Of a DNA stretch of 64,000 bases, positions 1 to 64,000 are shown one piece after another. The translations under genes were made by a program, and so were the position numbers. Below the pieces are notes generated by a model. The model searched no databases and was not told the DNA's origin. It worked only from the letters and a program-made list of their open reading frames with translations. How positions within the stretch are numbered: position 1 is the first letter of the stretch; every line of letters begins with the position of its first letter. The stretch is from contig NZ_JAHCST010000044.1 of assembly GCF_018476525.1 (NCBI RefSeq), forward strand, positions 1 through 64,000, in the 5' to 3' direction. The stretch comes from Acrocarpospora catenulata. GTDB lineage: Bacteria; Actinomycetota; Actinomycetes; Streptosporangiales; Streptosporangiaceae.

Positions 1-8
1 CCCACCCA

Positions 9-95
9 CCCACCCATTTGACCCTGCGGGTCCGGCTCCGGCTTCCGCCGGGGTGGTTGGGTGCCGCTCCTCGCATGGGGGGATTGATTGCCGTG
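9..95 (+). repeat. Left arm of 87-bp perfect inverted repeat
   Basis: Base-by-base comparison shows that 9-95 is the exact reverse complement of 562-648. The arms are 466 bp apart and lie in the two opposed blocks of the repeat array. All other units in the array are diverged, so this pair was copied or gene-converted recently. Confidence 0.9.
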
Positions 96-561
96 CGCGC
101 CCCACCCACCCTTCCGACCCTCCGGGTCCGGGCCCGGCTTCCGCCGGGAGAGTTGGCTGCCGTCCCGACATACGAAGGATTGGTTGCCGGGGAACCCCCA
201 CCCACCCTTGTTCGACCTCCGGTCGGGGGCCCGGCTCCGCCGGGGTGGGCGGTGGCCGTCCAGCACGCGAAAGCCTGATTTCCGTGTGCTCGCACCCACC
301 CTTTCGACCTTCGGTCGGCCCCGCCCCCGCCGGGCAGGCGAAGCCTCGTGTCGATCTTTGGCGCACAGGGGCGGAAGCCGACGGCCCCAGCGGAGCCGGG
401 TCTGCGACCGAAGATCGAACAAGGGTGGGTGGAAGTCCCCCCGGCACTCAAGGTGTCCACACCTCAGGGGAAGGCCCTTTCGTGTGCCGGACGGCAACCG
501 ACCCTCCCGGCGGAGCCGTGGCCAGACCCGAAGGGGTCAAAGCGTGGGTGGGTGGGAGTAC

Positions 562-648
562 CACGGCAATCAATCCCCCCATGCGAGGAGCGGCACCCAA
601 CCACCCCGGCGGAAGCCGGAGCCGGACCCGCAGGGTCAAATGGGTGGG
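562..648 (-). repeat. Right arm of 87-bp perfect inverted repeat
   Basis: This is the partner of the arm at 9-95, with identity over 87 bases. The next base outward (649 versus 8) is the first mismatch. The arm covers nearly one full unit of the array, including its GGCGGAAGCC hairpin and one G-rich boundary. Confidence 0.9.
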
Positions 649-839
649 CGGGCGGGAGTTTCCCGGCAATCAACCTTTGGTGTGCCGGACGGCAACCGAC
701 CTTCCCGGCGGAGCCGGGCCCGGACCCGAAGGGGTCAAAGGGTTGGGTGGGTGGGAGTTCCACGCCAGACGACGGCGAAGCCGGGTTCGAGCGAAGGTCA
801 TCAAGGGTTGGGTGGGACCTCCACGGCAACCATGTGGGC

Positions 840-2576
840 CTACGTGGGATCAGGTGTTGCTACCGGGACGATTTCGGGGGCGCCCATTTGGATGGCGTCG
901 GCTTCCTGGTCGGTGTCCTGTTCCTGGGAGGCTCGTTCGGCTTCCACTCGCTTCGTGTAGTACTCGATCTCGCGTTTGACCTGTTCGCCGTCCCAGCCAA
1001 GCGGGGGCGCCAGGAGTTCGGCGACCTCCTCGGCGACGGCGAGGCCGCGGTGGAAGGTCTCGATGGAGATGTGGGTGCGCCGGGTCAGCACGTCGTTGAG
1101 GTGACGGGCGCCCTCATGGGTGGCCGCGTACACGATCTCCGCGCGCAGGTAGTCGTCGGCCCCGGCCAGCGGATGAGCCAGCGTCGGATCGCCCTCGATC
1201 AGCACCAGCACTTCATCGATCATGGACCCGTACCGCTGGAGCAGATGCTCGATCCGAGCCACATGGAGCCCCGACGACTCCGCCAACCGATACCGAGAGT
1301 TCCACAGCGCCTGATACCCCTCAGCCCCGGCCAGCGGAATGCGATCCGTACAGGACGGAGGAACCCGCAGATCCAGCCCATGCGCGACCGCGTTGACCGC
1401 ATCCGCCGCCATCTTCCGATACGTCGTGAACTTGCCCCCCGCCACCATGACCAGCCCCGGCACCGGATGGGTGACCACATGCTCCCGAGAGAGCTTGGAG
1501 GTCTGCTCCGACTCCCCCTTCAGCAGCGGCCGCAGCCCCGCGTACACCCCTTCGACATCGTCCCTGGTCAAGGGCACCGACAGCACGGCATTGACGTGAT
1601 CGAGCACGTAGTCGATATCCGTCCGGGAAGCCGCCGGATGCGCCTTGTCCAACGTCCACGCGGTATCCGTCGTCCCGATGATCCAGTGCCGCCCCCACGG
1701 AATCACAAAAAGCACCGATTTCTCGGTGCGAAGAATGATCCCGGTAACCGAGTGGATCCGATCCCGAGGCACCAGCAGATGAATCCCCTTGGACGCCTTC
1801 ACATTGATCTGCCCGCGCCCACCCACAAGATCCTGAATATCGTCAGTCCAGACCCCCGTGGCATTCACCACCTGCCGGGCCCGAACATCGAGCTCCACCC
1901 CGGTCTCCAGATCACAGACCCGAACCCCGGTAACCCGCTCCCCTTCCCGAAGAAACCCCACCACCTGCGCCCGAGAAGCCACCTGAGCCCCGTAGGTGGC
2001 TGCCGTCCGCAGCAGAGTCATCACATACCGCGCATCATCCACCTGCGCGTCCCAATACTGCACCGCCCCCGTGAACGCCGCCCGCTTCAACGCCGGCGCC
2101 AGCCGCAACGCCCGCTTCCTGGACAGATGCCGATGCCCCGGCACCCCCCGCGTGAACCCGAGCGAGAACCCCAACGTGTCGTAGAGCACCAGCCCGGCCC
2201 CCACATACGGCCGCTCCCACCCCACATGCGTCAAGGGGAATAGAAACGGAACCGGCCGCACGAGATGCGGCGCGATCCGCTGCAACAACAACGACCGCTC
2301 CTGCAGCGCTTCCCGTACCAGATCGAAGTTGAGCTGCTCCAGATACCGCAACCCCCCATGGATCAACTTCGACGACCGCGACGAGGTCCCCGACGCGAAG
2401 TCCCGCGCCTCCACCAACCCCACCGACAACCCCCGGGTGGCGGCATCGAGCGCGACCCCCGCCCCGACAACCCCACCCCCCACCACAACAACGTCGAACT
2501 CCTGCGACCCCAGCCGCGACAACGCGTCAAACCGCTCCGCCGGCCCCAGCCTCGCCGTCCCCATCCGCGCCGTCAT
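840..2576 (-). CDS. glpD: Glycerol-3-phosphate dehydrogenase (FAD-dependent)
   Basis: GlpD oxidises sn-glycerol 3-phosphate to dihydroxyacetone phosphate at the membrane and passes electrons to the quinone pool. The 578-residue protein has the family's usual length. A Rossmann FAD motif GGGVVGAG lies at residues 33-40, followed by the GlpD hallmark around SSKLIHGGLRYLE (about 67-80), a DAO domain to about residue 390 and a C-terminal DAO_C domain. The start ATG at 2576 is preceded by AAAGGGAG; a second ATG four codons in is an alternative. It appears monocistronic: the array of repeats begins 13 bases after its stop. No glycerol kinase or facilitator gene is adjacent. Confidence 0.93.
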   Translation of the reverse strand: MTARMGTARLGPAERFDALSRLGSQEFDVVVVGGGVVGAGVALDAATRGLSVGLVEARDFASGTSSRSSKLIHGGLRYLEQLNFDLVREALQERSLLLQRIAPHLVRPVPFLFPLTHVGWERPYVGAGLVLYDTLGFSLGFTRGVPGHRHLSRKRALRLAPALKRAAFTGAVQYWDAQVDDARYVMTLLRTAATYGAQVASRAQVVGFLREGERVTGVRVCDLETGVELDVRARQVVNATGVWTDDIQDLVGGRGQINVKASKGIHLLVPRDRIHSVTGIILRTEKSVLFVIPWGRHWIIGTTDTAWTLDKAHPAASRTDIDYVLDHVNAVLSVPLTRDDVEGVYAGLRPLLKGESEQTSKLSREHVVTHPVPGLVMVAGGKFTTYRKMAADAVNAVAHGLDLRVPPSCTDRIPLAGAEGYQALWNSRYRLAESSGLHVARIEHLLQRYGSMIDEVLVLIEGDPTLAHPLAGADDYLRAEIVYAATHEGARHLNDVLTRRTHISIETFHRGLAVAEEVAELLAPPLGWDGEQVKREIEYYTKRVEAERASQEQDTDQEADAIQMGAPEIVPVATPDPT

Positions 2577-2714
2577 GGCTCTCCCTTTGCACGGCTTACG
2601 CCTACCCCTGTCGTCCTACCCGGAATCTACCGGCGAGTAGCCACTCAATCAGCCACAGACCCGAGGACGAGGGCGGCGCACGAGAACCGGCACGCCGCCC
2701 GGGATAGGAACGAG

Positions 2715-3470
2715 CTAGAGGTTGTAGCCACCGGCGACCTCGAGGTCCTGCGCGGTGATCCAGCGACCCTCCTCTCCCAGCAGCACCGCGACCACCATGC
2801 CGATGTCGTCGGGTTCACCGACCCTGCCGAGAGCGGTCTTCGCCGCGAGAGCGGGAATCACCTCGGGGAAGCGCTCGAAGGCGTTGTCCGAGATGCGCGT
2901 ACGGGTGGTACCGGGGGACACCGAGTTGACCCGGATACCCCGCTTACTGAACTCCTTGGCCATATAGCGGGTCAGCACCGTCAGACCACCCTTCATGGTG
3001 GCGTAGGCGGAGTACCCGGGTTCAGTAGTTCTGGACACCGAGTTACTGGTCATGTTGACGATCGCGCCGCCGTCGGCCAGCAGTGGCAGCAGGGTCTGGG
3101 TCAGGAAGTACGGCCCCTTGAGCAGAACCCGCATGAGCCTGTCGAACATCTCCTCCGAGGTGTCCTCGAACAACGCGTTCTCCCCGACCCCGGCGTTGTT
3201 GACCAGGAAGTCGAACGTGTCCCGGCCCCACGTTTCCCGAAGCGCCGCGGCGACCGACTCCCGGAAGGCCGGGAAGGTCTCCGACCTGCCGACGTCCAAC
3301 GGCAACGCGACGGCCGTACCGCCCTCCTTCTCGATGGTCGCGACCGTGTCCAGCGCCCCGGACTGATAGGAGTTGTAGGTCAGGATCACCCCTGTCCCAC
3401 GCTTGGCGATCTGAATGGCTGCGCTCTGCCCGATACCGGAGCTGGCCCCGGTGACAATCGCGACTCGCAT
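2715..3470 (-). CDS. Short-chain dehydrogenase/reductase (SDR family)
   Basis: This 251-residue classical SDR oxidises or reduces an unidentified substrate with NAD(P)H. Visible signatures are the cofactor-binding TGASSGIG at residues 7-14, NNAG at 91-94, a Ser around 142-144 and the catalytic YATMK with Tyr156 and Lys160. The NxVSPG motif follows (RVNSVSPG), and the C-terminus has the usual GG-Y-N-L ending. The sequence resembles FabG-like 3-oxoacyl reductases, but nothing nearby fixes the substrate. It is a single gene with its own start at 3470, upstream of and divergent from nagA. Confidence 0.85.
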   Translation of the reverse strand: MRVAIVTGASSGIGQSAAIQIAKRGTGVILTYNSYQSGALDTVATIEKEGGTAVALPLDVGRSETFPAFRESVAAALRETWGRDTFDFLVNNAGVGENALFEDTSEEMFDRLMRVLLKGPYFLTQTLLPLLADGGAIVNMTSNSVSRTTEPGYSAYATMKGGLTVLTRYMAKEFSKRGIRVNSVSPGTTRTRISDNAFERFPEVIPALAAKTALGRVGEPDDIGMVVAVLLGEEGRWITAQDLEVAGGYNL

Positions 3471-3639
3471 GTTACGCCCACCTGTTCATTCGGTCTGTGA
3501 GATTCGATTGATCCCATCAAACCAATGTGAGCAGGGAAAACGGTAGAACGATGCTTCTCACTCCTTGCCTGATCCTCTCATCATGGAGAGCAAGGGCGCC
3601 GCAGTAGATCACTCGCGGGCGACCATGGAGGATGGGAGG

Positions 3640-4779
3640 GTGAGCATCACACTCTCCGACGCCCAGATCGTCACCCCTGATGGCGTCCACCACGGCTGGC
3701 TGACCATCGAGGAAGGGCGGATCACCCATGTCGGGCATGGCCAGGCGCCCAGGAACGGGCACTCGCTGGCCGGGCAGACCATCGTCCCAGGGTTCGTCGA
3801 CATCCACGTCCATGGCGGTGGCGGCGCCGGATACCCGGCGGGATCGGAGGAGCAGGCACGGCAGACCATCGCCTTCCACCGGCGGCACGGCACCACCACG
3901 GCACTCGCCAGCCTGGTCACCGCGCCGCTCGACCACCTGAAGAAGTCCGCGGGGATGCTGGCCAAACTGTGCGCGGAAGGGCTGCTGGCCGGAATCCACT
4001 ACGAGGGCCCGTACATTTCGGCGGCCCGCTGCGGCGCCCACCGCCCCGAACTCCTCCGCGCCCCCTCCGCGACCGAATTCGCCGACCTGATCGGCGCGGG
4101 CGACGGCCACGTGCGCATGTTCACCCTGGCCCCCGAACTACCCAACGCCCTCGACGCGGTACGCGAATGCGTGAACGCCGGCGTAATCGCCGCCATCGGC
4201 CACACCGACGCCACCTACGAACAGGCCATGGCCGCGATAGACGAAGGCGCCTCAGTCGCCACCCACCTGTTCAACGCCATGCGCCCCCTCGGCCACCGCG
4301 ACCCCGGCCCCATCACCGCCGCCATGACCGACGACCGTGTCACCGTGGAAATCGTCAACGACGGCGTCCACCTGCACCCCAAAGTCATCGACCTGGTCCT
4401 GTCCGCCGTCCCCACCTCAAGAATCGCCTTCATCACCGACGCCATGAACGCCGCGGGAATGCCCGACGGCGACTACCCCCTCGGCCCCATGAAAGTCGAA
4501 GTACGCTCCGGCGTCGCCCGCCTGGCCGGCGGCGGCGCCATCGCCGGCAGCACCCTCACCATGGACACCGCCTTCCACCGAGCCATCCACCACAACAACC
4601 TCACCCTCCCCCAGGCCGCCGCCGTAACTTCCCTCACCCCCGCCAAAATCCTCGGCCTCTCCCACGAAATCGGCTCCATCACCACCGGCAAACAAGCCGA
4701 CCTCGTCATCCTCAACGAATCCCTGACCATCACCGGCGTAATGAAGAAGGGCACCTGGATTACTCAGCCGACCCCCTGA
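3640..4779 (+). CDS. nagA: N-acetylglucosamine-6-phosphate deacetylase
   Basis: NagA removes the acetyl group of GlcNAc-6-P to give glucosamine-6-P in amino-sugar recycling. The amidohydrolase-fold motifs are all present: FVDIHVHGGGG (metal-binding HxH), HYEGPYIS (metal Glu), IGHTDATYEQAM (His), ATHLFNAM (His) and ITDAM (catalytic Asp). The frame is open from 3565, but GTG at 3640 has GGAGG at 3627-3631 with an 8-base spacer and gives a 379-residue protein of normal length. I therefore prefer it over the ATG at 3625. No nagB or PTS gene adjoins, and I see no DasR-type operator upstream. Confidence 0.92.
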   Translation: MSITLSDAQIVTPDGVHHGWLTIEEGRITHVGHGQAPRNGHSLAGQTIVPGFVDIHVHGGGGAGYPAGSEEQARQTIAFHRRHGTTTALASLVTAPLDHLKKSAGMLAKLCAEGLLAGIHYEGPYISAARCGAHRPELLRAPSATEFADLIGAGDGHVRMFTLAPELPNALDAVRECVNAGVIAAIGHTDATYEQAMAAIDEGASVATHLFNAMRPLGHRDPGPITAAMTDDRVTVEIVNDGVHLHPKVIDLVLSAVPTSRIAFITDAMNAAGMPDGDYPLGPMKVEVRSGVARLAGGGAIAGSTLTMDTAFHRAIHHNNLTLPQAAAVTSLTPAKILGLSHEIGSITTGKQADLVILNESLTITGVMKKGTWITQPTP

Positions 4780-4801
4780 CAAATCCAGTACGTTGCCGGC
4801 C

Positions 4802-7800
4802 ATGAGCGACCTCGCCCCCGGCCTGTACGAGCAACTCGTCACCGAAGGACTGGCCCGTGAGCTGATCGCCCACGGCGACCTGGCCCAGCGGCGCCCGCTC
4901 GACCAGATCGAGGCCGCGGACGTACTCACCGCCCACCTGGCCGCACTCACCCGCAGGGCCCTGCGGTCGGTACGCGGCACCGACCCCGAACGACTGGCCG
5001 GCCAGGTCGAACTGGCCAACCGGCTCGCCGCCGTCCTGGGCGAAGTCGCGCAGGACGACCTGGTGGCCGGCTCGCGGGAACTGCTCCTGGCCGTGACGCG
5101 CCGACGTACCCCCACCGGCGAGCCGGTCTACCCGAGGCGCCCGGAGACTCCGCTCGCGGCGAGCGCACTGCTGGTCAACGGGCACGGCCAGCCGAGCGTG
5201 GGCCACGAACTCAGGCGGGAGCTGGCCTCGGCGGACCAGGTCGACCTGTTGTGCGCCTTCGTCCGCTGGTACGGCGTACGCATCCTGGAAGACGACCTGG
5301 CCGAGTTCGTCCAGCGGGGCGGCCGGCTGAGGGTCATCACCACCACTTATCGGGGCGCGACCGAACGCCGGGCGCTGGACCGGCTGGCCGAGCTGGGCGC
5401 CACGGTCAAGATCTCGTACGAGACCAGGACCACCCGCCTGCACGCCAAAGCGTGGCTGTTCCGCAGGGAAACCGGCTTCTCCACCGCGTACGTCGGCTCC
5501 TCGAACCTGTCCAAGTCCGCTCTGATCGACGGGCTGGAGTGGAACGTCCGCCTGTCGGCCGTGGAGCAGCCGCACCTGCTGGACACCTTCGCGGCCACCT
5601 TCGAGGAGTACTGGGGCGACCCGGCCTTCGAGGACTACGATCCCGCTTCAGCACAGGACCGCGCCCGCCTGGAGCGCGCGCTGGAGCTGGAAGGCGCGGG
5701 GACACGCGACCTGCCGCTGACCATCGCCTCGGTGGACGTGAACCCGTACGGCTACCAGAGCGAGGTCCTGGCCGAGCTCACCGCCGAACGCGAGATCCAC
5801 GACCGGTGGCGCAACCTGGTGGTGATGGCCACCGGAACCGGCAAAACGGTGGTCTCCGCGCTGGACTACCGCGAGCTGCGCGCGGCCGGCGAGGTCGACT
5901 CGCTGCTCTTCGTGGCGCACCGCCAGGAGATCCTCACCCAGAGCCAGGCCACCTTCCGCCAGGCGCTCCGCGACGGCGCCTTCGGCGAGCTGTACGCCGG
6001 CGGGCGGAAACCCGAGCAGTGGCGGCACGTGTTCGCCTCCATCCAGTCGCTGCACCGCCTCGACCTGGAGTTACTCGACCCTGCCGCGTTCGACATGGTG
6101 ATCGTGGACGAGTTCCACCACGCCGAGGCGGCCATGTACACCCGCCTGCTGGGCCACCTCACGCCACGCGTGCTGCTGGGTCTGACCGCCACCCCAGAAC
6201 GTACGGACGGCCAGGACGTCAAGCACTGGTTCGGCGGCCGGATCGCGGTCGAGCTACGCCTGTGGGAGGCCATCGAACGGCAGCTACTGGCGCCGTTCCA
6301 GTACTTCGGCGTACATGACGGGGTGGACCTGTCAGCTGTGCCGTGGAAACGCGGTCAGGGCTACGACCTGACGCGTCTCAGTAACGTGTTCACCGGCAAC
6401 GACGCCCGCGTCCGGCTGGTCCTGGAGACACTGCAGCGCAAGATCGGCGATCTCGGCCGGATGCGCGCGCTGGGCTTCTGCGTCAGCGTCGACCACGCCG
6501 AGTACATGGCCCAGCGTTTCACCGAAGCGGGCATCCCGGCCCTCGCCATCACCTCCCGCACCCCGCAGGCCGACCGGGAGGCAGGGCTCCGGAGACTCCG
6601 GTCGCGCGAGGTCGCCGTCGTCTTCGCCGTGGACCTGTTCAACGAGGGTGTCGACATCCCCAGCATCGACACCGTGCTCTTCCTGCGCCCCACGGACAGC
6701 GCCACCGTCTTCCTCCAGCAACTCGGGCGCGGGCTGCGCCTGGACGACGGCAAGGCCTGCCTCACCGTGCTGGATTTCATCGGCAACCAGCACCGCCAGT
6801 TCCGCTTCGACCGCCGCTACCGCGCGCTGACCGGCGCCAGCCGTACCGGGGTCGCCCGCGAGGTGGAAGCGGGCTTTCCCACCCTGCCGCCCGGCTGCCA
6901 CATCGACCTGGACCGCGAGGTCTCGCGGCTGGTGCTGCACAACATCCGCCAGACGCTGAACCTGCGCTGGCCCGACCTGGCCGCCGAACTCGCCGCGCTG
7001 CCCGCGCCGACCACGCTGGCCGCCTTCCTCGAAGAGACCGGGCTGGAGCTGGAGGACCTCTACCGCCGCCGCCATGGATGGGCCGCGCTGCGGCGGGCGG
7101 CGGGCAGAGGCCCTGCGGCGGGGCCGTTGGACGAGAAGATCGGCAAGGCGCTCGGCCGCATGCTCCACATCGACGACCCCGACCGGCTGGCTTTCCTGCG
7201 CCGCCTGAGCAGCGGGGAATCAGTTCGTGAGCAGCGGTTGCTCGCGATGCTCGATGTCGCCCTCTGGGGTGGCACCCAGCCCGCCTCCACGGCGGAGGAG
7301 CGGCTGGCGGAGCTACTGGCCCACCGGGACAGGGTGAGTGAACTCCTGGAACTGGCCGATCTGCTCGGCGAGCGCCGCCATCGCGTGACGCATCCGCTGG
7401 CGGGAGAGGTTCCCCTGCACATCCATGCCACTTACAGCAAGAACGAGGCATTGGCCGCTTTCGGCGTGGACAAACCCGCCCACATGCGCGAAGGCGTGAA
7501 ATGGGTGCCCGAGGCGAACGCCGACCTGTTCTTCGTGACGATCGACAAGTCCGTGTCGCTCTTCTCGCCTACGACGATGTACCACGATCGGGCCATCACC
7601 CCGAGCCTGTTTCAGTGGGAGTCCCAGTCCACGTTGCGTCGGAGCAATCCCACGGCACAGCGCTACCAGTCCGGACAGTCCAGCGTCCACCTGTTCGTCA
7701 GGGAGAACAAGCGCGATGAAGGGCTGGGTGCGCCGCCGTACCTGTACGCCGGGCCGATGACCTACGAGCACTGCGAAGGCGACCGGCCGGTGCGGTTCCG

Positions 7801-7864
7801 CTGGCGCCTGGAGCACTCGCTCCCGCTGGACGTGTTCCACTACGCCAAGGTCACGGCGGGCTGA
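4802..7864 (+). CDS. PLD-like nuclease / SF2 helicase / DUF3427 protein
   Basis: This large cytosolic enzyme (1,020 residues from ATG 4802; TTG at 4793 is the alternative) combines three parts. Near residue 215 is a phospholipase-D-type half site, HAKAW followed by GSSN; the Asp of the HKD motif is not in the usual place. An SF2 helicase core follows: Walker A MATGTGKT (about 342), DEFH (about 435), LTATPERTDG (about 460) and motif VI QLGRGLRLDDGK (about 640). The C-terminus matches the DUF3427 style (LFVRENKRD, YAGPMTYEHCEGDRPVRFRW). Proteins of this architecture are annotated as restriction-like helicases and occur in defence islands; activity here is inferred. It starts 22 bases after nagA and its 3' end overlaps the convergent SnoaL-like gene by 14 bases. 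Confidence 0.85.
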   Translation: MSDLAPGLYEQLVTEGLARELIAHGDLAQRRPLDQIEAADVLTAHLAALTRRALRSVRGTDPERLAGQVELANRLAAVLGEVAQDDLVAGSRELLLAVTRRRTPTGEPVYPRRPETPLAASALLVNGHGQPSVGHELRRELASADQVDLLCAFVRWYGVRILEDDLAEFVQRGGRLRVITTTYRGATERRALDRLAELGATVKISYETRTTRLHAKAWLFRRETGFSTAYVGSSNLSKSALIDGLEWNVRLSAVEQPHLLDTFAATFEEYWGDPAFEDYDPASAQDRARLERALELEGAGTRDLPLTIASVDVNPYGYQSEVLAELTAEREIHDRWRNLVVMATGTGKTVVSALDYRELRAAGEVDSLLFVAHRQEILTQSQATFRQALRDGAFGELYAGGRKPEQWRHVFASIQSLHRLDLELLDPAAFDMVIVDEFHHAEAAMYTRLLGHLTPRVLLGLTATPERTDGQDVKHWFGGRIAVELRLWEAIERQLLAPFQYFGVHDGVDLSAVPWKRGQGYDLTRLSNVFTGNDARVRLVLETLQRKIGDLGRMRALGFCVSVDHAEYMAQRFTEAGIPALAITSRTPQADREAGLRRLRSREVAVVFAVDLFNEGVDIPSIDTVLFLRPTDSATVFLQQLGRGLRLDDGKACLTVLDFIGNQHRQFRFDRRYRALTGASRTGVAREVEAGFPTLPPGCHIDLDREVSRLVLHNIRQTLNLRWPDLAAELAALPAPTTLAAFLEETGLELEDLYRRRHGWAALRRAAGRGPAAGPLDEKIGKALGRMLHIDDPDRLAFLRRLSSGESVREQRLLAMLDVALWGGTQPASTAEERLAELLAHRDRVSELLELADLLGERRHRVTHPLAGEVPLHIHATYSKNEALAAFGVDKPAHMREGVKWVPEANADLFFVTIDKSVSLFSPTTMYHDRAITPSLFQWESQSTLRRSNPTAQRYQSGQSSVHLFVRENKRDEGLGAPPYLYAGPMTYEHCEGDRPVRFRWRLEHSLPLDVFHYAKVTAG

Positions 7865-8375
7865 CGGTCTGGCCTTCGGTCTCCTCGATCGTCGGAACGT
7901 CGTCGAAGTTCAGCTTGGCGCCGAGTTGGCTGTACAGCTCAAGCTGGTCGAAGTAGATCCGATGGGTGATGATCTTCCCGTTGCTCACGGTGCAGGTGCT
8001 TGTGCCGCGGACCGTGACGGGGCGGCCTGTGCCCTGGAGCATTTCGCCCTCCGGGAGCAGGAACGGACCGGTGTGGGTGCCGGTGAGAACCCACTCGCTG
8101 ACCGCCGGATCCGCGCAGGTGACCGTGTGCCAGACGGTCATGCGCAGATCCGGGAAACCGTCGAAGAAGTCCTGGTAGAACGAGGAGATCTCGTCATGCC
8201 CCTCGGTCACACCCGCCGGGGTGACCAGCACCGCGTCCCGGCTGTGGCACCGCAGCATCCGGTCCAGGTCATGGCCGTTGAAAGCGTCAAGGAACTGGTC
8301 CTTGAGCACCCGGGCATCGGGTATGACCGTCCCTACGTGGGGCTTGTCCCAGCCGCCTTCCTGGTTCTCAGCCAC
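7851..8375 (-). CDS. SnoaL-like / NTF2-fold polyketide-cyclase-type protein
   Basis: The 174-residue protein has the pattern of the SnoaL/ester cyclase group: an N-terminal helix (FLDAFNGHDLDRMLRC), FYQDFFDGFPDLRMTV and a C-terminal beta sheet with GKIITHRIYFDQLELYSQLG. Members are small cone-shaped barrels that act as cyclases, isomerases or binding proteins. The substrate cannot be told here. Its ATG overlaps the 3' end of the upstream alcohol dehydrogenase gene by 8 bases, so the two are probably translated together. Its own 3' end overlaps the convergent helicase gene by 14 bases. Confidence 0.75.
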   Translation of the reverse strand: MAENQEGGWDKPHVGTVIPDARVLKDQFLDAFNGHDLDRMLRCHSRDAVLVTPAGVTEGHDEISSFYQDFFDGFPDLRMTVWHTVTCADPAVSEWVLTGTHTGPFLLPEGEMLQGTGRPVTVRGTSTCTVSNGKIITHRIYFDQLELYSQLGAKLNFDDVPTIEETEGQTVSPP

Positions 8376-9528
8376 GGCTGCCGTCGGGATGAATGACGAC
8401 CTTGGTCCAGCCGTCGTCCCGCCGGTCGAAGTGCTCGTATCCGGACGGCGCGTCGTCCAGGCGCAGTTCCTGCGAGACGACCCAGGACGGCCGGGCCCTG
8501 CCGGTCTCGATGAGCCTGCAGAGCTGCCGGTTGTAGTTCTTGACGCTGCACTGCCCGTTGCCGATCGTCTGGCCCTTGAACCAGAACATCCCGTAGTCGA
8601 AGGCGATCTCGCCCTGCTTGTACAGGTCGTCCGGGCTGCCGGGGTCGGTCGGGATGAAGACCCCGACGACGCCGATGGTTCCGGCGAACTTGACCGACTT
8701 CACCAGGTTGTTCAGCGTCATGTTCGGATGCTCGACGCCCTGCGGGTCGTGTGCCTGGAACCCCACGCACTCGCAGCCGCGGTCGGCCCCGTGGCCGCCG
8801 GTGAGCTCCATGACCCGGTCCACCGGCGAGGTCCGCGAGTCGTCGATCGCGATCGCGCCGATCTCCTCGGCCTTGGCGAGCCGGTCCGGGTGGCGATCGA
8901 CGATCATCACCTGGCTCGCGCCCCTGATCATGGCCGAGTACGCGGCCATCAGCCCCACCGGCCCCGACCCGTAGATCACCACGGAGTCACCCGCCCGCAT
9001 GCGGGCGAGCTGGGTCGCATGCCAGCCGGTCGGCCAGATGTCGGCCAGCATCACGTAGTCCTTCTGCCGCTCCCGGTCCCTGGCGTCCTCCGGGAGGACA
9101 AGACAGTTGAAGTCCCCGTACGGCACCCGCAGCAGCTCGGCCTGTCCCCCGCTGTACGGGCCCATGCCGGCGAAGCCGTACGCGGCCCCGGCAATGCCCG
9201 GTTCGGGGTTGGTGGTCAGGCAGAAGGCGGTCAGGCCCTTCTCGCAGTTCGCGCAGAAGCCGCACGAGATGTTGAACGGCAGGCAGACCATGTCCCCCAC
9301 GCGGACACGATCGACGGCCGACCCGACCTCCACGACCTCGCCGAGGTTCTCGTGCCCCAGGACCCTGCCCGGCTCCATGGTGGTCCGGCCCTCGTACATG
9401 TGCAGGTCCGACCCGCAGATGTTGGTGGTGGTGACGCGGACCAGCACATCGGTGGGGCGCTCTATCCGCGCATCGGGTACGTCCTGCACGCTGATCTGCC
9501 GTGGTCCGGCGTAGACGACGGCTTTCAT
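8368..9528 (-). CDS. Zinc-dependent alcohol/formaldehyde dehydrogenase (MDR family)
   Basis: This 386-residue enzyme resembles glutathione-independent formaldehyde dehydrogenases. The catalytic zinc site is NICGSDLHMYEG and VLGHENLGEV. A structural zinc lobe is visible as CGFCANCEKGLTAFC, and the NAD-binding motif is GSGPVGLMA. The long insertion around ECVGFQAHDPQG is typical of the formaldehyde dehydrogenase branch. The frame is open further upstream to 9732, but ATG at 9528 with GAGGTGA before it starts directly at the conserved MKAVVY. It forms a two-gene unit with the SnoaL-like gene. Confidence 0.88.
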   Translation of the reverse strand: MKAVVYAGPRQISVQDVPDARIERPTDVLVRVTTTNICGSDLHMYEGRTTMEPGRVLGHENLGEVVEVGSAVDRVRVGDMVCLPFNISCGFCANCEKGLTAFCLTTNPEPGIAGAAYGFAGMGPYSGGQAELLRVPYGDFNCLVLPEDARDRERQKDYVMLADIWPTGWHATQLARMRAGDSVVIYGSGPVGLMAAYSAMIRGASQVMIVDRHPDRLAKAEEIGAIAIDDSRTSPVDRVMELTGGHGADRGCECVGFQAHDPQGVEHPNMTLNNLVKSVKFAGTIGVVGVFIPTDPGSPDDLYKQGEIAFDYGMFWFKGQTIGNGQCSVKNYNRQLCRLIETGRARPSWVVSQELRLDDAPSGYEHFDRRDDGWTKVVIHPDGSRG

Positions 9529-9739
9529 GTTCACCTCGCAGGTTCTCGACGACGATCGAGGCGGCGACCTGCCGCGCATCGCACCACGTGAGAGGCACAC
9601 CCGTACCACGAGGAATTCCGCGCAAGTCGCCATGTCCTCGATGAACGGCCTTGGCCCTACCCACCCAAATAGCCACAGAAGCGACAAACAACCCCAAAGA
9701 TCCTTTGATGCCTTTTTCCCTTCAGCCTGCACAGGCTGG

Positions 9740-10804
9740 TCAAGCTGTCACCAGATTGGGTCGATGTGCTCGGTCATGGTCGTGGTAGGCGCGGCAGACG
9801 CCCTCGACGTACAGGCCGACGACCGTGGTCTCCGGGAGGGCGTGGCCCGGGACCCGTGCGGTGACCTGCGTGCCGTCGTCCAGGCGGAGGGACAGGGTGG
9901 CGTCGTGGCCGTGGAAATCGTGGCCGACGACGGTGGCGGAGACGGCCGCGGGGGCCGAGGTCACCCGGATCTGCTCGGGGCGGGCCATGATGACCAGGTC
10001 GCCGTCGCCGGGTGGCAGCGTGTCCACCTGGACCGGGCCCAGCGCGGTGGAGACCGTGGCCGTCTGAGGCGTGGATCGGGCGGGCAGGAACAGGGCCTCG
10101 CCGACGAAGGCCGCCACCCATGGGTCGGCTGGTTTCCGGTACACCTCGGCGGCGGGAGCGCACTGCAGGACGCGGCCGTCGCGCATCACGGCGACCTGGT
10201 CGGCGATGGACAGGGCCTCGCTCTGGTCATGGGTGACCAGGATGCCGGTCGCGTGGTCGGCCTGTAGCGCGGCTCGCACGTCGCGGCGCAGGTCGGCGCG
10301 GAGCCCGGCGTCCAGGGCGCTGAAGGGTTCGTCCAGCAGGATGAGGGACGGCCGGGGGGCCATCGCGCGGGCGACCGCGACCCGTTGTTGCTGACCGCCG
10401 GACAGGTGGTGGGGCATGCGGTCGCCGTACCCGGTCAGGCCGACCAGGGCGAGAACCTCCGCCACCCGGTCGGTACGGCGTTCCGCGCGGGTCAGGCCGT
10501 ACTCGATGTTGCGCCGGACCGACAGATGGGGGAAGAGCGCGCCTTCCTGGGGAACGGTGACGATCTGGCGGCGCTCGGGCGGCAGGTGCAGGCCGGGTCC
10601 GGCGACGGCGCGGCCGTCGACGGACACCTCGCCCGCGTCCAGGCGTTCGAAGCCCGCCACGCAGCGCAGCAGGGTCGTCTTCCCGCAGCCTGACGGGCCG
10701 AGCACGGCGAGCAGGGTGCCGCCCGCCACGGCGAGGTCGACGCCGTCGAGGGCGGTCACCGAGCCGTAGCGTTTGGCGATCCCGTGGAGTTCCAGATGGC
10801 TCAT
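9740..10804 (-). CDS. Iron(III) ABC transporter ATP-binding protein (FbpC-like)
   Basis: This is the ATPase of a ferric-iron importer. Of 354 residues, the first 240 or so are the nucleotide-binding domain: Walker A GPSGCGKTT at 36-44, signature LSGGQQQR, Walker B LILLDEPFSALD and the switch His in LVTHDQSEAL. The C-terminal 100 residues form a TOBE-like regulatory domain, as in FbpC/PotA proteins. The ATG overlaps the permease stop codon (ATGA, 10801-10804), so the two are coupled. The frame runs open well into the permease gene, but that part is a shadow frame. Confidence 0.88.
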   Translation of the reverse strand: MSHLELHGIAKRYGSVTALDGVDLAVAGGTLLAVLGPSGCGKTTLLRCVAGFERLDAGEVSVDGRAVAGPGLHLPPERRQIVTVPQEGALFPHLSVRRNIEYGLTRAERRTDRVAEVLALVGLTGYGDRMPHHLSGGQQQRVAVARAMAPRPSLILLDEPFSALDAGLRADLRRDVRAALQADHATGILVTHDQSEALSIADQVAVMRDGRVLQCAPAAEVYRKPADPWVAAFVGEALFLPARSTPQTATVSTALGPVQVDTLPPGDGDLVIMARPEQIRVTSAPAAVSATVVGHDFHGHDATLSLRLDDGTQVTARVPGHALPETTVVGLYVEGVCRAYHDHDRAHRPNLVTA

Positions 10805-12408
10805 GGTGCGGACTTTCGGGTCAGGATGCCGGTGTGCGCGGTGAGCAGCCACGTCGGCAGCGAGGACAGCAGAACCAGCAGCGCCGCGTACGGCGCCGCC
10901 GCCGCGTACGCGGCCACGGTGGTGTTCGTCCACAGCTCGGTGGCCAGGGTGTCGACGCCGGTCGGCCGGAGCAGGAGGGTGGCCGGGAGTTCCTTCATGC
11001 AGGTGAGGAAGACCAGGGCGGCCCCGGCTCCGATGCCGGGCAGGGTGAGGGGCAGGGTGAGCGTGCGGAAGACGGTCAGCGGGCCCCTGCCCAGGGAGCG
11101 GGCGACCTCGTCGAGCACGGGAGGCGCGTGCGCCGCCGCCCCGGCCACGGCCGCCACCCCCAGCGGGAGGAACAGGGCCGCGTAGCCGAGCGCCAGCAGC
11201 CAGGCCGTCTGGTAGAGCGGGTAGGCGAAGCTGACGCCGAAGGACACCAGGGACAGGCCGATGACCAGCCCGGGCAGCGCGTGGCCGAGATAGCCGAGGC
11301 GGTCGAGCAGCCTGCTCGCCCGGCCGGGCGCCTTGGCGTTCAGCAGCCCGAGGGGCAGCGCGAGCAGCATGGTGAACGCCGCCCCCGCGGCCGACAGCCA
11401 GAGCGAGTTCCCCGCCGCCGCGGCCACCTCGGTCCAGGCCCCCGGCCGGGAGACGCCTTGCAGCATCCGGTGGGCGAGGCTCACGGCTGGAACGCCGATC
11501 GCGAGCGCGGCCACGGCCGCCAGCGCGAAGACGGCAGGCCGGCGCAACCGGGCCAGGTGAAATGGGGCTGCCATGCGGCGGGTCCCACCCAGCGGGGCAT
11601 AACGGGCGTCCTTGCGGCGACCGGCTTCCTCCCCGGCCAGGATCAGCATGGTGATCACGACCAGCGCGGCGGCCAGCACCAGCGCGCCCGTACGATCGAA
11701 GCCCAGGTCGAAGGCGACGAAGATGGCGCGGGTGAAGGTGTCGGTGCGCAGGATCGACACCGCCCCGAAATCCGACAGCACGTACAGCGCGACCAGCAGC
11801 CCGCCGCCGGTCAACGCCGGACGGATCTGGCGCAGCGTCACCCCGGTCAGCGTCTGCCAGGCGGTACGCCCCAGGGATCGGGACACCTCCTCCTGCGCGG
11901 GGTCGGCCTTGGTGAGCGCCGCGGCCACCGGCAGGAAGACATACGGGTACGAGCAGAGCGTCAACACCAGCGCCGCCGCCCAGAACCCCGCGAACCCGTC
12001 CACCGTCGACCGCCACGCGAAGGCGGCGATGTAGGTGGGCACGGCGAGCGGCAACGCCGCCAGGACGGCGAACCCGCGCCGCCCCGGCAGATCGGTCCTG
12101 ACCACCAGGACCGCCGCACCGACCCCCAGGACCAGGCAACCGGCGGTCACCACCACCGCCAGCCCGAGCGTGTGGACCGCCAGCCGGGCGACCCGCACGG
12201 TACCCAGGTCCTCGACGATGGCGGCCCACCCGGCCTGGGCGGTACGCACGGCCAGATAGACCACCGGAATGAGGGCGACCGCGACCGCCACCGCCGACAG
12301 GGCCAGCAGCAGCGGTCGCTTGGGACGAGCCGACATGGCGCCGGCGTAACGGGCGGCGGCCATCGTCTTGGACGAGTCGGCAGCGGTCGCTTCGGGGTGA
12401 GCCGTCAT
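10801..12408 (-). CDS. Iron(III) ABC transporter permease (FbpB-like, two-domain)
   Basis: This membrane channel of the ferric-iron importer is 535 residues long with about 12 predicted helices in two fused halves. Each half carries an EAA loop that contacts the ATPase: EEVSRSLGRTAWQTLTGVTL in the first and DEVARSLGRGPLTVFRTLTL in the second. The two-domain layout is typical of FbpB/SfuB-type iron transporters. It begins 4 bases after the binding-protein stop and overlaps the ATPase start. The first 27 residues are hydrophilic, and the downstream ATG at MAAARY or MSARPK could be the real start. Confidence 0.88.
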   Translation of the reverse strand: MTAHPEATAADSSKTMAAARYAGAMSARPKRPLLLALSAVAVAVALIPVVYLAVRTAQAGWAAIVEDLGTVRVARLAVHTLGLAVVVTAGCLVLGVGAAVLVVRTDLPGRRGFAVLAALPLAVPTYIAAFAWRSTVDGFAGFWAAALVLTLCSYPYVFLPVAAALTKADPAQEEVSRSLGRTAWQTLTGVTLRQIRPALTGGGLLVALYVLSDFGAVSILRTDTFTRAIFVAFDLGFDRTGALVLAAALVVITMLILAGEEAGRRKDARYAPLGGTRRMAAPFHLARLRRPAVFALAAVAALAIGVPAVSLAHRMLQGVSRPGAWTEVAAAAGNSLWLSAAGAAFTMLLALPLGLLNAKAPGRASRLLDRLGYLGHALPGLVIGLSLVSFGVSFAYPLYQTAWLLALGYAALFLPLGVAAVAGAAAHAPPVLDEVARSLGRGPLTVFRTLTLPLTLPGIGAGAALVFLTCMKELPATLLLRPTGVDTLATELWTNTTVAAYAAAAPYAALLVLLSSLPTWLLTAHTGILTRKSAP

Positions 12409-12412
12409 GGTG

Positions 12413-13477
12413 TTAGGGGACGAGTCCCGACTCCTGGATCAGGCCGATCGTGGCCTCAAGCTGGTCGAGGTCGTTGAGGTCCACGGCGGGTGCCTGAAGC
12501 TCGGCGAGCGCGGGCACCCCGGCGGGCGGGGTCACACCCGCGACCAGCGGGTACTCGAAGGTCTGCTCGGCGAAGTACTGCTGCGCGTCGGCGCTGAGCA
12601 GGTAGGTGACGAACGCCTGCACGTCGGGATCCTGGGCGGCCTTCTTCAGCACCCCGACCCCGGCCACGTTGACCAGCGCCCCGGTGTCCCCGCCGGGGAA
12701 GAAGTGCAGCTTGGCGGTGAGCGCGTCCGGCGTGGTGCCCCGCTCCTTGCTCAGTTCGCCCAGGTAGTAGTGGTTGATGAGGCCGACGGCAAGCTTGCCC
12801 GAGTCCACCTCTTCCAGGATCGGGCCGTTGCCGTCCCTGATCTCCGGCTCGTTGGCCTTCAGCCCGGCCAGGAAGTCCTTGGCCTTCTGCTCGCCGTGCT
12901 GGACGACGATGGCGGTGACGAACGCCTGGAAGGAGGCGTTGGTCGGGGCCACCCCGACCTTGCCCTTCCATTCCGGCTTGGTGAGGTCGAAGACCGAGGC
13001 GGGCAGCTTGTCCTCGGTCACCTGGCCGGGGTTGTAGACCAGCACCCGGGAACGGGCTGTGACGCCGACCCACTCCTTGCTCTTGGCCCGGTAGATCTCC
13101 GGCACCTGGTTGACCAGGTCGTCGGAGAGCGGGGCCAGCATGCCCTTCTTGGCGACCGCGCCGAGCGCACCGGCGTCCTGGGCGAAGAACACGTCCGCCG
13201 GGGAGCGCTCGCCCTCCTCCAGGAGCTGGCTGGCCATGGCGGCGGTGGCGGCGTACCGGGCCTCCACGGCGATGCCGGTCTGCTGGGTGAACCGCTCCAG
13301 CAACGGCTTCACCAGCGACTCGCTGCGCCCGCTGTAGACGGTGATCGTCTTGTCGCCGCCGGAGGAGGTGGCGGCGCTGTCAGAGCCGGTGTCGCTGCCG
13401 GGGTCGCTTCCACAGGCGGCGAGCAGGAGGGCGCCGGCGACCAGCGTGAGGATGGTCTGGGGGACTTTGATGGGCAC
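12413..13477 (-). CDS. Iron(III) ABC transporter solute-binding lipoprotein (FbpA-like)
   Basis: This lipoprotein captures ferric iron outside the membrane. From GTG 13477, preceded by AAGGAA, it has a lipoprotein signal ending in LLLAAC with Cys22 as the lipidation site. The mature protein begins with a Ser/Gly/Asp linker and YSGRSESLVKPLLERF, as in FbpA/FutA. The pair of adjacent tyrosines in INHYYLGEL corresponds to the Tyr dyad that ligates Fe3+ in the family. It is first in the operon with the permease and ATPase. An iron box and a second palindrome lie in its leader. Confidence 0.9.
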   Translation of the reverse strand: MPIKVPQTILTLVAGALLLAACGSDPGSDTGSDSAATSSGGDKTITVYSGRSESLVKPLLERFTQQTGIAVEARYAATAAMASQLLEEGERSPADVFFAQDAGALGAVAKKGMLAPLSDDLVNQVPEIYRAKSKEWVGVTARSRVLVYNPGQVTEDKLPASVFDLTKPEWKGKVGVAPTNASFQAFVTAIVVQHGEQKAKDFLAGLKANEPEIRDGNGPILEEVDSGKLAVGLINHYYLGELSKERGTTPDALTAKLHFFPGGDTGALVNVAGVGVLKKAAQDPDVQAFVTYLLSADAQQYFAEQTFEYPLVAGVTPPAGVPALAELQAPAVDLNDLDQLEATIGLIQESGLVP

Positions 13478-13535
13478 GGCGATGTTCCTTCTGTTCGGTC
13501 TGTTCGGTGGGAGGAGAGAGTCCGGCCATGACTCA

Positions 13536-13551
13536 TCTACAGCGCTGTAGA
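13536..13551. promoter_or_regulatory. 16-bp perfect palindrome, candidate BlaI-type operator
   Basis: TCTACAGCGCTGTAGA is a perfect 16-base palindrome between the iron box and the start of the iron-binding lipoprotein gene. BlaI/MecI-family repressors bind dyads built on TACA and TGTA half sites, and such a repressor is encoded 109 bases away on the other strand. The assignment is an inference from these two facts. Confidence 0.45.
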
Positions 13552-13553
13552 AG

Positions 13554-13572
13554 TTAGTTAAGCCTAACCTAA
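13554..13572. promoter_or_regulatory. Iron box (IdeR/DtxR operator)
   Basis: TTAGTTAAGCCTAACCTAA matches the mycobacterial/corynebacterial IdeR/DtxR consensus TTAGGTTAGCCTAACCTAA at 17 of 19 positions. It lies 77 bases upstream of the iron-binding lipoprotein gene. Repression of this iron importer by an iron-loaded DtxR-family regulator is therefore expected. Confidence 0.85.
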
Positions 13573-13659
13573 CACATGGCCGCAAGGCCTCCCCCACGTG
13601 GCAGACTGTTCGCCTGGTAGGACCGGACCAACGTCGATCCGGTCAGCAAGGAGAGGCCC

Positions 13660-14034
13660 ATGACCGGCCCGGATTCCCGTCGGCGGCCCGCCGGTTCGCT
13701 CGAATCGGAGGTCATGGCGGCCCTGCAGCACGCCGCCCAGCCGCTCACCCCGGCCCAGGTCCAGGACCGGCTCACCGCCGATCTGGCCTACACCACCGTG
13801 GTGACCATCCTCACCCGGATGCACGCCAAAGGGCTGGCCGCGCGCTCGAAGGAGGGCCGCTCGTTCCGGTACCGGCCGGTCGACGACGAGACCGGTCTGG
13901 CCGCCCGCCGGATGCACCAGGTGCTGGAAGGGGAACCGGACCGCGAGTCGATCCTGGCCCGCTTCGTCGACACCCTGTCGGAAGGCGACGAACGCCTGCT
14001 GCGCCGCCTGCTCGACCGCCAGGACCCCGGATGA
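13660..14034 (+). CDS. BlaI/MecI/CopY-family transcriptional repressor
   Basis: This 124-residue winged-helix repressor has the BlaI core: GSLESEVMAALQ, LTPAQVQDRL, LAYTTVVTILTRMHAKGLA (recognition helix region) and a C-terminal dimerisation helix ending LLRRLLDRQ. Members repress until a partner M56 sensor protease triggers their loss. The partner gene follows with an ATGA overlap at 14031-14034. The start ATG is preceded by AAGGAGAGG. The signal sensed is unknown; no beta-lactamase is adjacent. The gene is divergent from the iron transporter operon. Confidence 0.9.
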   Translation: MTGPDSRRRPAGSLESEVMAALQHAAQPLTPAQVQDRLTADLAYTTVVTILTRMHAKGLAARSKEGRSFRYRPVDDETGLAARRMHQVLEGEPDRESILARFVDTLSEGDERLLRRLLDRQDPG

Positions 14035-15080
14035 CCGAGATGCGATGGTTCATGGACGCCGACGGGTACCTCCCGTTCGCCGTCTCCGTACTGGGCATGC
14101 TGATCGCCCGCCCGCTCTCCGAACGGCTGCCGCCGCGGTCCGCCACCTGGCTGATCACCCTGCTGGCGGTCGCCACCGCCGTGGCGAGCACGCTCACCCT
14201 GCTCGTCCTGGCCGCGGAAGGCGTGGTCCAGCTCGCCGGGTTCGCCACCTACACCGGCCTGCCGCTGGACATTCTCCGCGGCGACGCGCAGACCAGCCCG
14301 CTCGTGGCCGCGCTGGCCTCCGTGGCGCTGACGGCCGGGGCGGCCGGACTGGCCGTCGTGGCGGTGCGGTTGCGGCGCGCCCGCCGCGCGTCGGCCGACG
14401 CCGTCCGGGACCTGCCCGGCGAGGGCTTGGTCGCGGTGCTCGACGACGACGTGGTGGACGCCTTCGCCGTCCCCGGCCGCCCGGGGCGGGTGGTCATTTC
14501 CACCGGCATGCTCGCCGTCCTCGACGAGAACGAGCAGCGGGTGCTCCTCGCCCACGAAGAGGCCCACCTGCGCGACCGCCACCACATGTTCCGGAACGTT
14601 ACGCGGGCCGCGGCCGCCGTCAACCCGCTCCTGCGCCCGCTGGCCCGCGCCGTCGTCTACAGCACCGAGCGGTGGGCCGACGAACGCGCCGCGGACGCCG
14701 TCGGAGATCGCACACTCGCCGCCCGCGCCCTGGGACGCGCGGCCCTGTCACGCACCACCCAGGCCCAGACCACTCAGCCCCGTAGCCAAACCCCGCCACC
14801 CGACACCCGGGCCGAAGAAACCCCAGCCGAAGGTGTTCCGCCCACCGCGCTCGGCATCGGACTGCGCGGCCCCGACCGCCCGAACCGGCCCGGGCCGCTA
14901 CCGCGCCGGGTCAGGGCCCTGCTCCTGCCCATCCCGCACCACGGCCTGACCCTGCCCTTGACAATCGTGCTGTCCATCCTGGCCGCCCTCTGGGGACCGT
15001 ACGATCTGGCGCTCGACCTCCGGGATCTCATCGAGGGCGCGCACGCGGGCCAACGCCGGCTGTGCGGAAGCGCTCAGTGA
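14031..15080 (+). CDS. M56-family membrane metalloprotease (BlaR1-like)
   Basis: This 349-residue membrane protein has N-terminal helices (VSVLGMLIARPL; WLITLLAVATAVASTLTLLVLA), a further helix around AALASVALTAGAAGLAVVAV, and a cytoplasmic M56 protease domain with the zinc motif HEEAH (about residues 174-178) followed by RDRHH. A last hydrophobic stretch (LTLPLTIVLSILAALWG) is near the C-terminus. It lacks the extracellular penicillin-binding sensor domain of true BlaR1, as do most actinobacterial copies. Its start overlaps the repressor stop by four bases. It probably cleaves or inactivates that repressor. Confidence 0.85.
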   Translation: MTEMRWFMDADGYLPFAVSVLGMLIARPLSERLPPRSATWLITLLAVATAVASTLTLLVLAAEGVVQLAGFATYTGLPLDILRGDAQTSPLVAALASVALTAGAAGLAVVAVRLRRARRASADAVRDLPGEGLVAVLDDDVVDAFAVPGRPGRVVISTGMLAVLDENEQRVLLAHEEAHLRDRHHMFRNVTRAAAAVNPLLRPLARAVVYSTERWADERAADAVGDRTLAARALGRAALSRTTQAQTTQPRSQTPPPDTRAEETPAEGVPPTALGIGLRGPDRPNRPGPLPRRVRALLLPIPHHGLTLPLTIVLSILAALWGPYDLALDLRDLIEGAHAGQRRLCGSAQ

Positions 15081-15085
15081 CGCCG

Positions 15086-15127
15086 GGTTTCCCGCCCCCG
15101 CCACGCACGAAGCGGGGGCGCGAAACC
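15086..15127. terminator. Bidirectional intrinsic terminator
   Basis: The stem CGCCCCCGC (15093-15101) pairs with GCGGGGGCG (15112-15120), extended after one mismatch by GGTTTC with GAAACC. It sits in the 56-base gap between the convergent M56 gene and guaB3, with short A/T-rich flanks, so it can serve both. Confidence 0.65.
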
Positions 15128-15136
15128 TGAAAATCA

Positions 15137-16252
15137 CTACTGGGGCGGCGCGACGACGACCTCGACCCGCTGGAACTCCTTGATGTCGGAGTAGCCGGAG
15201 GTGGCCATGGTGCGCTTGAGGGCGCCCATGAGGTTCATGGAGCCGTCGGCCACCGAGGACGGACCGTGCAGGATCTCGGCCAGGGTGCCGATGGTGCCGA
15301 AGTGCACGCGGCGCCCGCGGGGCAGGTCGGGGTGGTGGGCTTCGGAGCCCCAGTGGTAGCCGCGGCCGGGAGCCTCGGCGGCGCGGGCCAGCGGCGAGCC
15401 GACCATGACGGCGTCGGCGCCGCAGGCGATGGCCTTGGCGATGTCGCCGGAGCCGCCCATGCCGCCGTCGGCGATGACGTGAACGTACCGGCCGCCCGAC
15501 TCGTCCATGTAGTCGCGGCGCGCGGCGGCGACGTCGGAGATGGCGGTGGCCATCGGGACCACGACGCCGAGCACGTTCCGGGTGGTGTGCGAGGCGCCGC
15601 CGCCGAAGCCGACCAGCACACCGGCGGCGCCGGTGCGCATGAGGTGGAGGGCGGCGGTGTAGGTGGCGCAGCCGCCGACGATCACCGGCACGTCGAGTTC
15701 GTAGATGAACTGCTTGAGGTTGAGCGGCTCGGCGCGGCCGGAGACGTGCTCGGCCGAGACCGTGGTGCCCCGGATGACGAAGATGTCCACACCGGCGTCG
15801 ATCACGGCCTTGTGGTACTGGATGGTGCGCTGCGGGGAGAGCCGCACGGCGGTGGTCACCCCGGCTTCGCGGATCTCGGCGATCCGGCGGCCGATCAGCT
15901 CGTCCTGGATGGGGGCGGTGTAGATCTCCTGCAACCGCCGGGTCCCGGCCTCGGGGGTGAGGGTGGCCACCTCGTCCAGCAGGGGCTGGGGGTCCTCGTA
16001 CCGCGTCCACAGACCTTCCAGGTCAAGGACGGCGAGCCCGCCCAGCCGGCCGATCTCGATCGCCGTGGCCGGGGAGACCACGCTGTCCATCGGGCTCACC
16101 ACGACGGGCGACTCGAAGCGGTAGGCGTCGATCTGCCAGGAGATCGACACTTCCTCGGGGTCGCGCGTCCGCCGGGAAGGCACGATGCCGATCTCGTCCA
16201 ACGCATACGCCCGGCGGCCGGTCTTGCCGCGGCCGATCTCCACCTGAGTCAT
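15137..16252 (-). CDS. guaB3: GuaB3-family IMP dehydrogenase-like protein
   Basis: This is a 371-residue TIM-barrel protein of the IMP dehydrogenase/GMP reductase family without CBS domains. The actinobacterial GuaB3 group is recognised by EIGRGKTGRRAYALDEI at the start and VSPMDSVVSPATAIEIGRLGG. Where GuaB has the catalytic loop GSICTTR, this protein has GGGASHTTR, so the nucleophilic cysteine is missing. The phosphate-binding stretch IADGGMGGSGDIAKA and the C-terminal MGALKRTMATSGYSDIKEFQ are intact. It follows guaB by 37 bases on the same strand. Its reaction in actinobacteria is not settled; GMP reductase activity has been described for cyanobacterial GuaB3. Confidence 0.9.
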   Translation of the reverse strand: MTQVEIGRGKTGRRAYALDEIGIVPSRRTRDPEEVSISWQIDAYRFESPVVVSPMDSVVSPATAIEIGRLGGLAVLDLEGLWTRYEDPQPLLDEVATLTPEAGTRRLQEIYTAPIQDELIGRRIAEIREAGVTTAVRLSPQRTIQYHKAVIDAGVDIFVIRGTTVSAEHVSGRAEPLNLKQFIYELDVPVIVGGCATYTAALHLMRTGAAGVLVGFGGGASHTTRNVLGVVVPMATAISDVAAARRDYMDESGGRYVHVIADGGMGGSGDIAKAIACGADAVMVGSPLARAAEAPGRGYHWGSEAHHPDLPRGRRVHFGTIGTLAEILHGPSSVADGSMNLMGALKRTMATSGYSDIKEFQRVEVVVAPPQ

Positions 16253-16289
16253 GTGTTCTTTCCTCGTGCCGAAAATCCCGACTTACCGT

Positions 16290-18199
<1,910 letters not shown>

Positions 18200-18829
18200 G
18201 TGCCGATCAAACTGCCCGGTGGGCGCACGATGGGAATTCTGGCGGTCGGCGTCATCGCCGGTTCCGTCTTCGGTGTCGGTGGCATGGCCGTGGCGTCGTC
18301 CGTCATGTCCGACGAGGTGGTCCACGCCTGTGTCGCCAAGAAGACGCGCTACGTGCGGGTCGTGAACGCCACGGCCACCTGCAAGCCCACGGAGTACAAG
18401 CTGGGCTGGAACAAGACCGGCCCCCAGGGCTCGCCTGGCGCCTCCGGCCCGGCCGGCCCGGCTGGCCCGCAGGGGCTCCGCGGCTTGCAGGGGCTGAAGG
18501 GTGACAAGGGGAACGCCGGCGCACAGGGCCCGAAGGGCGACAAGGGAGAGACCGGCGCGCAGGGTGAGCGAGGCCCGCAGGGTCCCGCGGGTTCGAACCA
18601 GGTCCAGTACAACGCCATGCAGTTCAAGTTCGAGGGCAAGGCGTCCGCGGTCACCGCCCATTGCCCGACGGGCTGGCTCGCCACCGGTGGCAGTTACACG
18701 TTGACCGAGGGCAGCCACGACGGCCTCGACGGCGCGTGGCCGTACTCCACCAACGGAGTCCCGACCGGCTGGACCGTGCAGGGCAAGAACGGCAAGGGCA
18801 CGGTCCACGTGGTCTGCATCAAGGGATGA
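18200..18829 (+). CDS. Collagen-like secreted/membrane-anchored protein
   Basis: From GTG 18200, preceded by GGAGG at a 9-base spacing, the product is 209 residues. Residues 12-35 form a signal anchor ([20 protein letters not shown]). A short cysteine-flanked segment ([14 protein letters not shown], then TCKP) is followed by 19 unbroken Gly-X-Y triplets (18419-18589), rich in GPQ, GPA, GDK and GER as in collagen-like bacterial proteins. The C-terminal 75 residues form a globular head with two Cys (AHCPTGW and VVCIKG). This head-and-stalk plan is common in actinobacterial surface proteins of unknown role. The gene stands alone with its own terminator. Confidence 0.85.
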
Positions 18830-18873
18830 CACCCAGGTAAGGACGCGATCCACCCGATCTCGTCCACGGGACA

Positions 18874-18909
18874 GGAGGCCGTCGAGAATCTCGGCGGCCT
18901 CCTTTTCGT
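18874..18909 (+). terminator. Intrinsic terminator after collagen-like gene
   Basis: GGAGGCCG (18874-18881) pairs with CGGCCTCC (18895-18902), with an inner CGAG/CTCG pairing, followed by TTTTCGTTT. The position 45 bases after the collagen-like stop fits rho-independent termination. Confidence 0.75.
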
Positions 18910-19008
18910 TTCCCCGATTTCAGGCGGGAGCCGAGGCGACCAGGCACGGCTGGCGGTAATGCGGCCCATCGAGCCCATCAAGTCGTGTCCTGGTCATATG
19001 GTGGGATC

Positions 19009-19386
19009 GTGCTGGAAGACGTCCCCCGCGACCCGTTCGCGGACGACCCCAACGACCCCGCCGTGGAGCTGGGCGAGCTCGACGACCCCGAGCCGCTCAC
19101 CACCTCGGAGCGGAACGAGGCGCTGACCGACCTGGCCGACGTCGAAGTGTTCCGGTCGCTGCTGGAGCCCCAGGGAGTGCTGGGGCTCGTCCTGGACTGC
19201 CCGGAATGCGGGGAGCAGCACTACTTCGACTGGGACCTGCTCCGCGGCAACCTCCGCCAGATGATCGACAACGGCCGCCCCCAGGTGCACGAGCCCGCCT
19301 TCCAGCCCGACCCGGCGGACTACGTCAGCTGGGAGTACGCCCGCGGCTATGTGGACGGTGTGATCGACACCGAGGAAAGCCGCTGA
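19009..19386 (+). CDS. DUF5319 family protein
   Basis: A small acidic actinobacterial protein of unknown role. From GTG 19009 it has 125 residues beginning LEDVPRDPFADDP, the usual N-terminus of the group; GTG 18985 would add eight residues. A single Cys pair in DCPECGEQHYFDW looks like half a zinc ribbon. The C-terminus is [13 protein letters not shown]. In Streptomyces and relatives the same gene lies beside guaB and the sigma factor gene, and it does so here. Its 3' end overlaps the convergent small anti-sigma candidate by 40 bases. Confidence 0.82.
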   Translation: MLEDVPRDPFADDPNDPAVELGELDDPEPLTTSERNEALTDLADVEVFRSLLEPQGVLGLVLDCPECGEQHYFDWDLLRGNLRQMIDNGRPQVHEPAFQPDPADYVSWEYARGYVDGVIDTEESR

Positions 19387-19508
19387 GTGTCGTAGATACT
19401 GTCCACGTCGGCGACCAGCGCGCGCAGCACCAGAATCGCCGGATCCGACGAACGGACCGGCTCCCGGCGGCCCAGCGCGTCGAGCACCACGTCAACGTCG
19501 TGAGTCAC
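19347..19508 (-). CDS. RsdA-like mini anti-sigma factor candidate (53 aa)
   Basis: The sigma factor gene ends in TGA at 19507-19505, and a GTG start at 19508 overlaps it (GTGA), the usual sign of translational coupling. The resulting 53-residue frame has [12 protein letters not shown] followed by an acidic/hydrophobic helix [12 protein letters not shown]. This resembles the sigma-D-binding N-terminal domain of mycobacterial RsdA (D-x-LLDAL-x-RE pattern). No membrane segment or extracytoplasmic domain follows, unlike RsdA. The assignment rests on remembered similarity plus the overlap. The last 40 bases overlap the convergent DUF5319 gene. Confidence 0.6.
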
Positions 19509-20161
19509 GCAATCGACTCTAGCTCTGCCATCTGACGAAGCCGCGCAAGAGCCCGATGCTGTGCCACCCGGACCGCCCCCGGGGACATGCCGAGAACGTT
19601 CCCGGTCTCCTCCGCCGACAGCCCCGAGACCACCCGCAGGATCAGCAGCTCCCGCTGGTTGTCGGGTAACCGGGAGAGCAGCGCCCGCGCGTGCTCGGCC
19701 TCGATGTACCGCACCACGGTCTCCTCGGGCCCCGGCCCCTCGTCGGGCCCGTCCGGCAGGTCCTGGGTCGGTACGGCGCTGCGCACCGAGCTGCGCAGCG
19801 CGTCGGCCACCTTGTGCGAGGCGATCCCGAACACGAACGACGCGAACGGCCGGCCCATGTCGCGGTAGCGCGGCAGCGCCGACAGCACCGCGATGCAGAC
19901 CTCCTGGGCCACGTCGTCGGCGATGTGGTAATGACCGGAGACCCGCCCGAGACGGGCCCTGCAATAGCGCACCACCATCGGGCGCAATTGGCCCAGCAGC
20001 GATTCGATGGCTTTGCGGTCTCCTGACACGGCGGCGCTGGTCAGTTCCCTGAGGTCGGACTCATCCGATCTCGTCGCAAGCCTTACCCCAGTTGCGGCGT
20101 CGGCGACGCATCCCTCGGTCACGTTAGGCATGATGCCCGCCACGATCGTGCATGTCCCCAT
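19505..20161 (-). CDS. shbA: RNA polymerase sigma factor, ShbA/SigD type
   Basis: This is a group 4 (ECF-like) sigma factor of up to 218 residues. Region 2 runs through [30 protein letters not shown] and [21 protein letters not shown]. Region 4 is [20 protein letters not shown] plus the helix-turn-helix [24 protein letters not shown]. Linkage to DUF5319 and guaB matches Streptomyces ShbA, which drives transcription of the principal sigma gene hrdB, and M. tuberculosis sigD. The start is uncertain: ATG 20161 has no clear ribosome site, and ATG 20131 (MPNVTEG) is equally possible. The stop overlaps the small anti-sigma candidate. Confidence 0.85.
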
Positions 20162-20268
20162 GGTGAACGGCTACGGATTGGTCACATTGACGCAGCGATA
20201 ACCCTTGGTAATCAGCCGATCACCTAAGTGTTTGAACATTTCAGAAGAAAGCCGAATTCGCGCCTTTT

Positions 20269-20287
20269 CTGTCAGAGCTTCTGACAG
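20269..20287. promoter_or_regulatory. Palindrome upstream of sigma factor gene
   Basis: CTGTCAGA-GCT-TCTGACAG is a perfect inverted repeat with 8-base arms in the gap upstream of the sigma factor gene and downstream of groEL. It has no U-tract on either strand, so an operator is likelier than a terminator. The binding protein is unknown. Confidence 0.35.
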
Positions 20288-20340
20288 CTCAGAGCCGGTG
20301 TGACGTCTTATCTGGTCGTTAGGTTTACCCGTTGCTATAT

Positions 20341-20375
20341 AGAAGAACGGCCCCCGCCTCAAGTGGCGAGAGCCG
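20341..20375 (-). terminator. Intrinsic terminator after groEL
   Basis: On the minus strand CGGCTCTCGCC (20375-20365) pairs with GGCGGGGGCCG (20358-20348) over 11 positions with G-U pairs and a six-base loop, followed by TTCTTCT. It lies 24 bases beyond the groEL stop. Confidence 0.75.
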
Positions 20376-20399
20376 TACCTTCCTGATTCTTGCCGGGGC

Positions 20400-22112
<1,713 letters not shown>

Positions 22113-22119
22113 TCACGGC

Positions 22120-22431
22120 TTACTTCTCGACAATGGCGAGCACGTCACGGGCGGAAAGCACCAGGTACTCCTCGCCGCCGTACTTGACCTCGGTGCCGCC
22201 GTACTTGCTGTAGAGGACGACGTCGCCCTCGTTGACGTCGAGCGGAACGCGCTTGCTGCCGGACTCGTCCCAGTTGCCGGGGCCAACCGCGAGGACTTTG
22301 CCCTCCTGCGGCTTCTCCTTGGCGGTGTCCGGGATGACCAGACCGGAAGCGGTGGTCTGCTCGGCCTCAAGCGGCTGGACCACGATACGGTCGCCGAGCG
22401 GCTTTACGGGAACCTTAGTGGCGGTCGTCAC
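22120..22431 (-). CDS. groES: 10-kDa co-chaperonin GroES
   Basis: GroES is the lid of the GroEL chamber. The 103-residue protein has the family core [20 protein letters not shown] (with the mobile-loop region), the hydrophobic anchor [20 protein letters not shown] and the C-terminal [16 protein letters not shown]. It is the first gene of the groES-groEL operon. The leader holds a promoter and a CIRCE operator. Confidence 0.97.
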
Positions 22432-22527
22432 GATCGGACCTCCCCTTCAGATTGCGATGTGTGAGCTGAAGAGGCGACCAGCGGCCTGCCGTCGCGGGTG
22501 TCAGACCTGCCTCGTCGCTTAGTTGGT

Positions 22528-22554
22528 TTGGCACTCTCCCTAGGCGAGTGCCAA
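22528..22554 (-). promoter_or_regulatory. CIRCE element (HrcA operator)
   Basis: TTGGCACTC and GAGTGCCAA flank a 9-base spacer, forming a perfect dyad that matches the CIRCE consensus TTAGCACTC-N9-GAGTGCTAA except one symmetric base per arm. It overlaps the expected transcription start of groES, so HrcA repression that is relieved by heat is expected. Confidence 0.93.
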
Positions 22555-22560
22555 CACGAA

Positions 22561-22589
22561 ACAGTATGCACAACCCCCGAGTCCGTCAA
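22561..22589 (-). promoter_or_regulatory. groES-groEL promoter
   Basis: On the minus strand TTGACG (22589-22584) and TACTGT (22566-22561) are separated by exactly 17 bases, a housekeeping-type promoter. The predicted transcription start falls inside the CIRCE element. Confidence 0.75.
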
Positions 22590-22678
22590 CACGAACTCCC
22601 CGCCCAGGTCAGCTCCCTCTTCCGCCCGCCGCGAACGCGGCACCGACGACGAGCGGCACACCGGATAGCCTCGGAATC

Positions 22679-23857
22679 GTGGAGTTGGGTCAGTTTGAGC
22701 TGCTGCTGACGCCGGCGGGGCAGAAGGTGCTCGCGGAGGCGGTCGAGCTTGTTCGGGGTGGGGCTGATCCGGTGCAGGCGGCCACGGCGCTTCGGCGTGG
22801 GTATGGGGCCGATCTGGTGAGTGCGGCGCTGACGCAGGCGGGGTTGCGGCGGCGGGCGGTGGTGAAGTTCGGGGCGGATGCGGAGGTCATGTACTTCACG
22901 CCGCAGGGGCTGGAGCAGGCCACCCGGGTGGAGGTGGCCGAGCATCGGGCGCGGCGGCTGGTCGATCGGTGGGGGGCCGGGTCGGTGGCGGACGCCTGTT
23001 GCGGGATCGGCGGGGATCTGGTCGCGTTGGCGCGGGCGGGGTGTGCCGTGGACGCGGTGGACGTCGATCCGGTGACGGCGGCGGTGGCCAGGGCCAATGT
23101 GGCGGCGCTGGGGTTGCGGGCGTCGGTGCGGGTGGCGGACGCGGGGGAACTGGATCCGGGCGCCTACGACGTGTGGTTCGCCGATCCGGCCCGGCGGACG
23201 TCGAATCGGCGGACGTTCGACCCGAATGCGTACACACCGGCCTGGCCGGTTCTGATGGAGATGGTAGGGCGTTCCCGGGCAGCGTGTCTCAAGGTGGCGC
23301 CGGGCATTCCTTATGAGTTCATTCCGGACGGCACCGAAGCCGAATGGGTTTCTTTTCGAGGTGAAGTAAAGGAAGCGTCCCTGTGGCTGGGGGATAAATC
23401 GCAAGAAGTCCGGAGAAAGGCAACTTTGTTGCCAATTAGGGAAACGCTTGAGGCGTCCGGCGTCGAACCCGAAGTGGGGACAATCGGGCGATATCTCTAC
23501 GACCCCGACGGCGCCGCCGTCCGCGCCCACCTGGTCGCCGAAGTAGCCCAGATCATCACCGGCCGCCTCATCGACCCGCAGATCGCCTACATCACCTCAG
23601 ACAGCCCGGCGCGCAGCCCGTGGGTGTCGGGGTACGAGGTCGAGGAGGTCATGCCCTTCTCCCTCAAACGCCTCAGAGCGGCCCTGAGAGACCGCCACGT
23701 CGGCTCCGTGACCATCAAGAAGCGCGGCTCGGCGGTGGACGTCGAACGCCTCCGCAGGGACCTGCGCCTGCACGGCGACAACACCCGCGTGGTCCTCCTG
23801 ACGAGGCTCGGCAACCGCCCGATCGCCATCCTGGCCACCGAGCTGCCGACCCCCTGA
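22679..23857 (+). CDS. Class I SAM methyltransferase with THUMP-like domain
   Basis: This 392-residue actinobacterial protein starts at GTG 22679 (ELGQFELLLTPAGQKVL). The methyltransferase core has the SAM site VADACCGIGGDLVALA (about 104-119), the acidic turn VDAVDVDP and the motif IV-like FADPARR. The C-terminal 90 residues carry the THUMP-like domain often found with RNA methyltransferases (VGSVTIKKRGSAVD, VVLLTRLGNRPIAILA). RNA is therefore the likely substrate, but the site is unknown. It is divergent from groES and followed by the coiled-coil gene 167 bases on. Confidence 0.85.
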   Translation: MELGQFELLLTPAGQKVLAEAVELVRGGADPVQAATALRRGYGADLVSAALTQAGLRRRAVVKFGADAEVMYFTPQGLEQATRVEVAEHRARRLVDRWGAGSVADACCGIGGDLVALARAGCAVDAVDVDPVTAAVARANVAALGLRASVRVADAGELDPGAYDVWFADPARRTSNRRTFDPNAYTPAWPVLMEMVGRSRAACLKVAPGIPYEFIPDGTEAEWVSFRGEVKEASLWLGDKSQEVRRKATLLPIRETLEASGVEPEVGTIGRYLYDPDGAAVRAHLVAEVAQIITGRLIDPQIAYITSDSPARSPWVSGYEVEEVMPFSLKRLRAALRDRHVGSVTIKKRGSAVDVERLRRDLRLHGDNTRVVLLTRLGNRPIAILATELPTP

Positions 23858-24024
23858 ACCTGGGCATTCCAGGGGGAATCACGATCTTTGGCCGTCCACC
23901 CCGAAGCCACGGCCACGAAGGGCTACAGTTCGGTGACGGTACGTGTTTGCGCGTGCTTACCCCTGTCGAACCGGACCATTTCCACCGCTGCGATTCGAAA
24001 CGTCGGCGAGTGAAGGAGCCTTCG

Positions 24025-25512
24025 GTGGACCACTCCAGCCACACCCTCCTCCAAGCGGGCAGCCAGGCGGCCGTCTCCGACCGCATGCGCGAGCTGCTGG
24101 CCCGCGCCGCCCAGGACCACGTCTACGAGCAGCGCACCCAGGGCGCGGTGCTGGACGAGATCCGGCAGCGTCTGGAGGGCATGGAATGGCTCCTCCGCGA
24201 GGTGCGCGAACGCGAGCTGGGCGGCCTCAACGGCAGCGTGGAGGCGGTCAGCGTCCGCCTGGACGACATCGTCACCCGGCCGCCGTCCTGGGCCGAGGGC
24301 CTGGCCCAGCACGTCGAGCTGGTCCGCGACCACGTGGACGCGGTCAACGTCCGGGTCGGCGGCATCGGCGACCGGGTCACCCCGCTGGCCGAGCTGCCCA
24401 GCCTGTGGGCGGACGTGAGCACGGTCGGGGAGAGCGTGGAGGAGGCGCTGTCCCGGCTCCAGTCCCTGCTGGACGGCGCGCAGGGCATGGCCGAGCGCAT
24501 GGAGCGCTACACCGCGCTGCTCGGGCAGGTCCAGGAGGCCATGGAGGCGGCCGCCGGCCGGTTCACCCGGCTGGACAAGGCCCTCACCGAGCTGGGCCAG
24601 CGCACCGAGCGCCTGGAGGGCGGTGTGCTCGACCTGACCGGCGTGCTGACGGGCGCGGTGCAGGAGCTCACCACCACCGTCGAGCAGGCCACCGGGAAGG
24701 TGCTGACCCGTCTCGGCGACCTGGAGTCCCGGCAGGCCGCGACCATCGCCCGGCTGGACCGCATCGACGGCCGGATCGAGACCGCCGACGAGTGCCTGGC
24801 CGACATCGACACCCGGCTGACCGGCGTGGAGTCCCGGCTGACCGGCGTGGAGACCCACCAGGGCCACCACGACGACCGCTTCGAGGCCCTGGACGGCCGC
24901 GTGGACACCCGCTTCACCACCCTGGACGAGCGCCTCACCGCCGCCGACCAGCGGGCCGCCGCGCAGGCCACGGCGCTGAACGAGGACCTCGGCACCCGCA
25001 TCGCCACCCTGGACACCGAGCTGAGCACCCGCATCGTCACCCTCGGCGAGTCGCTCGGCGCCCGCCTCACCACCCTGGACGAGAGCGTGGGCGACCGGGT
25101 CGCGGCCCTGGACGGCACGCTGCTGACCCGCATCTCCGACCTGGACGACCGGGTGGGCGACCGCCTGGACAGCGTGGACGACCGGGTGGAGGCGGTCAGC
25201 CAGCGCGTCGGCCAGCTCCCGGCCACCCTGGAGATCGGCGCCCTGCACAAGAACCTCGGCGAACTCGCCGCCGACCAGGCCGGCCACTTCGAGAACGCCC
25301 AGGCACGCCTCGCGGAGGCCGCCGGCGCCCTCACCGAGCTGATCGGCGCCCGCCCCGACCAGGACCGCCTGGCAGAAACCCTCACCAAAACCCTCACCCA
25401 GAGCATGGACCCGGCCCACGCCGACATGACCCGCCGCCTCGGCATCCTCGAGGAAACCATGCTCGCCCTGGCCGAAGCCCTGCTCCGCCCCACCCGGACC
25501 GGCAAGGACTGA
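24025..25512 (+). CDS. Long coiled-coil protein with 11-residue repeats
   Basis: I do not recognise a family. From GTG 24025 (AAGGAG, about 6-base spacer) the product has 495 residues, with one Cys and no signal peptide or membrane helix. Almost the whole chain is predicted amphipathic helix. Residues 324-389 contain six head-to-tail 11-residue repeats of the form x-R-[IVL]-x-x-L-[DG]-x-x-[LV]-x (for example TRIVTLGESLG and ARLTTLDESVG). Hendecads form slightly right-handed coiled coils. Earlier segments are less regular heptads. A cytosolic scaffold or filament-forming role is a guess; a polar-growth or nucleoid role cannot be told from sequence. The frame is open upstream but unsupported. 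Confidence 0.75.
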   Translation: MDHSSHTLLQAGSQAAVSDRMRELLARAAQDHVYEQRTQGAVLDEIRQRLEGMEWLLREVRERELGGLNGSVEAVSVRLDDIVTRPPSWAEGLAQHVELVRDHVDAVNVRVGGIGDRVTPLAELPSLWADVSTVGESVEEALSRLQSLLDGAQGMAERMERYTALLGQVQEAMEAAAGRFTRLDKALTELGQRTERLEGGVLDLTGVLTGAVQELTTTVEQATGKVLTRLGDLESRQAATIARLDRIDGRIETADECLADIDTRLTGVESRLTGVETHQGHHDDRFEALDGRVDTRFTTLDERLTAADQRAAAQATALNEDLGTRIATLDTELSTRIVTLGESLGARLTTLDESVGDRVAALDGTLLTRISDLDDRVGDRLDSVDDRVEAVSQRVGQLPATLEIGALHKNLGELAADQAGHFENAQARLAEAAGALTELIGARPDQDRLAETLTKTLTQSMDPAHADMTRRLGILEETMLALAEALLRPTRTGKD

Positions 25513-25543
25513 ATTTGTCGGTGGCATCGGGTAGCAAGGGAGC

Positions 25544-26224
25544 GTGACGAACTTCGTGCTGCTCCCCGGCGGGGGTTCCGGGCCGGGTTACTGGGCACCG
25601 CTGGCGCGTGAACTGCGCCGCCGAGGCCACGGGGCGATCCCCGTCGAGTTGCCCTACGAGGACCCGCAGGCGGGCCTGGAGGAGTATGCGGACGCGGTGG
25701 CCGCGGCCGTCGGCGACCAGCCTGACCTGGTGGTGGTGGCGCACTCGTTCGGCGGATTCACCGGCCCGCTCGTCTGCGACCGGGTGCCCGTCCAGACCCT
25801 GGTGTTCCTGGCGGGCATGATCCCGCGCCCCGGCGAGCGGCCCATCGACTGGTGGTCGAACACCGGCCACGAGCAGGCCCTCAGCGAGAGCAACCGCCGC
25901 CACGGCCACGACCCCGGCGACGGGAACCCCTACGCCCTGTTCCTGCACGACGTGCCCCGCGACCTGGCCGACGAGGCGCTGGCCGACGGCCGTGATCAGG
26001 CGGACACCTCGATGCTCGCGCCCTGGCCGCGGCCCGCGCTCCCCGACGTCCCCACCCGCGCCCTGGCCTGCGCCGAGGACCGCTACTTCCCGCTGGAGTT
26101 CATGCGGGAGGTGACCCGGGACCGGCTGGGCTTCGCACCGGAGGTGGTCCCGGGCAGCCACAGCGCGATGCTGAGCCGCACGGCGGAGCTCGCCGACGCC
26201 CTGGAGCGGCCGGTCAGACGTTGA
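25544..26224 (+). CDS. Alpha/beta hydrolase (esterase-like)
   Basis: A compact 226-residue hydrolase starting at GTG 25544. The nucleophile elbow is AHSFGG (Ser about 68), the acid is probably Asp in CAEDRYF and the base His is in PGSHSAM. The N-terminus [14 protein letters not shown] carries the oxyanion-hole glycines. It resembles the small salicylate-esterase/EstC-like actinobacterial group with unknown substrate. It starts 31 bases after the coiled-coil gene, so they may be co-transcribed. Its 3' end overlaps convergent tsaD by 11 bases. Confidence 0.85.
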
Positions 26225-27236
26225 TCGTGGTGATAGGCAGCGAGGAGTCGGCCGGGATGGCCAGGTCCGAGGGGGCGGCGCCGGCCTCCAGCAGGGTGGC
26301 CCCCAGGGCCGCCACCATGGCCCCGTTGTCGGTGCACAGGCCCGGCCGGGGCACGCGCAGGGTGATTCCGGCGGCGTCGCACCGCTCCTGGGCCAGGGCG
26401 CGGAGCCGGGAGTTGGCCGCCACGCCGCCCCCGATGAGCAGGTGCTCGACGCCGTGCCGGGCGCACGCCTCCAGGGCCTTACGGGTGAGCACGTCCACCA
26501 CCGCCTCCTGGAAGGACGCGGCCACGTCCGGCACCGAGACGCCGGCGCCGGACCGCTCGACGTAGCGGGCGACGGCGGTCTTCAGGCCGGAGAAGGAGAA
26601 GTCGAGGGTGCCGTCGTCGGCCTTGCCGCGCGGAAAGGCGATGGCCGTGCCGGAGCCCTCGCGGGCGGCGCGGTCGATGTGCGGGCCACCGGGGAACGGC
26701 AGGCCGAGCACCCGGGCCACCTTGTCGAAGGCCTCCCCGGCCGCGTCGTCGACGGTCGAGCCGAGGGAGATCACGTCCTTGGCCACGTCGGGCACCAGCA
26801 GCAGCGAGGAGTGCCCGCCGGAGACCAGCAGGGCCAGGCACGGCTTGGGCAGCGGCCCGTGTTCGAGCTGGTCCACGGCCACGTGCGCGGCCAGGTGGTT
26901 GACTCCATAGAGCGGCACCCCGAGCCCCAGCGCGTACGCCTTGGCGGCGGCCACGCCCACCAGGAGGGCGCCGGCCAGCCCGGGGCCCGCGGTGACCGCG
27001 ACGGCGTCGATGTCGGCGAACCGCAGCCCCGCCTTGGTCAGCGCGCTCTCCACGGTCTGGGCCATCGCGTCCAGGTGGGCGCGGGAGGCCACCTCGGGCA
27101 CCACGCCGCCGAACCGGGCGTGCTCGTCCATGCTGGAGGCGATCGTGTCGGCGAGCAGGGTGTGCCCGCGCACGATGCCCACGCCGGTCTCGTCGCAGGA
27201 GGTCTCGATCCCCAGGACGATCGGCTGGTCAGCCAT
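26214..27236 (-). CDS. tsaD: tRNA N6-adenosine threonylcarbamoyltransferase TsaD
   Basis: TsaD transfers threonylcarbamoyl to A37 of ANN-decoding tRNAs to make t6A, together with TsaB and TsaE. The 340-residue protein has the ASKHA fold with [16 protein letters not shown] at the start, the iron/metal HxxxH in [19 protein letters not shown] and the C-terminal [11 protein letters not shown]. It is last in the tsaB-rimI-tsaD run and overlaps the rimI stop by 8 bases. Confidence 0.96.
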
Positions 27237-27687
27237 CGAGTCTCCTCACCATTGTGATCGCGTCGGTGCCGTCGTCGTAGTAGCGGCGGCGCACGCCGAA
27301 CGAGGTGAACCCGAAACGTTCGTACATGGCCTGCGCCGCCGGGTTGTCGGCGCGCACCTCAAGGAAGATTTCGGTCGCCCCGCGCCGGCCCGCCTCGGCG
27401 AGCAGCTCGGTGAGCAACTGGGAGCCGATGCCGGATCTGCGGTGCTCGGCGTACACGGCGATGGTCTGCACGTCGCCCTGGTCGGCGGACACGGCCAGCC
27501 CGGCGTAGCCGACGACCTGGCCCTCGACCTCGGCGACCAGGTAGTGCCGGGTGCGCGGCTGGTCGGCCAGCTCGCCACGCATCATGCCCTCGCTCCAGGC
27601 GTCGGAGGGGAAGGTGGCCCGCTCGATCGCCATGACGGCGGGCAGGTCCCCCGTGGTCATCTGCCGGAGCGCGGCCACCGCCATCAC
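27229..27687 (-). CDS. rimI: Ribosomal protein S18-alanine N-acetyltransferase
   Basis: This 152-residue GNAT acetyltransferase has the acetyl-CoA site [15 protein letters not shown] and a C-terminal [23 protein letters not shown]. RimI acetylates the N-terminus of S18. Position between tsaB and tsaD is the standard arrangement. The start overlaps the tsaB stop (ATGA). Confidence 0.93.
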
Positions 27688-28394
27688 GCGGTCACCCGCT
27701 TGGGCGCCCCCGGGATCTGCGCGTCCGGGCGGCGCAGGTAGATGGGTGCGGCGGGCCCGAGCACCGACCGGCCCTGGGCGGCCTCCTCGGAGTCGATGCG
27801 GCCCTCGGGCAGCCTGGCCGCCGCCAGGGCCTCCTCCGGGGTCAGCATCGCGAGTTGTTCGGCCGCCAGCGCCGCCAGCGCGCCGGCCGACGGGTGTTCC
27901 GGGCCGGTCACCGGGCCGATGATCTCCTCATAGAGGCGGACCCCGACGACGGCGTCCCCGGCGGGCACGTCGTGCGGCCGGGCCACCCGCGGGCCGTCCA
28001 CCCGGGTGCGGGCGTCGCCGTACCTGGCCCAGAAGAGCTCCTTGCGGCGGGCGTCGGTGACCACCGTGAACGGCCCCGGCAGGCCCGCCTCGTACGCCAC
28101 CGCGTCCAGCGTGCACACCCCGTACGCCGGGACGCCCAGCGTGGTGGCCAGCGCCCGCGCGGTCATCAGCCCGACCCGCAGCCCCGTGTACGGCCCCGGC
28201 CCGGCTCCGGCCACGACCGCGGTCACCTCGCCCAGCCGCGCGCCCGACTCGCGGAGCACGGTCTGAATCGCGGGGGCGAGCAGCTCGCCATGCCGCCGTG
28301 CGTCGATGGTGGTGGATTCGGCCAGCACGCGCGTTCCGTCATGCAATGCGGCCGTAACGGCGGGGGTAGCGGTATCAAAGGCCAGGACCAGCAC
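27684..28394 (-). CDS. tsaB: tRNA t6A synthesis protein TsaB
   Basis: TsaB is the scaffold partner of TsaD in t6A synthesis. It is 236 residues from GTG 28394, where the conserved VLVLAFDTATPAVTAAL begins; an ATG at 28418 would add eight unconserved residues. The hallmark GAGPGPYTGLRVGL (about 72-85) is intact, as is ALATTLGVPAYGV. It is followed by rimI (ATGA) and tsaD. Confidence 0.93.
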   Translation of the reverse strand: MLVLAFDTATPAVTAALHDGTRVLAESTTIDARRHGELLAPAIQTVLRESGARLGEVTAVVAGAGPGPYTGLRVGLMTARALATTLGVPAYGVCTLDAVAYEAGLPGPFTVVTDARRKELFWARYGDARTRVDGPRVARPHDVPAGDAVVGVRLYEEIIGPVTGPEHPSAGALAALAAEQLAMLTPEEALAAARLPEGRIDSEEAAQGRSVLGPAAPIYLRRPDAQIPGAPKRVTA

Positions 28395-28451
28395 GAACAA
28401 CAAGCCTAGCCGCTCCACGGAGCGGTACGCGTACGCTCAGGAATCGGCCGC

Positions 28452-28991
28452 TCAGGCCCGCGAAGCGTAGACGATGATGTTGTCCCGATATTCGTGCTTC
28501 TTCCAGTCGAAATCCCCACCGCAGGTGACCAGCCGCAGCCCTTCCCCCGTGTACACGCTCTCCGCCGGAAACGCGTCCTTGGGGATCTGCTCGACCGAGT
28601 CCACCTCGTACGTCACCGTCTTGCCGTCACTCCGGGCGACCTTGACCACCGACCCTTCCTTCAGCTCGCGGAGCCGGTAGAAGACGGCGGGGGCGGTCTT
28701 GGTGTCCACATGCCCGATGATCACCGAGGCGCCCTCGTCCCCGGGCACCGCGCTGCCCGTGTACCAGCCCGCGACCTTGGGTTTCTCGTACGGCGGCAAC
28801 TCGACCTCACCCCCGCTGGTCAGCCCGAGCTCCATCAGCGGGGCCTTCAGCTTCAACTGGGGGATGTCGATGCGTTCCGGCACGGCGGAGGAGCGGGTGG
28901 CAGTCGGTTCGGTCTGCGGCCTGCCCATGGCGTACAGCACGAACCCGGTGATCACTCCCGCGATGATCAGCGTCCGAGTCGAGGACGCCAA
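28452..28991 (-). CDS. Class F sortase
   Basis: A membrane-anchored transpeptidase of 179 residues with an N-terminal signal anchor (LIIAGVITGFVLYAMG). The catalytic triad is visible: His94 in IIGHVDT, Cys157 in LVTCGGDFD and Arg169 in EYRDNI. The short form, with PERIDIPQLKLKAPLMELGL before the barrel, is typical of actinobacterial class F enzymes, whose substrates are mostly unknown. It starts two bases after the preceding secreted-protein gene, which is therefore its likely partner. It interrupts the t6A gene run. Confidence 0.9.
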   Translation of the reverse strand: MASSTRTLIIAGVITGFVLYAMGRPQTEPTATRSSAVPERIDIPQLKLKAPLMELGLTSGGEVELPPYEKPKVAGWYTGSAVPGDEGASVIIGHVDTKTAPAVFYRLRELKEGSVVKVARSDGKTVTYEVDSVEQIPKDAFPAESVYTGEGLRLVTCGGDFDWKKHEYRDNIIVYASRA

Positions 28992-28993
28992 CC

Positions 28994-29641
28994 TCAGACC
29001 CGATTGCGCATGCGGGCCACGCCGATGCCGAGCACGACGACGGCGATCAGCCCGAGCGCCATCGGCATGATGGGCACCCCGCTGGCCGCGTCCTCAGGGC
29101 CGCCCGCCGCCGTGCCGCCGCCGCCCGCGCCGGGGGCCTTGGTCGGGAAGTTGCCGCTGCCGGAGGAGGGGGCGGTCACCTTGAGCCGGGCGCTGCCGAT
29201 GTCGTTGGTGGCCTCGCAGCGCACCTCCACCTTGTAGCCGCCGGCCTTGGCGTTGGCGCTCAGCAGGGCGACGCCGGTGAGCCGGGGCTCGGGCGCCGGG
29301 CTGGGCGCGGGCGTGGGCGGCAGCGGCGGCATCAGGCTGACGATGCCGGTGAAGGCGTCGGAGCGGGCATTGGCCTTGTACGTGGTGCCCGGCTGGGCGG
29401 GCGGGCAGAACGCGGTGACCCGGACGTTCTTGGTGGCGCCACCGGCGATCGAGGTGGGGTTCACCACCACCCGCACGTTCTGCCGGGGCAGGATCGAGAC
29501 GTCCGTGCTGGGCGCGGCGGGAGAAATGGTGACGGTCGGCGTGGGCTCCGGCTCGGAATCGGCTGACGCCGAGCACCCGGCCGCGCCGAGTAAGCCGAGT
29601 AATACCGCCCCCGCACATGCGGCCTGTGTCAGCTTGCTCAT
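28994..29641 (-). CDS. Secreted protein with C-terminal membrane anchor, sortase partner
   Basis: From ATG 29641 (GGGAGGGG upstream) the product has 215 residues. It begins with a signal peptide or lipoprotein signal ending GLLGAAGCSAS. The mature part is a Thr/Pro-rich linker and one Ig-like beta domain (VRVVVNPTSIAGG, VRVTAFCPP, KVEVRCEATND) with two Cys. A Gly-rich stretch leads to SGVPIMP, one hydrophobic helix (MALGLIAVVVLGIGV) and a basic tail RMRNRV. That is a cell-wall sorting layout, but no LPXTG or LAXTG is present. It is co-transcribed with the class F sortase. Confidence 0.78.
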   Translation of the reverse strand: MSKLTQAACAGAVLLGLLGAAGCSASADSEPEPTPTVTISPAAPSTDVSILPRQNVRVVVNPTSIAGGATKNVRVTAFCPPAQPGTTYKANARSDAFTGIVSLMPPLPPTPAPSPAPEPRLTGVALLSANAKAGGYKVEVRCEATNDIGSARLKVTAPSSGSGNFPTKAPGAGGGGTAAGGPEDAASGVPIMPMALGLIAVVVLGIGVARMRNRV

Positions 29642-29754
29642 CGGCGCACCCCTCCCGCCACCCTTGTACCCAGAAAAGCTAAGCCCATCCATCACTAAAG
29701 ATCTTCATTTTCTATTGATCCCCAGAGATGTGGAAGGGTCCCGCGCGTACCCAC

Positions 29755-30204
29755 CTAAATTGGAATATCGGACCAACGACTACCAACCCCCCGAAGGTGG
29801 ACGATTCGCCGGTCGCCTTCGGAGTCGGCCTCGATCAGGATCTCCAGCCGCTCGTCGGAGAGCCCTTCGACCAGGCCCTCGCCCCACTCCACCACGGTGA
29901 CCGAGTCGGCGATCGAGGCGTCCAGGTCCAGGTCGTCCACCTCCAGGGCGCCGCCAAGCCGGTACGCGTCGGCGTGCACCAGGGCGGGGCCGCCGGAGAG
30001 CGACGGATGCACCCGGGAGATGACGAAGGTGGGCGAGGTGATCGGGCCGCGCACCTTGAGGCCCTCGCCGATGCCCTGGGTGAGCGTGGTCTTGCCCGCC
30101 CCCAGCGGGCCGGTCAGCACCACCAGGTCGCCCGGCTGGAGCAGTCCGGCGATCCGGGCCCCCAGCGCCCGCATCTCCTCCGCGTCCCGCGCGACCGTGC
30201 TCAT
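29755..30204 (-). CDS. tsaE: tRNA t6A synthesis ATPase TsaE
   Basis: TsaE is the P-loop ATPase that resets the TsaB-TsaD complex. It has 149 residues with Walker A TGPLGAGKTTLTQGIG, ITSPTFVI and the Walker B-like VVEWGEGL. It starts in an ATGA overlap with the upstream hydrolase. TsaB, rimI and tsaD lie downstream beyond the sortase pair, so the usual t6A cluster has been split by two genes. Confidence 0.95.
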   Translation of the reverse strand: MSTVARDAEEMRALGARIAGLLQPGDLVVLTGPLGAGKTTLTQGIGEGLKVRGPITSPTFVISRVHPSLSGGPALVHADAYRLGGALEVDDLDLDASIADSVTVVEWGEGLVEGLSDERLEILIEADSEGDRRIVHLRGVGSRWSDIPI

Positions 30205-31253
30205 GGTTCTCCCCGTTCCGCTCGTTTCATGAGTGTCAGCAGCGCCTCGTTGACCACGCCCGGGCGCTCCAGCTGCACCAGATGCGAGGTGTCCGGCACC
30301 ATGGTCAGATCTGCGGTGGGCACGGCCGCGGCGATGGCCCGGCTGTGGTCGGGCGGGGTGAGCCAGTCCCGTTCCCCCACCACGACCGAGGTCGGCACCT
30401 TGTTCAGCACGTCCAGCGCGGTCAGCTTGTCGTGCGACATCAGCGCCGGGTAGAAGTCGGCGATCACCTCGGACGGGGTGGCCCTGATCATCGACTCGAC
30501 GAAGTCCACCACGGTCGGGCTGACCAACTTGGAGTCCCCGAACCCGAGGTAGCGCAACGCCAGGAAGGCGATGTCGTTGCCCACCTGGCGTCCCCGGTCC
30601 ACCAGTGCCGCGCGTTTGCGCATCATCGACACGGTGGCCGGGAGCACCATGTTCACCGCCTTGGACATCATCGCGGGCAGGCCCAGGCTGAGCTCGGCCA
30701 GTTTCCCCGCCGAGGTGGAGATGAGCGCCACCCCGCGCACCCGGTCGCCGAACAGCTCCGGCCGCCGGTCGGCCAGCGCCATGATCGTCATACCGCCCAT
30801 GGAGTGCCCGACCAGCACGCACGGCCCCGGCACCAGCTTGTCGAGCACCAGCTCCAGGTCCTCACCGAGCCGGTCGATGGTGCAGTCGGCGGCCGGGGCG
30901 CGGGAGGACAGGCCGTGACAGCGCTGGTCCCAGAGCACCACCCGGTAGTCCCGCCGGAGCGCGCGCCACTGGTAGTGCCAGGAGTCGGAGGTGAGGCAGT
31001 AGCCGTGGCAGAGCACCACGGTCAGCTCGGCGTCGGGCCGGCCGTCCACCTCGGCGTGGATGCGCAGGCCGTCGGAGGTGATGAGGTCGTGGCTCGACCC
31101 GTGCAACTCACCGAAGGGCTCGTTGGCCTCCAGGTCGGGGCGGAGCCGGATGCGGCCCACGGCGTAGCGTTTGGCCAGCGCGCCCGCCGCCCACCCCGCG
31201 GAGGCGGCACCGACGAGGGCCCCCGCGATCCCGACCGTGCGCCGTGTGGTCAT
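30201..31253 (-). CDS. Alpha/beta hydrolase with N-terminal membrane segment
   Basis: A 350-residue alpha/beta hydrolase. Residues 8-27 (GIAGALVGAASAGWAAGALA) look like a signal or anchor, followed by the hydrolase core with VVLCHGYCLTSDSW (oxyanion), GHSMGG (nucleophile Ser), an acid in GERDWLTP and His in PDTSHLVQLE. The substrate is unknown. The gene is linked by ATGA overlaps to alr before it and tsaE after it. This alr-hydrolase-tsaE-tsaB order is conserved in actinobacteria. Confidence 0.88.
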   Translation of the reverse strand: MTTRRTVGIAGALVGAASAGWAAGALAKRYAVGRIRLRPDLEANEPFGELHGSSHDLITSDGLRIHAEVDGRPDAELTVVLCHGYCLTSDSWHYQWRALRRDYRVVLWDQRCHGLSSRAPAADCTIDRLGEDLELVLDKLVPGPCVLVGHSMGGMTIMALADRRPELFGDRVRGVALISTSAGKLAELSLGLPAMMSKAVNMVLPATVSMMRKRAALVDRGRQVGNDIAFLALRYLGFGDSKLVSPTVVDFVESMIRATPSEVIADFYPALMSHDKLTALDVLNKVPTSVVVGERDWLTPPDHSRAIAAAVPTADLTMVPDTSHLVQLERPGVVNEALLTLMKRAERGEP

Positions 31254-32398
31254 TGACGATCTCCTTGTTGCGCGTTCCCCGGCCGCTGGTTGAGGTGGAC
31301 GCGCGGCACACGGGATCCGATCCCGGTCACGATCTCATACGTGATCGTGCCGAGGGAATCTGCCCATTCCTGACAAGTGGGTTCATTCTCATCTCCGGGA
31401 CCGAAGAGGACGACTTCATCGCCCGAGGTCAACAGGTCGTCCCCCAAATCTAGGACAAACTGGTCCATACATACCCGACCGGCGATGGTGCGCCGACGTC
31501 CCCCGGCCAGCACCTGGACCCGGTTGGTGGCGCTGCGCATGATGCCGTCGGCGTATCCGAGCGGCACCACGCCGAGGCTGGTCTCCCCCGCCGTGTGGTA
31601 GAGGTGGCCGTAGGAGACCCCGGAACCCGCCGGAACGCGCTTCACCAGGGCCAGGCGGGCGGTCAGCGTCATCGCCGGGCGCAGGCCGAAGTCGCCCAGT
31701 TCGGGGACGGGGCTCAGTCCGTACACGGCGATGCCGCAGCGGACCATGTCGTATTTGGCCTGCGGCAGGGTGAGCGTGGCGGCGGAGTTGGCGATGTGCC
31801 GCACGGCTCCGCTCAGGCCCGGGTGCTTGATCGCGTGCTCGAAGGCGGCCAGCTGGCTGTCTATGGACGGATGTCCGGGTATGTCGGCACAGGCGAAGTG
31901 TGACCACACCCCGACGATCTCCACCAGGCCCTCCGCCTGGACGGCCAGCGCCCGATCCACCAGCCCGCCCCAGGTAGCGAGCGTCGCGCCGCCCCTGGAC
32001 ATCCCGGTGTCGATCTTGAGGTGCAGCCGCACGGTCGACCCGGCGCTCCGGGCCGCCGCCGCGATCTCGTCCACCAGCTCACGCGACCCGGCCGACAACT
32101 CGACACCCTGCCTGATCGCCTCCTCCAGCGGCTCCCCCGGGGGGATGATCCAGGCCAGCACGGGCGCGGTGATCCCGGCCGCGCGCAGCGCCAGCGCCTC
32201 CCGCAGGTACGCCGTGCCCAGCCGGGTGGCACCGGCCTCCAGGCAGGCCCTGGCGCAGGGCAGCAGACCGTGACCGTACGCGTCGGCCTTGACGACGGCC
32301 ATGAACTCGGCCCCGGGCGCGCGGGCGGCGAGCAGGGCGACGTTGTGCCGGACGGCGTCCAGGTCGACGCGGGCCTCGGCCGGGGTCAGGATGCTCAT
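31250..32398 (-). CDS. alr: Alanine racemase
   Basis: This PLP enzyme makes D-alanine for peptidoglycan. It is 382 residues from ATG 32398 (SILTPAEARVDLDAVRHN); the frame is open upstream without support. The PLP lysine is Lys37 in VVKADAYGHG, and the catalytic Tyr is in the second-domain segment SGVSYGHLYHT. It lies 40 bases after nnrD and overlaps the next gene by ATGA. Confidence 0.96.
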   Translation of the reverse strand: MSILTPAEARVDLDAVRHNVALLAARAPGAEFMAVVKADAYGHGLLPCARACLEAGATRLGTAYLREALALRAAGITAPVLAWIIPPGEPLEEAIRQGVELSAGSRELVDEIAAAARSAGSTVRLHLKIDTGMSRGGATLATWGGLVDRALAVQAEGLVEIVGVWSHFACADIPGHPSIDSQLAAFEHAIKHPGLSGAVRHIANSAATLTLPQAKYDMVRCGIAVYGLSPVPELGDFGLRPAMTLTARLALVKRVPAGSGVSYGHLYHTAGETSLGVVPLGYADGIMRSATNRVQVLAGGRRRTIAGRVCMDQFVLDLGDDLLTSGDEVVLFGPGDENEPTCQEWADSLGTITYEIVTGIGSRVPRVHLNQRPGNAQQGDRQ

Positions 32399-32438
32399 CT
32401 GTCGATTTTCGCAGCCCAGCCACGGTGCCCGGGCCAAA

Positions 32439-33911
32439 TCAGAGGGTTCGGAGCACCTCGGGAAGCGCCTGCGCCACGTCCAGGGCGGCGATCGGGGCCT
32501 GCCCGACGGTGCCGCCGTGCACGGCCGCGCGGGCGGCCAGGCCGTGCAGGTGCGCGGCGCAGGAGGCCGCGTCGTAACAGCTGAGCCCCCCGGCCAGCAG
32601 CGCCCCCGCGATCCCGGAGAGCACGTCGCCGGTGCCGCCGGTGGCCAGCCAGGGCGTTCCGGTGGCGTTCACCCGGACCGGCCGGTCCTGCTCGGCGACC
32701 AGCGTGGTGGAGCCCTTGAGCAGCACGGTCACCCCGAGTTCCGCCACCGCGCGGCGCACGTGCTCGATCCTGGCCGCCTCGATGCGCTCGTGCGGCACGC
32801 CCAGCAGCCGGGACAGCTCCCCCGCGTGCGGGGTGATCACGGTCGGCGCGGCCCGGCGCAACAGCGAGCGGTCCCGCGCGACCAGGGTCAGCCCGTCGGC
32901 GTCCACCAGCACCGGCACGTCCGTGGCCAGCACCGCCCTGGCCAGCTCGGCGGCCTCCTTCCCGGTGCCCATGCCGGGGCCGAGCACCCAGGCCTGCACC
33001 CGGCCCACCTCGTCCAGGTCGGACCCGGCCAGCACGGTCGTGATCGCCTCCGGCCACTGCATCCGCACCATCCGGACCGGCTCCTCGGCACTGGCGAACC
33101 GCACCATCCCGGCCCCGGCCCGCACCGCGCCGCCCACCGCCAGCACCCCGGCTCCGGTGAACCGGTCGCTGCCGGCCACGATCCCGACCACCCCGCGCCG
33201 GTACTTGTCCGACTCGGGGGAGGGGCGCGGCAGCAGGTCCGCCACGTCCTCGTCGGTCAGCGACACCACGTCCGGATCCGGCAGGTACGGCCCCAGCCCG
33301 ATGTCCACCAGTTCGACAAGCCCGCAGGCCGCCCGGCCGGGATCGATCAGCAACCCGGTCTTGCGCGCCCCGAAGGTCACCGTCACCTGGGCGCGCACCA
33401 CCGCCCCCTCGACCCGCCCGGTGCTCGCGTCCACCCCGCTCGGCACGTCCACCGCCACCACCAGACCCGGGGCCTCGTAAGCGGCCAGGGCCAGGGTCGC
33501 GTACGGCTCCCGCAGCGCCCCCGCCCCGCCGATCCCGACCAGGCCGTCCACGATCAGGTCGGCCCGCTCGATCGCCGCCAGACCGGGGGCCGGAACCGCC
33601 CGCCCACCGGCGGCCCGGAGCGTGGCCAGGCCGCGCTCGTGGGTGCGGGCGCCGGCCAGCACCGCCTCCACCCTGGCCCCCCGCTCGGCGAGGGCGGCCC
33701 CGGCCAGCAGGGTGTCCCCGCCGTTGTCGCCGCTGCCGACGAGCAGGGCCACCCGGGATCCGTACACCTTGCCGTGCAGCCCGGCGAGCAGCCCGGCCAG
33801 CACGGCGGTGAGCCCGGCGGCGGCGCGGTCCATCAGGGCGCCCGCGGGCAGGGTGGCCATCAGGGCGTGTTCGGCGGCCCTGATCTGGTCGGATGTGTAG
33901 GCGGTCCGCAT
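32439..33911 (-). CDS. nnrD: Bifunctional NAD(P)H-hydrate epimerase/dehydratase
   Basis: This two-domain repair enzyme restores NAD(P)H from its hydrated form. Of 490 residues, the N-terminal 210 or so form the YjeF epimerase domain (LLVGSGDNGGDTLLAG; VVAVDVPSGVDASTGRV). The C-terminal part is the ATP/ADP-dependent dehydratase, a ribokinase-like fold with VITPHAGELSRLL and TGGTGDVLSGIAGALLA. It lies between acpS and alr on the same strand. Confidence 0.94.
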   Translation of the reverse strand: MRTAYTSDQIRAAEHALMATLPAGALMDRAAAGLTAVLAGLLAGLHGKVYGSRVALLVGSGDNGGDTLLAGAALAERGARVEAVLAGARTHERGLATLRAAGGRAVPAPGLAAIERADLIVDGLVGIGGAGALREPYATLALAAYEAPGLVVAVDVPSGVDASTGRVEGAVVRAQVTVTFGARKTGLLIDPGRAACGLVELVDIGLGPYLPDPDVVSLTDEDVADLLPRPSPESDKYRRGVVGIVAGSDRFTGAGVLAVGGAVRAGAGMVRFASAEEPVRMVRMQWPEAITTVLAGSDLDEVGRVQAWVLGPGMGTGKEAAELARAVLATDVPVLVDADGLTLVARDRSLLRRAAPTVITPHAGELSRLLGVPHERIEAARIEHVRRAVAELGVTVLLKGSTTLVAEQDRPVRVNATGTPWLATGGTGDVLSGIAGALLAGGLSCYDAASCAAHLHGLAARAAVHGGTVGQAPIAALDVAQALPEVLRTL

Positions 33912-33965
33912 GGCTCCGACGCTAGCCGCCGCCGATCACCCGCGCCACGGCCCGCGCCCGGCGAG

Positions 33966-34316
33966 TCACCCTTCCGCGATGACGTAGGCCAGGGCGAAGC
34001 CGCCGTCGTGGCTGAGCGAGACGTGCCAGTTCCGCACCCCGAGGGACCCGGCGATCTCCTCGGCCCGCCCGGTCAGGTGCAGCGACGGGCGGCCGTCGGC
34101 GGCCTTGCGGATCTCGGCCTCCCGGTGGCTCAGCCCCGGCGGGCCGCCCAGCGCCTTGGCCACCGCCTCCTTGGCCGCGAACCTGGCTGCCAGGGAGGTC
34201 ACGGGCTCCCCCTGCTCACCCTCGGTGAACAGCCGGGTGAGCAGCCCGGGCGTACGTTCCACCGTGGCGGCGAACCTGGCCACGTCCACAAGATCCACCC
34301 CGATGCCGACGATCAT
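33966..34316 (-). CDS. acpS: Holo-[acyl-carrier-protein] synthase
   Basis: AcpS transfers 4'-phosphopantetheine from CoA to acyl carrier protein. It has 116 residues with the two signatures GIGVDLVDVARF (Mg-binding Asp) and RFAAKEAVAKALG. It is first in the acpS-nnrD-alr run, divergent from coaA, which makes its substrate's precursor. Confidence 0.95.
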   Translation of the reverse strand: MIVGIGVDLVDVARFAATVERTPGLLTRLFTEGEQGEPVTSLAARFAAKEAVAKALGGPPGLSHREAEIRKAADGRPSLHLTGRAEEIAGSLGVRNWHVSLSHDGGFALAYVIAEG

Positions 34317-34401
34317 GTAGGCAGCCTACCTAACCACCGATCTACAGACGGTTATCCACAGCCTGTGGACCCCGCGATTCCCGCGGCGAACGCGGTGAGT
34401 A

Positions 34402-35337
34402 GTGTTGGGCGGCGTGGCAGATGGAGACGTGTACGTCGAGTTCAGCCGGGCGCAGTGGCGGGAGCTGCGCAAGAACACGCCGCTCACGCTGACCGAGGCG
34501 GAGCTGACCGAACTGCGCGGGGTGGACGATCCGATCGACCTGGACGAGGTCACCGAGATCTACCTCCCGCTCACCCGGCTGCTCAACCTGCACTTCACCG
34601 GGGCCCGGCAGCGGGGAGCCGCGGTCAGCACCTTCCTGGGCGACGACGGCCCGCCCCCGCCGTACGTGCTGGGGCTGGCCGGCAGCGTCGCGGTCGGCAA
34701 GTCCACCACCGCGCGGCTGCTGCACACGCTGCTCGCCCGGTGGCCGGAGCACCCCAAGGTGGCCCTGATCACCACCGACAGCTTCCTCCACCCGAACAAG
34801 ATCCTCGCCGAGCGGGACATCATGCACCGCAAGGGCTTCCCCGAGAGCTACGACCGGCGGGCCCTGGTGCAGTTCGTCGCCGAGGTGAAGGCCGGACGGC
34901 CCGAAGTGACGGCCCCTGTCTACAGCCACCTGGAATACGACATCATCCCCGGCGCCGAGCAGGTCATCAGAAGTCCCGACATCCTCATCGTCGAGGGCCT
35001 GAACGTGCTGCAACCGGCGCCCCCCACCGCCCTCGCGCTCAACGACTACTTCGACTTCTCCATCTACGTCGACGCCCGGGTCGAGGACATCCGCGACTGG
35101 TACGTGCACCGTTTCCACAAGCTCCGCCGCACCGCCTTCGAGGACCCCAAGTCCTACTTCCGCCACCTGGCCGCCCTCTCCGAGGAGGAGGCCACCGAGT
35201 TCGCCCGCGACATCTGGCGGGACATCAACGAGCGGAACCTGGTCGAGAACATCGTGCCCACCCGGGACCGGGCCGGGCTCATCCTCCACAAAGGCCCCGA
35301 CCACTCGGTCACCCGGGTCCGCCTCCGCCGCATCTGA
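34402..35337 (+). CDS. coaA: Pantothenate kinase (type I)
   Basis: CoaA phosphorylates pantothenate, the first step of CoA synthesis. The 311-residue protein has the P-loop [16 protein letters not shown] near residue 95, [19 protein letters not shown] and the ending [10 protein letters not shown]. The start is uncertain: GTGs at 34402, 34414 and 34429 are in frame, none with a strong ribosome site, and the conserved sequence begins at [12 protein letters not shown]. It stands divergent from acpS. Confidence 0.94.
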
Positions 35338-35441
35338 CCCCCGGGGGAGCCCGTCATGCTCCAGCGGTATGAGCGCGACGCGGCGAAGCTCGTCCTTTCG
35401 GGTGAGGCCACCCGGCGGAGCGGAAAGGTACTGTCCCGATC

Positions 35442-36341
35442 ATGACAATCCTCGCCACCGAGGGTCTCACCAAACGGTTCCCCAGGGTCACCGCGCTGGA
35501 CCAGCTCACGGTCAGCACCGGAACCGGGGTCACCGGCCTGGTTGGCGCCAACGGCGCGGGCAAATCCACGCTGATCAAGATCCTGCTCGGCCTGCTCCCG
35601 CCCACCGCCGGCCGGGCCACCGTGCTCGGCCTGGACCCCGCCACCGACGCGCTGCGGATCAGGCGCGCGGTCGGCTACATGCCCGAGCACGACTGCCTGC
35701 CGCCGGACGTCTCGGCCACCGAGTTCACCGTGCACCTGGCCCAGCTCTCCGGCCTGCCGCGCACCGCCGCCCGGGAACGGGCCGCCGACACCCTCCGCCA
35801 CGTCGGCCTCGCCGAGGAGCGGTACCGGCCGATCGGCGGCTACTCCACCGGCATGAAACAGCGGGTCAAGCTGGCCCAGGCGCTGGTGCACGACCCGAAA
35901 GTGATCTTCCTCGACGAGCCCACCAACGGTCTCGACCCGCAGGGCCGCGACGAGATGCTCGCCCTGATCCGCCGGATCGGCACCGAGTTCGGCATCAGCG
36001 TGCTGGTCACCTCACACCTGCTCGGCGAGCTGGAGCGCATCTGCGACCACGTCATCGTCATCGACGGCGGCCGGCTGCTCCGCTCCTCGGCCATCGGGGA
36101 GTTCACCCGGGCCGCCGCGGCGGTGACCGTGGAGGTGGAGGAAGGCTGGGACCGGCTGGCCAAGCGCCTGGAGGAGAACGGGACGACCGTGACGGTGGAT
36201 GGCAAAACACTGACCGTGCAGGTCGCCCCGGACGCCGCCGAACCGACGTTCGACTTGCTCAGAGACACTGTGGCCGACCTGGAACTCAACCTGGTCCGGC
36301 TGGAACAGCGACATGGGCGCATCGAGGACGTGTTCAATTGA
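35442..36341 (+). CDS. ABC transporter ATP-binding protein
   Basis: A DrrA/CcmA-type ATPase of 299 residues: Walker A GANGAGKST (about 37-45), signature YSTGMKQR, Walker B VIFLDEPTNGLD, and a C-terminal regulatory region. It resembles export-type ABC systems, substrate unknown. Its stop codon TGA (36339-36341) sits exactly at the edge of the TnpB-element relic, so the last codons or the stop may have been set by that insertion. The permease that should pair with it begins 250 bases later, beyond the relic. Confidence 0.9.
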   Translation: MTILATEGLTKRFPRVTALDQLTVSTGTGVTGLVGANGAGKSTLIKILLGLLPPTAGRATVLGLDPATDALRIRRAVGYMPEHDCLPPDVSATEFTVHLAQLSGLPRTAARERAADTLRHVGLAEERYRPIGGYSTGMKQRVKLAQALVHDPKVIFLDEPTNGLDPQGRDEMLALIRRIGTEFGISVLVTSHLLGELERICDHVIVIDGGRLLRSSAIGEFTRAAAAVTVEVEEGWDRLAKRLEENGTTVTVDGKTLTVQVAPDAAEPTFDLLRDTVADLELNLVRLEQRHGRIEDVFN

Positions 36342-36578
36342 CTTCCTCCCCACGGATAAATCCGGAGGATTCCAACCCTCGCAGGCTGAATCTTCCTGCT
36401 TCATCAGCGACAGCCCCCGGGACGAACCCAAGCCGAGGTCTTACATGGCCTCCACAGGCATCACATCCCGCCAGCCCGGCGGTAGGCCCGGTGGCTTGGT
36501 TCTCACCACCGGGCAGACCACACCGTACCCCGCTTCCGGGTGTACGCGCCGTCGTTTCCCCGTTCGCAGCCCGTCTTG
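36342..36578 (-). mobile_element. IS200/IS605-type relic: TnpB 3' end and guide-RNA scaffold
   Basis: On the minus strand this gap reads like the right end of an IS200/IS605 (IS1341-type) element. An in-frame peptide has GCDACGGHVRPRLG and ends GFIRGEEVN, as TnpB C-termini do. The RNA scaffold ends GATGAAGCAGGAA, then a stem GGAATCCTCC / GGGGAGGA with the terminal GTCAA. No transposase TnpA, no left end and none of the TnpB RuvC core remain. The bases after GTCAA, where the guide would lie, are the antisense of the upstream ATPase gene's 3' end. Recognition is from remembered families; the right-hand limit is approximate. Confidence 0.7.
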
Positions 36579-36591
36579 ACAAGGAAGACCG

Positions 36592-37458
36592 ATGATCCAA
36601 CCCATCGGTGTCATCCACGACATCGGCTACCGCCACTACGACGGGCCCCGGCTCGGCCGGGGGTACGCCACCACCGCGCTCGCGCTGAACAGCCTGCGCG
36701 GGGTCTTCGGGCTCGGCCGGGCCGCCCGTGCCAAGATCATGCCCTTCCTGATCGCCGGGACCATGCTGCTGCCCGCCGTGGTCTCCATCGCGGTGATGGC
36801 CCTGCTGAAGGAACGCCCGCTGGCGTATCCGGGGTACGCGGTGACCATGCAGGCCGTACTGGCGATCTTCGTGGCCGCCCAGTCGCCGTACCTGGTCGCC
36901 CCCGACCTGCGCTTCCGGGTGCTGCCGCTCTACCTGTCCCGGCCGATCACCAGCCTGGACTACGTGGCCGCCAAGCTGGTGGCGATGATCGCGGCGCTCT
37001 ACCTGCTGCTGGCCCTCCCGCTGACCCTCATGTACCTCGGCGAGCTGCTGATCGACCTGGACGGCCCGCCGCACACCGGCGACTACTTCGCCGCGCTGGG
37101 CGGCGGGCTGGTCTGCGCGGTCACGCTGGCCGTGATCGGCGTGGCCATCGCCTCCTTCACCCCCAGGCGCGGCCTCGGCGTGGCCGCGGTGATCGCGTTC
37201 TACATGTTCACCCTGGCCGCCTCCGCCGTCTTCTTCGGCGTGCTGCTCTCCGAGGGGCACGAGACCGCCGCCGAGTGGAGCATCCTGATCAACCCGTTCT
37301 TCCTGGTCGACGCCGTCCAGGTGAACCTGTTCGGCACCGAGGCCGCCAACGGCCAGGGCTACCCGCCCGGCGCCGGGCCCGCCGTCATCACCGCGGGCGT
37401 CATCGCGCTGGCGCTGGGCGCGCTGGTGCTCCGCTACCGGAAGGCGGCCGCCGCGTGA
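36592..37458 (+). CDS. ABC transporter permease
   Basis: A 288-residue membrane protein of the ABC-2 type with about six helices (for example IMPFLIAGTMLLPAVVSIAVMA and ALYLLLALPLTLMYL) and a soluble N-terminal segment GYRHYDGPRLGRG that is typical of these actinobacterial permeases. The start ATG has AAGGAAG before it. Its stop overlaps the second ATPase start (GTGA). It could pair with either flanking ATPase. Confidence 0.85.
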   Translation: MIQPIGVIHDIGYRHYDGPRLGRGYATTALALNSLRGVFGLGRAARAKIMPFLIAGTMLLPAVVSIAVMALLKERPLAYPGYAVTMQAVLAIFVAAQSPYLVAPDLRFRVLPLYLSRPITSLDYVAAKLVAMIAALYLLLALPLTLMYLGELLIDLDGPPHTGDYFAALGGGLVCAVTLAVIGVAIASFTPRRGLGVAAVIAFYMFTLAASAVFFGVLLSEGHETAAEWSILINPFFLVDAVQVNLFGTEAANGQGYPPGAGPAVITAGVIALALGALVLRYRKAAAA

Positions 37459-38363
37459 GCGTGCTCGAACTCACCCAGGTCTCCCGCTGGTACGGCAACG
37501 TGGTGGCCGTCAACGACGTCACCATGACCATCGGCCCCGGCGTCACCGGCCTGCTCGGCCCCAACGGCGCAGGGAAGTCCACCCTGCTGCACATGATGGC
37601 CGGTTTCCTGGCCCCCTCCGGCGGCACCGCGCTGCTGGACGGGCGGCCCATCTGGCGCAACCACCCCGTCTACCGCACCATCGGCCTGGTCCCAGAACGG
37701 GAGGGCGTGTACGGCTTCCTCACCGGCTGGCAGTTCGTCCGCTCCGCCGCCCGGCTGCACGGCCTGCCCGACGAGGCCGCCGCACGCGCCCTGGACCTGG
37801 TGGAGATGACCCCGGCCAAGGACCGGCGCATCGAGACCTACTCCAAGGGCATGCGGCAGCGGGTCAAGGTGGCCGGGGCGCTGGTGCACGACCCCCAGGT
37901 GCTGCTGCTGGACGAGCCGTTCAACGGCATGGACCCCCGGCAGCGGCTGCACCTGATGGACCTGGTCAGGGAGCTGGGCGCGGCGGGCCGCACCATCCTG
38001 TTCAGCTCGCACATCCTGGAGGAGGTGGAGCGGGTCGCCCAGCAGATCGAGGTGCTGGTGGCCGGGCGGCACGCGGCCTCCGGCGACTACCGGGAGATCC
38101 GGCGGCGGATGACCGACCGGCCCCACCTGTTCCGGGTGCGCTCCAGCAATGACCGGCGGCTGGCCGCCGCGCTCATCGCCGACCCCTGTTCCGGCGGCGT
38201 CTCCCTCACCCCGGAGGGCCTGGAGGTGCGGACCGAGGACTACCGCCGTTTCACCGGACTGCTGCCCCGGCTGGCCCGCGATCTCGACGTGCACCTCTGG
38301 CAGGTGTCCCCCACAGACGAGGATCTGGAAAGCGTGTTCTCCTACCTGAGCGGACGATCATGA
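37455..38363 (+). CDS. ABC transporter ATP-binding protein
   Basis: A second export-type ATPase of 302 residues from GTG 37455, which overlaps the permease stop. It has Walker A GPNGAGKST, signature YSKGMRQR, Walker B LLLDEPFNGMD and a C-terminal domain of about 90 residues. It is coupled by a 4-base overlap to the following permease. It is a paralogue of the ATPase at 35442, suggesting a four-gene exporter with two ATPases and two permeases. Confidence 0.9.
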   Translation: MSVLELTQVSRWYGNVVAVNDVTMTIGPGVTGLLGPNGAGKSTLLHMMAGFLAPSGGTALLDGRPIWRNHPVYRTIGLVPEREGVYGFLTGWQFVRSAARLHGLPDEAAARALDLVEMTPAKDRRIETYSKGMRQRVKVAGALVHDPQVLLLDEPFNGMDPRQRLHLMDLVRELGAAGRTILFSSHILEEVERVAQQIEVLVAGRHAASGDYREIRRRMTDRPHLFRVRSSNDRRLAAALIADPCSGGVSLTPEGLEVRTEDYRRFTGLLPRLARDLDVHLWQVSPTDEDLESVFSYLSGRS

Positions 38364-39076
38364 ACCCCGTCGTGGCGTCCATCACCTACCGGGCCATGCT
38401 CGGGCGCAAGCGCGTCTGGCTGCTGGCCCTGCTGCCGGTGGCGCTGCTGGCCATCGCGGTGCTGCTCCGGCTGGTCGGGGGCGGCGACGAGAGCACCGCC
38501 GTCACCGTGCTGGAGACCTTCGCGATCGGGGCGATGCTGCCGCTGCTCGGGCTGATCGCGGGCACCGGGGTGATCGCACCGGAGATCGAGGACGGCACGA
38601 TCATCCACCTGCTCTCCAAGCCGATCTCCCGGCCGGTGATCACGACCACCAAGTTCGCGGTGGCGGCCACGCTGCTCGTGCTCTTCTCCGCCATCCCCAC
38701 CTTTTTAGCCGGATATATCCTGATCGGCACGGAGGCAGGGGTTTCGGCGAGTTTCGCGCTGGGCGCGCTGTTCGGCAGCATCGCCTACGCGGGTGTGTTC
38801 CTGCTGATCGGCGTGGTGACCCGGCACGCGGTCACGGTGGGCGTCATCTACGCCCTGGTCTGGGAAGGGCTGATCGGCAGGTACGTGCCCGGCGCCCGGA
38901 AGTTCTCCATCCAGCAGTGGGCCCAGTCCATCGCCGACCAGTACTCGGCCTCGCCGTTCGTCAAGTCGGACGTGCCGCTCAGCTTCGCCGTACCCGCCAT
39001 GATCATCGTGACGGTCGGCGCGGTGCTCTGGGCCGGTCAGCGACTGCGCTCGCTGTCGCTGACCGGCGACGAGTAG
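38360..39076 (+). CDS. ABC transporter permease
   Basis: A 238-residue ABC-2-type permease with about six helices (LLALLPVALLAIAVLLRL, AIGAMLPLLGLIAGTGVI, AVAATLLVLFSAIPTFLAGYIL and others). EIEDGTIIHLLSKPISR is the coupling-helix region typical of the ABC-2 family. It starts in an ATGA overlap with its ATPase. Its stop is only three bases from the convergent glmM stop. Confidence 0.87.
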   Translation: MNPVVASITYRAMLGRKRVWLLALLPVALLAIAVLLRLVGGGDESTAVTVLETFAIGAMLPLLGLIAGTGVIAPEIEDGTIIHLLSKPISRPVITTTKFAVAATLLVLFSAIPTFLAGYILIGTEAGVSASFALGALFGSIAYAGVFLLIGVVTRHAVTVGVIYALVWEGLIGRYVPGARKFSIQQWAQSIADQYSASPFVKSDVPLSFAVPAMIIVTVGAVLWAGQRLRSLSLTGDE

Positions 39077-39079
39077 TAC

Positions 39080-40411
39080 TTAGACGCAGACCTCGCGGAC
39101 CACGTCGGCCAGCCGCGCCGCGACCGACTCGGCGTGCTCGTGCGAGGCGGCCTCCACCATGACGCGGATCATCGGCTCGGTGCCGCTCGGGCGGATCAGC
39201 ACCCGCCCGGTGTCGCCGAGCTCCCGCTCCGCCTCGGCCACCGCCGCCAGCAGCGCCGGCTCGGCGGCCTTGGCCTTGCTCACGTTCCGCACGTTGACCA
39301 GCACCTGCGGCAGCTTGGTCATCACCGCCGCCAGCTCGGCCAGCGAGCGCCCGGAACGTGCCACCACGGCGAGCAGGTGCAGCGAGGTGAGCAGGCCGTC
39401 CCCGGTGGTGGCGTGGTCGAGCATGATCACATGCCCGGACTGCTCACCCCCGAAGTTGAACCCGCGCTCCTGCATCTGCTCCAGGACGTACCGGTCGCCC
39501 ACGGCGGTCTCCACCACCGTGACCCCGGCCTCCCGCATGGCCAGCTTGAACCCCAGGTTGGACATGACCGTCGCGACCACGGTGTCGGCGACCAGGCGGC
39601 CCTCCGCCCGCATCGCCAGCGCCAGGATCGCCATGATCTGGTCGCCGTCGACCTCCTCGCCGTCCCCGGTCACCGCCAGGCACCGGTCGGCGTCGCCGTC
39701 GTAGGCGATGCCCAGGTCGGCGCCCTTGGCGACGACGGCCTTCTTCAACGGGTCGAGATGGGTGGAACCCACCCCGTCGTTGATGTTCAGCCCGTCTGGA
39801 GCGGTCCCAATGGTCTCCACGTCGGCGCCCGCCCGGCGCAGCGCCTCCGGGGCGACCATGTGCGCGGCGCCGTGCGCGCAGTCCACCACCACGCTCAGGC
39901 CGTCCAGCCGGTGCGGCAGCGAGGTGAGCAGGTGCGTGACGTAACGGTTGGCCTCGCCGTACGCCTCCCGGACCCGGCCCACCGAGGAGCCGACCGGGCG
40001 GTCCCAACTCTCGCCGAGCCGTTCCTCGATCTCGTTCTCCACCGCGTCCGGCAGCTTGAAGCCGCCCCGGGTGAGGAACTTGATCCCGTTGTCCGGCGCG
40101 GGATTGTGGGAGGCCGAGAGCATGACCCCGAGGTCGGCTCCCAGCGCGGGTGTCAGATACGCGACCGCCGGGGTGGGCAGCACGCCGAGCCGGAGCACGT
40201 CCATGCCCGACGACGCGAGGCCGGCGACCACGGCGGCTTCGAGAAACTCTCCCGAAGCACGCGGGTCCCGGCCTACGACGGCGAGCGGGCGGCTCCTCCC
40301 GGCGTCGCGGAGAACGTGCGCGGCCGCCACGGACAGGTCCATGGCGAGCTCGGCGGTGAGGTCGCGCCCGGCGACCCCACGCACCCCGTCGGTGCCGAAG
40401 AGGCGGCCCAA
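39080..40411 (-). CDS. glmM: Phosphoglucosamine mutase
   Basis: GlmM converts glucosamine-6-P to glucosamine-1-P for UDP-GlcNAc and the cell wall. Signatures are [13 protein letters not shown] at the start, the catalytic phosphoserine loop [14 protein letters not shown], metal site DGDADRC and sugar loop GGEQSGH. The start is TTG at 40411, one base after the rpsI stop, giving 443 residues; no ATG or GTG is nearby in frame after the rpsI stop. The upstream open frame is the shadow of rpsI. It is transcribed with rplM-rpsI. A glmS gene is not in the neighbourhood. Confidence 0.95.
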
Positions 40412-40412
40412 T

Positions 40413-40934
40413 TTAACGCTTGCTGTACTGCGGAGCCTTGCGGGCCTTCTTGAGGCCGTACTTCTTCCGCTCCGTGGCGCGGGCGTCACGGGTGAGGAAG
40501 CCGGCCTTCTTCAGCGGCGGCCGGTTGGTCTCGGCGTCCAGGATGGCGAGCGCCCGGGACAGACCCATCCGCAGCGCGCCGGCCTGGCCGGTCACGCCGC
40601 CGCCGTCGATGCGGGCGATCACGTCGAACTGGTCCTCGGCGCCGAGCACCACGAAGGGCTCGTTCACGATCTGCTGGTGGACCTTGTTCGGGAAGTAGGT
40701 GTCCAGCGAGCGGCCGTTGATCGTCCACTTGCCGGTGCCGGGCACGATGCGCACCCGGGCCACGGCCTGCTTGCGGCGGCCGGTGCCGTACGAGTTGCCG
40801 GTGGTGACCGGCTTACGCACGGGGGCGTCGGCGGCGGGCGCCGACTCGGTGGTGTACTCGGACGGGAACTCCTCAGCGGAGACGTCCTCCAGCTCGCCCT
40901 CGACGAGCGTCTCGATACCAGTGGTCTCAGCCAC
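40413..40934 (-). CDS. rpsI: 30S ribosomal protein S9
   Basis: S9 reaches the P site through its C-terminal tail, here KAPQYSKR, the invariant ending. The 173-residue protein has a 45-residue acidic N-terminal extension before [17 protein letters not shown], as is common in actinobacteria. It lies 30 bases after rplM and one base before the glmM start. Confidence 0.97.
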
Positions 40935-40964
40935 GGTTCTCCTCTTAACTTTCCTGGCTCGGCG

Positions 40965-41408
40965 TTACTGGGCGATCTGGGTGATCTCGAAGGGGACCGG
41001 GCGCTGCGCCTGGTGCGGGTGCTCGGCGCCGGCGTAGACCTTGAGCTTCTTGGCCATCTTCCGGCCGAGGGCGTTCTTCGGGAGCATGCCCTTGACCGCC
41101 TTCTCCACGGCCCGGTCGGGACGCTTCTCCATCAGCTCGTTGTAGGTGACCGAGCGCAGACCGCCCGGGTAGCCGGAGTGCCGGTACGCCTTCTTCTGCT
41201 GGAGCTTGTTGCCGGTGAGCGCGACCTTGTCGGCGTTGATCACGATGACGAAGTCACCGGTGTCGACGTGGTTGGCGAAGATCGGCTTGTGCTTGCCACG
41301 GAGCAGGACAGCGACGTGGCTGGCCAGCCGGCCGAGCACGACGTCGGTCGCGTCGATGACGTACCACTGACGCTCGACCTCGTTGGGCTTCGGTGTGAAC
41401 GTGCGCAC
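40965..41408 (-). CDS. rplM: 50S ribosomal protein L13
   Basis: L13 is a 147-residue 23S-binding protein. Landmarks are [18 protein letters not shown], the internal [17 protein letters not shown] and the end [15 protein letters not shown]. It is the first gene of rplM-rpsI-glmM, with a strong promoter about 150 bases upstream. Confidence 0.97.
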
Positions 41409-41552
41409 GGCAGTGCCTTCTGTAGGAATGTGAACTCATCGGAGGTTGCGCGGGCACACGGCGGCAACCTTCCGTCTCCACATCCACGGGAGATGACGCC
41501 GGACGCGCCGTGGATCATTCACTGCGGACTGATCCACACACAACGAACTAGC

Positions 41553-41581
41553 AGACTACCGGTCTCCTGGCCAGGGGTCAA
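41553..41581 (-). promoter_or_regulatory. Promoter of rplM-rpsI-glmM
   Basis: On the minus strand TTGACC (41581-41576) and TAGTCT (41558-41553) are 17 bases apart, a good housekeeping promoter. It would give a leader of about 140 bases before rplM. Confidence 0.7.
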
Positions 41582-41663
41582 AACAGCGAGAACAACGCCG
41601 GGAGTGTACGTCGCCCGGGGCGCCGGATCGGATGATCGGTTGCATCCGGTCTCGTTGTTCTCA

Positions 41664-41692
41664 TTTTCAACAAGCCTTCCGGTCCCTATATT
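41664..41692 (+). promoter_or_regulatory. Promoter of CAP-domain gene, probably leaderless
   Basis: TTTTCA (41664-41669) and TATATT (41687-41692) are 17 bases apart. Transcription would begin at about 41699, only a few bases before the ATG at 41703, which has no ribosome site. A leaderless mRNA is likely. Confidence 0.5.
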
Positions 41693-41702
41693 TGGCTGCG
41701 GT

Positions 41703-42488
41703 ATGTGGCAGCCCCCTCACACCCGGCATACCCAACGGATCTCCCGGCGCGGGACTCACTTGGGCCTAGTCGCATGCGTGACGGCGGTGCTGCTGCTCGG
41801 GATCGTGATCGGCCGTCTCACCGTGGCTCCGCGCGACCTGGACGAGGTCTACCTGCGCAACTCCGAGCCCTCCCCGTCCGCCACCAGCCCCTCGCCGCCG
41901 CCGCTCGCGCTCAAGCAGCGCTACCGGCCGCCGCTGGACCCCGTGGCGCGCCCCGCGACCACCCAGGACGCCCAGGTCCCCGGCCAGACCGCGCCCAGCG
42001 CCAAGCCCCGGCCGCGTCAGTCCAACATGATCCCCGGCTACGACGGCAACAGCGACCCCACCCAGACCCACACCGTCCCGGAAACCGGGGTGGACCAGAG
42101 CCACCTGGCCAGGCTGGAGTCCAACGTGGTCGCCCTGGTCAACGCCGAGCGCGCCAAGAAGAACAACTGCCAGCCGCTGCGGGTGGACCACCGCCTGGTG
42201 CAGTCGGCCAGGACCCACTCCATCGAGATGGCGGCCACCAACAGTTTCGTGCACGAGTCCCCGGACGGCTCCACCCCGTGGCAGCGCATGGAACGCGCGG
42301 GCTACCCGCACGGCGGGGCCGAGAACATCGCCCGCGGCTACCAGACCGCCGAGCAGGCCGTGGCCGGGTGGATGGCCAGCCCGACCCACCGCAACAACAT
42401 CCTGAACTGCCGCCTCACCGCCACGGGCGTCGGCGTCAGCCTCGGCCCGGAGGGCCCCTGGTGGACCCAGGACTTCGGATACCCGTGA
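41703..42488 (+). CDS. CAP/SCP-domain secreted protein
   Basis: A 261-residue extracytoplasmic protein. Residues 20-40 are a signal anchor (LGLVACVTAVLLLGIVIGRL), followed by an 85-residue Pro/Ser/Gln-rich linker and a CAP domain of about 125 residues: LVNAERAKKNNCQPLRVDHRLVQSA, HSIEMAATNSFVHESPDG, GGAENIARGYQT and WMASPTHRNNIL with the conserved His and Glu. CAP proteins are widespread and mostly of unknown role. The gene is divergent from rplM. The frame is open far upstream, but that portion is antisense to glmM, rpsI and rplM. Confidence 0.88.
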   Translation: MWQPPHTRHTQRISRRGTHLGLVACVTAVLLLGIVIGRLTVAPRDLDEVYLRNSEPSPSATSPSPPPLALKQRYRPPLDPVARPATTQDAQVPGQTAPSAKPRPRQSNMIPGYDGNSDPTQTHTVPETGVDQSHLARLESNVVALVNAERAKKNNCQPLRVDHRLVQSARTHSIEMAATNSFVHESPDGSTPWQRMERAGYPHGGAENIARGYQTAEQAVAGWMASPTHRNNILNCRLTATGVGVSLGPEGPWWTQDFGYP

Positions 42489-42547
42489 TTTCCCGCAATT
42501 GACGGGCGACCCAGCATCTGGGGAGATAGGCGGCTAATCTCAGGCTC

Positions 42548-43279
42548 ATGGGTTACCCCGACCACCCGTCCCGCCCCCTGTGGCGCCAGCCGGTGGCCAT
42601 TGTGGCCATCCTGCTCGGTGCCGGTCTCGCCGTCGCTTTCGGATTCTGGGTTTCCGCCCGTGGAGAGGACACGCCCCCGCCGAAGGCGGAGCCCAAGCCC
42701 TCGCCGAGCATCCCCCAGATCCCGGGCGGCAGGTACGGGTACACGGCCGCCCGCAGCACCGACCCCAAGCCGCTGACCACCAAAGAGATCTTCGGCCGCA
42801 ACAAGATCACCAACGAGGGCCGGTCGTACGCGGTGACCACCCGCCGCTACGACAAGAACTGCAAGGACGCCATCTCCGGCGAGAAACTGGAGAAGGCTCT
42901 CAAGGCCGCGAGCTGCAACCAGATCATCCGGGCCAGCTTCCGGGACGCCAAGGGCGTGGTCATCGGCACCGTCGGGGTGGCCAACCTGAAGACCTCGGCC
43001 GGGGCCAAGAAGGTGGCCGGCGTCGGCGCGGGCAAGGAACGCAAAGACTTCCTCAAGCCGCTGCCCGGCAAGGACGAGTACAGCAAGTTCCTCGGCCAGG
43101 GTGAGGCGTACGCGGGGGGCTGGACCCACGGGCACTACGCCGTCCTGCTCTGGTTCCAGTTCAAGGACGGCCACGAGCCCAAGAAGGCCGACATCAAGCG
43201 GCTGACCCAGGCCGCCATCGACATAACCAACCAAACCGTCTTCGCCGCCCTCGACGTACGTACCATCCACGGTGGCTGA
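42548..43279 (+). CDS. Membrane-anchored protein, two-Cys domain (paralogue of next gene)
   Basis: I do not recognise a named family. The 243-residue product has a signal anchor at residues 15-36 (QPVAIVAILLGAGLAVAFGF) and a Pro/Lys linker. An outer domain of about 165 residues begins PLTTKEIFGRNKI and contains DKNCKDAISGEKLEKAL, then SCNQIIRASFRD (Cys105, Cys123) and HYAVLLWFQFKDGHEP. The next gene's C-terminal domain follows the same pattern, so the two are paralogues. The pair of Cys probably forms a disulfide. Similar domains occur in secreted Streptosporangiaceae proteins, as far as I recall. Confidence 0.75.
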   Translation: MGYPDHPSRPLWRQPVAIVAILLGAGLAVAFGFWVSARGEDTPPPKAEPKPSPSIPQIPGGRYGYTAARSTDPKPLTTKEIFGRNKITNEGRSYAVTTRRYDKNCKDAISGEKLEKALKAASCNQIIRASFRDAKGVVIGTVGVANLKTSAGAKKVAGVGAGKERKDFLKPLPGKDEYSKFLGQGEAYAGGWTHGHYAVLLWFQFKDGHEPKKADIKRLTQAAIDITNQTVFAALDVRTIHGG

Positions 43280-43370
43280 CCGGAAATATCCCCTGCGCCG
43301 CGACCCCGTAGCCCTGCGGAAACGCCCATAGCGGCACGACGATCTCGTCAGCGCCGATACGCTTCCGCCT

Positions 43371-45581
43371 ATGCGTGGCCAGGATTCCGGTTCCGAACAC
43401 GACTACGACGGCGGCACGGCGGCACCTCCGCCCAGTTTCGGCCAGCCGTTCGGCGACCCCAGCCAGCCGATCGTTCCGTCCTCTCCGTGGCGCCCCGGCT
43501 ACAGCTGGTTCTCGGCCCCCGGGCGCGACTCCTCCCAGGACCACCCCGACCTGCCCGCCGACCGGGCGACCCAGGGGCAAGCGGATTCGAGCGCCCTGCC
43601 CGCCCAAGGTGAGAACGTCGTTCCCCCGGTGGTGCCGGGCGCGCCGCCGTGGCAGCCGCCGCCCGCCTTCACCGCCGCGGCGGCCGGCATGCAGGTCTGG
43701 CCGGCCTCCGACGCCCCCGGTCGCGCCTGGCCCGCCGCCACCGGCGAATCCATCGGCGAACCGTCCGGCTGGCCCCAGCCGCCGGCCGTGTACCCGGCCC
43801 CCGTACCCGGCGACCATGACGCCGCCGAGAGCGCGGACCAGGCGCCGGATCGTCCGAGCCCCGAGAGCGACTCCGGCGGGTTCGCGTTCGCCGCCGTGGG
43901 CGCGCCTGAGCCGCCCGTGGGCGAATCCGCGGCAGCCCAGGCCGTACTGGCACGGGGACGCTCCGGCGAACCCGGGGACGTCCCGGTGTGGCCGCCGCGC
44001 CTGCCCGGAGAGCCGGAAATCAGCGCGGAAGGCGAGGAGGATCCCCCGGTCGTGCCCCGGCACTGGCCGCCGAACGACCCGGACGCCGCCCCCGCGCTCC
44101 GCCCGTGGTCGGCGCCCGCCCACCCCGCGACCGCCGACGCCGAACTCCCGGACCCCGAGCCGGGCATTCCCACCTGGCCTTCGGTGGTCGGCGCGCACGC
44201 GGCCTCGGACACCGCCACCGACGACGAGCCGCGCCCCGGCGAACCCAACGACCTCCCGGTGGCCGGCCTGGCCGACGCCCCGCCCTCGGTCGCGCCGGAG
44301 GCCGACGTCCCGCCCCCCGCCCAGCCGGCCGACGACGAGGCGAGCCCACGCGACACCTTCCCGCCCACGCACTTCGGGGCCTTCACGGAGCCTGAAACCC
44401 CTGCGGAGCCCGACACGACCACCCCGGACGCCCCGGGGCCCGAGGATGCCGCTCCCGCGACGGCGGACGCGCAGCCGGAAGCCGGAACCACCGAATCGGC
44501 AGACGACCCAGCACCTGAGGGTACGAAAACCGGCGAGGCGGACACAGATGAGGGTGATCTGGTCACGCTCCCCGGTGAGCGGGCCCCCGAAGGGCTGCCC
44601 TGGCAGCGGGCCGACTGGTCCGCCGAACCGCCCCAATGGCCGCCGACCACCCCGCTCCCCCCGCTTCCCGACGACGAGACCCCCGCCGAAACGACCATCC
44701 CCCGGCGGGAGGCCATCTTCCCTGCAGGCCTGCCGATGCCGGCCCGCGCCCAGGCCAGGACGGACACCCCGGCCGAGGGCATCGTGCTGCCCCCCGTCCA
44801 GCAGAGCCACCGCAACCAACTCCCGGCCCCGGTGAAGCCCGCGACCCTGCTGGCGAACCCCCGCCAGCGCAGCAGGAGCGGCGCGGGCCGCAAGGCGGTG
44901 TTCGGGCTCTGCTCGCTGATCGTCGTCGGCGCCATCGGCACGGCCGCGTACTTCGCCTACACCGACCAGGGCACCCGCGCCACCGCCGCCCCCGCCCCGA
45001 GCGCGACCCCGATGCTGCCCAACGAAGGCCCCGACCCGGGCCCGGTCGCCGCCGCGGTCCTCGACTCCGAGGCCACCGACCCCCGGAAGCTGACCCTCGC
45101 CGAGGCGTTCCCCGACGGCCGGGTCAGCGTGGACGGCCGCACCTTCCGCCGCGTCAAGGTGAACATCACCGACAACTGCGAGGACGCCGCCGCCGGCGCC
45201 TTCGCCCAGGCCCTCACCCAGCACCAGTGCCGCCGCGTGCTCCGCGCCACCTACGTGGACGGCAAGCAGAAGTACGCCATCACCACCGGCATCGCGGTGC
45301 TCCCCACCAAGGAGGCCGCCCTGGAGGTCGACAAGGCCAAGAACCTCGGGGGCAACCTGTGGTTCCGCGGCCTCAACGGCGACGCCGACACCGGCGCCGA
45401 CCGGGTGGCCATCTCCGGCGGCTACGCGGCCGGCATGGTCTGGGGCCGCTACATCGTCTTCAGCTACGCCACCTACGCCGACGGCCACACCCCGGTGGAG
45501 AACGAGAAGGACCTCGGCCCGGTGAGCGGCGCCTTCCGCGACCACACCGCCGAGGTGGTCAAGAAGCGCATCACCCAGTAG
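43371..45581 (+). CDS. Large Pro/Glu-rich cytoplasmic-tail membrane protein with two-Cys outer domain
   Basis: The 736-residue product has three parts. Residues 1-505 are a disordered, low-complexity acidic region rich in Pro, Ala, Glu, Asp and Trp-Pro (PVWPPRLPGEPE, LPWQRADWSAEPPQWP). Residues 508-530 are one membrane helix (AVFGLCSLIVVGAIGTAAYF). The last 165 residues are an outer domain paralogous to the preceding protein: LTLAEAFPDGRVSVDGRTF, DNCEDAAAGAFAQAL, QCRRVLRATYVDG (Cys603, Cys620) and YIVFSYATYADGHTP. The N-terminal tail would be cytoplasmic. No ribosome site precedes the ATG. Stop is 7 bases from convergent truA. Confidence 0.72.
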   Translation: MRGQDSGSEHDYDGGTAAPPPSFGQPFGDPSQPIVPSSPWRPGYSWFSAPGRDSSQDHPDLPADRATQGQADSSALPAQGENVVPPVVPGAPPWQPPPAFTAAAAGMQVWPASDAPGRAWPAATGESIGEPSGWPQPPAVYPAPVPGDHDAAESADQAPDRPSPESDSGGFAFAAVGAPEPPVGESAAAQAVLARGRSGEPGDVPVWPPRLPGEPEISAEGEEDPPVVPRHWPPNDPDAAPALRPWSAPAHPATADAELPDPEPGIPTWPSVVGAHAASDTATDDEPRPGEPNDLPVAGLADAPPSVAPEADVPPPAQPADDEASPRDTFPPTHFGAFTEPETPAEPDTTTPDAPGPEDAAPATADAQPEAGTTESADDPAPEGTKTGEADTDEGDLVTLPGERAPEGLPWQRADWSAEPPQWPPTTPLPPLPDDETPAETTIPRREAIFPAGLPMPARAQARTDTPAEGIVLPPVQQSHRNQLPAPVKPATLLANPRQRSRSGAGRKAVFGLCSLIVVGAIGTAAYFAYTDQGTRATAAPAPSATPMLPNEGPDPGPVAAAVLDSEATDPRKLTLAEAFPDGRVSVDGRTFRRVKVNITDNCEDAAAGAFAQALTQHQCRRVLRATYVDGKQKYAITTGIAVLPTKEAALEVDKAKNLGGNLWFRGLNGDADTGADRVAISGGYAAGMVWGRYIVFSYATYADGHTPVENEKDLGPVSGAFRDHTAEVVKKRITQ

Positions 45582-45588
45582 CCACGCG

Positions 45589-46422
45589 TCAGGCGGGCGG
45601 GGTGAGGGTGCGGACGCGGCGGGTCAAGCTCGCCTGCGTGGCCAGCTCGTCGTCCGGCGGATAGGCGACCTCTTCGAGGGTCAGGCCGTGGGCCGGGGCC
45701 ACGTGGATGGCCGAATCGCGCTGGGCCCTGGCCAGGGCCTCGGCGGGCCAGCCGGTGGGGCGGCGGCCCTCGCCGACCGGGAGCAGGGAGCCGACCAGGG
45801 CGCGGACCATCGAGTGGCAGAAGGCGTCGGCGACGAGGGTGGCCACGATCAGGCCCTCCGGCGTGCGCTGCCAGTCCAGGCGCCGGAGTTCCCTGATGGT
45901 GGTGGCGCCCTCGCGCTTCCGGCAGAAGGCGGCGAAGTCGTGCTCGCCCAGCAGGTGGACGGAGGCGGCGTTCAGCAGGTCCACGTCGAGCGGGCGGTTG
46001 TGCCAGAACACGTCCCTGCGGCGCAGCGGGTCGACCCCCCAGAGGGTGTCCGCGACGCGGTAGCCGTACCGGCGGAAGAGGGCCGAGAAACGGGCGTCAA
46101 AGCCGTCAGGAGCCACGGAGACCCGACGAACGCGCACGTCCAATGGCAGAACCCCGGAAAGCCTCCGGACCAGCCCAGCGAGCGGCTCATCGGCGCGGAG
46201 CGTCTCCAGCGCGGCCGGGTCCACGTCCACATGGGCGACCTGCCCCCGGGCGTGCACCCCCGCGTCGGTACGGCCGGCCACCGTCAACGACGGAGGATCC
46301 ACCCGCAGGACACGCCCGAGCGCCTGCTCGATCTCCCCCTGGACCGTCCGCAGCCCAGGCTGCTTGGCCCATCCGGAGAAATCCGTACCGTCATACCCGA
46401 GATCCAGCCGCAACCGGAGCAC
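45589..46422 (-). CDS. truA: tRNA pseudouridine synthase A
   Basis: TruA isomerises uridines 38-40 in tRNA anticodon arms. The 277-residue enzyme has [21 protein letters not shown] at the start (with the family's YDGTxFxGW), the catalytic Asp53 in [14 protein letters not shown] and [13 protein letters not shown]. It is the last gene of the ribosomal run but lies behind the strong terminator after rplQ, so it depends on read-through or its own promoter. Confidence 0.96.
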
Positions 46423-46435
46423 CGGCCACCTCCTC

Positions 46436-46479
46436 CCAAACGAAACGGGCCCGGCACCCCACCAGGGACGCCGGGCCCG
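46436..46479 (-). terminator. Strong intrinsic terminator after rplQ
   Basis: On the minus strand a 15-base stem (46479-46465 with 46460-46446; CGGGCCCGGC pairs with GCCGGGCCCG, extended by GTCCC/GGGGT) closes a four-base loop and is followed by TTTCGTTT. It lies just after the rplQ stop and marks the end of the alpha operon. Confidence 0.88.
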
Positions 46480-46510
46480 CCAGGAGCCTGAGAATCAGGC
46501 CTCGATCAGA

Positions 46511-47035
46511 TCAGGACTCGGCCTTCGCAGCCCCGCCGTCCGAAGCCTCGGGGGCCTCGGCGGGCTCCTCGGCCGAGTCGTCCGCGGCCGCCGGGGCGGC
46601 CTTGGTCTCCTCGACCTCAGCCGGGGTCTCGGCCGGGGTCTCAACCGGAGCCGTCCGGGCGGTCTTCACCGGGTTGAGCGCCTCGGTCACCAGCTCGATG
46701 ACCGCCATCGGCGCGTTGTCACCCTTCCGGGGCTCCAGCTTGGTGATCCGGGTGTACCCACCGGGCCGCTCCGCGAAGGTCGGGGCGATCTCCGTGAACA
46801 GGTGGTGGATGACGCTCTTGTCCCGGACGACCGTCATGACCTGGCGACGGTTGTGCAGGTCGCCCTTCTTGGCCTTGGTGATCAGCCGCTCGGCCAGCGG
46901 CCGGAGCCGCTTGGCCTTCGCCTCGGTGGTCTTGATGCGCCCGTGCTGGAACAGCTGGGTGGCCAGGTTGGCCAGGATCAGCCGCTCGTGCGCGGGGCTA
47001 CCGCCGAGGCGGGCGCCCTTGGTGGGCTTGGGCAT
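46511..47035 (-). CDS. rplQ: 50S ribosomal protein L17
   Basis: L17 is in the 50S exit-tunnel region. The core is [20 protein letters not shown] and [19 protein letters not shown], about 120 residues. A C-terminal tail of about 55 residues rich in Ala, Glu and Pro is added, as in many actinobacteria, making 174 residues. It follows rpoA by 87 bases. Confidence 0.96.
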
Positions 47036-47122
47036 GATGATGCTCCTTTGGATAACCCGCCCCGGCCGTATCAGGTACCGGGGTCGGGCCGACCGGCTAA
47101 CCGGTCGTCAGTGACTTGGAAC

Positions 47123-48139
47123 TCAGTACTGCTCGGTCTCGATGAAGCCGCCGTCCTCGTCGTCGTACCCGCCGCCGGCGACCGCGGTGGGGTCGAATCC
47201 GGGCGGGGAGTCCTTGAGGGCGAGGCCCATCTCGTGCAGCTTCTGCTTGACCTCTTCGATGGACTTGGCACCGAAGTTCCGGATGTCCAGGAGGTCCTGC
47301 TCGCTCCGCGCGACGAGCTCACCCACGGTGTGGATGCCCTCACGCTTGAGGCAGTTGTAGGAGCGAACGGTCAGGTTCAGCTCCTCGATCGGCAGCGCCA
47401 GGTCGGCGGCGAGCGCCGCGTCCGTCGGCGACGGGCCGATGTCGATGCCCTCGGCCTCGACGTTGAGCTCGCGAGCCAGGCCGAAGAGCTCGACCAGGGT
47501 CTTACCGGCCGAGGCCACCGCGTCGCGGGGCTTCATGCACGGCTTGGTCTCCACGTCCAGGATGAGGCGGTCGAAGTCGGTGCGCTGCTCGACTCGGGTG
47601 GCCTCGACCTTGTACGTGACCTTGAGTACCGGCGAGTAGATCGAGTCGATCGGAATACGCCCGATCTCCTGGCCCGGCTGCTTGTTCTGCGCGGCGGAGA
47701 CGTAGCCGCGACCGCGCTCGACGGTCAGCTCCATCTCCAGCTTCGCCTTCCCGTTGAGGGTGGCGATGTGCAGGTCGGGGTTGTGCACCTCGACACCGGC
47801 CGGAGGCGCGATGTCGGCGGCGGTGACCTCACCGGGGCCCTGCTTGCGCAGGTACATGACCACCGGCTCGTCGTGCTCGGACGAGACGACCAGGGCCTTC
47901 AGGTTCAGGATGATGTCGGTGACATCCTCCTTGACCCCGGGAACGGTCGAGAACTCGTGGAGCACACCCTCGATGCGGATGCTCGTGACGGCCGCGCCCG
48001 GAATGGACGACAGCAGCGTGCGCCGCAGCGAGTTGCCGATGGTGTAGCCGAAGCCCGGCTCCAGGGGCTCGATGACGAACTTGGAGCGGTGCTCTTCGAG
48101 GGACTCCTCGACGAGGCTGGGACGCTGTGCGATGAGCAT
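47123..48139 (-). CDS. rpoA: DNA-directed RNA polymerase alpha subunit
   Basis: The alpha subunit assembles RNA polymerase and contacts promoter UP elements. It has 338 residues with the N-terminal assembly domain ([25 protein letters not shown]) and the C-terminal domain ([42 protein letters not shown]). The C-terminal tail ends [11 protein letters not shown]. It lies between rpsD and rplQ. Confidence 0.98.
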
Positions 48140-48197
48140 GCGTGTTCTCCTCCTTCACGGCGACGCCCGCTATTTGACGCCGCTCGTTTAACCATGA

Positions 48198-48232
48198 TGC
48201 CGCACGACCCGGTAAAGCTGGGCCGTGCGGCA
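48198..48232 (-). other. Stable hairpin between rpsD and rpoA
   Basis: TGCCGCACGGCCC (48232-48220) pairs with GGGTCGTGCGGCA (48210-48198) over 13 positions (one G-U) with a nine-base loop. No U-tract follows, so it is more likely a processing or pausing site, or a protein-binding leader element, than a terminator. It follows rpsD directly. Confidence 0.6.
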
Positions 48233-48245
48233 GTCCGAGCGCTAC

Positions 48246-48872
48246 TTACTTGGAGTAGAGCTCGACGATGAGCTGCTCCTGGACCAGCGTGTCGATCTGC
48301 TGGCGGACCGGGAGCTGGTGCACGAGGATCCGCATGGCCTCCGCGGAGACGCCCAGCCAGGCCGGGACGGTCTTGTCCCCGGCGGTGGCCCGAGCGACCT
48401 CGTACGGCAGCAGGTTGCGCGACTTCTCGCGGACCTCGACGATGTCGTGCTCGCGCACGCGGTACGAGGGAATGTCCACCTTCTTGCCGTTCACCAGCAC
48501 GTGCCCGTGCCGGACCTGCTGGCGGGCGGCGTCCCGGGACTCGGCGAACCCGGCGCGGTAAACCACGTTGTCCAACCGGCTCTCCAGGATCTGGAGCAGG
48601 TTCTCACCGGTCTTGCCGGACTTGCGGTTGGCTTCCTCGTAGTAGTTGCGGAACTGCTTCTCCAGCACGCCGTAGATACGGCGGGTCTTCTGCTTCTCGC
48701 GCAGCTGGAGCTGGAACTCCGACTCCTTGGGACGGCCGCGGCCGTGCTCACCCGGCGGGTACGGGCGAATCTCGATGGGGCACTTCGCGGACTCGCACTT
48801 CTTGCCCTTGAGGAAGAGCTTGGTCTTCTCCCGACGGCAGAGCTTGCAGTCCGCACCCGTGTAACGAGCCAT
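48246..48872 (-). CDS. rpsD: 30S ribosomal protein S4
   Basis: S4 is a primary 16S-binding protein and often the autogenous repressor of this operon. It has 208 residues and is the zinc-binding (C+) form, with Cys at 9, 12, 26 and 31 in [20 protein letters not shown] and following. The S4 RNA-binding domain [19 protein letters not shown] is intact. Ends NIV-type with [10 protein letters not shown]. Confidence 0.98.
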
Positions 48873-48888
48873 TTTCTCTATCTCCTGG

Positions 48889-49293
48889 TCAGACGCGGCG
48901 GCGCTTCGGCGGACGGCAACCGTTGTGCGGAACCGGGGTCACGTCCTGGATGGAGCCGACCTCGAGCCCGGTCGCCTGCAGCGAGCGGATCGCGGTCTCC
49001 CGGCCGGAGCCGGGGCCCTTCACGAAGACGTCGACCTTGCGCATGCCGTGCTCCATGGCCCGGCGGGCGGCGTTCTCGGCGGCCATCTGCGCGGCGAACG
49101 GGGTGGACTTGCGGGAGCCCTTGAACCCGACGTGCCCGGCGCTGGCCCAGGAGATCACGTTCCCGTTCGGGTCGGTGATCGAAACGATCGTGTTGTTGAA
49201 CGTGCTCTTGATGTGGGCGTGCCCATGAGCGACGTTCTTCTTCTCCTTGCGGCGCACCTTCTTCGGTGCGCCCTGGCGGCTCTTCGGCGGCAT
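48889..49293 (-). CDS. rpsK: 30S ribosomal protein S11
   Basis: S11 lines the platform of the 30S subunit. 134 residues with [38 protein letters not shown] and the end [15 protein letters not shown]. It follows rpsM by 34 bases and precedes rpsD by 16. Confidence 0.98.
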
Positions 49294-49327
49294 TTAAGCG
49301 CTTCTCCTGGAATGTGGCTGCTAGGAC

Positions 49328-49708
49328 TTACTTCTTGCCGGGCTTCTTCTTGCCGGCCACGGTCTTCTTCTTCCCCTTGCGGGTGCGCGCGTTGGTCTGC
49401 GTGCGCTGACCGTGGACAGGCAGGCCCTTGCGGTGCCGGATGCCCTGGTAACAGCCGATCTCGATCTTGCGACGGATGTCCGCCTGAACTTCGCGGCGGA
49501 GGTCACCCTCGATCTTGTAGTTCGCCTCGATGTAGTCACGCATGGGCACGAGCTCGGTGTCGCTGAGCTGGTGCACGCGCAGGTCACCGCTGACGCCGGT
49601 GGCCTCGAGGATCTCCAGGGCGCGGGTGCGACCGATTCCGTAAATGTAGGTAAGAGCGATCTCCAGCCGCTTGTCGCGGGGGAGGTCGACGCCAACCAGG
49701 CGAGCCAT
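49328..49708 (-). CDS. rpsM: 30S ribosomal protein S13
   Basis: S13 bridges the subunits at the head. It has 126 residues from ATG 49708 ([20 protein letters not shown]), with GIGRTRA and the basic C-terminal tail. The frame is open upstream to 49807 but those residues are not conserved. A 212-base leader with strong hairpins separates it from rpmJ. Confidence 0.98.
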
Positions 49709-49813
49709 GGTCGGGCATTCTCCTTCGTTGTGGCGGAGGTCCTGCGCCTCACTACCCCTCCCCATGCCCGGGGTGAGGGCCCCGGCCTCCGACCGGGGGT
49801 CGCCCACGTGGTT

Positions 49814-49831
49814 CGCCCTCCGGGGAGGGCG
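49814..49831 (-). other. Hairpin in the rpmJ-rpsM gap
   Basis: CGCCCTCC and GGAGGGCG form an 8-base stem, adjacent to another GC-rich dyad toward 49780. The gap between rpmJ and rpsM has no gene. The structure may be an attenuator or a protein-binding leader; there is no U-tract. Confidence 0.5.
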
Positions 49832-49920
49832 CCTTCGCGGGTGTGACGCGCGTTTACTTTTACCGGCTCACATGCGTCGAGCCCGCCCTTGGCGAGCGGA
49901 CTCCTGCGGCCGGTCGGCGA

Positions 49921-50034
49921 CTAGCCCTGACGCTGCTTGTGGCGCAGGTTGTCGCAGATCACCATGACGCGACCGTGCCGGCGAATCACCTTGCACTTGT
50001 CGCAGATCTTCTTGACGCTCGGCTTGACCTTCAT
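49921..50034 (-). CDS. rpmJ: 50S ribosomal protein L36
   Basis: This 37-residue gene begins [19 protein letters not shown] and carries the zinc-binding set Cys11, Cys14, Cys27 and His32, the C+ form. It lies 42 bases after infA, the usual order. It ends [10 protein letters not shown]. Confidence 0.97.
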
Positions 50035-50076
50035 AGTCCTAATCGTTCCGCAGACGGCCCGTCCTGTCCGGGGGGC

Positions 50077-50298
50077 CTACTTGTACCGGTAGACGATCCG
50101 CCCACGAGTGAGGTCGTAGGGGCTCAGTTCGACGACAACCCGGTCGTCGGGGAGGATCCGGATGTAGTGCATCCGCATCCTGCCGCTGATGTGGGCCAGG
50201 ACCTTATGGCCGTTGTCGAGCTGCACCCGAAACATAGCGTTCGGGAGCGACTCGACCACAGTGCCCTCGATCTCGATGGCGCCGTCTTTCTTGGCCAT
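50077..50298 (-). CDS. infA: Translation initiation factor IF-1
   Basis: IF-1 occludes the A site during initiation. It has 73 residues of OB-fold sequence: [60 protein letters not shown] and the final RYK. It is first in infA-rpmJ-rpsM-rpsK-rpsD-rpoA-rplQ and has its own promoters upstream. Confidence 0.98.
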
Positions 50299-50411
50299 GT
50301 CCCTCGCGTTTCACTGATTGGTCGTCTGAGGCTTCGGAACACTAAGCAGCCGCGACCTTCCAGCGCTCCAGAGAGCGGCGACCAGCAAAGGCCGCCTATG
50401 CGCAAAAGGTC

Positions 50412-50441
50412 ATAGTGAACCGACAAAGGAGTGTACGACAA
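50412..50441 (-). promoter_or_regulatory. Possible infA promoter (proximal)
   Basis: On the minus strand TTGTCG (50441-50436) and CACTAT (50417-50412) are 18 bases apart. The leader to infA would be about 105 bases. Confidence 0.4.
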
Positions 50442-50492
50442 CCCGCCGGGGAACGCGAAACGATCGCGCATTTCCATCGTGACCTGGCGAGG

Positions 50493-50522
50493 CTATACAG
50501 ACCTCAAAAGAGTCTACCTCAA
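50493..50522 (-). promoter_or_regulatory. Possible infA promoter (distal)
   Basis: On the minus strand TTGAGG (50522-50517) and GTATAG (50498-50493) are 18 bases apart. TTGAGGT recurs 14 bases later, giving a direct repeat. It could be the main promoter of the infA-alpha operon or an alternative to the proximal one. Confidence 0.4.
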
Positions 50523-50623
50523 CTCCCGACCCCTCGCCCGCCGTAAGGCACGCCCACCGGCAAGGGATACCGCGCCCACCCACCCCAGCGCCGCCGACCT
50601 GCCGGAGGGGTGGGCACGGTGGC

Positions 50624-51136
50624 TCATTCCACCCGCCGCCTCCGCCGGGCCACCAACGCCGCGCTCCCACCCGCCCCGGCCAGCACGGCCACCGCCCCCA
50701 GCAGCCACATCGCCCGCCCGACCGGCCCCGGTCCCCCCACGGTGAACTCCCCCGTGAACGGCCCACCGGCGCAGTAGACCCGCACGACCTTCAGCCCGCT
50801 TTCGGCGTACGGACTCAGCCGAGCGGTCCCACGCCAGACAGACCCCTCCCGGCTGAGGGTGGAAAACGCCATGAAGACGGGCGAGGTCGCGGTAGCCGTG
50901 GTGGTGGAGATCGCGTCACACCCACCCGTAGTGATCCGAACCGTTCCGCCGGCCCTGACAAGATCCGGCGTAATCGTCACATCAGCCGACCGCACAGGCG
51001 ACGCACTGGCACCACCCGCCCCCGAGCCGGCAACCGGACCCACGAGCCCCAGACACGGCAACAACAGCCCCGCCAGAAGCAGACGCGAATCCGTGACGGC
51101 CGGACACCGGAAAGCGGTCAGCAGTGTTCCGCGCAC
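50624..51136 (-). CDS. Secreted protein with C-terminal membrane anchor
   Basis: Unrecognised. From GTG 51136 (GAAGGGG upstream) the product has 170 residues: a signal sequence ([19 protein letters not shown]), a domain of about 90 residues with two Cys (TTGGCDAI and VRVYCAGG) and an Ig-like strand pattern (DVTITPDLVRAGGTVRI), then PGPVGRAMWLLGAVAVLAG and an Arg-rich tail ARRRRRVE. The layout is like a sortase or membrane anchor, but no LPXTG is present. GTG 51136 is the best start I see. It is one of three non-ribosomal genes between map and infA. Confidence 0.6.
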   Translation of the reverse strand: MRGTLLTAFRCPAVTDSRLLLAGLLLPCLGLVGPVAGSGAGGASASPVRSADVTITPDLVRAGGTVRITTGGCDAISTTTATATSPVFMAFSTLSREGSVWRGTARLSPYAESGLKVVRVYCAGGPFTGEFTVGGPGPVGRAMWLLGAVAVLAGAGGSAALVARRRRRVE

Positions 51137-51224
51137 CCCGCCCCTTCCCCCGTCCGGCCGACACAGATCAGCTACCCGGCTCGGCCCCGCCTGAGCGCGA
51201 GCCGACGGCAAAGACTCGGTCCAC

Positions 51225-51260
51225 CCAAAACAAAGAGCGGGGCCCGTGACGGGCCCCGCT
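51225..51260 (-). terminator. Intrinsic terminator after small secreted-protein gene
   Basis: On the minus strand AGCGGGGCCCG pairs with CGGGCCCCGCT (51260-51250 with 51246-51236, an 11-base perfect stem with a 3-base loop), followed by CTTTGTTTTG. It lies 15 bases after the stop of the gene at 51276. Confidence 0.85.
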
Positions 51261-51275
51261 GGTGCGCGGTGCGGA

Positions 51276-51737
51276 CTAGAACGCGTCCCCCCAAGCCCCA
51301 CAGTCTTCGGTGCTGCTGTCGCCCTCGCACACCCGGATGTCCAGGTCGTCGAACTTGCCCGCCTTGAACTTGGCGAACTTGTCGAAGTGCGCGTGGCCCT
51401 TGGTCCGGCCGAAGTACTTGGTGTGGTACCCGCTGCCGTCGTGCCAGCGGTACCAGACGTAGCTGTACTCGCTGTCGTGGTCACGGTCGAACAGGTCGCC
51501 GTAGAACCAGTACCAGCCGTCCTTCTTGATCCAGTACCCCTTGAAGTAGGACCGGTCGCCGAACCCGGTGTCCTCACCCTTGTGGTACTTGGAGTAGAAG
51601 TTGCCGAAGAAGTGCTTGGCCGGACCCGACGCCTGCACGGCGGCGGGAGCGGCGTTGGCCGCGGGGGCGACGAAGGCGCCGGCGGTCAGCGCGCCGACGA
51701 GAGCGGTACCAGCCATGATGCTGCGAGCGATTCGCAC
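51276..51737 (-). CDS. Small secreted aromatic/charged protein
   Basis: Unrecognised. From GTG 51737 (GGAGG, 5-base spacer) the product has 153 residues. A signal peptide ends at APAANAA. The mature part is strikingly rich in Tyr, Trp, Phe, Lys and Asp (SYFKGYWIKKDGWYWFYGD, SEYSYVWYRWHDGSGYH) and ends in a Cys pair RVCEGDSSTEDCG. It is probably an exported beta-rich protein. It has its own terminator, so it is not part of the ribosomal transcript. Confidence 0.75.
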   Translation of the reverse strand: MRIARSIMAGTALVGALTAGAFVAPAANAAPAAVQASGPAKHFFGNFYSKYHKGEDTGFGDRSYFKGYWIKKDGWYWFYGDLFDRDHDSEYSYVWYRWHDGSGYHTKYFGRTKGHAHFDKFAKFKAGKFDDLDIRVCEGDSSTEDCGAWGDAF

Positions 51738-51862
51738 GATGTCCTCCAGGGAGACACTGCCGGGATGCTGCTCATCTCCGGACACCGCTCACGTTAGGAA
51801 GCATCAAGGTTTCGTTCTGTGGACGAATACACACAATCCCCCGAGCGTGCACAACGCCACAT

Positions 51863-52309
51863 TCAGCGCCGGTCGCGGCGTTCCCGCCGAGCGTCTCCCG
51901 ACGTCCCGAACAACGTGGTCACCAGCAGAATCACGCCCCACGGCCCCATCACCCAGAGCGGCCACGGATAGACCTCCCCGTCGGAGGTCGTGCTGACGAT
52001 CAGCCAGATCACCCAGTTGATCGAGCTGGCGGTCGCCCAGACCGCCCAGTTGGCCCGCAGGTCCGCCTTCGCCTTGGCCGGATCCTTAACCGGCTGGGGC
52101 GCCGCCGCCGGCAGATTGCGCAGGTCGGTCTCCGGCAGGTCCCTGGTCACCTGTGCCAGTTCGCCGTACGTCCGGCTCTTGTAGACCTGCTCCAGCCGCT
52201 CGTTGAACTCGTCAACGTCCAGCCGCCCCTCGACCATGTGCTCACGCAGCGCGGCGGCCACCCGCTCCCGGTCACCGTCAGAAGCTCGCATCTCCGGACT
52301 TGCCGCCAT
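51863..52309 (-). CDS. DUF1707 (SHOCT-like) membrane protein
   Basis: A 148-residue protein with the DUF1707 N-terminal domain (MRASDGDRERVAAALREHMV, EGRLDVDEFNERLEQVYKSRTYGEL, DLPE). After a linker come two membrane helices (WAVWATASSINWVIWLIVS; YPWPLWVMGPWGVILLVTTLF) and a basic tail RRERRDRR. DUF1707 proteins are widespread in actinobacteria and of unknown function. It follows map on the same strand. Confidence 0.9.
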   Translation of the reverse strand: MAASPEMRASDGDRERVAAALREHMVEGRLDVDEFNERLEQVYKSRTYGELAQVTRDLPETDLRNLPAAAPQPVKDPAKAKADLRANWAVWATASSINWVIWLIVSTTSDGEVYPWPLWVMGPWGVILLVTTLFGTSGDARRERRDRR

Positions 52310-52345
52310 AACAATTCTCCCTGTGTATGGCTGACCTTGATCCCA

Positions 52346-53158
52346 TTATGTACGGTTTACCGTACCCAACCGGGACTCCCCGCCATCCAATGCGGTCAAA
52401 ACCCACGGCCCCTGCTCAGTGACCGCGACACTGTGCTCGAAGTGCGCCGACGCCTTGCCGTCCATGGTCACCACGGTCCAGTCGTCGGCCAGCACCCGGG
52501 TCCGGTCGGTGCCCAGGTTGAGCATCGGCTCCACCGCCAGGCACATGCCGGCCTCCAGCTTGGGTCCCCGCCCCGGACGGCCGTGGTTGGCCACCCAGGG
52601 GTCCATGTGCATCTCGGTGCCGATGCCGTGCCCGCCGTACTCCTGAGGGATGCCGTAGCGGCCCTGAGAGCGCGCGTACTTCTCGATCTGGTGCCCGATG
52701 TCGGACAGGTGCGCGCCGGGCCGCAGCGCCGCGATACCGCGCCACATGGCCTCCTCGGTGACCCGCATCAGTTCGGTCAACTCGGGGCCCACCTCGCCCA
52801 CCGGGACGGTGATCGCCGAATCCCCGTGCCACCCCGCCAGGATGGCCCCGCAGTCGATGGAGATGATGTCGCCCTCGCGGAGCTTGCGCCCGTCCCCCGG
52901 GATGCCGTGCACCACCTCCGAGTTGACCGAGGCGCAGATGCTCGCCGGATACCCCTGGTACCCCTTGAACGACGGCACGGCCCCCTCGTCGCGGATCGCC
53001 TTCTCCGCGATCACGTCCAGATCCAGCGGCGTCACGCCCGGCGCCACCGCGGCCCTGAGCAGTTCCAAGGTGCGGCCCACCACCAGGCCCGCCGCGCGCA
53101 TGCCGTCCAGCTGCTCGGGGGTCTTGATCTGGATTCCGTGCTTGTTCTTCTTGAACAC
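52346..53158 (-). CDS. map: Methionine aminopeptidase (type I)
   Basis: Map removes the N-terminal Met of nascent proteins. It is 270 residues from GTG 53158, after GGGGG. Metal ligands are visible in ISIDCGAILAGWHGDSAIT (Asp, Asp), EYGGHGIGTEMH (His) and AVEPM plus FEHSVAV (Glu, Glu). It follows adk in the spc operon, the standard order. The frame is open upstream but the conserved sequence begins at VFKKNKHGIQIKTPEQL. Confidence 0.95.
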   Translation of the reverse strand: MFKKNKHGIQIKTPEQLDGMRAAGLVVGRTLELLRAAVAPGVTPLDLDVIAEKAIRDEGAVPSFKGYQGYPASICASVNSEVVHGIPGDGRKLREGDIISIDCGAILAGWHGDSAITVPVGEVGPELTELMRVTEEAMWRGIAALRPGAHLSDIGHQIEKYARSQGRYGIPQEYGGHGIGTEMHMDPWVANHGRPGRGPKLEAGMCLAVEPMLNLGTDRTRVLADDWTVVTMDGKASAHFEHSVAVTEQGPWVLTALDGGESRLGTVNRT

Positions 53159-53285
53159 TGAGGCACCCCCTGGGGTGGTTCCACGCTCGAATGAACCGAA
53201 GCCCTGCTCGCCAAAAGCCCGAACACACCGAAAGCCACCCCAAGCGGGGTGGCCCACGGTTGTCCAGGCCAGTCGACTGACCAGG

Positions 53286-53939
53286 TTAATCCACGAAACG
53301 TCTTAATTCCGACATCGCGCGCTGGGTGACCTCTTCGACCGGCCCAGTCGCGTCCACTCCACGGAGGATGCCCTCGTCGGCGTAGAAGGAGATCAGGGGT
53401 GAGGTCTGCTCCTGATAGACCTCCAGCCGGTGCCGGATGGTCTCCTCCCGGTCGTCGTCCCGCTGGAACAGCTCGCCGCCGCAGGCGTCGCAGATCCCGT
53501 CCACCTTCGGCGGGTCGAAGTCCACGTGCCAGACCTTGCCGCAGGACCGGCAGGTCCGGCGGCCGGCCAGTCGCCGGACCACCTCGTCGTCGTCGACCAC
53601 CAACTCCAGCACCAGGTCGAGCCCAGTGCCGAAGTCGGCGAGCATCTTCTTCAACACCTCGGCCTGGGCCACGTTCCGCGGGAAGCCGTCGAGCAGGAAA
53701 CCCTCCTGCGCGTCGCTGTCCGCGAGGCGGTCACGCACCATCGCGATCGTCACCTCGTCGGGGACCAGGTCCCCGCGGTCCATGTACTCCTTGGCCAGCT
53801 TTCCGAGCTCCGTGCCGCCCGAGACGTTGGCGCGGAAGATGTCACCTGTCGAGATTTTCGGGATCGACAGATGCGATGCGATGAACTGGGCCTGCGTCCC
53901 CTTGCCCGCTCCGGGGGGCCCGACCAGGACGACACGCAC
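53286..53939 (-). CDS. adk: Adenylate kinase
   Basis: Adk balances ATP, ADP and AMP. The 217-residue long form has the P-loop [10 protein letters not shown], the AMP site [12 protein letters not shown] and a zinc-type LID with four Cys (CRSCGKVWH and ICDACGG). Its GTG overlaps the secY stop by one base (TAGTG). Confidence 0.97.
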
Positions 53940-55252
53940 TATCTCAGGAAGCCCTCGTAGTTGCGCTGCTGGAGCTGGCTCTCAATCTGCTTGACCGTGT
54001 CCAGGCCCACACCCACCATGATCAGAATGCTCGTCCCTCCGAACGGGAAGTTCTGGCTGGCCCCCGCCAGCGCCAGCGCGAAGATCGGAATCATCGAGAT
54101 GGCGCCCAAGTACAACGAGCCCGGCGCGGTCAGACGCGTGAGCACGTAGTTCAGGTATTCGGCGGTCGGCCGTCCCGGACGGATGCCCGGGATGAACCCA
54201 CCGTACTTCTTCATGTTGTCAGCCACTTCAACGGGGTTGAAGGTAATGGACACGTAGAAGTAGGTGAAGAAGACGATCAGAGCGAAGAACGTGATCATGT
54301 AGACCGGCGTGTCACCCGTGGCCAGGTGCTGCGCGATCCACTCCACCACCACGTTCGGCTCGGTGCTGTTGGCGAACAGCGTCACCACCAGCTGGGGCAG
54401 GTAGAGCAGCGAAGAGGCGAAGATGACCGGGATGATGCCGGCCTGGTTGACCTTCAACGGGATGTAGGTCGAGGTGCCGCCGTACATCCGCCGACCCACC
54501 ATGCGCTTGGCGTACTGCACGGGGATACGGCGCTGGGCCTGCTCCACGAAGACCACCGCGGCGACCATGAAGATGCCGACGATCATCACGACCACGAACG
54601 TGAACGGACCCTTGGCCCGGTAGATGTTCATGAGTTCGGACGGGAAGACCGCGATGATCTGGGTGAAGATCAGGATGGACATACCGTTGCCGACGCCGCG
54701 GTCGGTGATCAGCTCACCCAGCCACATGATGACGGCGGTGCCCGCGGTCATCGTGATGACCATGGTGACCACGGTGAAGACGTCGTCGTTGAGCAGCACC
54801 GGCAGGTCGGCGCTGTTCTGGAAGAGCTGCCCGGACCGGGCCAGCGCGACGAACGCCGTCGACTGGAGCACCGCCAGCCCGACGGTGAGGTAACGGGTGT
54901 ACTGCGTGATCTTCGCGGTGCCGGCCTGGCCCTCCTTCTTGAGGGCCTCAAGCCGGGGGATCACGACGGTCAGCAGCTGCAGAATGATGCTCGCCGTGAT
55001 GTACGGCATGATGCCGAGGGCGAACACCGAAAGTTTCAGCAGCGCACCGCCACTGAACAGCTGCACCATGCCATAGATGTTGCCTAGTTCGCCTGCCTGC
55101 GCCTGCTCAAGGGCCTTGGCGACGTTCTCAGCATTGACACCGGGGGTCGGAAGCACCGAGCCAAGCCGGAACAACGCGATGATGCCCAAGGTGAAGAGCA
55201 ACTTCTTGCGCAGGTCCGGAGTCCGGAATGCCCGGGTGAGAGCGGATAGCAC
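53939..55252 (-). CDS. secY: Protein translocase subunit SecY
   Basis: SecY forms the protein-conducting channel. The 437-residue protein has ten predicted helices, [20 protein letters not shown] at the start, the plug region, and the cytoplasmic loop [17 protein letters not shown] that is typical of SecY. It lies between rplO and adk, and the 192-base gap before it contains a possible promoter. Confidence 0.98.
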
Positions 55253-55338
55253 GGTCCCTCCTGCGCGCCCTGAGACGCGGTACGGTCAGCGATGGGCCGG
55301 GGGCCAGTCCATCAACAAGTCTTTTACACGGAATTGCA

Positions 55339-55344
55339 CGTATA
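55339..55344 (-). promoter_or_regulatory. Possible extended -10 promoter of secY
   Basis: On the minus strand TGCTATACG contains an extended -10 (TG-C-TATACG) about 80 bases before secY, in a gap of 192 bases after rplO. No good -35 sequence is visible. It could give secY-adk-map transcription independent of the ribosomal genes. Confidence 0.35.
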
Positions 55345-55444
55345 GCACAGACGGGCAGCGAACGGGGCCCGCCGTCCAGCGAACTCTAACGCACTACGGG
55401 CGCGGAGACTCATTCCGAGCCCCCGCGCCTCGTGATGCTTACGG

Positions 55445-55900
55445 CTAGAGCTCCGAAACGGAGCCACCGGCCGCGACGATCTTCTCCTTGGCGCTGGTGG
55501 AGAAGGCATGCGCCTGCACGTTCAACGCCACCGAGAGCTCGCCCGTTCCCAGCACCTTGACCGGCTGGTTCTTACGGACGGCGCCGGCCTCGACCAGCCC
55601 GTCCACGGTGACCTCGCCGCCCGCCGGGAACAGCTCGCCGAGCCGCTCCAGGTTGACCACCTGGTAGGTGGTCTTGAACAGCGCGTTGCTGAAACCTTTC
55701 AGCTTCGGCAGCCGCCGCTGGAGCGGAATCTGGCCACCTTCGAAGCCGAGCGGGACGTTGGTCCTGGACTTGGTGCCCTTGGTGCCGCGACCGGCGGTCT
55801 TGCCCTTGGAGCCCTCGCCGCGACCCTTGCGGACCTTGGCCTTGTGGGCGCCCGGGGCCGGACGCAGGTCGTGCGGCTTGAGCGGGGTGTTTTCACTCAT
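55445..55900 (-). CDS. rplO: 50S ribosomal protein L15
   Basis: L15 assembles into the 23S core. 151 residues with the Gly-rich N-terminus ([20 protein letters not shown]), [12 protein letters not shown] and the terminal ending [11 protein letters not shown]. It follows rpmD by two bases and ends the ribosomal part before secY. Confidence 0.97.
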
Positions 55901-55902
55901 GA

Positions 55903-56085
55903 CTAGTCGACCTCTTCAACCTCGACGAGGTGGGTCACCACGGCGACCATCCCGCGAATCTCGGGACGGTCCTCCTTGACGACCACATCGCCGATGCGCT
56001 TCAGGCCCAGCGAGCGCAGCGAGTCCCGCTGGTTCTGCTTGCCACCGATCTTCGACCGGGTCTGGGTGATCTTCAGTCGAGCCAT
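55903..56085 (-). CDS. rpmD: 50S ribosomal protein L30
   Basis: 60 residues with [20 protein letters not shown] and [20 protein letters not shown]. It fits between rpsE and rplO with gaps of four and two bases. Confidence 0.97.
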
Positions 56086-56089
56086 CGGA

Positions 56090-56722
56090 CTAGCTCACCG
56101 CCTTCGCCGCCGCGGCGGCCTCGGCGAGGCCCTCGGCGCGCGCCTTGAGCATCGCCTTGGGGGCGACGTCCTCGATCGGCAGGCCACGGCGGGCAGCGAT
56201 CTCCTCGGGCCTGGAGAGGCCCTTCAGGGCCGCCACGGTGGCGTGCACGATGTTGATCGGGTTGTCCGAGCCGAGCGACTTGGACAGCACGTCATGAATG
56301 CCGGCGCACTCCAGAACCGCGCGCACCGGGCCACCCGCGATGACACCGGTACCGGGCGAAGCCGGGCGCAGCAGCACGACGCCGGCGGCGTCCTCGCCCT
56401 GCACGGTGTGCGGGATGGTGCCCTGGATGCGCGGCACCTTGAAGAAGTGCTTCTTGGCCTCCTCGACGCCCTTGGCGATCGCCGCGGGCACCTCCTTGGC
56501 CTTGCCGTACCCGACGCCGACGAGGCCGTTGCCGTCGCCGACGATGACCAGCGCGGTGAAGCTGAACCGGCGACCGCCCTTGACGACCTTGGCCACTCGG
56601 TTGATCTTCACTACGCGCTCGATGTAAGAGACGCCCTTCTCCTGGGCGCCGCCGCGGCGATCGTCACGACGTTCCCGCCGCTCGCCACCGCCGCCGGCAC
56701 CGCGACGCGGAGCTCCAGCCAT
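56090..56722 (-). CDS. rpsE: 30S ribosomal protein S5
   Basis: S5 controls decoding accuracy. It has 210 residues from ATG 56722, with an Arg/Gly-rich N-terminal extension ([11 protein letters not shown]), the double-stranded RNA domain [17 protein letters not shown] and [16 protein letters not shown]. The tail is Ala-rich. The frame is open upstream without conservation. Confidence 0.97.
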
Positions 56723-56762
56723 CAGTGGTTCCTCTTCTCGTTGCTCATAAGACGGGTCGTCA

Positions 56763-57140
56763 TCAGAACTCCAACCCGCCTTCACGGGCGCTGTCGGCCA
56801 GGGCCGCGAGGCGGCCCGCGTAGCGGTTGCCACCGCGGTCGAAGACCACGGCGGAGATCCCGGCGGCCTTGGCCCGCTGAGCGACAAGTGCGCCGACCTG
56901 CTTGGCCTTCTCGGTCTTGTCCCCCTCGCCACCGCGCAGCGCGGAGTCCAGGGTGGAGGCGCTCACCAGCGTGTGCCCGGCGGTGTCGTCCACGATCTGG
57001 ACGAACATGTGCTTGGTGGAGCGGTTCACGACCAGGCGCGGACGCTCGACCGTGCCGACCACCTTCTTGCGCACGCGACGGTGGCGACGGGCTCGCGAGA
57101 TGGCGCGAGCGGCGCTGTGCTTGCCGTACTTCGCGGCCAT
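56763..57140 (-). CDS. rplR: 50S ribosomal protein L18
   Basis: L18 binds 5S rRNA. 125 residues with [20 protein letters not shown] and [20 protein letters not shown]. The start overlaps the rplF stop by one base. Confidence 0.97.
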
Positions 57141-57682
57141 TACTTACCAGCCTTTCCGACCTTGCGGCGGATAACTTCGCCCTGGTAGCGCACGCCCTTG
57201 CCCTTGTACGGGTCCGGCTTGCGCAACTTCCGGATGTTGGCGGCGACCTCGCCGACCTTCTGCTTGTCGATGCCGTCCACGTGGAACAGGGTCGGCCGCT
57301 CGACGCGGAAGGTGATGCCCTCGGGGGCGTCGACGATCACCGGGTGGCTGAAGCCCAGCGCGAACTCCAGCTGCGTCGGGCCCTTGGCCTGGACGCGGTA
57401 ACCGACCCCGACGATCTCCAGGGTCTTGGTGTAGCCCTGGGTGACGCCGTTCACCATGTTGGCGATCAGCGTCCGCGACAGGCCGTGCAGCGCACGAACC
57501 TTGTTCTCGTCGTTGGGACGGGTGACGGCGATGGTGCCGTCCTCGCCGCGGGAAACCTCGATCGGCTCCGCGAGCGTGTGCGAAAGCGTGCCCTTCGGGC
57601 CCTTGACCTGGACGTCCCGGCCGTCAATGGCGACCTCGACACCGCTGGGTACGGGGATGGGCAGCCGTCCGATACGCGACAT
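57140..57682 (-). CDS. rplF: 50S ribosomal protein L6
   Basis: L6 lies near the factor-binding site. 180 residues with [40 protein letters not shown] and the end [19 protein letters not shown]. Confidence 0.98.
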
Positions 57683-57700
57683 GCTGTGGTTCCTCCCCTC

Positions 57701-58099
57701 TTACCAGACGTAGGCGAGGACTTCCCCGCCCACTCCACGCTTGCCGGCCTGCTTGTCGGTCATCAGGCCGTTGGAGGTCGAGATGATCGCGACACCCAGC
57801 CCGCCCAGCACCTTCGGCAGGTTGTCCTTCCGTGCGTAGACCCGCAGACCGGGCTTGGAGACCCGGCGGATGCCCGCGAGCGAGCGCTCCCGGGTGGGCC
57901 CGAACTTCAGCTCCACCACGAGGTTCTTGCCGACCTTGGCGTCCTCGACGCTCCAGGACTGGATGTAACCCTCCTGCTGGAGGATCTCGGCGATGTGCGC
58001 CTTGATCTTCGAATACGGCATGCTCACGGTGTCGTGGTACGCCGAGTTCGCGTTACGCAGACGCGTCAGCATGTCTGCGATCGGGTCGGTCATCGTCAT
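57701..58099 (-). CDS. rpsH: 30S ribosomal protein S8
   Basis: S8 is a primary 16S-binding protein and a regulator of the spc operon in E. coli. 132 residues with [20 protein letters not shown] and [20 protein letters not shown]. It follows rpsN by about 100 bases. Confidence 0.98.
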
Positions 58100-58201
58100 G
58101 GCCGGTGCCCTTCCTCACCGCGGTTTCCCTGGGGACCTACGGTGTGGTCGTGGGCGTTCGAAGGGAACGCCCCGGTGAATATGACTCTCGGTGTCCGGCT
58201 C

Positions 58202-58387
58202 TTACCAGCTGGACTTCGTGATGCCCGGCAGCTCGCCCCGGTGCGCCATCTCACGGAAGCACACCCGGCACAGGCCGAACTTCCGGTAGACCGCGCGCGG
58301 CCGGCCGCAGCGCGAACACCGAGTGTACGCGCGGACCTCGAACTTCTGCTTGCGCGCTGCCTTGACCTTCAGCGACGTCTTCGCCAT
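58202..58387 (-). CDS. rpsN: 30S ribosomal protein S14, zinc type
   Basis: 61 residues of the short zinc-binding form (type Z), with Cys24, Cys27, Cys40 and Cys43 ([24 protein letters not shown]). In actinobacteria a second, non-zinc S14 often exists elsewhere for zinc limitation; it is not in this window. It starts two bases after rplE ends. Confidence 0.97.
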
Positions 58388-58389
58388 GC

Positions 58390-58959
58390 TCAGGCCTCCT
58401 TGAAGGGGAAGCCGAGGTGCTTGAGCAGCGCCCGGCCCTGTTCGTCGTTGGTGGCCGTGGTCACGACCGTGATGTCCATGCCCCGCTGCCGGTCGACCTT
58501 GTCCTGGTCGATCTCGTGGAACATGACCTGCTCGGTCAGCCCGAAGGTGTAGTTGCCGTGGCCGTCGAACTGCTTGGGCGACAGGCCGCGGAAGTCCCGG
58601 ATACGGGGCAGCGCCAGCGACAGCAGCCGGTCCAGGAACTCCCACATGCGGTCGCCGCGGAGCGTCACGTGCGCCCCGATCGGCATGCCCTCGCGCAGCT
58701 TGAACTGGGCGATGGACTTGCGGGCCCGGACCACGGCCGGCTTCTGGCCGGTGATCGCGGTGAGGTCGCGAACCGCGCCCTCGATGAGCTTGGAGTCACG
58801 CGCGGCCTCGCCGACGCCCATGTTCACCTTGATCTTGGTGACGCCGGGCACCAGCATGATGTTCTCGATGCCGAACTCCTCGCGCAGCTTCGCGATGATC
58901 TCCTCGCGGTAGCGCTGCTTGAGGCGGGGCACGATCCGCTCTTCAGTCTGTGCGGTCAT
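58390..58959 (-). CDS. rplE: 50S ribosomal protein L5
   Basis: L5 contacts 5S rRNA and tRNA at the central protuberance. 189 residues with [40 protein letters not shown] and [12 protein letters not shown]. It overlaps the rplX stop by one base. Confidence 0.98.
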
Positions 58960-59270
58960 CAGTCGTCCTCACCCGCCTTCGCGGACTCCTTCTCCTTCGC
59001 TACAGGCTCGTCCTTGGCGGGCTTCTCGTCATCCTTGAGCTTCTTGACGTTGCTCACGTGGATGGGGGCCTCCTTGGTGGTCACGCCACCCTCGCGTGCG
59101 CCGCGGGGGCCGTTGTTGGTCACCTTGGAGTGCTTCTTGATCATGTTGACGCCCTCGACGATGACCCGGTCCTCGCGCGGCAGCGCGACGATCACCCGTC
59201 CCTTGGCGCCCTTGTCCTTGCCTGCGATGACCTGCACCAGGTCACCCTTCTTCACATGCAGCTTCGGCAT
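58959..59270 (-). CDS. rplX: 50S ribosomal protein L24
   Basis: L24 starts 50S assembly. 103 residues with [20 protein letters not shown] (KOW motif) and a charged Lys/Glu tail. It overlaps rplN by one base. Confidence 0.97.
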
Positions 59271-59638
59271 TACAGCACCTCCGGCGCGAGCGAGATGATG
59301 CGCATGAACTTCTTGTCACGCAGCTCGCGGCCGACCGGGCCGAAGATACGCGTGCCCCGGGGGTCACCGCTGTCCTTGATGATGACCGCCGCGTTCTCGT
59401 CGAAGCGGATGTACGAGCCGTCGGGCCGGCGGCGCTCCTTCACGGTGCGCACCACCACGGCCTTGACGACGTCGCCCTTCTTCACGCCGCCGCCCGGGAT
59501 GGCGTCCTTCACCGTCGCAACGATGATGTCGCCGATCCCCGCGTAGCGCCGGCCCGAGCCACCGAGCACGCGGATGCAGAGAATCTCCTTGGCACCCGTG
59601 TTGTCGGCGACCTTGAGTCGCGACTCCTGCTGGATCAC
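59270..59638 (-). CDS. rplN: 50S ribosomal protein L14
   Basis: 122 residues of the most conserved L14 pattern: [34 protein letters not shown] and [19 protein letters not shown]. It begins the spc part after a 169-base gap with hairpins from rpsQ. Confidence 0.98.
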
Positions 59639-59770
59639 GTCTAACTCCTGTGTGTCGCGCCGGTTCTCGTTGGTGTACGAGCCTGGCGGAACCTGTGTGG
59701 TCTTGTTCCCCCGGCGTCAGCCGTACGGCCGTCGCAGAAGGCGGGCCCCGGAAGGCCCCTTGGACACCAC

Positions 59771-59799
59771 CGTGGGGGGCGGGTGTCCCACCCCCCACG
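59771..59799 (-). other. Strong hairpin between rpsQ and rplN
   Basis: CGTGGGGGG (59799-59791) and CCCCCCACG (59779-59771) form a nine-base stem around GGG-ACA-CCC, which can pair further. No U-tract follows on the minus strand. The 169-base gap also holds other GC-rich dyads. It probably separates the S10 and spc segments by pausing, processing or regulation. Confidence 0.6.
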
Positions 59800-59807
59800 A
59801 GGCGCGT

Positions 59808-60083
59808 CTACTTGGCGCGTTCGAGGATCTCCACGACCCGCCACCGCTTGGTGGCCGACAGCGGCCGGGTCTCCATCAGGAGCACGCGGTCGCCGACGCC
59901 GGCCGAGTTCTCCTCGTCGTGCGCCTTGTACTTGGTGGTACGGCGGATGACCTTGCCGTACAGCGGGTGCTTGACGCGGTCCTCGACGGCGACCACGACG
60001 GTCTTCTCCATCTTGTCGCTGACCACCAGACCCTCACGGGTCTTGCGGTAGTTCCGCGTGCTCTTCTCCGTCGACTCAGCCAT
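59808..60083 (-). CDS. rpsQ: 30S ribosomal protein S17
   Basis: 91 residues with [20 protein letters not shown] and the [13 protein letters not shown] region. Its start overlaps the rpmC end by eight bases. Confidence 0.97.
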
Positions 60084-60312
60084 CGCTCGGCTCCTTCTCG
60101 ACCGTGACGATGCCGAGCTCCCGCTCGCGCATCACGGTGTAGATACGGGCGATCTCGCGTCGGACGGCGCGCAGCCGCCCGTGGCTCTCCAACTGACCGG
60201 TCGCCGACTGGAAGCGGAGGTTGAACAGTTCCTCCTTGGCTTCCTTGAGCTTCTGGACCAGGGCCTCCTGGTCCTCCACCCGCAGCTCACCGGCGGTCAG
60301 GCCCTTAGCCAT
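60076..60312 (-). CDS. rpmC: 50S ribosomal protein L29
   Basis: 78 residues from ATG 60312 in a TGATG overlap with rplP; GTG 60315 is an alternative. Core [20 protein letters not shown] and [20 protein letters not shown] is followed by a longer acidic tail than in E. coli. Confidence 0.97.
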
Positions 60313-60731
60313 CACGCCTCACCCACTTCACGCTTGACGAACCGGCACTTCATGGGCAGCTTGTGCATCGCGCGCCGCAACGCCTCGCGGGCGATGGGCT
60401 CGGCGACACCGGACAGCTCGAACATGACGCGGCCGGGCTTGACATTGGCAATCCACCACTCCGGCGAACCCTTACCGGAACCCATGCGGGTCTCGGCCGG
60501 CTTCTTGGTGAGCGGACGGTCCGGGAAGATGTTGATCCACACCTTGCCGCCACGGCGGATGTGCCGGGTCATGGCGATACGAGCCGACTCGATCTGGCGG
60601 TTGGTCACGTAGGAGTGCTCCAGCGCCTGAATGCCGAACTCGCCGAACGTCACCCGGGTGCCACCCTTGGCGGCGCCGCTGCGGTCGGGCCGGTGCTGCT
60701 TACGGTGCTTGACCCTGCGCGGGATCAGCAT
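60312..60731 (-). CDS. rplP: 50S ribosomal protein L16
   Basis: L16 organises the A-site region. 139 residues with [40 protein letters not shown] and the end [12 protein letters not shown]. Two bases after rpsC. Confidence 0.98.
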
Positions 60732-60733
60732 GG

Positions 60734-61590
<857 letters not shown>

Positions 61591-61591
<1 letters not shown>

Positions 61592-61944
61592 TAGCGGGTC
61601 CTCCCCTTCGGCTCGCGGGATTCCACGATCACAGTGATGTGGCTGGTCCGCTTGTTGATCCGATAGGCGCGACCCTGGGCACGGGGACGGAACCGCTTGA
61701 GCGTCGGTCCCTCGTCGACCCACGCGCGGCTCACGAAGAGCGTGTCACGGTCGAGCTTGAAGTTGTGCTCGGCGTTCGCCACGGCGGACGAGAGCACCTT
61801 GTAAACGGTCTCGCTCGCGGCCTGCGGGGCGAACCGCAGCACGGCCTGCGCCTCCGCAGCGGGCAGGCCGCGAATGAGGTCCACCACCCGGCGGGCCTTC
61901 CGGGGCGTGTGGCGCGCGAACCGCACCTGAGCCCTGGCTTCCAT
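61591..61944 (-). CDS. rplV: 50S ribosomal protein L22
   Basis: L22 lines the exit tunnel. 117 residues from ATG 61944, with [20 protein letters not shown], the tunnel loop [20 protein letters not shown] and the end [15 protein letters not shown]. The frame upstream to 62154 is not conserved. Confidence 0.97.
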
Positions 61945-61973
61945 CGCTTCTCCTAGTTGCTTGCTAAAGGCGC

Positions 61974-62252
61974 TTACCGCCGGCTGCGGCGGTCTTCCTT
62001 GACGTGGCTGCGGAAGGTCCGCGTGGGCGCGAACTCGCCGAGCTTGTGACCGATCATCGATTCGGTGACGAACACCGGGACGTGCTTGCGGCCGTCGTGC
62101 ACGGCGATGGTGTGACCCAGCATGTCGGGCACGATCATGGAGCGCCGCGACCACGTCTTGATGACGTTCTTGGTGCCCTTCTCGTTCTGTACGTCCACCT
62201 TCTTCTGCAGGTGGTCGTCCACGAAAGGACCCTTCTTAAGGCTACGTGGCAT
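61974..62252 (-). CDS. rpsS: 30S ribosomal protein S19
   Basis: 92 residues with [20 protein letters not shown], the [20 protein letters not shown] and [17 protein letters not shown]. It lies 29 bases before rplV and 11 after rplB. Confidence 0.98.
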
Positions 62253-62263
62253 TTCGGCTACTC

Positions 62264-63100
62264 CTACCGCTTCTTCCTCTTGCTCCGACGCCGGATGATC
62301 AGCCGGTCACTGGCCTTGTTCGCCTGCCGGGTACGGCCCTCGGGCTTACCCTTCGGGTTCACCGGGTGGCGGCCACCGGAGGTCTTGCCCTCGCCACCAC
62401 CGTGCGGGTGGTCGACGGGGTTCATGGCGACACCGCGGACGGTCGGGCGCTTGCCCTTCCACCGGTTCCGGCCCGCCTTGCCGATGCTGATGTTGGCCTG
62501 CTCGGCGTTGCCCACCTGCCCGACGGACGCCCGGCAGCGGATGTCCACCTGGCGCATTTCCCCGGACGGCATACGCAGCGTGGCGTACGTGCCCTCCTTG
62601 GCCAGCAGCTGGATCTGCGCACCGGCGCTGCGGCCCAGCTTGGCGCCGCCGCCCGGCCGCAGCTCCACCGCGTGGATGAAGGTACCGGTCGGGATGTTGC
62701 GCAGCGGCAGGCAGTTGCCCGGCTTGATGTCGGCCTGGGGGCCGTTCTCGATGCGGTCGCCCTGCTTGATGCCGGTCGGCGCGAGAATGTAGCGCTTCTC
62801 GCCGTCGGCATAGTGCAGCAGGGCGATCCGGGAGGTCCGGTTCGGGTCGTACTCGATGTGAGCGACCTTGGCGGGGATCCCGTCCTTGTCGTGCCGCCGG
62901 AAGTCGATGATCCGGTAGGCGCGCTTGTGGCCGCCGCCCTGGTGCCGGGCGGTGACCCGCCCGTGGACGTTACGACCGCCCTTGCTGTGCAGGGGGGCAA
63001 GCAGCGACTTCTCGGGCGTGCTGCGCGTGATCTCGGTGAAGTCCGAGACACTGGCGCCGCGCCGACCCGGGGTCGTCGGCTTGTATTTACGGATGCCCAT
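62264..63100 (-). CDS. rplB: 50S ribosomal protein L2
   Basis: L2 is next to the peptidyl-transferase centre. 278 residues with [40 protein letters not shown] and [20 protein letters not shown] (the conserved [11 protein letters not shown]). It follows rplW by 117 bases. Confidence 0.98.
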
Positions 63101-63172
63101 CTTTTTCGTTCATCCTTGTCGATTCATACCGATGGGGGCCGCCGACCAGGCGGTCCCCCCGGTGCCTTCCTG

Positions 63173-63229
63173 TCAGCCGATCCGGTGGAGCCGAACCGAC
63201 TTTCAGCCGATCCGGCGTCAGCCGATCTG
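63173..63229 (-). repeat. Threefold short repeat at the end of rplW
   Basis: TCAGCCGATCCGG occurs at 63173-63185 and 63203-63215, and TCAGCCGATCTG at 63218-63229, where it encodes the last three codons and stop of rplW. Read on the minus strand this is CNGATCGGCTGA three times. It looks like local duplication of the rplW 3' end. Confidence 0.75.
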
Positions 63230-63520
63230 ACCGAAGATGTCGATCCGCTCGCCCTCGGCGAGGCTGACGATCGCGCGCTTGGTGGCGGGCCGCTGGCCGT
63301 AGCCGAAACGGGTCCGCTTGCGCTTGCCCTGCCGGTTGATGGTGTTGACGCTGGTCACCTTGACCCCGAAGATCTGCTCCACGGCGATCTTGACCTGCGT
63401 CTTGTTCACCCCCTGCCGGACCAGGAACGTGTACTTGTTGTGCTCGTCGATCAGGCCGTAGCTCTTCTCGGAGACGATCGGCTTGATGATGATGTCGCGC
63501 GGGTCGGCGATCTTCTGCAT
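63218..63520 (-). CDS. rplW: 50S ribosomal protein L23
   Basis: L23 is a docking site for trigger factor and SRP. 100 residues from ATG 63520, with [20 protein letters not shown] and [20 protein letters not shown]. The ATG overlaps the rplD stop (TGATG). Confidence 0.97.
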
Positions 63521-64000
63521 CAGGCCTCTTCCTTCCCGCTCTTCGCCAGCCGGGCCACAACCTGCTCGTACGCCGCCTGAGTGAAGACGACGTCGTCGTG
63601 GCACAGCACGTCATAGGTGTTGAGCTGCCCGGCGTCCAGCAGGTGGACCTCCGGCGCGTTGCGCAGGCTCAGCCAGGTCAGCTCGTCGTTCTCGTCGACC
63701 ACGACGAGCACGCTGCGCGCCTCGGTGATCTTGCGGAGCGCCTGGAGCGCGGTCTTGGTCTTGGGGGTCTCCCCCGTGACCAGCTCGCTCACCACGTGCA
63801 CCCGGCCACCGCCGGCCCGGTCGGAGAGGGCCCCGCGGAGCGCGGCGGCCTTCATCTTCTTGGGCGTCTTCTGCTCGTAGGACCGCGGCTGCGGCCCGTG
63901 CACGGTGCCACCGCCGGCGAACTGGGGCGCCCGGGTGGAACCCTGGCGGGCCCGGCCGGTGCCCTTCTGCCGGTACGGCTTCTTGCCACCGCCGCGGACG
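63520..64000 (-). CDS. rplD: 50S ribosomal protein L4 (5' end beyond window)
   Basis: L4 reaches the exit tunnel. About 160 residues are present: [20 protein letters not shown] at the window edge through [18 protein letters not shown] and the C-terminal [20 protein letters not shown]. The first 60 or so residues lie beyond 64000. It is the first gene seen of the S10 part; rpsJ and rplC should lie to the right. Confidence 0.95.

What the first reader, a model, noticed from the sequence alone, without database searches (positions are those of the whole stretch)
1..826. Non-coding array of opposed ~100-bp repeats next to glpD
Visible directly: at least four units in each orientation, meeting head-on near 350-360. 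Each carries two short hairpins and a GGGTGGGTGGG boundary. I know no named family with this design in actinobacteria. Opposed blocks suggest a structured RNA or a recombination-generated element rather than a simple minisatellite.
Basis: seen in the sequence. Interest (0 to 1): 0.7.

Follow-up and report, generated by a model that had tools for sequence, protein, structure and literature searches.

The report
Genus-specific intergenic hairpin repeats in Acrocarpospora
The odd repeat block beside a glycerol-metabolism gene belongs to a large family of short hairpin-plus-G-rich DNA elements, seen in the collections searched only in the bacterial genus Acrocarpospora, that often sit right behind genes and may shape how their messages end.

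Summary
Window 1-832 carries four minus and five plus units of ~95-100 bp (one of each short or degenerate), heads together near 340-350. It is one locus of a dispersed family: at least 137 model matches in this genome. The tail motif is in 5 of 5 genus genomes; an exact-pattern scan of 84,980 species gave 50 stretches, all Acrocarpospora. A unit is a variable stem-loop part, an A-rich linker and a constant tail GGGTGGGTGGGAGnnCCAC, usually with a fourth G-run (102 of 128). None of 81 clusters lay inside a called gene. Tails lie within 60 nt of a gene's 3' end 28 times, of a 5' end once; 33 of 78 tails face 5' ends, mostly further off. By synteny the block lies between convergent glpD and a beta-propeller gene. 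One unit-bearing insertion has an empty site in four relatives. Best reading: a new REP/BIME-like family acting mainly at transcript 3' ends; the mechanism is inferred. Not filed as REP: no GTAG/CGTC tag, and the five Y1 transposases tested (of 11 matches) are IS200/IS605.

The parts
1..91 (-). repeat unit (minus); cut by the contig end
   Evidence: profile hit
101..187 (-). repeat unit (minus)
   Evidence: profile hit
197..281 (-). repeat unit (minus)
   Evidence: profile hit
286..340 (-). short fourth minus unit, half of the head-to-head module; bounds approximate
   Evidence: below the profile threshold; aligned with three other loci
351..438 (+). repeat unit (plus), other half of the head-to-head module
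   Evidence: profile hit
286..440 (.). head-to-head module that recurs at C33, C18 and C95 (90%, 81%, 82% identity)
   Evidence: BLAST and alignment
477..561 (+). repeat unit (plus)
   Evidence: profile hit
566..661 (+). repeat unit (plus)
   Evidence: profile hit
666..761 (+). repeat unit (plus); best copy in the window
   Evidence: profile hit 79.8 bits; near-identical copy (99%) at C176
768..832 (+). degenerate fifth plus unit; its tail lies 15 nt from the glpD stop codon
   Evidence: repeat families D3 and D5; distance
840..2576 (-). glpD (glycerol-3-phosphate dehydrogenase-like), neighbour whose 3' end faces the block
   Evidence: ORF; Pfam DAO and DAO_C; best NCBIfam model NF008899 at 347.3 bits, just under its cut-off of 360

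Best explanation
SHOWN: window 1-832 is one locus of a dispersed intergenic repeat family present in all five held Acrocarpospora genomes. A unit has a variable GC-rich stem-loop part (two stems in this species), an A-rich linker and a constant tail GGG-n-GGGTGGGTGGGAGnnCCAC. Units occur singly, as tandem copies and as head-to-head modules; their number at a site differs between species. INFERRED: like REP/BIME elements of other phyla they act mainly as 3'-end elements of the neighbouring transcript. In the sense of the gene whose stop codon the tail abuts, the RNA reads stop - (0-60 nt) - GUGGnnCUCCCACCCACCCnnCCCUUUG - stem-loop: a C-rich, G-poor segment (suited to Rho loading) made from a G4-capable template strand, followed by a hairpin. 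Most likely it promotes pausing or termination behind the gene and leaves a hairpin-protected 3' end; in convergent pairs, opposed blocks would shield each gene from the other's read-through. Spread is probably by duplication and insertion by an unidentified activity.
For: Copy number and genus restriction. Constant tail with changing stem-loops across species. Stems. Fourth G-run within 7 nt upstream in 102 of 128 tails (displaced control 52), 92 of them with a 1-2-nt loop of varying sequence. None of 81 clusters inside a called gene. Tails within 60 nt of a 3' end 28 times, of a 5' end once; heads at the equivalent distance from a 3' end 5 times if a unit is taken as 100 nt, flip test P = 7e-5. 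Sense sequences after the stop codon (27 of 28 printed). Outward tails in 9 of 10 switches. Insertion with an empty site in four relatives. Convergent partner of glpD at a unit-bearing contig end.
Against: 33 of 78 outermost tails face a gene's 5' end, and facing direction alone does not differ between tails and heads (P = 0.36). Convergent gaps are 10 of 44 against 49 of 309 in the background (no test run). On C43 the unit nearest the beta-propeller gene points its head, not its tail, at that gene, behind a native terminator-like hairpin; such hairpins also precede some tails. Energies of single units are ordinary. The covariation control with a -1 slide scores as high as the structure (0.148 against 0.133). 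No expression data. Some clusters are orthologous pairs of two close species, so counts are not all independent.
Confidence: 0.5

Rival explanations
1. Selfish miniature mobile element: stem-loops and constant tail are signals for a transposition or copying enzyme, and closeness to stop codons reflects where insertion is harmless or targeted, with no host function.
For: Copy-number differences at orthologous sites; an insertion with an empty site in four relatives; copied head-to-head modules; heterogeneous neighbours; genus restriction.
Against: No clear target-site duplication (two sites read); no partner enzyme found; Y1 genes tested are IS200/IS605. Tail rather than head next to stop codons (28 against 5) needs a directional target preference.
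Confidence: 0.35
2. DNA-level site: the four G-runs form a quadruplex, or bind a nucleoid or topoisomerase protein, at supercoil-rich gene ends, with no RNA-level role.
For: Four G-runs with varying loops in most tails; strictly intergenic place.
Against: Stem-loops accompany the tail in most units; the region is G-rich in any case (displaced control 52 of 128). Not tested biochemically.
Confidence: 0.08
3. A riboswitch-derived or stand-alone structured RNA, for example a decayed SAM-IV aptamer.
For: cmscan aligns window 650-748 to the whole SAM-IV model at 26.5 bits.
Against: Below the cut-off of 38 bits; only 1 of 8 unit-bearing sources matches it, and that is a 99% identical copy of the same unit.
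Confidence: 0.03
4. Assembly artefact at a contig end.
For: The window begins at base 1 of a contig; at least 22 of 181 contigs have a tail match starting in their first 60 bases (my count from the list). N-runs interrupt arrays in relatives.
Against: Units occur inside long contigs with called genes on both sides (44 of 81 clusters) and in five assemblies. Only the exact copy number here is in doubt.
Confidence: 0.02

Closest known systems
REP / BIME elements, GTAG and CGTC super-families (PMC3733652: passages and section 15 read)
   Same: High-copy, intergenic, stem-loop repeats, often clustered and in inverted pairs, with the stem sequence varying while pairing stays, and often next to the 3' ends of genes.
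   Different: Units are ~95-100 bp rather than 20-40 bp; no GTAG or CGTC tag in the consensus; a constant tail of G-runs instead; no REP transposase among the proteins tested; the word Actinobacteria does not occur in that paper.
REP candidates of RepRanger (PMC12306157: passages read)
   Same: That 2025 survey counts REP candidates in three Actinomycetota species and discusses REPs within 15 nt of stop codons.
   Different: Its definition is broad (palindromes that are not terminators); no Streptosporangium-type genus and no G-quadruplex is mentioned in its text.
Quadruplex-forming GGGNATC repeats of Xanthomonas and Nostoc (PMC4692102: abstract and one section read)
   Same: Four G-runs, dispersed, intergenic, close to stop codons.
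   Different: Simple 7-nt repeats without stem-loops; at stop codons the G-rich side is on the coding strand, here it is on the template strand.
Mycobacterial interspersed repetitive units (recalled; search listing only)
   Same: Actinobacterial, intergenic, tandem units of similar length (recalled).
   Different: No sequence comparison was made; stem-loop plus G-run design is not recalled for them.

Membership tests
REP / BIME | many copies, dispersed, intergenic | tested here: met
REP / BIME | short stem-loop core with compensating stem changes | tested here: met
   covariation support moderate because of mixed registers
REP / BIME | GTAG or CGTC tag at one end | tested here: not met
   read from the unit alignments; tag definition from PMC3733652
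REP / BIME | association with a REP-associated tyrosine transposase | tested here: not met
   11 Y1_Tnp matches in 4 of 5 genomes; 5 tested, all over the IS200/IS605 cut-off and under the REP-transposase cut-off; nearest unit 1.4 kb or more away in the stretches fetched. Six matches not tested.
REP / BIME | clusters with inverted copies | tested here: met
   10 of 81 clusters switch orientation; head-to-head module at four loci
MITE | terminal inverted repeats and target-site duplication | tested here: inconclusive
   two insertion sites aligned, no clear duplication; ends of the element not sharply defined
GGGNATC quadruplex repeats | tandem 7-nt unit | tested here: not met
   unit sequence
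SAM-IV riboswitch | score over Rfam's gathering cut-off | tested here: not met
   26.5 against 38 bits
Mycobacterial interspersed repetitive units | sequence or place match to MIRU | not tested
   recalled only
Quadruplex element | folds into a G-quadruplex | not testable with these tools
   sequence motif only

The most novel reading that the evidence does not exclude
A portable transcript-end cassette: a constant quadruplex-capable tail (G-rich template, C-rich Rho-loading RNA in the sense) carries interchangeable stem-loops and has spread through one actinobacterial genus by an unknown activity that is not a REP transposase, so that scores of genes per genome end in the same module.
Probability: 0.2. 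Interest if true: 0.72.

Novelty: new variant of a known kind. Interest (0 to 1): 0.48.

Why it matters
REP-like families are best described in Proteobacteria and a few other phyla. This family shows the same habits (behind genes, clustered, inverted) with a different anatomy: a tail of G-runs that stays fixed while the stem-loop changes between species. If the tail acts at transcript ends, each genome is a natural series of about a hundred insertions for testing how a template quadruplex or a C-rich RNA affects termination in high-GC bacteria. It also accounts for many contig breaks in these draft genomes.

Tried and rejected
REP-transposase link: Y1_Tnp matches in 4 of 5 genomes, but the five proteins tested are IS200/IS605, two beside ORFs that look like TnpB (recalled motif). 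Units in the stretches fetched around them are absent or 1.4 kb or more away. Rejected, with six matches untested.

Enrichment between convergent genes: 10 of 44 flanked clusters against 49 of 309 background gaps; not claimed. Stand-alone RNA family: only the weak SAM-IV match. Coding repeat: ORFs run through the block, but my gene caller calls none over any cluster. Folding energy: negative. Empty sites between A. pleiomorpha and A. macrocephala: the four orthologous sites found carry units in both, so they show only copy-number change; most other clusters had no orthologous stretch among those fetched, which says nothing about empty sites. C97 solo unit: its flanks map to different contigs in the four relatives, so no empty site could be read. 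Papers: searches (Acrocarpospora with repeat; quadruplex, termination, Rho, Actinobacteria) gave nothing on this family; one search gave nothing used.

Limits of the counts. Gene calls are from my own codon-model caller (72 genes over 89% of the window), not Prodigal. Clusters rest on tails with up to two mismatches, of which about a tenth may be chance by the control. 37 of 81 clusters lack a gene on one side and count only on the other. Some clusters are orthologous pairs. Alignment A1 holds 55 of the 62 units; I left out seven short or odd ones. The neighbour scan used 78 of the 84 proteins listed (one duplicate and five others left out), and one search shows only the first 25 of 118 families. 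In one search one of 28 rows (L083) came out empty because the script ran off the contig start. BLAST and model searches scored only 40 and 150 candidates per genome, so those counts are lower bounds.

Full report
OBSERVATION. The block 1-832 holds units of 96-100 bp in two opposed orientations. An iterated profile gives three minus and four plus units in the window and 73 units in the window plus 20 own-genome stretches; a short fourth minus unit and a degenerate fifth plus unit complete the block.

FAMILY. The block has 129 BLAST matches in its own 10.29-Mb, 181-contig genome (40 of 217 candidates scored, and one place can match on both strands). A covariance model of 55 units gives 137 matches there and 3, 26, 23 and 18 in G002, G003, G004 and G001 (150 candidates scored per genome, so lower bounds). 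The tail GGGTGGGTGGGAGnnCCAC with up to two mismatches occurs 120, 31, 140, 69 and 106 times in G000, G002, G003, G004 and G001, against 14, 2, 18, 5 and 10 for the reversed pattern.

DISTRIBUTION. A strict exact pattern was found in 3 of 297 genomes of the family, all three in this genus, and missed two of the five genus members. A looser exact pattern was found in 5 of 5 genus genomes. In a collection of 84,980 species it was found in 50 stretches, all from Acrocarpospora corrugata, macrocephala, pleiomorpha and phusangensis (the window's own genome may be left out there). Exact patterns could miss diverged relatives elsewhere; phage and plasmid collections were not searched.

ANATOMY. In the window's species the unit reads about CGGCAACCGACC-nTCCCGGCGGAGCCGGG-yCCGGACCCGGAGGGTC-aAaAGGGTGGGTGGGTGGGAGTtCCaCGGCAACC. 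In the other species the stem-loop differs (CGGGCGGAGCCCG, GGGGCGGAGCCCC, GAGCGCCAGCTC, GCCGCCGCGCAGCGGC; some, such as GAGCGCGAGCG, form no simple stem by eye), while the linker and tail stay. The tail was the search key, so its constancy there is partly by construction; one search allows mismatches. In the stem-2 region 39 of 55 units have a stem of at least 5 bp against 10.6% of shuffles. On the alignment, 18 cells have changes on both sides against 6.8 in shuffles, none of 500 reaching it; but a -1 slide scores as high (0.148 against 0.133, with 53.2% against 82.5% of cells paired), because the GACCC/GGGTC and CGACC/GGTCG registers are mixed. A fourth G-run lies within 7 nt upstream in 102 of 128 tails, 92 of them with a 1-2-nt loop of changing sequence; the displaced control gives 52. 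That fits selection for four G-runs, in a region that is G-rich anyway.

PLACE. In 81 non-redundant clusters none falls inside a called gene. Of 78 outermost tails with a neighbour, 45 face a gene's 3' end and 33 a 5' end; heads split 23 and 24, so direction alone shows no bias (P = 0.36). Distance does: 28 tails lie within 60 nt of a 3' end and one within 60 nt of a 5' end. Taking a unit as 100 nt, heads at the equivalent distance from a 3' end number 5 (flip test P = 7e-5). Avoidance of promoter regions may explain part of the 3'/5' contrast, but not the tail/head contrast. The sequences after the stop codon read stop - n - GTGGnnCTCCCACCCACCC..., some with a native terminator-like hairpin in between. 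Orientation switches are minus-then-plus in 9 of 10 cases. Convergent gaps are not clearly enriched (10 of 44 against 49 of 309). Neighbours are heterogeneous: 118 Pfam families among 78 proteins, the commonest in 3.

THE WINDOW LOCUS. glpD ends 15 nt from the nearest tail. In relatives a convergent gene follows glpD: after about 17 nt in corrugata, 130 in phusangensis, 420 in macrocephala and 2.5 kb in pleiomorpha (from the coordinates). In macrocephala that gap holds, by eye, a different block of ~100-bp repeats ending in GGGCGGGCGGGAG. The ortholog of the convergent gene in the window's genome, a beta-propeller protein, lies on the 3.3-kb contig C43 with its 3' end at ~243, and C43:1-243 carries one full unit and a second tail. 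So the block most likely fills the gap between the two convergent genes, broken by the assembly. On the C43 side a native terminator-like hairpin comes first and the nearest unit points its head to the gene, so that flank does not follow the tail-to-stop pattern.

SPREAD. At C89, two genes 9 nt apart in all four relatives are separated by 172 more bases in the window's genome; the insert holds one unit, its tail 36 nt after the stop codon, and a second, unrelated dispersed element. At C13 a unit lies in a gap of 205 nt that is about 34 nt in corrugata, though about 300 in macrocephala. Between A. macrocephala and A. pleiomorpha the four orthologous sites found carry units in both, 3 against 1 and 1 against 2 at two of them (N-runs limit the second). 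The head-to-head junction 286-440 recurs at C33, C18 and C95, so dimers are copied as modules. No clear target-site duplication was seen and no partner enzyme found; of 11 Y1_Tnp matches the five tested are IS200/IS605.

MECHANISM. Position, strand and structure are shown; function is inferred. A C-rich, G-poor RNA right after the stop codon, a four-G-run template strand and a downstream stem-loop suit pausing or termination and 3'-end protection. REPs of other phyla also lie next to 3' ends (PMC3733652, section 15), and REPs within 15 nt of a stop codon are reported to stall ribosomes (PMC12306157, passages). Against it stand the 33 tails facing 5' ends, native hairpins at some sites and the lack of expression data. 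A selfish element tolerated behind genes is the main rival.

COMPARISON. It works like a REP/BIME family but lacks the GTAG/CGTC tag and, as far as tested, the REP transposase, so it is not filed as one. A 2025 survey counts broad REP candidates in three Actinomycetota (PMC12306157, passages), so REP-like palindromes in the phylum are not new as such. The quadruplex repeats of Xanthomonas and Nostoc (PMC4692102, abstract and one section) lie near stop codons but are simple 7-nt repeats with the G-rich side on the coding strand. The listings show no paper on this family; the library holds open-licence papers only.

Noticed in passing
L016 10459-10523 (own genome C89): A second dispersed element of ~60 bp (GGTGAGTTACCTGCTCGGAGGCTATGCGG...) inside the 172-bp insert; one search lists dozens of matches across the genus, most in A. 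pleiomorpha and A. macrocephala. Rfam gives nothing for it; only four distinct copies lie in the loci held.
   Followed up: partly
L171 ~7450-7850 (A. macrocephala, downstream of glpD): A different block of ~100-bp repeats ending in GGGCGGGCGGGAG at the orthologous gap, read by eye.
   Followed up: no
L039 692-767 (own genome C105): 6C RNA, 61.6 bits over the cut-off of 47.
   Followed up: no
L039 171-338, minus strand (own genome C105): A weak Ms1 small-RNA match (33.8 bits, cut-off 162) next to a repeat unit at the contig end; A. macrocephala has units beside the homologous stretch.
   Followed up: no
window 2715-3470: A short-chain dehydrogenase gene between glpD and the next gene; its best matches in the relatives lie on other contigs, while the flanking genes share a contig.
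   Followed up: no
L028 4540-4603 (own genome C97): A solo unit at a synteny break: its two flanks match different contigs in each of the four relatives.
   Followed up: partly
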